In this document: in pieces, positions 1-36,915 of the stretch
How positions within the stretch are numbered: the stretch's first letter is position 1
Layout: every line of letters begins with the position of its first letter
Source: an uncultured Faecalicatena sp.
GTDB lineage: Bacteria; Bacillota; Clostridia; Lachnospirales; Lachnospiraceae
Assembly (NCBI GenBank): GCA_948468385.1
Contig: CAOKHZ010000038.1
Span: 1-36,915 of the forward strand
Direction: 5' to 3'
Length of the DNA stretch: 36,915 bases
Program-made: the position numbers and the translations under genes
The notes under the pieces: model-generated
Told to the model about the DNA's origin: nothing
The model's database searches: none
Seen by the model: only the letters and a program-made list of their open reading frames with translations

Positions 1-1209
1 ACAATAACAAGAACAAAGTATCTGAATAGGATAATTGAGTTGAACCAAACTCCTGATATTAAAATCATTACTGGCATTCGTCGTTCGGGAAAGTCAAAAT
101 TGATGCAGGCATATATTGAGTACCTGAAAAATCATTATGAAAATATCAATATTATCTTTGTTGACTTTATGGATCTGACATATGAAGAAATCAGAGAGTA
201 TCATGCACTTCATGCTTACGTAGAGGAACATTTTCAAGAGGAAAAAGCAAATTACCTTTTCGTGGATGAAGTTCAAATGTGTCCTAAATTTGAATTGGCA
301 ATCAACAGTCTTTATTCCAAAGGAAAATATGATATTTATATTACGGGTTCTAATGCTTTTTTATTAAGTGCTGATCTGGCAACTCTTTTTACCGGACGTT
401 ATATCGAGATTCATGTGTTTCCGTTCAGTTTTCAGGAATACTGCCAGTATTATGATGAGACCGGCGATAAGGAAAAACTCTTTGATGAGTATTCCATAAA
501 GGGAGGACTGGCAGGTTCTTACGCTTACAGAACGGAAAAGGATAGAATAAATTACGTTAAGGAAGTTTATGAAACGATCGTCACGAGAGATCTTGTGCAG
601 AAATATTCTTTGCCGGATACGTTGGTTCTGCAGAGACTGAGCGAATTCCTCATGGATAACATCAGCAACCTTACTTCTCCAAACAAGGTCAGTCAGTTGC
701 TGACAGCGAATAAGACAACAACTAATCATGTAACAGTGGGCAGATATATTAAATATTTGTGTAATGCCTTTGTTTTTTATGACATAAAGCGTTATGATAT
801 CCGCGGAAAGAAGTACTTGGAAAGTTCTGAAAAATTCTATTTGTGTGATACAGGTATCCGATATGCCATTTTAGGAAGCAGGAATATGGACTATGGAAGA
901 GTATATGAGAATATGGTCTGTGTTGAACTGCTCCGCCGGGGATATGATGTGTATGTCGGAAAATTGTATCAGAAGGAAATTGATTTTGTAGCGCAAAAAG
1001 GGAGCGAGAAAATCTATATCCAGGTCAGTGACAATATTTCGGATCGGAATACTCTTGAAAGAGAATGTCTGCCATTACTGCAAATCCGAGATGCTTATCC
1101 CAAAAAGATCATTGCCAGAACCAGACACCCGAAATATGGTTATGAGGGTATAGAGATTTACAATATAGTTGATTGGCTATTGCAGGAAGAGGAAAATGGT
1201 GCGCAATAA
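1..1209 (+). CDS. ATP-binding protein, AAA ATPase with DUF4143 domain (5' end outside window)
   Basis: The frame is open from the first base, and the codons before the first TTG (nt 40) read TKYLNRIIELN, the usual family N-terminus, so the gene starts upstream of the window. A Walker A motif (GIRRSGKS, nt 73-96) and a Walker B motif (YLFVDEVQ, nt 253-276) mark the AAA domain. The C-terminal third (RVYENMVCVELLRRGYDVYVG, then KEIDFVAQK) matches the DUF4143 region, which has a restriction-nuclease-like fold. These proteins are common, often mobile or variable ATPases in gut Clostridia and Bacteroidia, and their cellular role is poorly defined. No partner gene is visible. The family call is firm; no function is claimed. 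Confidence 0.88.
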   Translation, partial: TITRTKYLNRIIELNQTPDIKIITGIRRSGKSKLMQAYIEYLKNHYENINIIFVDFMDLTYEEIREYHALHAYVEEHFQEEKANYLFVDEVQMCPKFELAINSLYSKGKYDIYITGSNAFLLSADLATLFTGRYIEIHVFPFSFQEYCQYYDETGDKEKLFDEYSIKGGLAGSYAYRTEKDRINYVKEVYETIVTRDLVQKYSLPDTLVLQRLSEFLMDNISNLTSPNKVSQLLTANKTTTNHVTVGRYIKYLCNAFVFYDIKRYDIRGKKYLESSEKFYLCDTGIRYAILGSRNMDYGRVYENMVCVELLRRGYDVYVGKLYQKEIDFVAQKGSEKIYIQVSDNISDRNTLERECLPLLQIRDAYPKKIIARTRHPKYGYEGIEIYNIVDWLLQEEENGAQ

Positions 1210-1250
1210 ACATAACATCGCTGTACTGTAAAAAGTATATGAAAAAACAC

Positions 1251-1279
1251 TTTACTTTTTTCGGAATTTGTGATAGCAT
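1251..1279 (+). promoter_or_regulatory. Possible sigma-A promoter for tRNA-Arg
   Basis: TTTACT (1251-1256), a 17-bp spacer and TAGCAT (1274-1279) lie 45 bp before the tRNA. The -10 is a poor match, so this is a tentative call. Confidence 0.35.
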
Positions 1280-1323
1280 AATTATTGCGTTTTGATATGG
1301 TTGTGATTGGAACGCGAAAAAGT

Positions 1324-1395
1324 GCGTCTGTAGCTCAGGGGATAGAGCGATGCCCTCCGGAGGCATGTGCGGCGGTTCGATTCCGTTCAGACGCG
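1324..1395 (+). tRNA. tRNA-Arg (anticodon CCG)
   Basis: A full cloverleaf can be drawn. The acceptor stem is GCGTCTG/CAGACGC, the D arm is GCTC/GAGC, and the anticodon stem ATGCC/GGCAT encloses loop CTCCGGA with anticodon CCG. The T arm is GGCGG/CCGTT around TTCGATT. The discriminator base is G and the 3' CCA is not encoded. It reads CGG arginine codons. A terminator hairpin follows 10 bp downstream, so it is probably a single-gene transcript. Confidence 0.95.
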
Positions 1396-1404
1396 TGATA
1401 CGTG

Positions 1405-1440
1405 AAAGGACGATATCTTGGTGAAGGTATCGTCCTTTTT
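1405..1440 (+). terminator. Rho-independent terminator after tRNA-Arg
   Basis: AAAGGACGATA (1405-1415) pairs perfectly with TATCGTCCTTT (1428-1438) and runs into a T tract. Confidence 0.9.
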
Positions 1441-1617
1441 CATGTCATAGGAAACTTCGTTCCCTATGACACAAAACCCTCGGGGGGATGCGCACTCCGC
1501 GCTTAAGGAAAATGGCTGCTGACGCAGCCGCGCTCCGGCGCGAGAGTCCGGCAAGCCGGGCACTTTGTTTCGTTATGTGAAATGCTTTGCCTTGCCATCC
1601 GTACAAGGGTGCAAATT
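1441..1617. other. Hairpin-rich intergenic spacer between tRNA-Arg and nfo
   Basis: No gene is seen. GTCATAGG (1443-1450) pairs with CCTATGAC about 12 bases on, and GGCTGC/GCAGCC, GCGC/GCGC and CCGG/CCGG short hairpins follow. The block looks like a degenerate interspersed repeat and may terminate nfo transcription from the other strand. There is no T tract next to a strong stem, so its role is uncertain. Confidence 0.45.
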
Positions 1618-2520
1618 TCAGCGATGATCCTCTATGACTTGTTCCGGCAGCGTGGCATCAAATTTTCCGCTTTTCAGCATCTCGATTTCGCGGCGGTAAG
1701 GCGCGTATGATTTCTTCTTGTTCAATGGGTCAGGAATATAAGGGGTTTCTAATATTTTTGGAACGTCTATAAAATCCGGGTGATGCACGATATGGTGTAA
1801 CGCGTCAAAACCGATTTCCCCGAAACCGATGTTGGCGTGGCGGTCCTTGGCGGCACCGGGGGCGTTCTTGCTGTCATTGACATGGAAAACGGCAATCTGA
1901 TCCGTGCCCAGAATGCGGTCAAATTCTTCCATCACGTCATCAAAATGGTGGATGACGTCATATCCGGCATCGCTCGTGTGACAAGTGTCGAAGCATACCC
2001 GTAGCTTGTCACTACAAGCTACCCCGTCGTAAATACGAGCCAATTCCTCGAAGGAACGGCCGATTTCCGAACCCTTTCCGGCCATCGTCTCCAATGCGAC
2101 GAAGCAGTCCGTGTCAGGGGTGAGGACTTCGTTGAGTCCCTTCACGATTTGGCGGATTCCAACGTCTGCACCTTCCCCCACGTGGGAACCCGGATGCAGA
2201 ATCAGGATGTGGCTTTTACAAGCCACCGTGCGTTCGATTTCCTTTGCCAGAAATTCCACGGCCAGTTCGAAGGTTTCTGGCTTGACTGCGTTTCCCAAAT
2301 TGATAATGTAGGGGGCATGGACGATGATTTGCTCGATTCCATGTTCTTTCATATAATCCCAGGCGGGTTCAATCATCAGTTCGCTGATTTCTTTGCGTCT
2401 GGTGTTTTGTGGTGCGCCGGTATAAAACATAAACGTGTTCGCGCCGTATGAGACGGCCTCTTTTGCGGAACCAAGCAGCATTTCCTTGCCGCTCATCCCT
2501 ACGTGTGAGCCAAGTAACAT
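1618..2520 (-). CDS. nfo: Endonuclease IV (deoxyribonuclease IV, AP endonuclease)
   Basis: The 300-residue protein has the length and sequence of the Nfo family, a TIM-barrel enzyme that uses metal ions to cut DNA 5' to abasic sites in base-excision repair. It starts [13 protein letters not shown] and carries the family metal-ligand segments: [51 protein letters not shown] and ILETPY. The start ATG at 2518-2520 has AAGGATG about 10 bases upstream on the minus strand. It appears to be a single gene, divergent from the rhamnoside locus, with a large cruciform repeat just upstream of its start. The assignment is secure. Confidence 0.97.
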
Positions 2521-2547
2521 AATGTAATCATCCTTTCAACGCTTATT

Positions 2548-2690
2548 TAACCTCGTCAGGGAAGTCCCCCGCTTCTTAAAGCGGGGGAGACTTCCCTATT
2601 TCAGTGGGAGTACAAGCTTCCACTGAAATGCCGCGAAGCGGCAATGAGGTTATGAGCAAATAGCAAAGCGGATTGCGAATATCCGCTTGA
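2548..2690. repeat. Cruciform, cloverleaf-like palindromic repeat
   Basis: An outer stem TAACCTC (2548-2554) / GAGGTTA (2646-2652) encloses three hairpins. The first is 2558-2597, with AGGGAAGT/ACTTCCCT on top of CCCCCGCTT/AAGCGGGGG. The second is 2598-2629, ATTTCAGTGG/CCACTGAAAT. The third is 2630-2642, GCCGC-GAA-GCGGC. A fourth, AGCGGAT/ATCCGCT, lies just outside at about 2666-2688. Sub-terminal hairpins are typical of IS200/IS605-type ends and of the non-coding palindromic elements derived from them; a structured RNA is an alternative. No transposase lies nearby. Confidence 0.7.
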
Positions 2691-2983
2691 CTTTATAAGA
2701 AACGAATCAAAATCAGGAATTTTGTCCGTTTCTATGATTATACAATATGTAAAGGAAAATAGATATAGAAATGTACAAAAAATTTGGATATATACCGCAT
2801 ATGCAAAGCAGAAACCAGTGAAAAGGATTGAAAAGGTATAAAAAACGTACAAATAATATCTAGATATCATACATTTCATGATACGGATTGTTTGATATAC
2901 TATGCATAACGAATAAACAGTTCGTGTAAAATATGTCGGCCGACGTAAGAGGAAACGATTACATTTATGAAGGAGAATTTAAA
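2691..2983. promoter_or_regulatory. AT-rich upstream region of the rhamnoside operon with a candidate operator
   Basis: No gene is seen. An inverted repeat, TATCA (2865-2869), nine bases, TGATA (2879-2883), lies about 100 bp before the symporter start. It is a candidate site for the AraC regulator at 7227-8282. No clear -35/-10 pair stands out; TATACT near 2896 could be a -10. Confidence 0.35.
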
Positions 2984-4360
2984 ATGGGAAAAAATACTTC
3001 TACAAATAGTGGACGCCTTCCAGTATGGAGACGTGCGGCTTATGGTTTTACGGATGCAGGTGGAAATTTTGCGTTTTCCATGGTAAGTTCTTACCTTACC
3101 GTGTTTTATACCGACGTCGTTGGCTTGACTCCGGCCGTGATTAGTGTAATCATGCTGATTGCCCGTATATGGGACGGCGTAAATGACCCGATGATGGGTA
3201 TCATTTGTGAAAAGACACAATCCAGATGGGGACGTTACCGTCCTTACCTGCTGTTTGGCGCGCCCGTTCTTGGCCTCTGTACGGTTTTGGCATTTACTTG
3301 TCCGGGCTGGACGGGGCCTACGCAGATTCTATATTGTGCCATTACTTATATCCTTGCCGGCATGGCTTACACCGTTACCGGTGTCGCCTCTCAGGCTTTG
3401 GCAAACGTTATCACCCGTGACAATCAGGAGCGCATGATTCTGATTTCTTTCCGCGGCGCGATTTCTTCCGTTGCGACCTTGATTACCAGCGCGGCGACCA
3501 TGCCGATGATTCTTAAGTTTGGCGGCGGGAACGCTTCCAGCCCTGACGGATATTTCTGGACTGTCGTTATCTATGCAATCCTTGGAACAATCTGCTATTG
3601 GATTGCGTTTGCCGGAAGCAAGGAGGTAATCACCATCGATTCAAGCGAATCAGTGCCGATTGGCAAGAGCCTGAAAATCGCTTTTGGTGACGCGAACATT
3701 CGTAAGATGTTAATCGGATACCTTCTCTATATGTGTGGCGTATTCGGACGCGTCGGCATCATGGTGTATTTCTTCCTCTATGTCGTAGAGCAGCCACTGT
3801 GGCTTTCGGTGGCAGGTACCGCCATGACCATTGCGATGGCGGCTCCAAACTTTGTGGCACCATTTCTTACCAGGAGGTTCGAGAAGAAAAATATTATGCT
3901 GGTTTGCCTTATCCTTGGCGCAATCGGAGGCGGCATCCTTTTCGCGGGCGGCATGATGATGAACCTGCCGTTAATTTTGGTCGGAACCGTAATGTTTCAT
4001 GGTTGTGGTGGGGCGGTCGGAACGGTCTCCTTCGGCCTGATTGCCGAGATTATCGATGACATGGAAGTTCGTACCGGGCAGCGTGCGGATGCAATTGTCC
4101 TTTCCGTAACCTCCTTCTCCGTAAAGCTTGGAAATGCCATAGCGGGGTCTTTGGGAGTGATTCTCCTTGGTGCCGTGGGTTATGTCGCGAACGAAGTTCA
4201 GAATGCATCCACCAAGGTCGCGATGAGCGGTGTCATCAACCTGATGCCGGCCGCATTGTTCCTGATTGCGATGATTCCATTTGGAATGCTTACCATGAAT
4301 AAGGCGAAGGTTGCTGAGAACCAGGCAGTCCTTCAGGAACGTCACGCCGATAAGGAATGA
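2984..4360 (+). CDS. GPH-family glycoside:cation symporter (MFS sugar transporter)
   Basis: The 458-residue protein belongs to the glycoside-pentoside-hexuronide:cation symporter family (MelB/YicJ/XynB type), membrane carriers that take up sugars with H+ or Na+. The N-terminal pattern is typical: WRRAAYGFTDAGGNFAF, then DVVGLTPAVISVIMLIARIWDGVNDPMMG with the conserved acidic D...ND...D/MG region, then KTQSRWGRYRPYLLFG. About 12 hydrophobic segments follow. The ATG at 2984 is chosen because GAAGGAG lies 8 bases upstream; an in-frame TTG at 2933 has no ribosome site. It precedes the alpha-L-rhamnosidase by 23 bp, so the substrate is probably a rhamnoside or rhamno-oligosaccharide. That substrate is inference from context. 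Confidence 0.9.
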   Translation: MGKNTSTNSGRLPVWRRAAYGFTDAGGNFAFSMVSSYLTVFYTDVVGLTPAVISVIMLIARIWDGVNDPMMGIICEKTQSRWGRYRPYLLFGAPVLGLCTVLAFTCPGWTGPTQILYCAITYILAGMAYTVTGVASQALANVITRDNQERMILISFRGAISSVATLITSAATMPMILKFGGGNASSPDGYFWTVVIYAILGTICYWIAFAGSKEVITIDSSESVPIGKSLKIAFGDANIRKMLIGYLLYMCGVFGRVGIMVYFFLYVVEQPLWLSVAGTAMTIAMAAPNFVAPFLTRRFEKKNIMLVCLILGAIGGGILFAGGMMMNLPLILVGTVMFHGCGGAVGTVSFGLIAEIIDDMEVRTGQRADAIVLSVTSFSVKLGNAIAGSLGVILLGAVGYVANEVQNASTKVAMSGVINLMPAALFLIAMIPFGMLTMNKAKVAENQAVLQERHADKE

Positions 4361-4383
4361 TGTAAAAGGAAGGAGTGAAACCT

Positions 4384-7107
4384 ATGTTAAAAGTTGGCAA
4401 TCTTAGAACGGAGTATTTAAACAACCCGTTGGGTATCGATCCGAAGAATCCTCGCCTATCCTGGATTTTAAAATCCGATCGTAAGAACGTAAGACAAGAG
4501 ACCTATCATATAGTCGCGGCTCTTGATGAGCATTTTGAAGAACTGGTCTGGGACAGTGGCGTTGTTGCGTCGGAGGATAGTGTACGCGTAAAATATGCGG
4601 GCGAAAAATTGGTTTCCGGACAGAGGGTTTTCTGGAAGGTTACCGTGACGGACGGGGAGGAAGAGGCCGTCAGCGAGACGGCTTGGTTTGAAATGGGACT
4701 TCTGAATCCAGAAGACTGGATCGCGCGGTGGATTGAGCCAGACCAGACGGATGTCAACATTGAAAGTTATAAGCCGGTTTATTTTATGCGCCGTTTATTC
4801 CGCATAGAAAAAGAAATCCGCCGGGCAAGAATTTATCAGACGGCGCACGGCGTTTACGACTTCGCAATCAATGGGCAGGTTGGCACGGAAGATAAATTTA
4901 ATCCGGGCTTTACAAGCTATTATACCCGCCTGCAGTATCAAGCCTATGATATTACAAGGCTTTTGAAGCGGGGTGAGAACGAATGGTCCGTAAAGCTAGG
5001 CGACGGTTGGTGGAGGGGCTTCACGGGTGGCATGTACCGCAACAACTTCGGCTACTACGCGCAGTTCATCGGCCAGATTATGATTGAGTATGTTGATGGA
5101 ACCGGCGAGACCATTGGGACTGATGAGAAGTTCGAGACCGCGAACGGTCCGATTTCCATGAATGACATGAAATATGGCGAATGCTATGATGCAAGGATTG
5201 AACCGGAGGACTGGAAACCGGCGATACTCTCCCAGGGAGACTTTTTGGAGAAGGAGGTTTTCATTGCTTCTAGAAGTGTTCCATGCCGCGAGATGGAAGT
5301 TTTGAAACCTAAGATGTTTCATGACAAGGAAGGAAGTCTGGTCATGGATTTTGGCCAGAACATTGCCGGCCATGTAAAAATGAAACTGCGCAATACCAGG
5401 CCCGGGCAGGTAATCAGCCTGATTCACAGCGAGGAAATGGTGGATGGCGTGTTCAGTCTTGGAAACATCTGTACCGGCCTGTCTGACGAAACGCATTACC
5501 AGCAGGTTGACTACATCGCGAAGGGCGCACAGTTGGAGGTTTACCAGCCATCTTTTTCCATTTTTGGTTTCCAATATGTGAAGGTCGAGGGATACGATGG
5601 ACCAATCCTTGAGGATGATTTCCAGGCCGTTGCCGTATATTCCGCAATGGAAGAGACCGGGGATTTTACTTGTTCCAATCAACTGATTAATAAGCTGGTG
5701 CAGAACAGCCGTTGGAGTCAGAAGGGAAACTTCCTGGACGTTCCTACGGATTGTCCCACCCGTGAAAGGAGTCCGTGGACCGGGGACAGCCAGGTTTATG
5801 CAAAGACAGCGTCCCGTTTCATGAACGTCTATCCGTTTTTTGAGAAATGGTTGCTGGATTTGAATGCGGAGCAGTTCCCGGACGGGATGGTTGGAAACTC
5901 CGTTCCCGCTACTACCGGACTTCATTTTGGAACCGAGGTTCATCGTCTGATTGATGAGGACAAGTGCGGGTTTATCGTTCCCGGTATCTTTGGATACAAG
6001 GGGGAGTGGGTGAAGGGGGCTTTTGACGGTTCGGCCGGATGGGGGGATACCGCGACGATTACCCCGTTTACCATGTATCTTTGCTATGGGGATCCACAGA
6101 TTTTGGAAAATCAGTACCAGAGCGCGAAGAAGTGGACTGATTATATGATAGCAAGCGCGAAGGAAGAAAATGAGAATCGTCTGGACGAGCCGGAATATAA
6201 TACCTGGGTAAACGGCGTGCGCGACGCGGACTACCTCTTTGACACCAAGTTCCATTTTGGAGAGTGGCTGGAGCCTGGCTCCGAAGAGTCAGGGAATCCC
6301 ACGGAGCAGGATTTGGAAGCGCAGAAGAAGCGTACAGACTCACTGGTCGCAACCGTATATATGTATAATTCCTGCAACCTGGTGAGCCGGATGGCCGCCA
6401 TCATGGGAAATAAGGAAGACGAAGGATTTTATCGTGATTATGCAAAAGAAATCAAGCGCGTTTACAACAAGTACCTGATACAGGAGGACGGAACCATTCA
6501 GGCGGGGCACCAGGCATCTTATGTCCGTTGCCTCCAGTTTGGAATCTGCTCAAAGGAGAATGAGAAGTTGGCTGCTGAAAAGTTGGTCGAGTCCGTGCGC
6601 GAGAATGGAATGAAACTGAATACCGGTTTCCTTTCGACTCCGTTTCTCTTGTTCCAGTTGTTGAAGCATGGCTACAAGGAGGAGGCCTTTGCGGTACTAG
6701 AGCAGACCGAGGCACCGGGATGGCTTCACCCGGTACTTATGGGGGCGACCACGATTCTTGAGGACTGGACCGGATATGAGAACCATATCAACTCCTTCAA
6801 CCACTACAGTTATGGTGCCGTTTGCGACTTCCTCTTTGGCGTAATCTGTGGCATCGAGCCAATGCTTGAGAAGCCGGGCTACAAGGAGTTTACGCTCAAG
6901 CCGGTAATCGGCGGCCACCTGACCCATGCGGAAGCGTCCTACGAGAGTCCGTACGGAACCATTCGTTCTGCATGGGAGAAGAAGGACGGGAAGATAAGCT
7001 TCACCTTTGAAATTCCCGTTAACACGACCGCCCATATTACGCTTCCCGATGGATACCAGGAAACCGTGGGCAGTGGAACCTATACATATATAGGTGATGA
7101 AGAATAA
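4384..7107 (+). CDS. Alpha-L-rhamnosidase, glycoside hydrolase family 78
   Basis: The 907-residue protein has the GH78 layout. An N-terminal beta domain begins LRTEYLNNPLGIDPKNPRLSW and includes GHGVYDF-type and DGWWRG segments. A middle region (MDFGQNIAGHVKMKL) is followed by the (alpha/alpha)6 catalytic barrel, with DVPTDCPTRERSPWTGDSQVYA holding the family acidic residues. WGDTATITPF, FGEWLEPG and the GATTILEDWTGYENHINSFNHYSYGAVCDFLF block are all conserved. The enzyme inverts configuration and releases L-rhamnose from plant glycosides or polysaccharides. No signal peptide is seen, so it probably acts in the cytoplasm on sugars brought in by the upstream symporter. The ATG at 4384 fits AAGGAGT 7-8 bases upstream better than the GTG at 4375. 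Confidence 0.95.
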   Translation: MLKVGNLRTEYLNNPLGIDPKNPRLSWILKSDRKNVRQETYHIVAALDEHFEELVWDSGVVASEDSVRVKYAGEKLVSGQRVFWKVTVTDGEEEAVSETAWFEMGLLNPEDWIARWIEPDQTDVNIESYKPVYFMRRLFRIEKEIRRARIYQTAHGVYDFAINGQVGTEDKFNPGFTSYYTRLQYQAYDITRLLKRGENEWSVKLGDGWWRGFTGGMYRNNFGYYAQFIGQIMIEYVDGTGETIGTDEKFETANGPISMNDMKYGECYDARIEPEDWKPAILSQGDFLEKEVFIASRSVPCREMEVLKPKMFHDKEGSLVMDFGQNIAGHVKMKLRNTRPGQVISLIHSEEMVDGVFSLGNICTGLSDETHYQQVDYIAKGAQLEVYQPSFSIFGFQYVKVEGYDGPILEDDFQAVAVYSAMEETGDFTCSNQLINKLVQNSRWSQKGNFLDVPTDCPTRERSPWTGDSQVYAKTASRFMNVYPFFEKWLLDLNAEQFPDGMVGNSVPATTGLHFGTEVHRLIDEDKCGFIVPGIFGYKGEWVKGAFDGSAGWGDTATITPFTMYLCYGDPQILENQYQSAKKWTDYMIASAKEENENRLDEPEYNTWVNGVRDADYLFDTKFHFGEWLEPGSEESGNPTEQDLEAQKKRTDSLVATVYMYNSCNLVSRMAAIMGNKEDEGFYRDYAKEIKRVYNKYLIQEDGTIQAGHQASYVRCLQFGICSKENEKLAAEKLVESVRENGMKLNTGFLSTPFLLFQLLKHGYKEEAFAVLEQTEAPGWLHPVLMGATTILEDWTGYENHINSFNHYSYGAVCDFLFGVICGIEPMLEKPGYKEFTLKPVIGGHLTHAEASYESPYGTIRSAWEKKDGKISFTFEIPVNTTAHITLPDGYQETVGSGTYTYIGDEE

Positions 7108-7110
7108 AGA

Positions 7111-7162
7111 TAACGCCGCTGTACGGATGGCAGATGTGTTGCCATCCGTATAGCGGTGTTAA
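7111..7162. terminator. Strong hairpin between convergent GH78 and AraC genes
   Basis: TAACGCCGCTGTACGGATGGCA pairs over about 22 bp, with two mismatches, with the arm ending in GCGGTGTTA near 7162. There is little T tract on the plus strand and only T-rich sequence on the minus strand. It probably serves both converging transcripts. Confidence 0.75.
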
Positions 7163-7226
7163 ATGGTTTCAGACATATGCTCCGTATCTGTCCTTATCTG
7201 TATCGTTTTGGTATTGACTATGGATG

Positions 7227-8282
7227 TCACTTCTGATATTTTTTTCGATAATCTTTTGGCGACATCTGGTAAATCTTTAAGAACTTCCGATTAAAGTGGC
7301 TGGCATCATAGCAACCGACCTCGATACCGATGTCCGTAATCTTCATGTCGCTGTTGGTGAGAAGTTCTGCGGCCTTTTTCATGCGAAGTTCATTTACAAA
7401 TGCGGTAAAAGTCTTTCCGATATATTTTTTGATCAATTGGCTTAAGTAGGACTTGTTGTATCCGAAAAAATCGGCCACTAAGTCCAGGGTGACATGGGCG
7501 GCGTTTACCGTTATGTAGGCAATCAAGGCGACGATATGCGGATCTTGTTCATGTTTTTTTGGATTGAAAACGATGGCGGACAGCTCGTAATTTCTAAGAA
7601 TATGGATAAAAAGCTGCTTCACCAGGTGGACGACGGACTCTCGGTAGAGATAATCCTTTTCCTTTCGCTCTTCCAGCATATGGTAGATTATTTCATGCAT
7701 CCAGTGATCATTTCCGGTTGGATAGAGGATGTAGGGACTGGAAGATTTTCCATATAAAATATTTTCAAGAAACTGAGAAAGGGTAGGGACTCTTTTCATA
7801 AGTTTCATAAAGGAATCGTCAAAGAGCCGTTGGCTTATCATGATATTGATTAGAATGGCATCATCCGCGCAGGCAGATAACGCATGTTTCGTATTGGGGG
7901 CGAGGATACAGAAGTCCCCCTCTTTCATTTCAAATTGCTGGTTCTCCAGAAAATGGATGCAGGTGCCACCGTAGACATAGACCAGTTCTATATATTCATG
8001 GTTGTGCATGATTGGGTAGCTGTAGCGGGAGTGCAAGACGATTTCCACATAGTCGTCGGGGTCGTTGAATATATTGTAAGCGGTGCTCTCGTTCATTTTT
8101 CCCATGACGTTCCGATGGTGGATCTCCATAATCCTATAATGCTCTTTTTTCTCGTCATCCAGGGTTTCATATTCACTATAGTACATGGGTCTGCTTAGAT
8201 AATCTTGTCCTCCGTTTTCATAATCCCGTTTAAAGGCCAGTTCCTCGACCCTTAATTCAAAAATTCGATTATTCATATACAT
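7227..8282 (-). CDS. AraC-family transcriptional regulator with N-terminal cupin
   Basis: The 351-residue protein has an N-terminal sugar-sensing cupin-like region (PIMHNHEYIELVYVYGG, then FEMKEGDFCILAPNTKHALS). Its C-terminal AraC/XylS double helix-turn-helix runs over about the last 100 residues: FGYNKSYLSQLIKKYIGKTF, then ITDIGIEVGCYDASHFNRKF and the signature end MSPKDYRKKY. The ATG at 8280-8282 has AGGAAGAAGG 6-9 bases upstream on the minus strand; an ATG six bases further in is possible. It converges on the symporter-rhamnosidase pair and is the obvious candidate activator of that operon, probably responding to rhamnose or a rhamnoside. The target and ligand are inference. Confidence 0.92.
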   Translation of the reverse strand: MYMNNRIFELRVEELAFKRDYENGGQDYLSRPMYYSEYETLDDEKKEHYRIMEIHHRNVMGKMNESTAYNIFNDPDDYVEIVLHSRYSYPIMHNHEYIELVYVYGGTCIHFLENQQFEMKEGDFCILAPNTKHALSACADDAILINIMISQRLFDDSFMKLMKRVPTLSQFLENILYGKSSSPYILYPTGNDHWMHEIIYHMLEERKEKDYLYRESVVHLVKQLFIHILRNYELSAIVFNPKKHEQDPHIVALIAYITVNAAHVTLDLVADFFGYNKSYLSQLIKKYIGKTFTAFVNELRMKKAAELLTNSDMKITDIGIEVGCYDASHFNRKFLKIYQMSPKDYRKKYQK

Positions 8283-8340
8283 CCATATCCCTTCTTCCTT
8301 ATGGCATGGTGATAAGGCACGATAAATCATTCATTTTTGC

Positions 8341-8369
8341 TTGCTAGAATCTATTATAGATGATAAAAT
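8341..8369 (+). promoter_or_regulatory. Sigma-A promoter for argS
   Basis: TTGCTA (8341-8346), 17-bp spacer, TAAAAT (8364-8369), about 40 bp before the argS start. Confidence 0.65.
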
Positions 8370-8408
8370 AGCAAAAGAAAAGCGCAAAATGAATGGAGTG
8401 TGAAGATT

Positions 8409-10262
8409 TTGAATACATTATCAGAATTAATAACGAAGGAAATGGAACAGGCCTTTGGCGCGGCGGGATACGACGCGTCTTATGCGAAGGTGACGTTGTC
8501 CAACCGTCCGGACTTGTGCGAATACCAGTGCAATGGGGCGATGGCGGCGGCGAAGGCGTATCATAAGGCACCATTCCTGATTGCCGAGGACGTGGTCGCG
8601 CATTTGCAGGATAGTGCGTGTTTTTCGCTGGCCGAGGCGGTAAAGCCGGGCTTTATCAATCTTAAATTGAAACCGGAATATGTGGCGGCATTCTTGCAGC
8701 AGATGGCGGAGGATGAGCATCTTGGCGTAGAATTGGAGAAAATTCCCCGCACCATCATGGTGGATTACGGCGGGCCGAACGTGGCAAAGCCGCTGCACGT
8801 GGGACATTTGCGTTCGGCGATTATCGGCGAGAGCGTGAAGCGTATCATGCGTTATAAAGGCAACCAGGTGACGGGTGACATCCATCTGGGCGACTGGGGC
8901 TACCAGATGGGTCTGATTATCACGGAACTGGAAAAGCGGAAGCCGCAGCTACCCTATTTTGACGAGGGGTTCACGGGGGAATACCCGTCCGAGGCACCGT
9001 TTACGATAGGAGAGTTGGAGGAGATTTACCCGACGGCCAGCGCATATGCGAAGGAGCATGAGGAGTATCGGGAAAAGGCGTTGCATGCCACATATTTACT
9101 TCAGAATGGCCATCGTGGATATCGTGCCGTGTGGAATCACATCATGCAGATTTCCGTGGCGGACTTAAAGAAAAATTACCAGAATCTGAACGTGGAATTT
9201 GATTTGTGGAAGGGCGAGGCGGACGTTCAGAAATATATTCCGGACATGGTACGGAAATTAAAAGACGAAGGCTTTGCCCATTATGATGAGGGAGCCCTGG
9301 TGGTCGATGTATGTGAGGCAGATGATAAAAAAGAGGTGCCGCCGTGCATGATTTTGAAGTCGGACGGTGCTGCGTTGTATGACACCACGGACTTGGCGAC
9401 GCTTGTGGAGCGGGAAAAGCTGTATAGGCCAAACGAAGTGATTTATGTCGTGGACAAGCGTCAGGAGCTACATTTCGTGCAGGTGTTCCGCTGCGCGAAA
9501 AAGACAGGCATCGTGCGCCCGGAGACGAAACTGACGTTCCTCGGGTTCGGCACGATGAACGGCAAGGACGGAAAGCCTTTCAAGACAAGGGAAGGCGGCG
9601 TGATGCGGTTGGAAAAACTGATTCAAGAAATTGATGACGAGATGTATAAAAAGATCATGGACAACCGGACGGTCGGCGAGGAAGAGGCAAAGGAAACGGC
9701 CAGGACGGTCGGCCTGGCGGCCATCAAGTATGGGGACTTGTCCAACCAGGCAGCGAAGGACTACGTGTTTGATGTGGATCGCTTTACTTCGTTCGAGGGA
9801 AATACCGGGCCGTATATTTTGTATACGATTGTGCGAATTAAATCCATCCTTGCCAAATATGGCCGGTCGGAAGAGGCGAAACTGGCACGGGGCGGGGAGC
9901 CTGAAGATGACGGTTTGACCCGTTGTGGAGAGACGGCGGCGTCGGACTTGTCCGGACGCGTGCAAGCCGGTGATTTGCACCTGCGCGCGGCCGAGAACGA
10001 ATTTGAGAAGGCGTTGATGCTGGAAGTTGCCAGGTTCAATGAAATGATAGACGTCGTGTATGAGGAAATCGCGCCGCATAAGATTTGCGCGTATCTATAC
10101 GACGTGGCGAACACGTTTAATAAATTTTATCATGAAACCAAGATTCTTTCCGAGACGGATGAGGAGAAAAAGGCAGGCTATATCGCCTTGCTCGTGCTGA
10201 CGAAGAGAGTGCTGACGACTTGTATCGACTTGTTGGGATTCGAAGCACCGGAAAGGATGTAG
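8409..10262 (+). CDS. argS: Arginyl-tRNA synthetase
   Basis: The enzyme charges tRNA-Arg with arginine using ATP. The protein (617 residues) has the ArgS N-terminal Add-1 domain (VTLSNRPDLCEYQCNGAMAAAK) and the class I HIGH box as HVGH within YGGPNVAKPLHVGHLRSAIIGES. The Rossmann core follows, with no canonical KMSKS as is usual for ArgS (LTFLGFGTMNGKDGKPFKTREGGVM). The C-terminal DALR anticodon-binding domain ends CIDLLGFEAPERM. A poorly conserved linker (about residues 495-525, SEEAKLARGGEPEDDG...) sits between core and DALR domain. The TTG at 8409 has GGAG 10 bases upstream; GTG at 8400 is too close to that site but cannot be excluded. A tRNA-Arg lies 7 kb upstream, unlinked in transcription. 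Confidence 0.97.
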   Translation: MNTLSELITKEMEQAFGAAGYDASYAKVTLSNRPDLCEYQCNGAMAAAKAYHKAPFLIAEDVVAHLQDSACFSLAEAVKPGFINLKLKPEYVAAFLQQMAEDEHLGVELEKIPRTIMVDYGGPNVAKPLHVGHLRSAIIGESVKRIMRYKGNQVTGDIHLGDWGYQMGLIITELEKRKPQLPYFDEGFTGEYPSEAPFTIGELEEIYPTASAYAKEHEEYREKALHATYLLQNGHRGYRAVWNHIMQISVADLKKNYQNLNVEFDLWKGEADVQKYIPDMVRKLKDEGFAHYDEGALVVDVCEADDKKEVPPCMILKSDGAALYDTTDLATLVEREKLYRPNEVIYVVDKRQELHFVQVFRCAKKTGIVRPETKLTFLGFGTMNGKDGKPFKTREGGVMRLEKLIQEIDDEMYKKIMDNRTVGEEEAKETARTVGLAAIKYGDLSNQAAKDYVFDVDRFTSFEGNTGPYILYTIVRIKSILAKYGRSEEAKLARGGEPEDDGLTRCGETAASDLSGRVQAGDLHLRAAENEFEKALMLEVARFNEMIDVVYEEIAPHKICAYLYDVANTFNKFYHETKILSETDEEKKAGYIALLVLTKRVLTTCIDLLGFEAPERM

Positions 10263-10270
10263 GAAAGAGC

Positions 10271-11557
10271 ATGGCGGATATGACAAGGAAATTGTTTTAC
10301 GAAGACAGCCACCAAAAGAGCTTTGTGGCGACGGTGACGGAATGCGTGGCAGGTTCACTCCCGATGGGCAAGGACGATGGCGTGAAAAGATATTGGATCG
10401 CGTTGGATAAAACCGCGTTTTTCCCGGAAGGTGGCGGCCAATATGCGGATACGGGATTTTTAAGTGCCGAACCTTTGGAAGAGGGGCGTGGCACGGATGG
10501 GGATTTCGTGCAAGGGAGCCGATTTGAGGCGCGGCGTGAAGGCGTGGCGCGCATTACGGACGTGCAGGAAAAGGATGGCATCATTTATCATAAATCCGAC
10601 AAGGCGTTCGCGGTCGGAAGCGTCGTGTATGGAATGCTGGACTGGGACGAGCGCTTTGGCAAGATGCAACAGCATACGGGAGAGCATATCGTTTCCGGTT
10701 TGGTGCATGCAAAGTTTGGCTACGACAACGTGGGATTTCACCTGGCGGGCACGTATTGCACCATGGATTTTAGCGGGGAAATTGGCGAGGAAGACTTGCG
10801 TCGGATAGAATGGCTGGCCAACGAGGCGGTGGTGAAAAATCTTGACGTGGAGGTCTTGTATCCGACGAAGGAAGCACTCGCAGGGATGGAGTATCGCAGC
10901 AAAATTGAAATCGAGGGGCAGGTGCGTATCGTGGTGATACCAGGATATGACACTTGCGCTTGTTGTGCGCCGCATGTGAAAAAGACCGGGGAAATCGGCC
11001 TCATCCGGTTGACGGATTCACAGAGATATAAGGGTGGCGTGCGCGTCACGATGCTCTGTGGATTTCGCGCGTTGGAGGATTACCGCCAAAAATCCATGTC
11101 GGTGAGACGGATTTCCAATCACTTGTGTGTAAAGGAGGAGGACGTTTTTGCGGCGGTGGAACGTGTCAAAGGGGAGTGCGCGCAGCTTGGACAGAAGCTC
11201 GCGGACAAGCAAAAGGAAATTTTCACCTACAAGGTGAAAGAAATTGATAAAGACGAGGGGATAACTTGTTTGTTCGAGGAAGCTTTGGAAGGAGACGGCG
11301 GGAGGAGCTTGATGAACCTGGCTTTGGAAGCGGGGGTCGAGGTGTGCGCCGTGTTTTGGAAAAGCGAGAAAGACGGTGCGTACCGCTATTGTATAGGGAG
11401 CGCGCGTAAAGACGTGCGCGACCTGGGAAAGGCATTAAATATGCGGTTTCAGGGGCGGGGCGGCGGAAAGGCCGAGATGGTGCAAGGCTCGCTCATGGGG
11501 GAGGAAAAAGACCTCCGGGAGTGGATGCGAAAGGAAAGCGGGGAATGGTTGCGATGA
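10271..11557 (+). CDS. Alanyl-tRNA editing protein (AlaX-like, long form)
   Basis: The 428-residue protein resembles the editing half of alanyl-tRNA synthetase without the catalytic core. Such AlaX proteins hydrolyse Ser-tRNA(Ala) or Gly-tRNA(Ala). An N-terminal beta-barrel region has FFPEGGGQYADTG. The zinc site is built from HTGEH (in MQQHTGEHIVSGL) and CACCAPH. A C-terminal part with a helical linker and GRGGGKAEMVQGS resembles the DHHA1 oligomerisation domain, making it the longer AlaX type. The ATG at 10271 has AGGAAAG just upstream and lies 9 bp after argS, so the two are likely co-transcribed. The family call is secure; exact specificity (Ser or Gly) cannot be read. Confidence 0.92.
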   Translation: MADMTRKLFYEDSHQKSFVATVTECVAGSLPMGKDDGVKRYWIALDKTAFFPEGGGQYADTGFLSAEPLEEGRGTDGDFVQGSRFEARREGVARITDVQEKDGIIYHKSDKAFAVGSVVYGMLDWDERFGKMQQHTGEHIVSGLVHAKFGYDNVGFHLAGTYCTMDFSGEIGEEDLRRIEWLANEAVVKNLDVEVLYPTKEALAGMEYRSKIEIEGQVRIVVIPGYDTCACCAPHVKKTGEIGLIRLTDSQRYKGGVRVTMLCGFRALEDYRQKSMSVRRISNHLCVKEEDVFAAVERVKGECAQLGQKLADKQKEIFTYKVKEIDKDEGITCLFEEALEGDGGRSLMNLALEAGVEVCAVFWKSEKDGAYRYCIGSARKDVRDLGKALNMRFQGRGGGKAEMVQGSLMGEEKDLREWMRKESGEWLR

Positions 11558-12540
11558 AAGGAAGTCCTGAAAAAAAGGCGTTTTGGAGACTGTTCAGTCC
11601 CCTGCTGGCATATTGGATCGTGCAAGTCGTGTTTAGCTCTTTGCTGTCTTTTGTGATGATGATTGTCAAGGCAAAGGATTTGGCTCCGATATTGTTTGTC
11701 GATCAGGAGAACGTGACGGAGGCGGAACTTCAGACGGTGTTTGACGCGGTCAATAAAATTGCCGGAGAATTTTACCAGCAATATCAATTGGAATGTGCGA
11801 CGGCATCGGCCTTGTGCCTGATTTTGGTCATGGGAATCATGTTTTGGCAGGATCGGAAGAGAGAAATGACGGGTCAGGCGGCGGTGGCGGGATGGATGCC
11901 GTCAGCGGGACAGATGATGGTGACGGGACGGATGGCACCGGCGGGTCAGGCAGAACCAGTGAAGCGGGCGGTGCCGGCTTCGAAATACGTGTTGCTTTTG
12001 GGGCTGGGCGTTTCTTTTTGTCTTGCCGCCAATTGTCTGGTGGGCATGACGGAGCTGGCATTCACGGACGGGGCATATCAGGAGGCGGCCATCTCTTACG
12101 ACCCGTCGTTCCCGCTACAGGTTTTGTGCAGCGGTCTTGTCATTCCGCTTTCAGAGGAATTATTTTATAGGGGTGTGATTTTTAAAAGATTTCGGGAACG
12201 AATTGGCTTCGTGGGGGCGGCATTTATCAGCGCTTTTGTTTTTTCCACTAGCCACGGGAACCTCGTGCAGGCACTTTATACGATTGGGCTTGGCATGTTG
12301 TTGGCTTATGCTTATGAGAAATATGGCTCTTTCAAGGCACCGTTGTGTCTTCACGTCGTGACGAACGTGACTTTGCTCGTCTGCACGCAGATGGGCGTGT
12401 TTGACTGGCTGATGCAAAACAAGCCGTGGATGGCGGTTTTGGCGGTCGCGGGGACGTTTGTGGGGACGATGATGTTTGTGAACATACAGAAGGTTGGAGA
12501 GGAGCCGGCTACGATTCATCCCCCGGCCAATCACTCGTAA
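11545..12540 (+). CDS. CPBP-family intramembrane metalloprotease (CAAX-protease/bacteriocin-processing type)
   Basis: The 331-residue, multi-helix membrane protein carries the three CPBP (Abi) motifs: SEELFYR (E204, E205, R209), FSTSHGN (H237) and LHVVTN (H270, N274). Members of this family cleave prenylated or other membrane proteins, or act in bacteriocin self-immunity; the substrate here is unknown. A loop of about 40 residues between early helices is rich in Gly, Met and Ala (GWMPSAGQMMVTGRMAPAG) and looks unconserved. The gene overlaps the end of the AlaX gene. ATG 11545 has AGGA 9 bases upstream; ATG 11554 forms an ATGA overlap with the AlaX stop and is an equal alternative. Confidence 0.88.
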   Translation: MVAMKGSPEKKAFWRLFSPLLAYWIVQVVFSSLLSFVMMIVKAKDLAPILFVDQENVTEAELQTVFDAVNKIAGEFYQQYQLECATASALCLILVMGIMFWQDRKREMTGQAAVAGWMPSAGQMMVTGRMAPAGQAEPVKRAVPASKYVLLLGLGVSFCLAANCLVGMTELAFTDGAYQEAAISYDPSFPLQVLCSGLVIPLSEELFYRGVIFKRFRERIGFVGAAFISAFVFSTSHGNLVQALYTIGLGMLLAYAYEKYGSFKAPLCLHVVTNVTLLVCTQMGVFDWLMQNKPWMAVLAVAGTFVGTMMFVNIQKVGEEPATIHPPANHS

Positions 12541-12696
12541 TGCCCATTACAATTCAGCCCGCGCTGGCGCGGTGCTGACGTGGAGGATGGACGTAAATCC
12601 GGCCGATGCATCACCCGCTTCGCCAAAGGCGAACTAAAAATGCGGGAGATGCCCATTACAATTCAGCCCGCGCTGGCGCGGTGCTGAATTGTAATG
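12540..12696. repeat. Direct repeats of a TTACAATTCAGC palindromic element around a second cruciform
   Basis: A 39-bp sequence (start ATGCCCATTACAATTCAGCC) occurs identically at 12540-12578 and 12649-12687. The second copy completes a near-perfect palindrome (12654-12696): CATTACAATTCAGC pairs with GCTGAATTGTAATG, with CCGCGC/GCGCGG inside. The first copy loses its right arm. Between them (12608-12652) GCATC-A-CCCGC pairs with GCGGG-A-GATGC and encloses TTCGCC-AAA-GGCGAA. Related half-palindromes follow gltD and the GH36 gene. The element probably terminates the upstream operon or is a REP-like sequence. Confidence 0.85.
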
Positions 12697-12733
12697 ATTG
12701 GTCGGGATGAACTGCCGGATGAAAAATTTATGG

Positions 12734-12762
12734 TTTACAAATGTAAAAAAATGATGTATAGT
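12734..12762 (+). promoter_or_regulatory. Sigma-A promoter for gltBD
   Basis: TTTACA (12734-12739), 17-bp spacer, TATAGT (12757-12762). The leader of about 100 nt has a hairpin CGAGG-CTG-CCTCG inside a GTTACG/CGTAAC stem, and TTGCACGTAA occurs twice. Regulation by nitrogen through this leader is possible but not shown. Confidence 0.75.
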
Positions 12763-12870
12763 AGGAAAAATAAAAGGAAGTTACGCTGTATCGGGTTCGA
12801 GGCTGCCTCGTCAAGTTGCACGTAACGACATTTGCACGTAAGTGTTTATGGTAAGGAAAGGAAGACGGTT

Positions 12871-15800
12871 ATGGGAAAAGTGAATAGGGCTTGGCTTCAG
12901 GGTCTATATCGGCCTGAATTCGAGCATGACAACTGCGGCATTGGCGCGGTGGTGAACATCAAAGGCGTAAAGAGCCACGAGACGGTGGCGGACGCGCTGA
13001 GGATTGTAGAAAATCTTGAACATAGAGCAGGCAAGGACGCCGAGGGTAAGACAGGAGACGGAGTTGGAATCTTGTTACAGATTTCGCACAAGTTTTTCTC
13101 CAAGGTCTGTGAACCCCTCGGTTTTTCTTTGCCCTCGGAGAGGGAGTACGGGGTTGGAATGTTTTTCCTGCCGCAGGATGAATTAAAGCGCAACCAGGCG
13201 AAAAAAATCTTCGAGGTCATCGTGGCAAAGGAGGGCTTGAAGTTCCTCGGGTGGCGCGAGGTTCCCGTCTCACCGTCCGTGCTTGGTAAAAAGGCAGTAG
13301 AGTGCATGCCATGCATTATGCAGGCGTTTATCGAGAAGCCGGGACGCGTCGAAAAGGGTTTGCCGTTTGACCGGCGGCTGTACGTCGTGCGCCGCATTTT
13401 CGAGCAAAGCAGCGACGACACTTATGTGGCGTCGCTCTCAAGCCGCACCATCGTTTACAAGGGAATGTTTTTGGTAGGGCAGTTGCGCTTGTTTTTTGCC
13501 GATTTGCAGGATGCGGATTACGAGTCGGCGATTGCCATGGTGCATTCCCGCTTTAGCACGAACACGAACCCGAGCTGGGAGCGGGCGCATCCAAACCGCT
13601 TCATGGTCCACAACGGGGAAATTAACACGATTCGTGGAAATGCCGACAAGATGCGGGCACGGGAAGAGACGATGGAGTCCGAATTTATGAAGGGGGAATT
13701 GCACAAGGTGCTTCCGGCTATCAATTCGTCGGGGTCTGACTCGGCGATGCTGGACAACGCGCTGGAATTCATGGTGATGAGCGGCATGGAGCTGCCCCTC
13801 GCGGTCATGATTGCCATTCCTGAGCCATGGGAAAATAATCGTGGCATGCCGCAAAAGATCAAGGACTTTTATCAATATTACGCGACGATGATGGAACCGT
13901 GGGACGGCCCGGCCTCCATCTTGTTTTCCGACGGGGACTGCATGGGCGCGGTGCTTGACCGCAACGGCCTGCGTCCTTCGCGTTACTACATCACGGATGA
14001 CGACCGCCTGATTTTGTCATCCGAGGTGGGCGTTTTAGACATTGATCCGGCGAAGGTTCTGCTCAAGGAACGTCTGCATCCGGGAAAAATGCTTTTGGTC
14101 GACACCGTGCGGGGCAAGGTCATAAGCGACGAGGAATTGAAGGAATATTACGCGAGTCAGGAACCCTACGGCGAGTGGATTGACGGTAACATGATTCAGT
14201 TGAAAGATTTGAAAATCCCCAATCGCGACATTCCAGGGTACACGAAGGAGGAGTGCCAGCGGTTGCAGAAGGCTTTCGGCTATTCTTACGAGGAAGTGAA
14301 GAGCTCCATTTTAAACATGGCGAAGACCGGAGGCGAGGGTACGGCGGCCATGGGAATCGACATCCCGTTGGCGGTATTGTCAAAAAACAGTCAGCCATTG
14401 TTCGGATATTTTAAACAATTGTTCGCGCAGGTGACGAACCCGCCAATCGATGCCATCCGGGAAAAAGTGGTGACTTCGACGACAATTTACATCGGGGCGG
14501 ACGGAAATCTTCTGGAAAAGAAGGAAGAAAATTGTAAAATGCTGCAAGTGCACAACCCGATTCTCACCAACACGGACTTGCTGAAAATAAAGTACATGGA
14601 CGTGGAGGGGTTCCGAGTGGCGGAGATTCCGATTACTTATTATAAGAACACGAGCCTTGACAAGGCGATGGATTATTTGTTCATTGAGGTGGATCGCGCC
14701 ATCCGCGAGGGGGCGAACATCCTGATCCTTTCCGATCGGGAAATGGACGAGTACCATGTGGCGATTCCTTCTCTTTTGGCCGTGTCCGGCTTGCAGCAGC
14801 ACCTGGTGCGCACGAAAAAGCGAACCTCCGTGGCCATGATCTTGGAATCCGGCGAGCCGAGGGAGGTACACCATTTTGCCACGCTGCTGGGATATGGGGC
14901 TTGCGCCATCAATCCGTACCTGGCGCACGAGACCATCCGCCAGTTGATTGACGGCAACATGTTGCACAAGGACTATTACGCGGCGGTCAACGACTATAAC
15001 GACGCGGTCATTAACGGCATAATTAAGATTGCTTCCAAGATGGGCATTTCCACAATCCAGTCGTATCAGGGCGCGAAGATTTTTGAGGCCGTCGGTCTGA
15101 AGAAGGAATTTATTGATACATATTTTACGGATACCGTGAGCCGCGTGGGCGGAATCGGCATCGAGGAAATCGCCGGGGATTATACGGCGTTTCACACGAA
15201 AGGGTTCGACCCGTTGGGACTTGACGCGGACATGACGCTTGACAGCGTCGGGCGGCACAAGGCAAAGAGCGGCGCGGAGGAGCACTTGTATAACCCGCGT
15301 ACGATTCACGCGTTACAGCAGTCTACCCGCCGGGGCGATTACGAGCTGTTCAAGCAATATACGAGGATGGTGGACGAGGAGGGCGAAAAAATCAACCTGC
15401 GCGGGCAGTTGGAGTTCAATTACCCGAAAAAAGGCGTGCCGCTTGACGAGGTGGAGGGCGTTGATTCCATCGTCACCCGTTTCAAGACCGGAGCCATGTC
15501 CTACGGTTCCATTTCCAAGGAGGCGCACGAGACGTTGGCCATCGCCATGAACCGCCTGCATGGGAAATCAAACAGCGGCGAGGGCGGCGAGGAAATTGAA
15601 CGGCTTGACAGTGACCGCTGCTCGGCCATCAAGCAAGTGGCATCGGGGCGGTTTGGCGTGACGAGCCGTTACCTGGTCAGCGCGAAGGAGATACAGATTA
15701 AAATGGCGCAGGGTGCGAAGCCGGGCGAAGGCGGACATCTGCCGGGCGGAAAGGTTTACCCGTGGATTGCCAAAACACGGCATTCTACGCCGGGCGTGAG

Positions 15801-17406
15801 CCTGATTTCACCGCCGCCGCACCATGACATTTATTCGATAGAGGATCTTGCACAGTTGATTTATGATTGTAAAAATGCCAACAAGGACGCTCGGATTTCC
15901 GTGAAGCTGGTGTCCGAGGCGGGCGTGGGAACGGTGGCTGCCGGCGTGGCCAAGGCCGGAGCCGGACTCGTCCTCGTTTCCGGATACGACGGCGGCACGG
16001 GGGCTGCTCCTAGAAGTTCCATTCAAAATGCGGGTCTGCCGTGGGAACTGGGGCTGGCAGAGACGCACCAGACGTTGATTGCCAACGGACTTAGGGAGCG
16101 CGTGCGCATCGAGGCGGACGGCAAGCTGATGAGCGGGCGTGACGTAGCCATTGCCGCCGTCCTCGGTGCGGAGGAATTTGGCTTCGCGACCGCCCCGCTG
16201 GTGACGATGGGGTGCGTAATGATGCGGGTCTGCAACCTCGACACTTGTCCGGTTGGCGTGGCGACGCAAAATCCTGAGTTACGCAAGCGGTTTTCTGGAA
16301 AACCTGAATATGTTATCAATTTCATGCGCTTTATCGCCGAGGAATTGCGCGAATACATGGCAAAACTGGGCGTTCGCGGCGTGGACGAATTGGTTGGCAG
16401 GACTGACCTTTTGCGGATGAAGGAACATCCGACCTCGAAACGGGCGGCGACGCTGGATTTGAGCCGGATTTTGTACAACCCGCATGTGCATGAGAAAAAG
16501 GGCATGAAGTTTAACCCGAAGAAGGTATACGATTTTGAGTTGGAAAAAACGTTGGATGAAAAGGTTCTGGTTTCGCAGCTGATGCCGTCGCTGGAAAAGG
16601 GCGAGGCAAAAAGCATTGAGATTGAGGTGGGCAACACGGACCGTACTTTCGGCACGCTTTTCGGTTCGGAGATTACGAGGCGTTACCCGGAGGGGCTTGA
16701 CGAGGACACCTATGTAGTAAAATGCAAAGGCGCGGGCGGTCAGAGTTTTGGCGCGTTCATCCCGCGCGGGCTTACGCTGGAGCTTACCGGGGACAGCAAC
16801 GATTATTTTGGCAAGGGGCTCTCGGGCGGCAAGCTGGTGGTGCGCCCTCCGCGGGGTATTCGTTTCAAGACGAACGAAAACATCATCGTCGGTAACGTGG
16901 CGCTTTACGGCGCGACTGGCGGAAAGGCCTACGTCGGCGGCGTGGCAGGTGAACGCTTCTGCGTACGTAATTCCGGCGCGCGCGCGGTCGTCGAGGGGGT
17001 CGGTGACCATGGTTGCGAATACATGACGGGCGGCTGCGTGGTGATTATCGGCCAGGTGGGCAAGAATTTCGCGGCAGGTATGAGCGGCGGCATCGCCTAC
17101 GTGCTCGACGAGGAGAACGACTTGTACAAAAAAGTGAATAAAACCATGGTAAATATGGAACGTGTCACGGACAAGTATGACGTGCAGGAAATTAAGAACA
17201 TGTTGAAAGAGCATGTCGATTGTACCAGCTCGGAAGTCGGAAGGAGAATTTTGGAGAATTTCAAGGAGTATTTGCCGAAGTTCAAGAAAATCATCCCGGA
17301 GGATTATGAGAAGATGATGACGGCCATCCTGCAGATGGAGGAGAAGGGACTTGGCAGCGACCAGGCGAAAATCGAGGCGTTTAATCAGATTAAGAACGGG
17401 AAATGA
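12871..17406 (+). CDS. gltB: Glutamate synthase (NADPH-type), large subunit
   Basis: The 1511-residue subunit makes glutamate from glutamine and 2-oxoglutarate. The class II amidotransferase domain (about 1-430) has its nucleophile at Cys22 in HDNCGIGAV, so a short propeptide is removed. A central domain (about 480-770) follows, then the FMN-binding synthase barrel (about 840-1200; GEGGEEIERL, AKPGEGGHLPGGKV, SGYDGGTGAAPRSS). The 3Fe-4S cluster cysteines are C1115, C1121 and C1126 (CVMMRVCNLDTCPVG). The C-terminal GXGXG beta-helix shows repeated G-rich segments (GRGLSGG-type). The ATG at 12871 has AAGGAAG 7 bases upstream. gltD follows 65 bp downstream in the same direction. Confidence 0.98.
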   Translation: MGKVNRAWLQGLYRPEFEHDNCGIGAVVNIKGVKSHETVADALRIVENLEHRAGKDAEGKTGDGVGILLQISHKFFSKVCEPLGFSLPSEREYGVGMFFLPQDELKRNQAKKIFEVIVAKEGLKFLGWREVPVSPSVLGKKAVECMPCIMQAFIEKPGRVEKGLPFDRRLYVVRRIFEQSSDDTYVASLSSRTIVYKGMFLVGQLRLFFADLQDADYESAIAMVHSRFSTNTNPSWERAHPNRFMVHNGEINTIRGNADKMRAREETMESEFMKGELHKVLPAINSSGSDSAMLDNALEFMVMSGMELPLAVMIAIPEPWENNRGMPQKIKDFYQYYATMMEPWDGPASILFSDGDCMGAVLDRNGLRPSRYYITDDDRLILSSEVGVLDIDPAKVLLKERLHPGKMLLVDTVRGKVISDEELKEYYASQEPYGEWIDGNMIQLKDLKIPNRDIPGYTKEECQRLQKAFGYSYEEVKSSILNMAKTGGEGTAAMGIDIPLAVLSKNSQPLFGYFKQLFAQVTNPPIDAIREKVVTSTTIYIGADGNLLEKKEENCKMLQVHNPILTNTDLLKIKYMDVEGFRVAEIPITYYKNTSLDKAMDYLFIEVDRAIREGANILILSDREMDEYHVAIPSLLAVSGLQQHLVRTKKRTSVAMILESGEPREVHHFATLLGYGACAINPYLAHETIRQLIDGNMLHKDYYAAVNDYNDAVINGIIKIASKMGISTIQSYQGAKIFEAVGLKKEFIDTYFTDTVSRVGGIGIEEIAGDYTAFHTKGFDPLGLDADMTLDSVGRHKAKSGAEEHLYNPRTIHALQQSTRRGDYELFKQYTRMVDEEGEKINLRGQLEFNYPKKGVPLDEVEGVDSIVTRFKTGAMSYGSISKEAHETLAIAMNRLHGKSNSGEGGEEIERLDSDRCSAIKQVASGRFGVTSRYLVSAKEIQIKMAQGAKPGEGGHLPGGKVYPWIAKTRHSTPGVSLISPPPHHDIYSIEDLAQLIYDCKNANKDARISVKLVSEAGVGTVAAGVAKAGAGLVLVSGYDGGTGAAPRSSIQNAGLPWELGLAETHQTLIANGLRERVRIEADGKLMSGRDVAIAAVLGAEEFGFATAPLVTMGCVMMRVCNLDTCPVGVATQNPELRKRFSGKPEYVINFMRFIAEELREYMAKLGVRGVDELVGRTDLLRMKEHPTSKRAATLDLSRILYNPHVHEKKGMKFNPKKVYDFELEKTLDEKVLVSQLMPSLEKGEAKSIEIEVGNTDRTFGTLFGSEITRRYPEGLDEDTYVVKCKGAGGQSFGAFIPRGLTLELTGDSNDYFGKGLSGGKLVVRPPRGIRFKTNENIIVGNVALYGATGGKAYVGGVAGERFCVRNSGARAVVEGVGDHGCEYMTGGCVVIIGQVGKNFAAGMSGGIAYVLDEENDLYKKVNKTMVNMERVTDKYDVQEIKNMLKEHVDCTSSEVGRRILENFKEYLPKFKKIIPEDYEKMMTAILQMEEKGLGSDQAKIEAFNQIKNGK

Positions 17407-17463
17407 GGTGGCTCGCCATAAAAAGTTAAGACGTTTCATCAAATTAAGAATGGAAGGTGAGGT
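17378..17463 (+). repeat. Imperfect 32-bp direct duplication of the gltB 3' end
   Basis: 17378-17409 (start CGTTTAATCAGATTAAGAAC, includes the gltB stop) and 17432-17463 (start CGTTTCATCAAATTAAGAAT) match at 26 of 32 positions. Both end in TGAGGT, and the second copy supplies a possible ribosome site for gltD. Confidence 0.8.
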
Positions 17464-17471
17464 AATGCGAA

Positions 17472-19040
17472 ATGGGAAAACCGACAGGGTTTTTAGATTA
17501 TAAAAGGCGGGACAAGAAAGCAGAGGCGCCGAAGGACAGAATTCGACATTTTGGCGAGTTTTACACGCCGCTTTCCAAGGAGGAGCAGGAAATCCAGGGG
17601 GCGCGGTGCATGGCCTGCGGAGTTCCGTTTTGTCAGTCAGGGCAGATGTTAAACGGCATGGCGAGCGGGTGTCCGTTGCATAACCTGGTACCGGAGTGGA
17701 ATGATTTGATTTATAATGGTAACTGGGAGGAGGCGTATTACCGTCTGGTTAAGACGAACAATTTTCCAGAATTCACTTCCCGCGTATGTCCGGCCTTGTG
17801 TGAGAACGCTTGTACCTGCGGGCTGCACGACGAGCCGGTGTCTTCGAAGGCGAACGAGTATGGCATCATTGAAAATGCTTATGAAAAGGGGTACGCGGCG
17901 GCGAACCCGCCGAAAGTGCGCACCGGGAAGACGGTGGCGGTCATCGGCTCCGGCCCTTCGGGTCTGGCGGCGGCGGACTTGCTAAACCGCAGGGGACACT
18001 TTGTGACCGTGTACGAGCGCGAGGACAAGGTGGGCGGCTTATTGCGCTACGGCATCCCGAACATGAAGCTGGAAAAACAAATTATCGACCGCAAGGTGCG
18101 AATCATGGAGGAGGAGGGCGTCGTTTTTCGAACCGGCTGCAATGTCGGGAAGGAGGTGAAGGCTTCCACCCTTTTAAAGGAATATGACCGCGTGGTGCTC
18201 GCTTGCGGCGCGTCTAACCCGCGCGACATCAAGGTGCCGGGGCGGGACGCGAACGGGATTTATTTTGCCGTGGACTTCCTGAAATCCACGACCAGGGCTT
18301 TGTGGACGGACGACGTGCAGGCGGGAAATGAGGCGCGTGTTTCAGTCGCCGCGCGACCGACCGGCGGCGCACGCACCTTTTCCGCTATCGAGTTAAAGGA
18401 CGGGACGTACATTTCCGCCAAGGGGAAAAAGGTGATGGTCATCGGTGGCGGCGACACGGGCAATGACTGTGTTGGCACCTCCATTCGTCACGGGGCCGCG
18501 TCCGTCCTCCAGCTGGAGATGATGCCCAAGGCTCCCGACGCGCGGGCGGAAAACAACCCATGGCCGGAGTGGCCGCGCGTCTGCAAGACGGATTATGGCC
18601 AGCAGGAGGCGATTGCCTTGTTCGGCCACGACCCCCGCGTGTACCAGACGACGGTGAAAGAATTTATTAAGGACAAGAAAGGCGCGGTGTGCAAGGCGGT
18701 GCTCGTCAAGCTGGAATCGAAACGGGACGAAAAGACCGGGAGAATGTACATGGTCGAGATTGCGGGCAGCGAGTACACGGTGGAAGTGGATCTGGTGCTA
18801 ATCGCGGCGGGCTTTTTAGGCAGCGAAGAATACGTGGCGAAGGCCTTCGGCGTGGAGCTCGACGCTCGAACGAACGTGAAGACGGCAGTCGGCGAATACA
18901 ACACGAACGTAAAAAACGTCTTCACGGCGGGCGACATGCACCGAGGGCAGTCGCTGGTCGTGTGGGCCATCCGCGAAGGGCGCGAAGCGGCCAGGCAGGT
19001 GGACGAAAGCTTGATGGGATATACGAACTTGGCGGTATAA
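17472..19040 (+). CDS. gltD: Glutamate synthase, small subunit (NADPH/FAD, iron-sulfur)
   Basis: The 522-residue subunit takes electrons from NAD(P)H and passes them through FAD and 4Fe-4S clusters to GltB. The N-terminal cluster domain has CMACGVPFCQ, GCPLHN and RVCPALCENACTCG. The FAD-binding fold follows (VAVIGSGPSGLAAADLL, then GGLLRYGIPNMKL), and the NADPH-binding fold is VMVIGGGDTGNDCVG. The C-terminus NVFTAGDMHRGQSLVVWAIREGREAA is typical. ATG 17472 has GAGGT about 9 bases upstream. It forms an operon with gltB. Length and motifs are those of complete GltD proteins. Confidence 0.98.
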   Translation: MGKPTGFLDYKRRDKKAEAPKDRIRHFGEFYTPLSKEEQEIQGARCMACGVPFCQSGQMLNGMASGCPLHNLVPEWNDLIYNGNWEEAYYRLVKTNNFPEFTSRVCPALCENACTCGLHDEPVSSKANEYGIIENAYEKGYAAANPPKVRTGKTVAVIGSGPSGLAAADLLNRRGHFVTVYEREDKVGGLLRYGIPNMKLEKQIIDRKVRIMEEEGVVFRTGCNVGKEVKASTLLKEYDRVVLACGASNPRDIKVPGRDANGIYFAVDFLKSTTRALWTDDVQAGNEARVSVAARPTGGARTFSAIELKDGTYISAKGKKVMVIGGGDTGNDCVGTSIRHGAASVLQLEMMPKAPDARAENNPWPEWPRVCKTDYGQQEAIALFGHDPRVYQTTVKEFIKDKKGAVCKAVLVKLESKRDEKTGRMYMVEIAGSEYTVEVDLVLIAAGFLGSEEYVAKAFGVELDARTNVKTAVGEYNTNVKNVFTAGDMHRGQSLVVWAIREGREAARQVDESLMGYTNLAV

Positions 19041-19048
19041 AATATTTA

Positions 19049-19085
19049 TTACAATTCAGCGTCCTGCCAGTGGGCTGAAGAGTAA
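19049..19085. terminator. TTACAATTCAGC-family palindrome after gltD
   Basis: TTACAATTCAGC (19049-19060) pairs with GCTGAAGAGTAA (19074-19085) except for two central mismatches. It begins 8 bp after the gltD stop. It belongs to the palindrome family at 12540-12696 and probably ends the gltBD transcript, although no T tract follows. Confidence 0.6.
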
Positions 19086-19242
19086 CCTGAATAATAACAA
19101 ATATTTCGAAAATGTTACAAACATGTTGCAAAACGATTTCTGATGTATTATAATAAATTTCACAATAAGCATTGAAAAAAGGAAGAAATTTTACATTTTC
19201 TTACAAAAATATAAAAATTTTATGTTTCTTTCGCTAAAACTG

Positions 19243-19272
19243 TTGAAAAATGTATCTGAGTCATGTTATGAT
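19243..19272 (+). promoter_or_regulatory. Sigma-A promoter for the NlpC/P60 gene
   Basis: TTGAAA (19243-19248), 18-bp spacer, TATGAT (19267-19272), in an AT-rich tract about 50 bp before the start codon. Confidence 0.7.
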
Positions 19273-19321
19273 ACAGACATATGTGGGGACATAAATAATT
19301 AATAAAAGGAAAGGTGAAAGG

Positions 19322-20443
19322 ATGAAATTAAAAAAAGTACATCGGACATTAGTATCACTCGTGATGGTTTGCGCAATGAGCGTCTCACCTGTCTTGGCGG
19401 CACCCGAGGATGACCGGGTGGAGGAACTTCAGGGAGAGAAGGCCCAGGCGGAGTCGGAGATGAATAGCCTGCAGAATCAGTTGAACGATTTGGTGAGCAC
19501 CATCAATGACTTGGAATTGCAGTTGATTGAGAAAGGACAGCAGATTGCCCAGGCCGAGTTGGATCTTCAGGCCGCGCAGGAAGAAGAGGAAGCTCAGTAT
19601 CAGGCATTGCTGAAGCGCATCAAGTGCATGTACGAGGAAGGCGATTCCACCGCGGTGGAGAACTTTTTCTCGGCGGGCAGCTTTTCCGAAGCGTTGACGA
19701 AGGCGGAATATGCGCAGAAGCTTCATGAATATGATAGGGCACAGCTCGAAGTATATCAAGAAGCCGTGCAAAACGTGAAAGATTTGAAGGCGCAGCTGGA
19801 GCGGGAGGCCGAGGAGCTTCGTCAGAAAGAGGCGGAGTATCAGGCGAAGTCGGACGAAGTCACGCAGTTAATCGAGAGCAAGCGCGTGGACATTGCCAAT
19901 CTGGACGACATGATTCAGGAGGCGGCGCGGATTGCTCAGGAAGCCCAGAGGAGACGTGAGGAAGAGGCCAGACGGGAGGCCGAGAGGCTCGAGCAGGAAA
20001 GGCTGGCGGCAGAACGTCGGGCGGCAGAGGCTGCAGCTGCGGCAGCCGCAGCGAACAATTCTTCTTCCAGTTCTTCGTCGGGAACGACAAGTAAGCCGAA
20101 GCGGGAGCCGGTTTACAACGTGGCCACCGGGAACGCGATCGTTGACCGTGCTTATAGCTGGGTTGGAAATGCGGATTATGTCTGGGGCGCATGCAGTCCG
20201 GGAGCGTTTGACTGTTCCGGTTTCGTGAGTTACTGCCTGACGGGATCTTATTCCCGGCTGGGTACTACATACACGTTCTTGACATGGCCTCGCGTGAGCG
20301 ACCCGCAGCCGGGTGACATTTGTGTGAACGCGACACATTGTGGCGTCTATATCGGTGGCGGGCAGATGATACATGCGGCGAACTCGAGCGTGGGCGTGAT
20401 TGTCGGTTCCGTGCCGAGCAGCATGGTTTATGTCAGGTATTGA
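19322..20443 (+). CDS. Secreted NlpC/P60 peptidoglycan hydrolase with N-terminal coiled coil
   Basis: The 373-residue protein has a signal peptide (about 1-26, hydrophobic LVSLVMVCAMSVSPVLA). A long charged coiled coil (about 30-235) resembles the PcsB/CwlO N-terminal domain, which is usually held by an FtsEX-type complex. A low-complexity Ala/Ser linker (about 236-265) leads to a C-terminal NlpC/P60 cysteine peptidase domain. The catalytic residues are visible: C298 in FDCSGFV, H339 in ATHCGVYIG and H351 in MIHAANS. Such enzymes cut peptide cross-links of the cell wall during division or growth. GGAAAGGTGAAAGG lies before the ATG. It is monocistronic, with its own promoter and terminator. 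Confidence 0.93.
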   Translation: MKLKKVHRTLVSLVMVCAMSVSPVLAAPEDDRVEELQGEKAQAESEMNSLQNQLNDLVSTINDLELQLIEKGQQIAQAELDLQAAQEEEEAQYQALLKRIKCMYEEGDSTAVENFFSAGSFSEALTKAEYAQKLHEYDRAQLEVYQEAVQNVKDLKAQLEREAEELRQKEAEYQAKSDEVTQLIESKRVDIANLDDMIQEAARIAQEAQRRREEEARREAERLEQERLAAERRAAEAAAAAAAANNSSSSSSSGTTSKPKREPVYNVATGNAIVDRAYSWVGNADYVWGACSPGAFDCSGFVSYCLTGSYSRLGTTYTFLTWPRVSDPQPGDICVNATHCGVYIGGGQMIHAANSSVGVIVGSVPSSMVYVRY

Positions 20444-20523
20444 CGTTAAAATGTTTTCCAACTGTGCGGTTGCAATCCGACAGCTCGCATGCTTTTGATT
20501 GGTTTGGGAATATGTGAAGGCGA

Positions 20524-20563
20524 AAGGCCGTGCATTTCATGAGACGTGAAATGCACGGCTTTT
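20524..20563 (+). terminator. Rho-independent terminator after the NlpC/P60 gene
   Basis: AGGCCGTGCATTTCA pairs with TGAAATGCACGGCTT and is followed by a short T run (20560-20563). Confidence 0.88.
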
Positions 20564-20656
20564 ATGCGTCCTCTTGGCCGGGTTTTGGCTGCCGTGAATG
20601 GCAGCGGTTTTCATAGAAAATTCATTTTTTTGTGGTTTCTTTCTTGACGGTGGTCT

Positions 20657-20664
20657 GATATAAT
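20657..20664 (+). promoter_or_regulatory. Extended -10 promoter for the efflux operon
   Basis: TGATATAAT (TG at 20656-20657, TATAAT at 20659-20664) is a perfect extended -10. The -35 region is poor, as such promoters allow. Confidence 0.6.
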
Positions 20665-20751
20665 AAGCAGATAGTGGAATAATATTTCCAAAAGACGTTG
20701 CTGTTTCATTTATCTATCATAGAATCATGCGTAAAAAGGGAGGAAACTGGT

Positions 20752-22437
20752 TTGGATACTTTAAAGAAAAGAAGCGTCCCAAAATGGGGAATTGTTTTGG
20801 CGGCAGCCGTGGTGGTGGCATTGGTCATCATCCTGGTTGTCTTTTTTGGCAAAAAGGAAGAACCGGCGAAAAAGGAGGAGAAGATTTACAAGGTGTCTGT
20901 CATCGAAGTGGGAGCGATGGGCAATGACGTGGAACTTACTTATACAGGCATCGTACAACCGGAAGAGACGGAGCAGGCGACATTCTCCTCGATAGGAACC
21001 GTAAACCACGTCTACGTGACGGAGGGGCAGCCGGTAAGGGCGGGAGACGTGCTGGCCACGATGGATGACACGGAAGCGAGGCGTCAAGTGGAAAATAACG
21101 CGAACAGTTTGAAAATCGCGCAGACGAACCTGGATTCGGCGATCAGGCAGAGGGACAACGCGTACGAGGATTATCGGGAGGCTTGCGGTGCGGGAAACGA
21201 GAAAGAAGCGTTGGATAACGCGATAGAGCGGCGCGACGAGCAGACGCGTAAGGTGGATGAGCTTTCTTCCGACATGGTGACGGCGGAGGCGGAGCAGACA
21301 CGGACAAAGGACGAGTATGACCAGGCGCGGGAAGACCTGGTTTCCTCCCAGACCGATTATGCGACGAAGTCCGCGGAATTGGACGTGTTGAAAAATTCCG
21401 GGGCTCCTCAGGAGCAGATCGATGCCAAGCAGGCGGAACTAAGCGAGGCGGACAATAAAGTAAACGAGGCGCGGGCGGTTCACGAGACGAAGCAGACGGA
21501 TTACACGCAGGCGCAGATTAATTACCGGGCGAAGCAGACCGAACTGGACGCGGCCCAGTCCACGCTGACCACGTACAACGAGGGCGTGGACAGCGCGCAG
21601 GAGGCATACGACAACAAGCTGGAGAAGGGCGCGGAGTCGAGGGAGGCGAAAGCGCAAAAGGAAGTCTGTGACGCGGCGGACAATTCGGTCACGTCATCCC
21701 AGGCCACGTATGATTCCGCAAAAAACAATTACGACAGCGCGGTGGAGACGTTGGAAGACTGTATATTGCGGGCGAAAAGCGACGGTTACGTGATACAAGT
21801 GAGCGTGACCGAAGGCGGCATGGCAAATCCCATCATGCCGGCGGTGGTTCTTGGTAGCAATCGTTGCGTCGTCAACTTCGGCGTGTCGCAGAGCGACATT
21901 CGTGACATTTATCAAGGGCTTGCGGCAAAAATGACGATTAACGGCGTACCGTTTGACGGCTATGTCAGCAAGATAGGTCTGATGCCGGATGAGACAAGCC
22001 GTACTTACGCGACGGACGTGGTGATTCTTACCGAGGACGATTTTTACCTTGGGGAGTTGGCGACGGTGAAAATAAACATCGGGGCGAGACAGGGGATCTG
22101 GCTGCCATTGTCCGTGATTTTGAATGACGGGGAGGATTATGTCTACCTGGTGGAAGACGGCCGCGCGAAACGGCAGAACATCGTGATTGAAGAGATTAAC
22201 AATGACATGGTAATGGTGTCGGGATTAAGCGAAGGAAATATCGTCATCAGCGAGGGGATGAAGCTTGTCAAGACGGGAAGCGCGGTCAGTTATGAGAAAA
22301 ACGCGCCGAGTGACGTGGAAAATGGGAATAATTCGGAAAGTGGAAATGATGCGAAAAACGGGAATAATGCAGAAAGTGGAAATGATGCGGAAAACGGGAC
22401 TGGTGCGGCAGATGGCGCGCCAAGCGCGGACGAATAG
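20752..22437 (+). CDS. RND efflux adaptor (HlyD/membrane-fusion family)
   Basis: The 561-residue protein has one N-terminal membrane anchor (WGIVLAAAVVVALVIILVVFFG). A beta-barrel/lipoyl region follows (YTGIVQPEETEQATFSSIGTVNHVYVTEGQPVRAGDVLATMDD), then a very long coiled-coil hairpin (about 85-330) before the second lipoyl half (ILRAKSDGYVIQVSVTEGG) and beta barrel. The C-terminal tail is a low-complexity NGNNSESGNDAKNG repeat. It would link the pump at 22447 to the cell-wall space. The start is TTG 20752, with GGAGG about 9 bases upstream; the longer frame from 20698 has no ribosome site. It ends 9 bp before the pump gene, so the two form an operon. Substrate is unknown. Confidence 0.9.
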   Translation: MDTLKKRSVPKWGIVLAAAVVVALVIILVVFFGKKEEPAKKEEKIYKVSVIEVGAMGNDVELTYTGIVQPEETEQATFSSIGTVNHVYVTEGQPVRAGDVLATMDDTEARRQVENNANSLKIAQTNLDSAIRQRDNAYEDYREACGAGNEKEALDNAIERRDEQTRKVDELSSDMVTAEAEQTRTKDEYDQAREDLVSSQTDYATKSAELDVLKNSGAPQEQIDAKQAELSEADNKVNEARAVHETKQTDYTQAQINYRAKQTELDAAQSTLTTYNEGVDSAQEAYDNKLEKGAESREAKAQKEVCDAADNSVTSSQATYDSAKNNYDSAVETLEDCILRAKSDGYVIQVSVTEGGMANPIMPAVVLGSNRCVVNFGVSQSDIRDIYQGLAAKMTINGVPFDGYVSKIGLMPDETSRTYATDVVILTEDDFYLGELATVKINIGARQGIWLPLSVILNDGEDYVYLVEDGRAKRQNIVIEEINNDMVMVSGLSEGNIVISEGMKLVKTGSAVSYEKNAPSDVENGNNSESGNDAKNGNNAESGNDAENGTGAADGAPSADE

Positions 22438-22446
22438 GAGGCAGTT

Positions 22447-25400
22447 ATGGATAAATTGACAAAAGTCCTCTTGAAAAACCGGGCCATCGTGATTTTCTTT
22501 TTATTTATCATCGTGGGAATCGGGATATACAGCTATTATGTGATTCCAAAGCAGGAAAATCCAGACACCACCATCGCGGTGGCCGTGATTAGCACGGTGT
22601 ATCCGGGAGCCGCGCCCGAGGACGTGGAGAAGTTTGTCACGGAAAAGTTGGAAACGGAGATTGGCAAGCTGGAAAAAGTGGACTACTTTACGAGCATGAG
22701 CATGGATTCCGCCAGCGTGATCATTGTATACTATGAGGACAGCGTCCTAATGGAGGACGTGATTGATGATTTGCGCCAGACGGTGGAGGACGTGCAAGGG
22801 AGCCTTCCGGACACTTGCATGGAGAGCGAGATTAATACGGATTTGATTAGCAACAACCAGTTCATCATCAGCCTTTCCAGCGATGTGTATTCGGCGGAAG
22901 AACTGGTATCTTACGGGCAGACGATACAAAGCCGGCTGCAGGACGTAGAGGATGTCTCGAGCGTCACGGTGTATGGCGAGAAAGAAAAGCAGGTCGTGGT
23001 GGAAGCCAGCATCCAGCAGATGAGGACGTACGGCATTTCCATAGAAAATATCCTTTCACTGATGCAGGCGCAGAACCTGACGATACCTGCGGGGAGTATC
23101 GCGTATGACAGCGGGACGGTCACGGTGTCGAGCAGCGGGTTGTTTGAAAATTTGCGGGACATTGAAAACACGGTTATTGGCGGGGGAGAAGAAGGACTTG
23201 CGTTTGTCAAGCTTAAGGACGTGGCCGACGTCTACATCGAGGACACGAGTGACAAGTATTACGTGCAGGACGGGCGTGATACCATCCTTCTGGTGGGAAA
23301 GTTCACGGAAGGGAAAAACGCGGTCAATATCGGGACGAGGCTGCGCAAGGAGATAGAAGTGCTGAAAGCCGAGTTGCCGGACGAGTTGATTTTTCATGAG
23401 GTCATGTACGCGCCGGAGGACATCGCGGCCAATATTAACGGTTTTTTGATAAACTTGGTCGAGAGCATCATCCTCATCATGATCGTGGTGATGATTGGAG
23501 TACGTATCCGTAACGCGTTGGTTATCAGTACGGCGCTGCCGATCAGCATTCTGATTACGTTCGTGGTGATGAATTTGCTGAAAATCGAATTTCAGTTCGT
23601 ATCCATCGCGGCGTTGATTGTCAGCCTGGGCATACTGGTGGATAACGCGGTGGTGGTAAGCGAGGAAATCCAGCACAACCTGAATGTCGGCATGGAGCGC
23701 GAGACGGCGATTTGCGGCGCGGTCAAGACGACGTGGATTCCGGTGTTGACAAGCACGTTGACGACGGTGGTCACGTTCGGCACTATTTATTTCGTGCCGG
23801 GCGTGGTCGGGGCGGTGGCGGGCACGATTCCGACCGTGATCATCGCTTCCCTGGCGGCCAGCTATTTTATGTCAATGTGTGGAATTCCGGTTTTGGCATA
23901 TTATTTCTTTAAGCCGGAATCGAAAGAACGGGCAGAAAAGGAGAGCCGGGTTCGAAAGGGATTTTATGGCCTCCTAAACGTCGGGATGGAGCATCCGGTC
24001 GTAACGTTGATAGGATGCTTTGCCACCTTGGGCGTGGCCGTGTTTTTAGTGCTCCAGTTGGGACTGCAATTTTTCCCATATGCTTCCAAGCCGGTCGCCT
24101 ATATCAATATCACCGGGGAAACGATGAACCTAAAGCAGACGGGCGAAATCGTGGAACAAATAGGGGACATTTTGGACGAAGAGGAAATGGTGGATGCCTA
24201 TACCGCGTCGGTGGGCGGCGGCTTGCCGAGCTTCTTTTTGACGGTTCCGTCACTTAGCGACGCGGACAACGTGGGTCAAATCATGATTCAGCTTAACGAG
24301 GAAAAATTGAAAGGCGCGGGAACGGCGGAAGAGGCGGCCAGGGAGTTGCAGCAATTGATGGACGAGCACATCGCGGGGGCGACTGTCGAAGTCAAGGGTC
24401 TGGAATACTCGATGCCGACGGAGGCGAAGATTACCTATACCGTGTATGGAGAGGACGTGAACCAGCTAAACGCCCTCGCGGAGGAAATGTGCAACGCGTT
24501 GAACCAGATTGACGGGACGAACAACGTGCGGGACAGTTCCATCATACCGCAGTACCAGTACAAGGTGAATTTGGACAGCGAGTTGCTTTCCAGTTATGGA
24601 TTGCTGAAGTATGACGTGATCAAGCAATTGAACACCAGCCTGATGGGGGCGACCGCGTCCACTTATACGGCGTCCGGCAGCGAGATGGACATCGTCGTGC
24701 GGGCGAACATAGGCAGTCTGGAAGAGCTGCAGCAGATGCCGGTATCCTCTTCCATCAGCGAAACGAAAGTATTGCTGGGACAAGTTTCGGAGATTACGCT
24801 GGAACCCCAGGTTCCATTAATCAAACATTATAATGGAAAACGTTATGTCAACGTGCTCTCGGACGTTTTGCCCGGTTACGTGTCCGGGCGGATTGAGACG
24901 GAATTCATGGATGAATACGTGTCCGAGATGGACACGGAAGGGGTGTCCATCGTCGAGCAGGGCGAGATGAGCAACATGATGGACTTGCTGACTAACTTGA
25001 TTTATGCGGGTGGAGCGGCCGTTCTGGTAATTTATATCATCTTGCTGTTGCAGTTCAAGGACTTTGCAAAGCCGCTCAATATATTGACCAGCATTCCGCT
25101 GAGCCTGATTGGCTGCTTTTTCGGACTTTGGATCATGCAGATGGACTTGCAGGTCATGGCACTTTTGGGCGTGGTCAGCCTATTCGGCATCGTGGTAAAT
25201 AACGGAATCCTATTGATCGAGGTGATTGACGCGCAGCGGAGCGAGGGCATATCCATCAAGGAAGCCTGCCATGAGGCGGTACGCTTGCGTTTCCGTCCGA
25301 TCATGATTTCCAGCATCACGACGTGCATTGGCCTGGTGCCGCTGATCATTTCTAACGACCCGATGACCTCGCCGATGGCGGTCGTGCTCCTCTTCGGGCT

Positions 25401-25539
25401 GATTTGCTCGACGGGGCTTACGATGGTGGTCGTGCCGACGATATATTATTTACGCGAGAACGGGCGGGAGAAGCGAAGGAAGATGCAAGTGCACCGCGAG
25501 CGCGTGAAGCGGGGCAAAGGCGTGCCTGACGAAGATTAG
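22447..25539 (+). CDS. RND-family efflux pump, permease subunit (AcrB/HAE1-like)
   Basis: The 1030-residue protein has the RND plan: TM1 (VIFFLFIIVGIGIYSYYVIP), a large extracytoplasmic domain, TM2-6, a second large domain and TM8-12. The N-terminal signature PKQENPDTTIAVAVISTVYPGAAPEDVE is standard. TM4 carries the proton-relay aspartate in LGILVDNAVVVSEEI. Repeat-half signatures include PLSLIGCFFGLWIMQMDL and GIVVNNGILLIEVID. It exports lipophilic compounds or peptides using the proton gradient. In a monoderm cell there is no outer-membrane channel, so it would work with the adaptor alone. Spacing of 9 bp from the adaptor gene and an AGGAGG site support co-expression. Confidence 0.95.
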   Translation: MDKLTKVLLKNRAIVIFFLFIIVGIGIYSYYVIPKQENPDTTIAVAVISTVYPGAAPEDVEKFVTEKLETEIGKLEKVDYFTSMSMDSASVIIVYYEDSVLMEDVIDDLRQTVEDVQGSLPDTCMESEINTDLISNNQFIISLSSDVYSAEELVSYGQTIQSRLQDVEDVSSVTVYGEKEKQVVVEASIQQMRTYGISIENILSLMQAQNLTIPAGSIAYDSGTVTVSSSGLFENLRDIENTVIGGGEEGLAFVKLKDVADVYIEDTSDKYYVQDGRDTILLVGKFTEGKNAVNIGTRLRKEIEVLKAELPDELIFHEVMYAPEDIAANINGFLINLVESIILIMIVVMIGVRIRNALVISTALPISILITFVVMNLLKIEFQFVSIAALIVSLGILVDNAVVVSEEIQHNLNVGMERETAICGAVKTTWIPVLTSTLTTVVTFGTIYFVPGVVGAVAGTIPTVIIASLAASYFMSMCGIPVLAYYFFKPESKERAEKESRVRKGFYGLLNVGMEHPVVTLIGCFATLGVAVFLVLQLGLQFFPYASKPVAYINITGETMNLKQTGEIVEQIGDILDEEEMVDAYTASVGGGLPSFFLTVPSLSDADNVGQIMIQLNEEKLKGAGTAEEAARELQQLMDEHIAGATVEVKGLEYSMPTEAKITYTVYGEDVNQLNALAEEMCNALNQIDGTNNVRDSSIIPQYQYKVNLDSELLSSYGLLKYDVIKQLNTSLMGATASTYTASGSEMDIVVRANIGSLEELQQMPVSSSISETKVLLGQVSEITLEPQVPLIKHYNGKRYVNVLSDVLPGYVSGRIETEFMDEYVSEMDTEGVSIVEQGEMSNMMDLLTNLIYAGGAAVLVIYIILLLQFKDFAKPLNILTSIPLSLIGCFFGLWIMQMDLQVMALLGVVSLFGIVVNNGILLIEVIDAQRSEGISIKEACHEAVRLRFRPIMISSITTCIGLVPLIISNDPMTSPMAVVLLFGLICSTGLTMVVVPTIYYLRENGREKRRKMQVHRERVKRGKGVPDED

Positions 25540-25625
25540 GAGAAATGGAGAAAAAAGTGCGCCGAGCAAAGGCAAACGGTACGCTGGGCGAAGAATGAGA
25601 GAAATTTAACTGGGGGGTGAGAATC

Positions 25626-28088
25626 ATGCAAAGGCGAGGAATCAAGGAAGAAAACGGCCTTTTCGTGTTGCACACGGATCATACGACGTATGCGTTCGCC
25701 AAGTTGCCGGGTGGCCATTTGGAGCATTTGTACTATGGGGAGTCTCTGGACATTGGCCCGGGAGAATACGAGGCGATACGGCACAAGGCGGTCAACGCGA
25801 TGGGATGCGGGCTTGCTTATTCCGAGGAAGAATTTGGCGACGTAAAAGGAAAAAACGTCTATTTGGAAGAATATTGCCTGGAGACGTCCGGCGAGGGAAA
25901 GGGGGACTTTCGTCAGCCGTTTGTCAAATTGACGTTGTCGAACGGTTGCCGGACGACGGATTTTCGCTATGAGAGTTATCGTGTCGAGGAGGGCGCGCCG
26001 GTGCTTGCGATGTTGCCGTCGGCATACGCGGAGCGCATGGAAGACGTGCGGACGTTGTACGTGTGTTTGAAAGAGCGGCATGAAAATATCCGTATGGAAT
26101 TGTATTACACGGTGTACCCTGAAGCGGATTGTATCGTGCGCGGGGCAATCCTTACAAATCAGAGCGGCGCCAGAATCTGCATTGACCGTTTGATGAGCAC
26201 GCAAATTGATTTCGAACGCAGCGGATATCGTTTCGTGACGTTCGGCGGGCATTGGGCTAACGAGATGAACTATGCGGAGACGTTGGTGCAAAAGGGCTGT
26301 GCCAGTGTATCTTCCCGCACGGGGAACTCTTCCAACGTGGCTAACCCGTTCGTGATGCTGGCGCATCCAGACGCGACGGAAACTTCCGGGGAATGCTTTG
26401 CCTGCAACCTGATTTATTCAGGTAACCATAAAGAACTGGTGGAAGTGGACGGACATGGCAAAAGTCGCTTTCTGGCCGGTATCAACGAGGAGGAATTTGC
26501 GTGGATGCTGGAGAACGGGGAACGTTTCGAGACCCCGCAGGCAGTGATGACGGTTTCTGCGCAAGGGTTTTCCGATATTTCAAGGCACATGCACCGTTTC
26601 GTGCGGGAGCACGTGGTGCGTGGTGAGTGGAAGCACAAGGAAAGGCCGGTTTTGTTAAATTCGTGGGAAGCGGCGTATTTTCATTTTGACGAGCACAAGC
26701 TGCTCTCGCTGGCCAAGGCGGGGGCGCAGGCAGGGATAGAACTGTTCGTCGTGGACGACGGTTGGTTTGGACGACGGAATAATGACACGTTGTCGTTGGG
26801 GGACTGGAAGGTGAATCCGAAAAAACTTCCCCACGGCTTTGCCGGTCTGGCGGAAAAGCTGAAGGCGATGAACATGCGGCTTGGCGTGTGGGTGGAGCCG
26901 GAGATGGTGAACACGGATTCTGACTTGTACCGGGCGCATCCCGATTACGCCGTGCAGATTACCGGGCGGGCGCATTCGGAGGGCCGCAACCAAAGGATTC
27001 TCGATTTTACGCGAAAGGACGTGCGGGACGAAATCATCGCCCAATTGACGGAGGTGTTTTCTTCGGCAGACATTCAATATGTGAAATGGGACATGAACCG
27101 CAACTTTTCCGACGTGTATTCGTCTAGCCTGCCGCCGCAGCGGCAGAAAGAATTCTCCCATCGCTATATCATGGGCGTGTATGAGGTGATGAAGACGCTG
27201 ACGGAACGTTTTCCGCATATTTTGTTCGAGGGGTGCGCGTCGGGCGGCAATCGTTTCGACCTTGGCATCCTCTGTTACATGCCGCAGATTTGGGGAAGCG
27301 ACAACACGGACGCGTTATGCCGTGCCCGCATTCAGAACGGATATAGCTACGGATATCCGCAGTCGGTCATTGGCGCGCACGTGTCGGGATGTCCGAATCA
27401 CCAGACGTTGCGGGAGACGCCGCTTGACACCAGGTTTTGCGTGGCGGCGTTTTGCGTACTCGGATATGAGTGTAATTTGGCGGCGATGAGCAAGCAGGAG
27501 CGGGATGAAATCGCGTCGCAGGTCGCCCTTTATAAGAAATGGAGACGGACGTTGCAGTTCGGGGAATGGTATCGGCTTGAGACGTCCTCCGTGCGAAACT
27601 TTCTGGGCATGGAAAACGCGCTGGCAATACTTGGCGCGTCGGCACAGAACGGGCCAAGGCCGGGGCAGCAGGCGTGCAAATGGCTGTGCGTGGCACCGGA
27701 CAAGAGCAGTGCCGTTGGCGTGATGGTGCAGGGAATGGTGGCTCCGAATCACTCCTACGAGGAATTTCGTACGCGGGGACTGGCACCGGAGAAGAAGTAT
27801 CGTTTCACGAATCAGGAACGCAAGGTGTCCATTCGCCGATTTGGGGACCTCGTAAACCTTGTCTCGCCGGTGACCGTCAAAAAGGACGGGCTGGTGGTAC
27901 ATATGGCGGACAGGTTTGTCAAAATGGACGGGGAGCAAGAATACGTGGAGGTTTCTGGTGCTTGTTTGAACCGGGTGGGAGTCAAGCTAAGTCAGGGATT
28001 CGCGGGCAGCGGGTATGAGAAAAATACAAGGCTGTACCAGGATTTTGACGCGAGGATGTACTTTATGGAGGAAATTCGCGAAAAATAA
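25626..28088 (+). CDS. Alpha-galactosidase, glycoside hydrolase family 36
   Basis: The 820-residue enzyme hydrolyses terminal alpha-1,6-galactose from raffinose-type sugars or galactomannan. It has the GH36 N-terminal beta-sandwich, the catalytic TIM barrel and a C-terminal beta domain. The nucleophile is D489 in VKWDMNR and the acid/base is D559 in GSDNTD. The 70-residue spacing equals that in characterised GH36 enzymes. FVVDDGWFGRR, GLWVEPEM-like GVWVEPEMVN and CASGGNRFDLG are further family marks. There is no signal peptide, so the enzyme is cytoplasmic. ATG 25626 has GGGGGTGAG about 4-8 bases upstream; GTG 25617 lies inside that site. It follows the efflux operon by 86 bp, with no sugar transporter beside it. 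Confidence 0.96.
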   Translation: MQRRGIKEENGLFVLHTDHTTYAFAKLPGGHLEHLYYGESLDIGPGEYEAIRHKAVNAMGCGLAYSEEEFGDVKGKNVYLEEYCLETSGEGKGDFRQPFVKLTLSNGCRTTDFRYESYRVEEGAPVLAMLPSAYAERMEDVRTLYVCLKERHENIRMELYYTVYPEADCIVRGAILTNQSGARICIDRLMSTQIDFERSGYRFVTFGGHWANEMNYAETLVQKGCASVSSRTGNSSNVANPFVMLAHPDATETSGECFACNLIYSGNHKELVEVDGHGKSRFLAGINEEEFAWMLENGERFETPQAVMTVSAQGFSDISRHMHRFVREHVVRGEWKHKERPVLLNSWEAAYFHFDEHKLLSLAKAGAQAGIELFVVDDGWFGRRNNDTLSLGDWKVNPKKLPHGFAGLAEKLKAMNMRLGVWVEPEMVNTDSDLYRAHPDYAVQITGRAHSEGRNQRILDFTRKDVRDEIIAQLTEVFSSADIQYVKWDMNRNFSDVYSSSLPPQRQKEFSHRYIMGVYEVMKTLTERFPHILFEGCASGGNRFDLGILCYMPQIWGSDNTDALCRARIQNGYSYGYPQSVIGAHVSGCPNHQTLRETPLDTRFCVAAFCVLGYECNLAAMSKQERDEIASQVALYKKWRRTLQFGEWYRLETSSVRNFLGMENALAILGASAQNGPRPGQQACKWLCVAPDKSSAVGVMVQGMVAPNHSYEEFRTRGLAPEKKYRFTNQERKVSIRRFGDLVNLVSPVTVKKDGLVVHMADRFVKMDGEQEYVEVSGACLNRVGVKLSQGFAGSGYEKNTRLYQDFDARMYFMEEIREK

Positions 28089-28130
28089 GTTGCAATTCAG
28101 CACCGCTCTGGCTCGGGGACAAACAGTAAC
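28089..28130. repeat. Decayed TTACAATTCAGC-family element after the GH36 gene
   Basis: TTGCAATTCAGC (28089-28100), then CCGCTCTGGCTCGG, matches the left arm and centre of the 12540 element. The right arm has diverged. It starts at the GH36 stop codon, the same placement as the copies after the CPBP gene and gltD. Confidence 0.55.
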
Positions 28131-28194
28131 AAAAAAACGCTGGATATATGGATTGTTTAAGGATTTTTTACTTCCTTATTGAGTGAAAGTGCGT

Positions 28195-28279
28195 TATAAT
28201 GGTAATAACAGATAGCGTGAATTTAGGAACCGCAGGAAAAGGAACAAAACGGATGGGGAGAGATGTTCTTGCGGTTTCC
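28195..28279 (+). promoter_or_regulatory. Promoter -10 and hairpin leader of the cytidylate-kinase-like gene
   Basis: TATAAT at 28195-28200 is a good -10; the -35 is weak. About 20 nt later the leader folds: AACCGCA (28228-28234) pairs with TGCGGTT (28270-28276), and GGAACA (28241-28246) pairs with TGTTCT (28264-28269). The stem ends about 15 bases before the ribosome site and may be a control element. No known riboswitch is recognised. Confidence 0.45.
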
Positions 28280-28303
28280 ACACTTCAGGAAGGAGCGATT
28301 TTT

Positions 28304-28942
28304 ATGACAAGGCATACGGTTATTTCGATTGGCAGGCAGTTTGGGAGCGGCGGGCACGAGATTGGCAATAGGCTGGCCGAGCGGTTGGATCTTCCGTTAT
28401 ACGATCACAACTTGATTCGGATGGCGGCGAGCGAGTTGAAGATTTCCATGGAGGACGCGGCGCGGGTGGATGAAACCTTGTTGGGGAAATACAAGTCGGC
28501 ACTGATTACTGACCCGGCAGATTATATCACGTTCATGAGCGGAAAGACATTTGAAGAGTCGTTGACGGATCAAGTGTATGAGAAACAATCTGGATTGATT
28601 CGGAAACTTGCCCGGCGCGGCCCGGCGATTTTTGTCGGTCGCTGTTCGGATTACGTGCTTGGAGACTATTCGAATTGTATTAACGTGTTCGTTTATGCGT
28701 ACAAGGAAGATCGGATTCGCCGAATTATGGAACTTTATAATTTGGACGAAAAAAAGGCGTGGGAGAAGATTAAGCGGGTTGACAAGAGCAGGAAGGCCTA
28801 TTATGAAGAGCACACCGGACGGGAATGGGGCGGCATAGAGGCGCACCAGATAATGTTTAACGTAAGCCTTTTGGGAATCGACGGCGTGGTGGACGCGTTG
28901 GAGAGCGTTTATAAGAAGTGGGATTCGGACGGCGAAAATTAG
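28304..28942 (+). CDS. Cytidylate kinase-like family protein
   Basis: The 212-residue protein matches the cytidylate-kinase-like family common in Clostridia. It has a P-loop-like start (ISIGRQFGSGGHEIGNRLAERL in place of canonical GxxxxGK[ST]), then LYDHNLIRMAA, and a mid segment GPAIFVGRCSDYVL. Arginine-rich lid residues RIRRIMELYNLDEKKAWEKIKRVDKSRKAYYEEHTGREWG follow. The GSGGHE loop lacks the usual lysine, so nucleotide-kinase activity should not be assumed. The ATG at 28304 has AGGAAGGAG 7-8 bases upstream; the longer frame from 28199 has no ribosome site. It converges on spoVT with a shared terminator. Confidence 0.88.
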   Translation: MTRHTVISIGRQFGSGGHEIGNRLAERLDLPLYDHNLIRMAASELKISMEDAARVDETLLGKYKSALITDPADYITFMSGKTFEESLTDQVYEKQSGLIRKLARRGPAIFVGRCSDYVLGDYSNCINVFVYAYKEDRIRRIMELYNLDEKKAWEKIKRVDKSRKAYYEEHTGREWGGIEAHQIMFNVSLLGIDGVVDALESVYKKWDSDGEN

Positions 28943-29007
28943 TGTGGCTCGCACGGATTAAGTGATTGTTTCTCTGAATTCGTGTAAATGACGCTGGAAA
29001 GCAAAAA

Positions 29008-29040
29008 ACGGCATGGCCTTACAAGCCATGCCGTATATTT
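29008..29040. terminator. Bidirectional terminator between convergent genes
   Basis: ACGGCATGGC (29008-29017) pairs with GCCATGCCGT (29025-29034). A-rich sequence lies to the left (T run on the minus strand) and ATATTTTT to the right, so it can stop both transcripts. Confidence 0.92.
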
Positions 29041-29041
29041 T

Positions 29042-29587
29042 TCACTGTTCCATCTGTTTTCCCAAGAATCCGGCCGCGCTCATCGCCACCTTTTGCTCCA
29101 ACTCGCCGAATTTTCTTTTTTCTTCTTTGTTCAATAGAACCACGCTGCCAATCACGTCCCCTTCACTGATGATGGGGCAGATGGCCTCTTCCTTATATTC
29201 CGACACCCCATCTGCGATGTTTACGAAGTTTTTACTGTCCGCTTCGGCAAGTACTTGGTTGCGCTGTTGCAATGTTTCCTCCAGCTCCTTGCTGATGTAT
29301 TTCTCGTGCAAGTCCTTTTTTCCCGCTCCGGAGGCGGCCACCACCTGGTCGTTGTCGGTAATGCATACCGTGCAGTTCATCGTCTGTGCCAGACTCTCAG
29401 AATACTGTTTCGCCAATGTGCCCAATTCACCGATTGGTGAATATTTTTTCAGGATCACCTCTCCCTCCCGATCCGTAAATATTTCCAACGGATCCCCCTC
29501 CCGAATCCGCAGTGTACGACGTATCTCCTTTGGAATTACGACACGCCCGAGATCATCTATTCTACGCACAATTCCAGTTGCCTTCAT
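29042..29587 (-). CDS. spoVT: Stage V sporulation protein T, AbrB-family regulator
   Basis: The 181-residue length is typical for SpoVT. The N-terminal swapped-hairpin AbrB DNA-binding domain (about 1-52) is MKATGIVRRIDDLGRVVIPKEIRRTLRI...LEIFTDREGEVILKKYSP. A C-terminal GAF-like ligand domain (about 55-178) contains CTVCITDNDQVVAASGAGKK and the GDVIGSVVLLNKEE segment. In Bacillus SpoVT tunes sigma-G-dependent forespore genes; in Clostridia it is also needed for full sporulation. Its presence is the best evidence in this window for an endospore former. The ATG has GGAGG about 8-9 bases upstream on the minus strand. Confidence 0.97.
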   Translation of the reverse strand: MKATGIVRRIDDLGRVVIPKEIRRTLRIREGDPLEIFTDREGEVILKKYSPIGELGTLAKQYSESLAQTMNCTVCITDNDQVVAASGAGKKDLHEKYISKELEETLQQRNQVLAEADSKNFVNIADGVSEYKEEAICPIISEGDVIGSVVLLNKEEKRKFGELEQKVAMSAAGFLGKQMEQ

Positions 29588-29778
29588 ATTTCAAGTTCCT
29601 CCATTTTTACTATCATTTGCAGTCTCGCCGTCATTTGCATTTTCATCATCATTTGCAGTTCCTTTTCTTTTCACGGTGCCTCGAGCCGTGCCGCGTGGCA
29701 TCCGTCCAATGAAAGTATTTCTAGTATCTGTAAAAAATGGAGAATTATTCACGCTGCTCTTAAAACCTTGAGCGGAAG

Positions 29779-30165
29779 TCACGACACCATTCCGCCCAGT
29801 GTTCCGCCGCCCGCGCACAAAAGGAGCGTGAACAACGCATTTCCCCCGTCATCTTGCAATGAGTGGTAAAATGCCAGCGAAATGATGAGCAAAAGGGCGA
29901 AATACAAAATTCCCGATGCCAGGCCCCACAGAAACTTTCGGCTTTTTGCACATTTTCCAATGACAAAGCCGCCAACCAAGGTCGAAAGCACGTAAATCAC
30001 GATGATACCTGCAGATATCTTTCCTTCGTCCCAATTAAACTTATACATTAAAAATGCTAAAAGTAACAGTAGCGCGCCCGTGACCAGATAGGAGCCAAGC
30101 ATTGCCTTCAATACCCAGGCAGCCTTTATATGTAAGTTTAGTTCCTGATTTGTCGTTTTTTCCAT
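29779..30165 (-). CDS. TIGR04086-type four-helix membrane protein
   Basis: The 128-residue protein has four predicted membrane helices: MLGSYLVTGALLLLLAFLMY, AGIIVIYVLSTLVGGFVIG, FLWGLASGILYFALLLIISLAF and ALFTLLLCAGGGTLGGM. The GGFVIGKCAKSRKFLWGLASGILYF core is the mark of the TIGR04086 family found in spore-forming Firmicutes; function is unknown. The start at 30163-30165 has AGAAGGAA about 7 bases upstream; a longer frame to 30210 is less likely. It lies upstream of spoVT on the same strand with a 190-bp gap, and is divergent from pduL. Confidence 0.82.
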   Translation of the reverse strand: MEKTTNQELNLHIKAAWVLKAMLGSYLVTGALLLLLAFLMYKFNWDEGKISAGIIVIYVLSTLVGGFVIGKCAKSRKFLWGLASGILYFALLLIISLAFYHSLQDDGGNALFTLLLCAGGGTLGGMVS

Positions 30166-30249
30166 GTGCAAATTCCTTCTCTTTTCATTCCCATGGTAAT
30201 TACTACTCACGGCCCCGGAATAGTAATCTATGGTAATCCTTTTATCTCA

Positions 30250-30255
30250 ATTATA
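30250..30255 (-). promoter_or_regulatory. Possible -10 for the TIGR04086 gene
   Basis: On the minus strand TATAAT occupies 30255-30250, about 85 bases before the start. The -35 is weak (TATTTT at 17-bp spacing). Confidence 0.4.
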
Positions 30256-30267
30256 TGTCTATCCCAC

Positions 30268-30296
30268 TTGAAAAATACGCCTCCTTCTGCTAAAAT
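30268..30296 (+). promoter_or_regulatory. Sigma-A promoter for pduL
   Basis: TTGAAA (30268-30273), 17-bp spacer, TAAAAT (30291-30296). The leader is about 85 nt. Confidence 0.75.
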
Positions 30297-30387
30297 GAAA
30301 AAAGTTGTTACCAGCGTGACCGCTTGCCAGATTGGTCTTGAAAATGGTGGCACAAATCGTGAAAAAACAAAAGACGAGGTATTTCCC

Positions 30388-31029
30388 ATGAGCCTGACAA
30401 TTCCAATTGAGACTTCGGCCAGGCACATTCATTTGGCCGAGGAAGATTTTAAGACATTATTCGGCCCGGATGGCAAGTTGAACTACGTCAAGGAACTAAG
30501 CCAGCCGGGACAGTACGCCTGCCAGGAACGTCTGGCCGTCGTCGGCCCCAAGGGGCGGTTTGACAGTGTCGTGGTACTAGGACCGTTCCGCTCGCACACG
30601 CAGGTGGAAATTTCCGTGACGGACGCGCGCAAGCTCGGCATTCCAAGCGTCATCCGCCAATCCGGAGACATTGCCGACACGCCGGGCTGCACGTTGGTCG
30701 GCCCTTGTGGGAGCCTGGAACTGAAAAGAGGGGTCATCGTCGCCAAACGACATATTCACATGGCACCACTTGACGCGATTCGGGCGCACGTCCGGGACAA
30801 TGACATCGTCTTCGTCATCACGACCAGCTATGAACGTTCCCTGATTTTTTCCGACGTGGTCGTCCGCGTCAGCCCTTCGTTCAGGCTGGCGATGCACGTG
30901 GACACAGACGAGGCGAACGCGTTCGCCAATGATGACAATCCGACGGGCGTCATTCTCAAATTATTTGACGGGCACACCTACAACTTGCAGGCATGGGCCG
31001 AAGAACTGCAGGCCGGCATTCACCGCTGA
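30388..31029 (+). CDS. pduL: Phosphate propanoyltransferase (PduL-type phosphotransacylase)
   Basis: The 213-residue protein matches PduL, a zinc enzyme unrelated to Pta that swaps CoA and phosphate on acyl groups (acyl-CoA + Pi to acyl-phosphate + CoA). Both tandem halves are visible with their metal-binding histidines: SARHIHL near the N-terminus and AKRHIHM in the middle. LSQPGQYA, VGPKGRFDSVVVLGP, TQVEISVTDARKLGI, RQSGDIADTPGCTLVGP and LAMHVDTDEANA are family signatures. The N-terminus is short and lacks the amphipathic encapsulation helix of microcompartment PduL, and no shell genes are near. It probably acts in the cytosol as a Pta substitute in acetate or propionate formation. ATG 30388 has GAGG 8 bases upstream. 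Confidence 0.93.
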   Translation: MSLTIPIETSARHIHLAEEDFKTLFGPDGKLNYVKELSQPGQYACQERLAVVGPKGRFDSVVVLGPFRSHTQVEISVTDARKLGIPSVIRQSGDIADTPGCTLVGPCGSLELKRGVIVAKRHIHMAPLDAIRAHVRDNDIVFVITTSYERSLIFSDVVVRVSPSFRLAMHVDTDEANAFANDDNPTGVILKLFDGHTYNLQAWAEELQAGIHR

Positions 31030-31160
31030 CATGAGGAACGAAGGCGTGAGCCGGCACATGCTGCTGACGTAGGGAACGAAAGCGTGAGCCGCCATATACC
31101 GTTGGCATGGAGCATGAAAGCGCGGGTCGGCGTATACCGCTGAAGCGGGATGACTTATAC
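31023..31160 (+). repeat. Degenerate 38-bp tandem repeat at the pduL 3' end
   Basis: Units at 31023-31060, 31061-31099 and 31100-31137 share the pattern C[CG]GCTGACATG..GAACGAAAGCGTGAGCCG...ATAC; a shortened unit runs 31138-31160. The first overlaps the last pduL codons and stop. The last leads into the structured element at 31156. Confidence 0.7.
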
Positions 31161-31276
31161 TGCGGGGTGGAAACATTTGCCTCGCAGTATAGATGGATGC
31201 GTGCAACCGATAAGTAATTTTGCCGCTTTGCGGTTACGGTTGGCGCAATATCATGGCAAATTTTACTTGCCGTGAT
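31156..31276 (+). ncRNA. Structured element, copy A (homologous to 34158-34283)
   Basis: Three paired parts are visible: a 5' hairpin TATACTGCG (31156-31164) / CGCAGTATA (31183-31191), a middle region with CCGC-TTT-GCGG and AACCG/CGGTT pairing, and a 3' hairpin ATCATGGCAA/TTGCCGTGAT (31250-31276). Copy B has the same order and spacing, and its stems differ in sequence yet still pair. It lies 35 bp before the GatB/YqeY gene. It could be a small RNA, a leader element or a single-strand-DNA transposon end. Confidence 0.5.
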
Positions 31277-31310
31277 TATATATAGAAAATATGGATGGAG
31301 GTAATGAATT

Positions 31311-31754
31311 ATGAGCATGATTGATGACGTAAGAAGCGCCATGGTGGCCGCCATGAAGGCCAAGGACAAGGAACGGAAGGAATCCCTTTCATTCTTGCTA
31401 TCCTCTTTGAAGAACAAGGCGATTGACAAGCGAGCTGATTTGACCGCCGAAGAAGAGGCACAAGTCGTGCTTAAGGAAATCAAGCAGGTAAAGGAAACCT
31501 TGGCTCTCACCCCGGAAGATCGCACCGCCATTATCGCCGAGTGTGAGCATCGACTGGCCGTGCTTGACGAATACGCGCCCAAAATGATGGGCGAAGACGA
31601 GATTCGTGCCATTGTTAACGACGTATTGGCCGAGCTTGGCATCACGGAACCAACCGGAAGGGACAAAGGCAGAATCATGAAAGAACTGATGCCCAAGGTA
31701 AAGGGCAAGGCCGATGGCAAACTGGTGAACGAGATTGTAGCGTCCATGTTATGA
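31311..31754 (+). CDS. GatB/YqeY domain-containing protein
   Basis: The 147-residue, all-helical protein is of the YqeY family, related to the tRNA-binding tail domain of GatB amidotransferase. It starts MSMIDDVRSAMVAAMKAKDKERKESLSFLLSSLKNKAIDKR and has the family segment YAPKMMGEDEIRAIVNDVLAELGI, followed by GRIMKELMPKVKGKADGKLVNEIV. These proteins are thought to bind tRNA or support translation, but their role is not settled. GGAGGT lies 9 bases before the ATG, and a strong terminator follows 18 bp after the stop. Confidence 0.94.
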   Translation: MSMIDDVRSAMVAAMKAKDKERKESLSFLLSSLKNKAIDKRADLTAEEEAQVVLKEIKQVKETLALTPEDRTAIIAECEHRLAVLDEYAPKMMGEDEIRAIVNDVLAELGITEPTGRDKGRIMKELMPKVKGKADGKLVNEIVASML

Positions 31755-31772
31755 TGGGGGATGGTGCAACGA

Positions 31773-31809
31773 GCCGGGAGGGGGCTTCCGACGAAACATC
31801 CCTCCCGGC
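31773..31809. terminator. Terminator after the GatB/YqeY gene
   Basis: GCCGGGAGGG (31773-31782) pairs perfectly with CCCTCCCGGC (31800-31809). The flanks lack a long T tract. It also lies at the end of the minus-strand pseudogene. Confidence 0.75.
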
Positions 31810-31823
31810 ATCACATATAACTT

Positions 31824-32396
31824 TTACAATAGCTTTGAAACGAGTTCTCGGTCGTTCTCGGAAATTTTCATGTTGTCCATCGCTTGCTTCTTTGTCCATC
31901 CCGTACTTTCCATAAGATTATTAACACTGTCCGCCAACGTCTTGATTCTTTCTTTTACCGCCGCCTCTTCTTTCATTTGCTCAATTGCCAGACACATGTC
32001 CATCGCCTCCTCGTCCTCTTTCATCGTTATTTTTGCGCCAACGCAAGTATCTTTGAATCCTGATTTTCAAACATCTCATGGATTGACAGCGGGCCGTTCC
32101 ATGGTTTAGAGTCAAAGTAAATGACCAGTGTTACGACTGGCAGTAACCGGTCCGACTTCATAAATCCCGAAAGATATTCATCGCTGTTTATACCTTTGTA
32201 ATCTCCCGATTCCTTGTGCGAGGCAATTGCCCTTTCCACTTGTTTCGTGTATTGAAGCGCGTCATAAACCATGTTTTTCACTGGAATCGCATAGTGAATG
32301 TTGGCTTGCGCCTCAATTGCCAACAAGAGGTAGGCCGCCCTTTTATCTGTCATTGCAACTACGGACTTGATTACGTCCCGTGTCTTTTATTCCCAT
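31824..32396 (-). pseudogene. Decayed Rpn/PD-(D/E)XK nuclease-family transposase gene
   Basis: Three pieces on the minus strand fit one Rpn-family protein with deletions and frameshifts. The gene start (32394-32396, AAAGGAGG about 6 bases upstream) gives MGIKDT, the usual N-terminus of this family. The frame then jumps to RDVIKSVVAMTDKRAAYLLLAIEAQANIHYA and runs through YDALQYTKQVERAI...LPVVTLVIYFDSKPWNGPLSIHEMF, stopping near 32029. A last piece (32024-31824) carries the helical tail MDMCLAIEQMKEEAAVKERIKTLADSVNNLMESTGWTKKQAM. Most of the N-terminal nuclease core is missing. Intact relatives are about 300 residues and promote recA-independent recombination. It is non-functional as read. Confidence 0.82.
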
Positions 32397-32966
32397 AAGG
32401 ATCCTCCTTTGTCTTGGTGCAGGAGGTGCGTCGTTCTCCACGTTCGAGCCAAGATGAAAGGAGCTTCTTCGTCACATGACCACGCTTCGTTCGAAACCTC
32501 TCTGCTGTTTTAAACTACTGGTTACAAGCATTGAGATTTCTGTATGTGCCATGTGGCCGAAATGATTCAGAACCGTAAACCATTTGGAAGTGTAAATAAC
32601 CCTGAGATGGTGTGGTGAATGTGAAATGACCAATTCCTTCGACTTGGATGCCGAGTGTTCGCCGTACTGTAATCCAGGATTATTTGTTTCCTACAACCCG
32701 AAAAGGGTGGCCACCCCACAGCCACCGTCCGTCAAAGTGATGGCTCCAATGAGCATCCAGCCTATTGCCGCAGGCAATTTTAAATGGTTAGATGCCGTTA
32801 CAATTTGAGACGTTGGTCGCTTGTGTGCTTCAATTCTAGTTGTTACCCTTTTGGTCACATGAAAACTTCAATGATAAAAATTAAAAAAATAGTTGGCAAA
32901 TCTGGATGGTAGACCGTGATTTTGACGTACAATGATGAAGCATACTAAAAATGGAGGAACGTACAA
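32397..32966. other. 570-bp spacer without a convincing gene
   Basis: It holds the pseudogene's ribosome site at one end and the recombinase ribosome site (GGAGG, 32952-32956) at the other. A 60-codon frame at 32626-32808 has a weak start signal and no recognised relative. TACAAT near 32931 could be a -10 for the recombinase, with no good -35. The last 100 bp are AT-rich. Confidence 0.5.
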
Positions 32967-33569
32967 ATGAGAAACAAGGTTTACGGATACATTCGCGTAT
33001 CGACCAAGGAGCAAAACGAGGCCAGGCAAAAAATTGCCCTGCAAAATTTTGAAATTTCGGAGGAGCACATTTTCATGGATAAGCAGAGCGGGAAGGACTT
33101 CGAACGGAAATCGTATAAAAAAATGTTGAGGAAAATAAAAAAGGGTGACCTTCTCGTGGTGCAGTCCATCGACCGATTGGGGCGCAATTACGAGGAAATT
33201 TTGGAACAATGGCGCATGCTTACACGTAAAAAGCAGGTGGACATCGTTGTGTTGGACATGCCGCTTTTGGATACGAGGAACAAAGATAAGGATTTGACCG
33301 GGACGTTCATTGCGGATCTGGTATTGCAAATCTTGTCCTATGTGGCGCAAAACGAACGTGAAAATATTCGAAAGCGGCAGGCGGAGGGAATCGCGGCGGC
33401 CAGGAAACGGGGCGTGCACTTCGGAAATCCGGGCAAGCCGCTGCCGGACACGTTTGAGGACGTGGTGGGAAAATGGCGGCGAAAGGAGATTGGACTGGAC
33501 GAGGCACTGGCGGAACTGGGAATCGGGCGTACGTACTTTTTTAAATACGTAAAGCAACTGGGACTTTGA
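32967..33569 (+). CDS. Serine recombinase, DNA-invertase type (Hin/Pin/Gin-like)
   Basis: The 200-residue length is that of small DNA invertases and resolvases. The catalytic domain (1-140) has the nucleophile Ser12 in YGYIRVSTKEQN, the conserved SIDRLGRNYEEI motif and MPLLDTR. The long E-helix region reads SYVAQNERENIRKRQAEGIAAARKRGVHFG. A short C-terminal helix-turn-helix (about 160-198, EIGLDEALAELGIGRTYFFKYVKQLG) binds DNA. GGAGG lies about 10 bases before the ATG. Directly downstream are perfect 18-bp inverted repeats bounding an AT-rich segment with a promoter, which argues for an invertase acting next door. Family membership is sure; inversion activity is inference. Confidence 0.93.
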   Translation: MRNKVYGYIRVSTKEQNEARQKIALQNFEISEEHIFMDKQSGKDFERKSYKKMLRKIKKGDLLVVQSIDRLGRNYEEILEQWRMLTRKKQVDIVVLDMPLLDTRNKDKDLTGTFIADLVLQILSYVAQNERENIRKRQAEGIAAARKRGVHFGNPGKPLPDTFEDVVGKWRRKEIGLDEALAELGIGRTYFFKYVKQLGL

Positions 33570-33585
33570 CAATGTACTTTGCGAG
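33562..33585 (+). repeat. Possible third recombinase site
   Basis: ACAAT-GT-ACTTT (33569-33580), flanked by G, matches 10 of 12 bases of the AAAGT-GT-ACTTT core in the right inverted repeat, in the same orientation as that repeat. It overlaps the recombinase stop codon. Confidence 0.4.
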
Positions 33586-33617
33586 ATAAGAGTGCGGAAA
33601 ATTTGCCGAGGTTCATA

Positions 33618-33797
33618 AAAGTACACTTTGGCGAACTGATACCACATATAGTAAAAACATCTACGATTTATGCATGTTTTTATATAGTATATTCCTTTTC
33701 TTTAACACTGTCAATTTATTTCAGGTCTATATTTGCAAGAAATTTGCTATTAAGAAACTATATATGTATTTTTTCAATATTCGCCAAAGTGTACTTT
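33618..33797. other. Putative invertible DNA segment with 18-bp inverted repeats
   Basis: AAAGTACACTTTGGCGAA (33618-33635) is repeated as an exact reverse complement at 33780-33797. Within each repeat AAAGT and ACTTT arms flank a central dinucleotide (AC left, GT right). That is the layout of a serine-invertase crossover site whose asymmetric core gives direction. The 144 bp between are very AT-rich and contain a strong promoter. The neighbour gene encodes a Hin-type recombinase. Confidence 0.82.
33686..33714 (-). promoter_or_regulatory. Strong sigma-A promoter inside the invertible segment, now pointing left
   Basis: On the minus strand TTGACA (33714-33709), a 17-bp spacer and TATACT (33691-33686) form a near-consensus promoter. 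As assembled it reads toward the recombinase 3' end, antisense. Inversion about the repeats would place the -35 at 33701-33706 and the -10 at 33724-33729 on the plus strand, reading toward the riboswitches and the surface gene. Confidence 0.85.
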
Positions 33798-34157
33798 GAC
33801 GGACTCGTAAGAGTCCGCTGGTGCGAGGCACATTTGATGTGGTATGCCTGGATGGGCGTACCTTGACGAACTGGTTCCTGCGGGTAACGAGCCGTGGCCC
33901 CGTAAGGGGCGTTAACGTACATCGCGGGACACATACCCTGCTATTGTAGGCGGGAGGACGAACAACTTTGCGGATTGCCGTAAAGCTGTTGGCTTGTGCG
34001 TGGTAAAACCTGGCGTTGCCAGGAACGGGCAAGCGGGCATGACGAATACGGATACTGGCACGGAAAGTGCCGGTCACCTGATACTCGCCGTGCTGAGAAA
34101 CGTCGGAGCCGACGGGGCGTGTCAGACATAGTGGTGAAGGAGCGCGAAGAGGTTGGT
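33798..34157 (+). ncRNA. Large structured RNA, HEARO/omega-RNA-like, without IscB gene
   Basis: No frame is convincing, but the 360 bp are dense in short stems with small loops: GGACTC-GTAA-GAGTCC (33801-33816), GCCCC-GTAA-GGGGC, CCTGGC-GTT-GCCAGG and TGGCAC-GGAAA-GTGCCG. The start (CTCGTAAGAGTCC then GCTGGTGCGAGGC, TGTGGTATGCC) and the end (GTGGTGAAGGAGCGCGAAGAGG) resemble, from memory, HEARO RNAs, the guide RNAs of IscB nucleases. No IscB gene follows. In those RNAs the guide is the sequence just 5' of the scaffold, which here is the right inverted repeat. A different leader RNA family is the main alternative. Confidence 0.6.
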
Positions 34158-34283
34158 TATACTGGGCAGCAGATTTGACCGCCACCCAGCATAATATGAT
34201 GCGCACAGCCGCATTAGGAAATATGCCGCTTTGCGGCTGCGGCTGGCGCAATACTCACGACAGATAAAATCTGTCGTGAGTAT
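34158..34283 (+). ncRNA. Structured element, copy B (homologous to 31156-31276)
   Basis: The 5' hairpin is TATACTGGG (34158-34166) / CCCAG (34185-34189). AGCCGCA pairs with TGCGGCT around GCCGC-TTT-GCGG. A perfect 15-bp hairpin, stem ATACTCACGACAGAT with loop AAA, ends the element (34251-34283). GCCGCTTTGCGG and TGGCGCAATA are 19 bases apart in both copies. It directly follows the HEARO-like RNA. Confidence 0.55.
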
Positions 34284-34310
34284 AGTATGCGCGGGAAGGA
34301 GGGGGCGGCA

Positions 34311-34330
34311 GATGTGTCGTCAGACACATC
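34311..34330. other. Perfect hairpin in the surface-gene leader
   Basis: GATGTGTC-GTCA-GACACATC. No T tract follows. It lies between element B and the first riboswitch; no other feature or promoter is seen from 34284 to 34411. Confidence 0.6.
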
Positions 34331-34411
34331 GACCCATTGTCAAGATCCGTCAATGTCAGCGGGGATGGCAACGTAAACGAATGGTTCGTATGCGAATAAC
34401 GTGCGAACTCA

Positions 34412-34498
34412 TTTTGGCAAACTATCGGAAACGGTAGGACGCAAAGCCATAGGGACTAAGGTGTCGCTATATTCGACACTATGTCAGCCTGGTTGCTA
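34412..34498 (+). promoter_or_regulatory. Cyclic-di-GMP class I riboswitch aptamer, copy 1 (GEMM-I)
   Basis: The order of conserved parts is diagnostic: GGCAAAC, a P2 hairpin CTATCG-GAAA-CGGTAG with GNRA loop, then AGGACGCAAAGCCA, GGGACTAAGG, a short P3 hairpin (GTGTCG...CGACAC) and ATGTCAGCCTGGTTGC closing P1. The G before CAAA and the C of GGTTGC, the positions I recall as contacting the ligand, are kept. Confidence 0.93.
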
Positions 34499-34504
34499 AT
34501 TTAA

Positions 34505-34643
34505 TTAGCAAACCGCCGGAAACGGCGGGACGCAAAGCCATGGGGACTACGGTCCGCTTGTCATGGGAGAACCGTGGCAAGCGAGCGTGAAACGTTTTGC
34601 AAGCAAGGCGTTGGCGCGGAGACTATGTCAGCCCGGTTGCTAA
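34505..34643 (+). promoter_or_regulatory. Cyclic-di-GMP class I riboswitch aptamer, copy 2, extended P3
   Basis: TTAGCAAACC, hairpin CCGCCG-GAAA-CGGCGG, GACGCAAAGCCATGGGGACTACGG, then ATGTCAGCCCGGTTGCTAA. The third arm between CTACGG and ATGTCAGCC is about 70 nt longer than in copy 1 and contains its own pairing. Confidence 0.92.
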
Positions 34644-34647
34644 TTTA

Positions 34648-34724
34648 ATTAGCAAACCGTTGGAAACGGCGGGACGCAAAGCTAAGGGGGCTAAGGTGCT
34701 ACGGTACTATGCCAGCCCGGCCGC
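34648..34724 (+). promoter_or_regulatory. Cyclic-di-GMP class I riboswitch aptamer, copy 3, altered P1
   Basis: ATTAGCAAACC, hairpin CCGTTG-GAAA-CGGCGG, GACGCAAAGCTAAGGGGGCTAAGG and ATGCCAGCCCGG are present. The 3' strand of P1 (GGTTGCTAA in copies 1 and 2) is replaced by GGCCGCCGG and cannot pair in the same way. Copy 3 may therefore be weakened, or P1 may be part of the switching region next to the ribosome site. Confidence 0.88.
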
Positions 34725-34726
34725 CG

Positions 34727-34757
34727 GACACTTTGCATCCGTGTGGGAGGTGTCATG
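34727..34757 (+). promoter_or_regulatory. Ribosome site with possible sequestering hairpin
   Basis: GGGAGG (34745-34750) lies 7 bases before ATG 34758. GACAC (34727-34731), right after aptamer 3, can pair with GTGTC (34750-34754), and GCATC with GATGC is an alternative. No T-tract terminator is seen between aptamer 3 and the gene, which points to translational control. Confidence 0.5.
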
Positions 34758-36915
34758 ATGCTTCGTGGCACGTCCATGAGCAAAGAAAGGGTTAGAGGTA
34801 ATAACATGAGCAAGAAGAAAATTTTAAAGAGTATTGCCGCAGCGGGACTCGCTTTCGGTGGTGCAAGTGTCATGCAGGACGCAGACATCGTATATGCGGC
34901 TGAACTTGAAACCACGGAAATGCTTGGCAATGAAGAGGAATTAGTCGTTGATCTTGAATTGCCGAGTGATTCACCCGCTGAAAGCGAAAACCTTATGGGA
35001 ACGACTGAAATCGCTGAGGAGGAAACACCAGGCGAAGAAGTGGTCGTGCCTCAAGGGGAAGAGACAGCAGGTACTGAAACATCCGAAAACTTGAGTACAA
35101 GTGAGAGCCTTAGTATAAGCGAAAGCCTTAGTATAAGCGAGAGTTTGAGCACAAGCGAAAGCCTTAGTATAAGCGAAAGCCTGAGCACAAGCGAAAGCCT
35201 TAGTATAAGCGAAAGCCTGAGTACGAGTGAAAGCATTAGTTCAAGTGTTGCTGACAGCTTGAAGGCCGAGGAACAATCTGAGACATCTGAAGAGCAGAAG
35301 CCGAATGACGGTTCAGAGACGACAAATGTTGATGATGAAAAAGGTGCTGAAGAGGTGGATGAAGCATCTGTAAGCGAATCATTTAGTGCTTCGAATAGTG
35401 AAACGGCTAGCGTGTCAAGCAGTAATTCACTTGACACGTCAAGTAGCGAATCTGAGAGTACCAGCACTTCGGTTAGTGTATCGGAGTCGGAATCTTTAAG
35501 TACATCGGAAAGCGATATCGTTGAAGACACGGCAGCTAGCGAGTCTATTACAATGTTTGTGAATCGTAGTGCTGCAATGCTGATGGCCAATGTGGATACA
35601 ACCAATGCGACAGATGAGGAGAAAGCAGAATTTGATAGGTTGCTTCAGGAGTATAAGGATAACCTTACTGCATTGGAAGAGGCTAAGGCCAGTGGAGCTA
35701 GCGATGTGACAGCGCAAGAGAAAGCTGTCGCGGAGAGCATTATTAGGTATCAGGTGGCTGGCAAAGGTACGGGCGTGACGGTGGAATGGCTTGGGAATGG
35801 CGATTACAGTGTCACTTATACGGATGCTTCTGGAAAAGAGGTGACGGAGTATTATCAGTATCGTACCGAGGACGGCAATGTACATGTATATGAGGCGAAT
35901 GCAAGTTATGTGACGAAAGACGAAGAAGGTAATATCACATCTTCGCTGAGCTATAAGATTTGGACAGATGAAAGTGGACAGCAATGGATTAAGGTAAATG
36001 AAGATGAACCGAGACTTATCCTGCGCACGGTGTATAATGACGAAACGAAGATGTATTCGTATATTGTTTCTGAAACAAAGGCAGAAGGAAGTGCTTTTGT
36101 TTCAGAAAGAGAACTGTATATCATAAGTGAAGATAAGTCTACGGTGCGCCATGTGACAGAGTCGTTCAAAAGTCCAGATACACTATTAGATAATGCTAAT
36201 GTGGAGACAGAGACGGCAACGGATAGCGTAAACGGGCAGGAGTACGCCGTTGCCGGGGGAAACGCCAATGGAAGATTTGTTGTCGTTCAGGATGAAAACG
36301 GTAACTGGCACAAGCTCATTATGGATAATGTGCCTAACAGTTTGTTTTTGCTCAACAAAGGAAATGTTCAGCTTGTAATCTACGATGGAGAGTTTTATGT
36401 TTTTAGAAATGGAAAAGAGGGAGATTGGAGAAAACTGGGGAGTGATTATGTTCTAAAAACAGATGCAAATGGTAAATTTGGTCTGTATAAGAATGGTAGC
36501 AGCACGCCAGAGTACACATTCACAATCAGTTCCAGTGCGATATATAAACCTATAGGAGAGCAAACATCTTCTTCGAACGAGACCACTTATGGCTGGGATG
36601 TAACAGCAACAAGTACCGAAGCAAATAGGGCAAGCATGTCGGATGCTTCGATGAGTGACGCAAGTCTGAGTGATGCCTCAATGAGCGATGCTTCAATGAG
36701 CGACGCGAGCCTGAGCGATGCAAGCATGAGTGACACCTCGATGAGTGACGCAAGCATGTCGGACGCTTCTATGAGCGACGCAAGCCTGAGCGATGCTTCG
36801 ATGAGTGACGCGAGCCTGAGCGATGCATCCATGAGCGACGCGAGTATGAGTGATGCTTCGATGAGCGACGCGAGCATGTCGGACGCTTCTATGAGCGATG
36901 CAAGTATGAGTGACG
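34758..36915 (+). CDS. Secreted serine-rich repeat surface protein, putative adhesin (3' end outside window)
   Basis: The frame is open to the window end (719 codons). ATG 34758 has GGGAGG 7 bases upstream; in-frame ATG 34806 has AGAGGT 8 bases upstream and gives a cleaner signal peptide, MSKKKILKSIAAAGLAFGG...ADIVYA. Counting from 34806, residues 32-95 are acidic. Residues 96-146 are hexapeptide repeats SESLS[IT]. Residues 150-255 are Ser/Glu-rich. About 265-605 is a mixed region with Trp, Tyr and charged residues that looks globular (WLGNGDYSVTYTDASGK, FVVVQDENGNWHKL). From 610 onward the unit S[ML]SDA repeats to the end. This stalk-plus-domain layout is typical of cell-surface adhesins. 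Wall anchor and true length cannot be seen. Base composition is more AT-rich than the core genes. Confidence 0.85.
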   Translation, partial: MLRGTSMSKERVRGNNMSKKKILKSIAAAGLAFGGASVMQDADIVYAAELETTEMLGNEEELVVDLELPSDSPAESENLMGTTEIAEEETPGEEVVVPQGEETAGTETSENLSTSESLSISESLSISESLSTSESLSISESLSTSESLSISESLSTSESISSSVADSLKAEEQSETSEEQKPNDGSETTNVDDEKGAEEVDEASVSESFSASNSETASVSSSNSLDTSSSESESTSTSVSVSESESLSTSESDIVEDTAASESITMFVNRSAAMLMANVDTTNATDEEKAEFDRLLQEYKDNLTALEEAKASGASDVTAQEKAVAESIIRYQVAGKGTGVTVEWLGNGDYSVTYTDASGKEVTEYYQYRTEDGNVHVYEANASYVTKDEEGNITSSLSYKIWTDESGQQWIKVNEDEPRLILRTVYNDETKMYSYIVSETKAEGSAFVSERELYIISEDKSTVRHVTESFKSPDTLLDNANVETETATDSVNGQEYAVAGGNANGRFVVVQDENGNWHKLIMDNVPNSLFLLNKGNVQLVIYDGEFYVFRNGKEGDWRKLGSDYVLKTDANGKFGLYKNGSSTPEYTFTISSSAIYKPIGEQTSSSNETTYGWDVTATSTEANRASMSDASMSDASLSDASMSDASMSDASLSDASMSDTSMSDASMSDASMSDASLSDASMSDASLSDASMSDASMSDASMSDASMSDASMSDASMSD
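35091..35246 (+). repeat. 18-bp coding repeat (SESLS[IT] hexapeptide)
   Basis: About eight units of AGYGARAGYYTKAGYAYA code for SESLSI or SESLST. Such arrays easily gain or lose units. Confidence 0.9.
36633..36915 (+). repeat. 15-bp coding repeat (S[ML]SDA pentapeptide), continues past window
   Basis: About 19 units of the type AGCATGAGTGACGCA run to the last base. Synonymous serine codons (AGC, AGT, TCG, TCT, TCA) vary between units, more than expected for a very recent expansion. The array may be collapsed or incomplete in assembly. Confidence 0.92.

Follow-up and report, generated by a model that had tools for sequence, protein, structure and literature searches.

A phase-variable promoter placed in series with a tandem cyclic-dinucleotide riboswitch probably controls a serine-rich repeat adhesin at one end of the window (the whole stretch of 36,915 nucleotides analysed). 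The parts are present in the order required, a related species carries the promoter segment in the opposite orientation, and a second genus has a similar architecture. The directions given to the parts by the initial annotation all agreed with ours. The following features were located.

32967 to 33569, + strand: small serine recombinase (resolvase/invertase) of 200 aa, Pfam Resolvase
33618 to 33635, + strand: left inverted repeat and putative recombination site, a dyad read from the sequence
33618 to 33797, no strand: segment with its promoter facing away (OFF orientation), the inverse being held by locus L009
33686 to 33714, - strand: sigma-A-like promoter inside the segment, TTGACA-17-TATACT, 11/12
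33780 to 33797, - strand: right inverted repeat and putative recombination site; similar arms lie 3' of related recombinases, e.g. L009, L010, L012 and L015
33789 to 33872, + strand: dispersed REP-like repeat of three hairpins that starts at the right recombination site; the genome holds further copies
33866 to 34150, + strand: single-copy leader core, found besides the window only in the species of L009
34151 to 34289, no strand: dispersed repeat with a 15-bp perfect hairpin and other copies in the genome
34406 to 34500, + strand: aptamer 1, c-di-GMP-I family, 72.3 bits, E 1.8e-12 (cmscan); G at the G20-equivalent position, 34416
34493 to 34511, + strand: hairpin linker between aptamers 1 and 2, TTGCTAATTTAATTAGCAA
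34500 to 34644, + strand: aptamer 2, c-di-GMP-I family, 54.7 bits; has a long extra arm and A at the G20-equivalent position, 34507
34637 to 34655, + strand: hairpin linker between aptamers 2 and 3, the same 19 letters as the first
34641 to 34728, + strand: aptamer 3, c-di-GMP-I family, 71.6 bits (cmscan); A at the G20-equivalent position, 34651
34731 to 34740, + strand: candidate expression platform; its sequence CTTTGCATCC complements GGACGCAAAG, the aptamer core at 34672-34681
34806 to 36914, + strand: secreted serine-rich repeat protein (SRRP), start placed by homology, open at the contig end

In the proposed mechanism, the serine recombinase would recombine the two 18-bp sites and flip the 180-bp segment. 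In the OFF state, as assembled, the promoter would fire away from the adhesin gene and back toward the recombinase gene's 3' end. In the ON state it would start the leader of about 1 kb, and adhesin translation would come only after the transcript had crossed three abutting aptamers. Since the aptamers lie downstream of the switch, the riboswitch would act only on those transcripts which the DNA switch allows. Flipping is presumably still ongoing, with the segment promoter as the main one.

The recombinase matched Pfam Resolvase over residues 5-150 (E 1.1e-31, 110 bits), and its N-terminal Resolvase domain together with a length of about 200 aa places it among the small serine recombinases; no NCBIfam cut-off was reached. 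It had been described as a Hin-type serine recombinase, of which the second half holds. The best solved relative by sequence among PDB chains was Sin (Tn552 bin3; E 2.5e-27, 99 bits); gamma-delta, Tn3 resolvase and DNA-invertase chains also matched, with other DNA-invertase chains (4m6f, 3uj3) at only 57-58 bits. A Hin-type invertase proper, closer to Hin/Gin than to resolvases, was accordingly rejected. The L009 copy is 92% identical, and in both the window and L009 the gene adjoins the segment, whose inversion it would probably catalyse.

The 180-bp segment is bounded by a perfect 18-bp inverted repeat, AAAGTACACTTTGGCGAA, as initially annotated. The central dinucleotide of the left site is probably AC at 33623-33624 and that of the right site GT at 33791-33792. 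The repeat score was 18 within 450 bases. Based on 80 related recombinase loci, 74 of which had enough downstream sequence to test, scores of at least 13 were found at 24 loci and in one of 222 dinucleotide-preserving shuffles of related stretches. The internal near-consensus promoter was likewise confirmed, reading from 33714 to 33686 on the minus strand, and a promoter flanked by inverted repeats is the layout of an inverton. Within 33500-34830, the + strand has a promoter of at least 9/12 at just one place, the hairpin of the inserted repeat. A search for + strand intrinsic terminators between recombinase and leader gave none, so readthrough could express the SRRP in the OFF state.

The prediction that inversion would switch the promoter onto the leader was borne out by L009 (genome G304), a related species with the same locus, in which the segment is inverted and the flanks stand in the same order. 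The L009 segment could be aligned to that of the window only after reverse complementation, with identity in 122 of 149 columns and a score of 205 versus 72±7 for shuffles. The same promoter faces + at 5734-5762 of L009 and thus points at the leader and SRRP; no + strand promoter outside the segment was found in L009 5600-6700. Both orientations therefore occur, at the level of two species, and a single inversion between them could be old and fixed.

A comparable layout was present in a second genus (G262 and G414), where the same triple aptamers and SRRP are preceded by a promoter that has other inverted repeats on either side. In G262 a 29-bp inverted repeat surrounds a 10/12 promoter (score 23, the maximum in 100 shuffles being 12), upstream of three abutting aptamers, the same post-aptamer block, the SRRP, SecY2 and Asp1. 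The G414 locus is 93% identical to that of G262 and has the same orientation; no relative of the recombinase was found within about 6.5 kb of it. The G262 contig begins at the locus, and no adjacent recombinase relative is visible there. Recurrence of the pairing in two genera with different inverted repeats suggests selection for the pairing itself.

The shared orientation of G262 and G414 would also fit inversion confined to evolutionary time, or a segment already fixed, with the SRRP expressed mainly through readthrough from the recombinase promoter or from an unseen promoter and regulated by the riboswitch alone. The common direction of recombinase and SRRP, with no terminator found between them, points the same way, as does cmrRST, where according to the available text of PMC8844915 a further promoter, equipped with its own riboswitch, is active in either orientation. 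Against this stand the retention of a near-consensus promoter in the two species, whichever way the segment faces, the inverted repeats at related recombinase loci, and the occurrence in another genus of the same riboswitch behind a promoter with inverted repeats on either side. We regard this explanation as unlikely.

Related recombinases with a similar segment also stand before other genes, in L010, L011-L013 and L015. Thirteen loci, the window and L009 among them, combined a repeat score of at least 13 with a one-sided best promoter of at least 10/12; the promoter pointed toward the recombinase in nine and away from it in four. Scans of 11 further near relatives, and of 29 other loci out of the 80, gave no c-di-GMP riboswitch at the gathering score, and no related recombinase lay near 30 other c-di-GMP-I loci, in flanks of up to 1.5 kb. 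The recombinase could, on the strength of its varied neighbours and the nine promoters directed at it, be a mobile module standing beside the SRRP gene by chance, inversion serving the recombinase through orientation-dependent antisense of its own 3' end. In both module-bearing species, however, the leader begins immediately at the right repeat, and the other genus has a promoter with different inverted repeats at the corresponding place, which makes a chance neighbour highly improbable.

Control of the SRRP by the invertible promoter would act through the leader, initially annotated as structured and about 1 kb long. The length was correct; the structure stood only in part, some of the leader being dispersed repeats. 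Most of the repeat at 34151-34289 is absent in L009 and was probably inserted recently in the window. The leader core was 88% identical over 285 nt in the L009 species, was present in two of 12 genus genomes and, among 299 sampled family genomes, occurred in G000 alone (0 of the 298 others). Folding gave z = -5.3 for 615 nt of the leader and -2.5 for the window core alone, with -1.7 for the leader and -1.0 for the core in L009. Among 86 pairs of the core, two compensatory and nine one-sided changes and no broken pair were counted; 124 of 500 shuffles matched these counts, and the covariation is thus not evidence of structure. The structural evidence for the unique core is weak and its structure uncertain. 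A phage origin of the core was rejected (short matches in 23 phage records, the eight listed covering 26-30 bases), as was a plasmid origin (no plasmid match).

The initial annotation also saw a HEARO-like RNA in this leader. A core that holds a HEARO/omega RNA or a different large RNA of known type, to which aptamers were added later, would suit a long GC-rich leader which folds better than shuffles over 615 nt, but the folding score falls off for the core alone and for the L009 leader. Covariance searches for HEARO (RF02033) gave no match, whether in 33500-34830 (E<=5) or across the genome (E<=10); apart from c-di-GMP-I, the only Rfam match in 33500-34830 was one to a miRNA at E 2.9. The HEARO assignment was dropped, and we give such an origin almost no credence.

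All three aptamers exceeded the c-di-GMP-I (RF01051) covariance cut-off of 35 bits, aptamer 2 in the genome search, since cmscan did not list it. That search, in which 150 of 434 first-look candidates were scored, yielded no others. Their designation as three c-di-GMP class I aptamers is thus upheld for family membership, whereas the ligand part may be too simple, two of them carrying A at the ligand-selectivity position (Vc2 G20). The pattern of G in aptamer 1 and A in aptamers 2 and 3 was the same in four of four arrays. A at this position is as in the 3',3'-cGAMP riboswitch (GEMM-Ib); in the available text of PMC9262584, G20 is a selectivity factor and not a hard filter. The array may therefore be a mixed or graded cyclic-dinucleotide sensor, in which aptamer 1 would bind c-di-GMP and aptamers 2 and 3 c-di-GMP and/or 3',3'-cGAMP. 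Five GGDEF matches over the cut-off were found in the window genome, two with intact canonical motifs. A Hypr cGAMP synthase, sought among GGDEF domains only, was rejected: the two with readable motifs carry the canonical Asp, not the Hypr Ser.

The candidate platform is identical in L009, G262, G300 and G414, and its pairing with the core was predicted in three of four folded loci. When the core was blocked in folding, the anti-core pairing moved in the window and L009. Shine-Dalgarno accessibility then changed from 0.65 to 0.61 in the window, from 0.85 to 0.67 in G262 and from 0.84 to 0.80 in G300, and stayed at 0.87 in L009; at an upstream Shine-Dalgarno of the window it went from 0.36 to 0.18 when aptamer 3 was forced. 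The modelled sign of the riboswitch leans toward repression, by shifts too small to claim.

The downstream reading frame had been annotated as a secreted serine-rich repeat protein, and both the ORF and its signal region agree. Further in-frame ATGs lie at 34755, 34758 and 34779. The signal region resembles those of five other SRRPs at accessory-Sec loci and, together with the serine-rich repeats, fits an accessory-Sec SRRP. Accessory Sec/SRRP operons are those of the GspB, Fap1 and PsrP type, and G304 matches them, its SRRP of 2118 aa being followed by SecY2, Asp1, SecA2, a sugar transferase, GtfA and GtfB. A search of the genome to which the window belongs gave no match to Asp1; the contig ends inside the SRRP. 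Export by accessory Sec is probable, judging from the genes of relatives, and the SRRP is presumably an adhesin. What sets the locus apart from the known operons is its proposed regulation through an invertible promoter together with a cyclic-dinucleotide riboswitch. At five other accessory-Sec loci no inverted repeats above shuffles were found (at L189 the upstream ORF was not serine-rich).

The initial annotation knew of no described case of this combination including HEARO. Leaving HEARO aside, C. difficile already offers published cases of an invertible element joined to a c-di-GMP riboswitch, at flgB and cmrRST (PMC5386303, PMC8844915). According to the available text, cmrRST has an invertible element (cmr switch/Cdi6), promoter-bearing in one orientation, and the c-di-GMP riboswitch Cdi-2-2 in the same upstream region; that riboswitch is of class II, sits 5' of the switch under a promoter of its own, is orientation-independent and serves a regulator instead of an adhesin (PMC8844915). 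The window places its three class-I-type aptamers in series after the invertible promoter. For flgB, the text available describes a class I riboswitch (Cd1) and the flagellar switch in one 5' region, but a constant promoter and riboswitch come first, a promoterless invertible segment follows, and there is one aptamer and the target is flagella (PMC5386303). Three tandem c-di-GMP-I aptamers also precede a gene in the cspABCDE system, where the description at hand is of three complete riboswitches and mentions no invertible promoter; those of the window abut, share hairpin linkers, have no + strand intrinsic terminator and differ at G20. Gut Clostridia invertons are likewise inverted-repeat-flanked segments linked to invertases and surface functions, the available text naming neither riboswitch, c-di-GMP nor serine-rich (PMC11892184). 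No literature joining accessory Sec, serine-rich repeat, c-di-GMP and riboswitch was found.

The riboswitch precedes the switch in both C. difficile loci; here the order is reversed, so that the switch would gate the sensor, and the target is the SRRP of a Lachnospiraceae bacterium. A wider and rather doubtful proposal is that two-layer control extends across gut Lachnospiraceae genera. A DNA flip would gate a glycoprotein adhesin and its private export machine, and a mixed array (one G20-type and two A20-type aptamers) joined through linker hairpins and a common anti-core platform would integrate c-di-GMP and 3',3'-cGAMP, or read a wide c-di-GMP range through unequal affinities. The conserved G-A-A pattern offers a directly testable case of such a mixed cyclic-dinucleotide array.

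Sequence comparison gives good support, from anatomy and from one natural inversion between two species, for an invertible promoter placed in series with three arrayed cyclic-dinucleotide aptamers ahead of a serine-rich repeat protein (SRRP). All of the parts named in the initial annotation but one were present:

32967-33569, + strand, small serine recombinase (Pfam Resolvase domain)
33618-33797, 180-bp segment with inverted repeats at its ends
34406-34500, + strand, c-di-GMP-I aptamer 1
34500-34644, + strand, c-di-GMP-I aptamer 2
34641-34728, + strand, c-di-GMP-I aptamer 3
34806 to the contig end, + strand, SRRP, open

The near-consensus promoter described inside the segment was found (11 of 12 positions matched) and is directed away from the SRRP. 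In a related species (locus L009, taken to belong to genome G304) a recombinase 92% identical to that of the window is followed by the leader and aptamers known from the window. Aligned in the same orientation, the two segments scored 78, which is chance level (72.3±7.0 in 500 shuffles, maximum 98.5); with one reverse-complemented, the score was 205 and 122 of 149 columns were identical. The order of the flanks is common to both loci, and the L009 promoter points at the leader. Taken together, the reverse-complement match, unchanged flanks and leader-facing promoter indicate an inversion of the segment after the two species diverged, L009 being read as ON (promoter toward the SRRP) and the window as OFF. 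The proposal that inversion puts the promoter onto the leader is supported by this one natural case.

The inverted repeats were confirmed as perfect over 18 bp. The designation "Hin-type" for the recombinase is loose because Sin, its nearest solved relative by sequence, outranks two other DNA-invertase chains, as well as the gamma-delta and Tn3 resolvases; small serine recombinase is the safe name. Eighty relatives were collected, six of which were left out for too little downstream sequence. Inverted repeats scoring at least 13 lay nearby in 24 of the remaining 74 versus 1 of 222 dinucleotide-preserving shuffles; the 24 include L046, where a long repeat rich in GC may be of another nature. 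Arms like those of the window precede other genes in the near relatives L010, L012 and L015, and the repeats are weaker in L011 and L013. The recombination-site dyad is CGCCAAAGT-GT-ACTTTGACG, from which crossover would occur at a non-palindromic central dinucleotide, AC in the left site and GT in the right; with serine recombinases this arrangement leads to inversion. In L011, L012 and L013 (about 5600-8030) a related recombinase and similar segment precede a protein of about 700 aa, whose N-terminus we take to be like that of a nucleotide-sugar epimerase. At five loci (L010-L013 and L015) the segment's best promoter points at the recombinase; readout in this direction would be antisense to the recombinase 3' end, with feedback on flipping possible.

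The three annotated c-di-GMP class I aptamers are abutting members of the family, but two of them carry A, not G, at the equivalent of Vc2 G20. This residue was read from the Rfam alignment as model position 11, to which the Vc2 numbering presumably applies. Aptamer 1 has G there and aptamers 2 and 3 have A, a pattern shared by all four arrays (window, L009, and G262 and G414 of a second genus). The single aptamer of G300 has A, L188 and G299 have G, and A was found in 2 of 25 other family loci with a residue readable where expected (30 loci looked at). PMC9262584 equates Cd1 position 11 with Vc2 G20 and treats the position as contributing to selectivity, not as a strict filter; a simulation study describes the G20A form of class I as binding cGAMP (PMC6274999). 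Aptamer 2, which bears a long additional arm, was absent from the cmscan listing; the genome search gave it 54.7 bits. In that search 150 of 434 first-look candidates were scored, among which only the three window aptamers were found. Five GGDEF matches exceeded the cut-off in the genome of the window, one with an internal stop; because two have undamaged canonical motifs, Asp occupying the Hypr position (as placed by PMC6456294), the organism likely makes c-di-GMP.

Directly 3' of aptamer 3 lies CTTTGCATCC, a candidate expression platform. It is complementary to GGACGCAAAG, the aptamer core, and five loci have it unchanged. For the free state, pairing to the core was predicted in three of four folded loci (0.93, 0.85 and 1.0; G300, 0.08). 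With the core blocked, the predicted partner of CTTTGCATCC was a GCAAAG further downstream in the window (0.89) and L009 (0.93), this pairing not being clear in G262 (0.07) or G300 (0.44). The hairpin linkers between aptamers, 19 nt and identical, could couple neighbouring aptamers.

The window assembly stops inside the SRRP. In G304 the SRRP has 2118 aa and is followed by SecY2, Asp1, SecA2, a sugar transferase, GtfA and GtfB. Curated cut-offs were exceeded by Asp1 at both the G304 and G262 loci and by SecA2, GtfA and GtfB in G304; SecY2 fell under its cut-off at both, accessory models still being the best matches. Asp1 had no match in the window's own genome assembly. The signal region of the window SRRP is like that of five further SRRPs at accessory-Sec loci (a sixth aligned row, L180, has its start set too early and does not align), and because of this likeness and the Sec genes of the relatives, accessory-Sec export is likely by analogy. 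Asp1 was found in 12 of 397 family genomes. Just 5' of the SRRP, a c-di-GMP-I aptamer occurs in at least one of the 11 Asp1 loci other than G262, a lower bound as several stretches reach the contig end before the SRRP start. This is L188, where the aptamer (12894-13108) is single, Asp1 lies downstream and no inverted repeat exceeds shuffles; here a riboswitch would control an accessory-Sec SRRP in a locus lacking an invertible promoter.

At least 135 of the 397 sampled family genomes, surveyed under stricter filters with 10 candidates scored per genome, carry c-di-GMP-I aptamers; among the matches listed, only G262 besides the window has three abutting. At its locus, L176, the block 3' of the last aptamer, CCGCCGGACACTTTGCATCCGTGTG...GCAAAGAAAGG, is shared with the window, and SecY2 and Asp1 come after a complete SRRP. 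Upstream is a 29-bp inverted repeat scoring 23 (maximum 12 in 100 shuffles), enclosing a promoter (10/12) directed away. A locus with 93% identity is present in G414, which belongs to this genus too; a similar arrangement appears in a second genus, both genomes being in one orientation. No recombinase relative was found in about 6.5 kb upstream of the G414 locus. Many relatives of the L176 segment, about 70-76% identical, lie elsewhere in genomes of that genus, which suggests that a single recombinase, acting in trans, is shared by many such segments. The relatives include 10 matches in G412 (segment at L176 286-470; L192-L209; genomes G262 and G407-G416). Because the inverted repeats differ between the genera, the pairing of such a promoter with a triple aptamer either arose twice or outlived a change of module.

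The leader is composite. Two dispersed repeats contribute to it. One, about 75 nt long and with three hairpins, accounts for 33789-33872, and the other accounts for 34151-34289; most of the latter is absent at the orthologous place in L009. The first is REP-like, overlaps the right recombination site with its 5' end, and has copies in L089-L097, many with GTATAC ends and some in tandem; the second has a 15-bp perfect hairpin and many genome copies. The core (33866-34150), present in a single copy, has 88% identity to its counterpart in the L009 species; 2 of 12 genus genomes carried it, and 298 other sampled family genomes gave no match. The leader had been called structured, and its 615 nt gave a folding z of -5.3 (L009, 495 nt, -1.7), but the core alone gave only -2.5 (L009, -1.0) and its covariation was not significant, 124 of 500 shuffles doing as well. 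The core may simply be a spacer, a leader bound by protein or a young RNA. The HEARO-like RNA placed in the leader was the absent part and was dropped.

The initial annotation knew of no described case of this combination together with a HEARO-like RNA. An invertible element with a c-di-GMP riboswitch is a kind already known, being reported for C. difficile flgB (PMC5386303) and cmrRST (PMC8844915). In both the riboswitch is upstream of the switch, according to PMC8844915, whereas in the window the switch comes first. Three c-di-GMP-I aptamers in tandem before a gene are likewise described for a thuringiensis case (PMC4759541). The switch-then-riboswitch order, the mixed aptamer array and the SRRP/accessory-Sec target were not found in the open-access literature searched.
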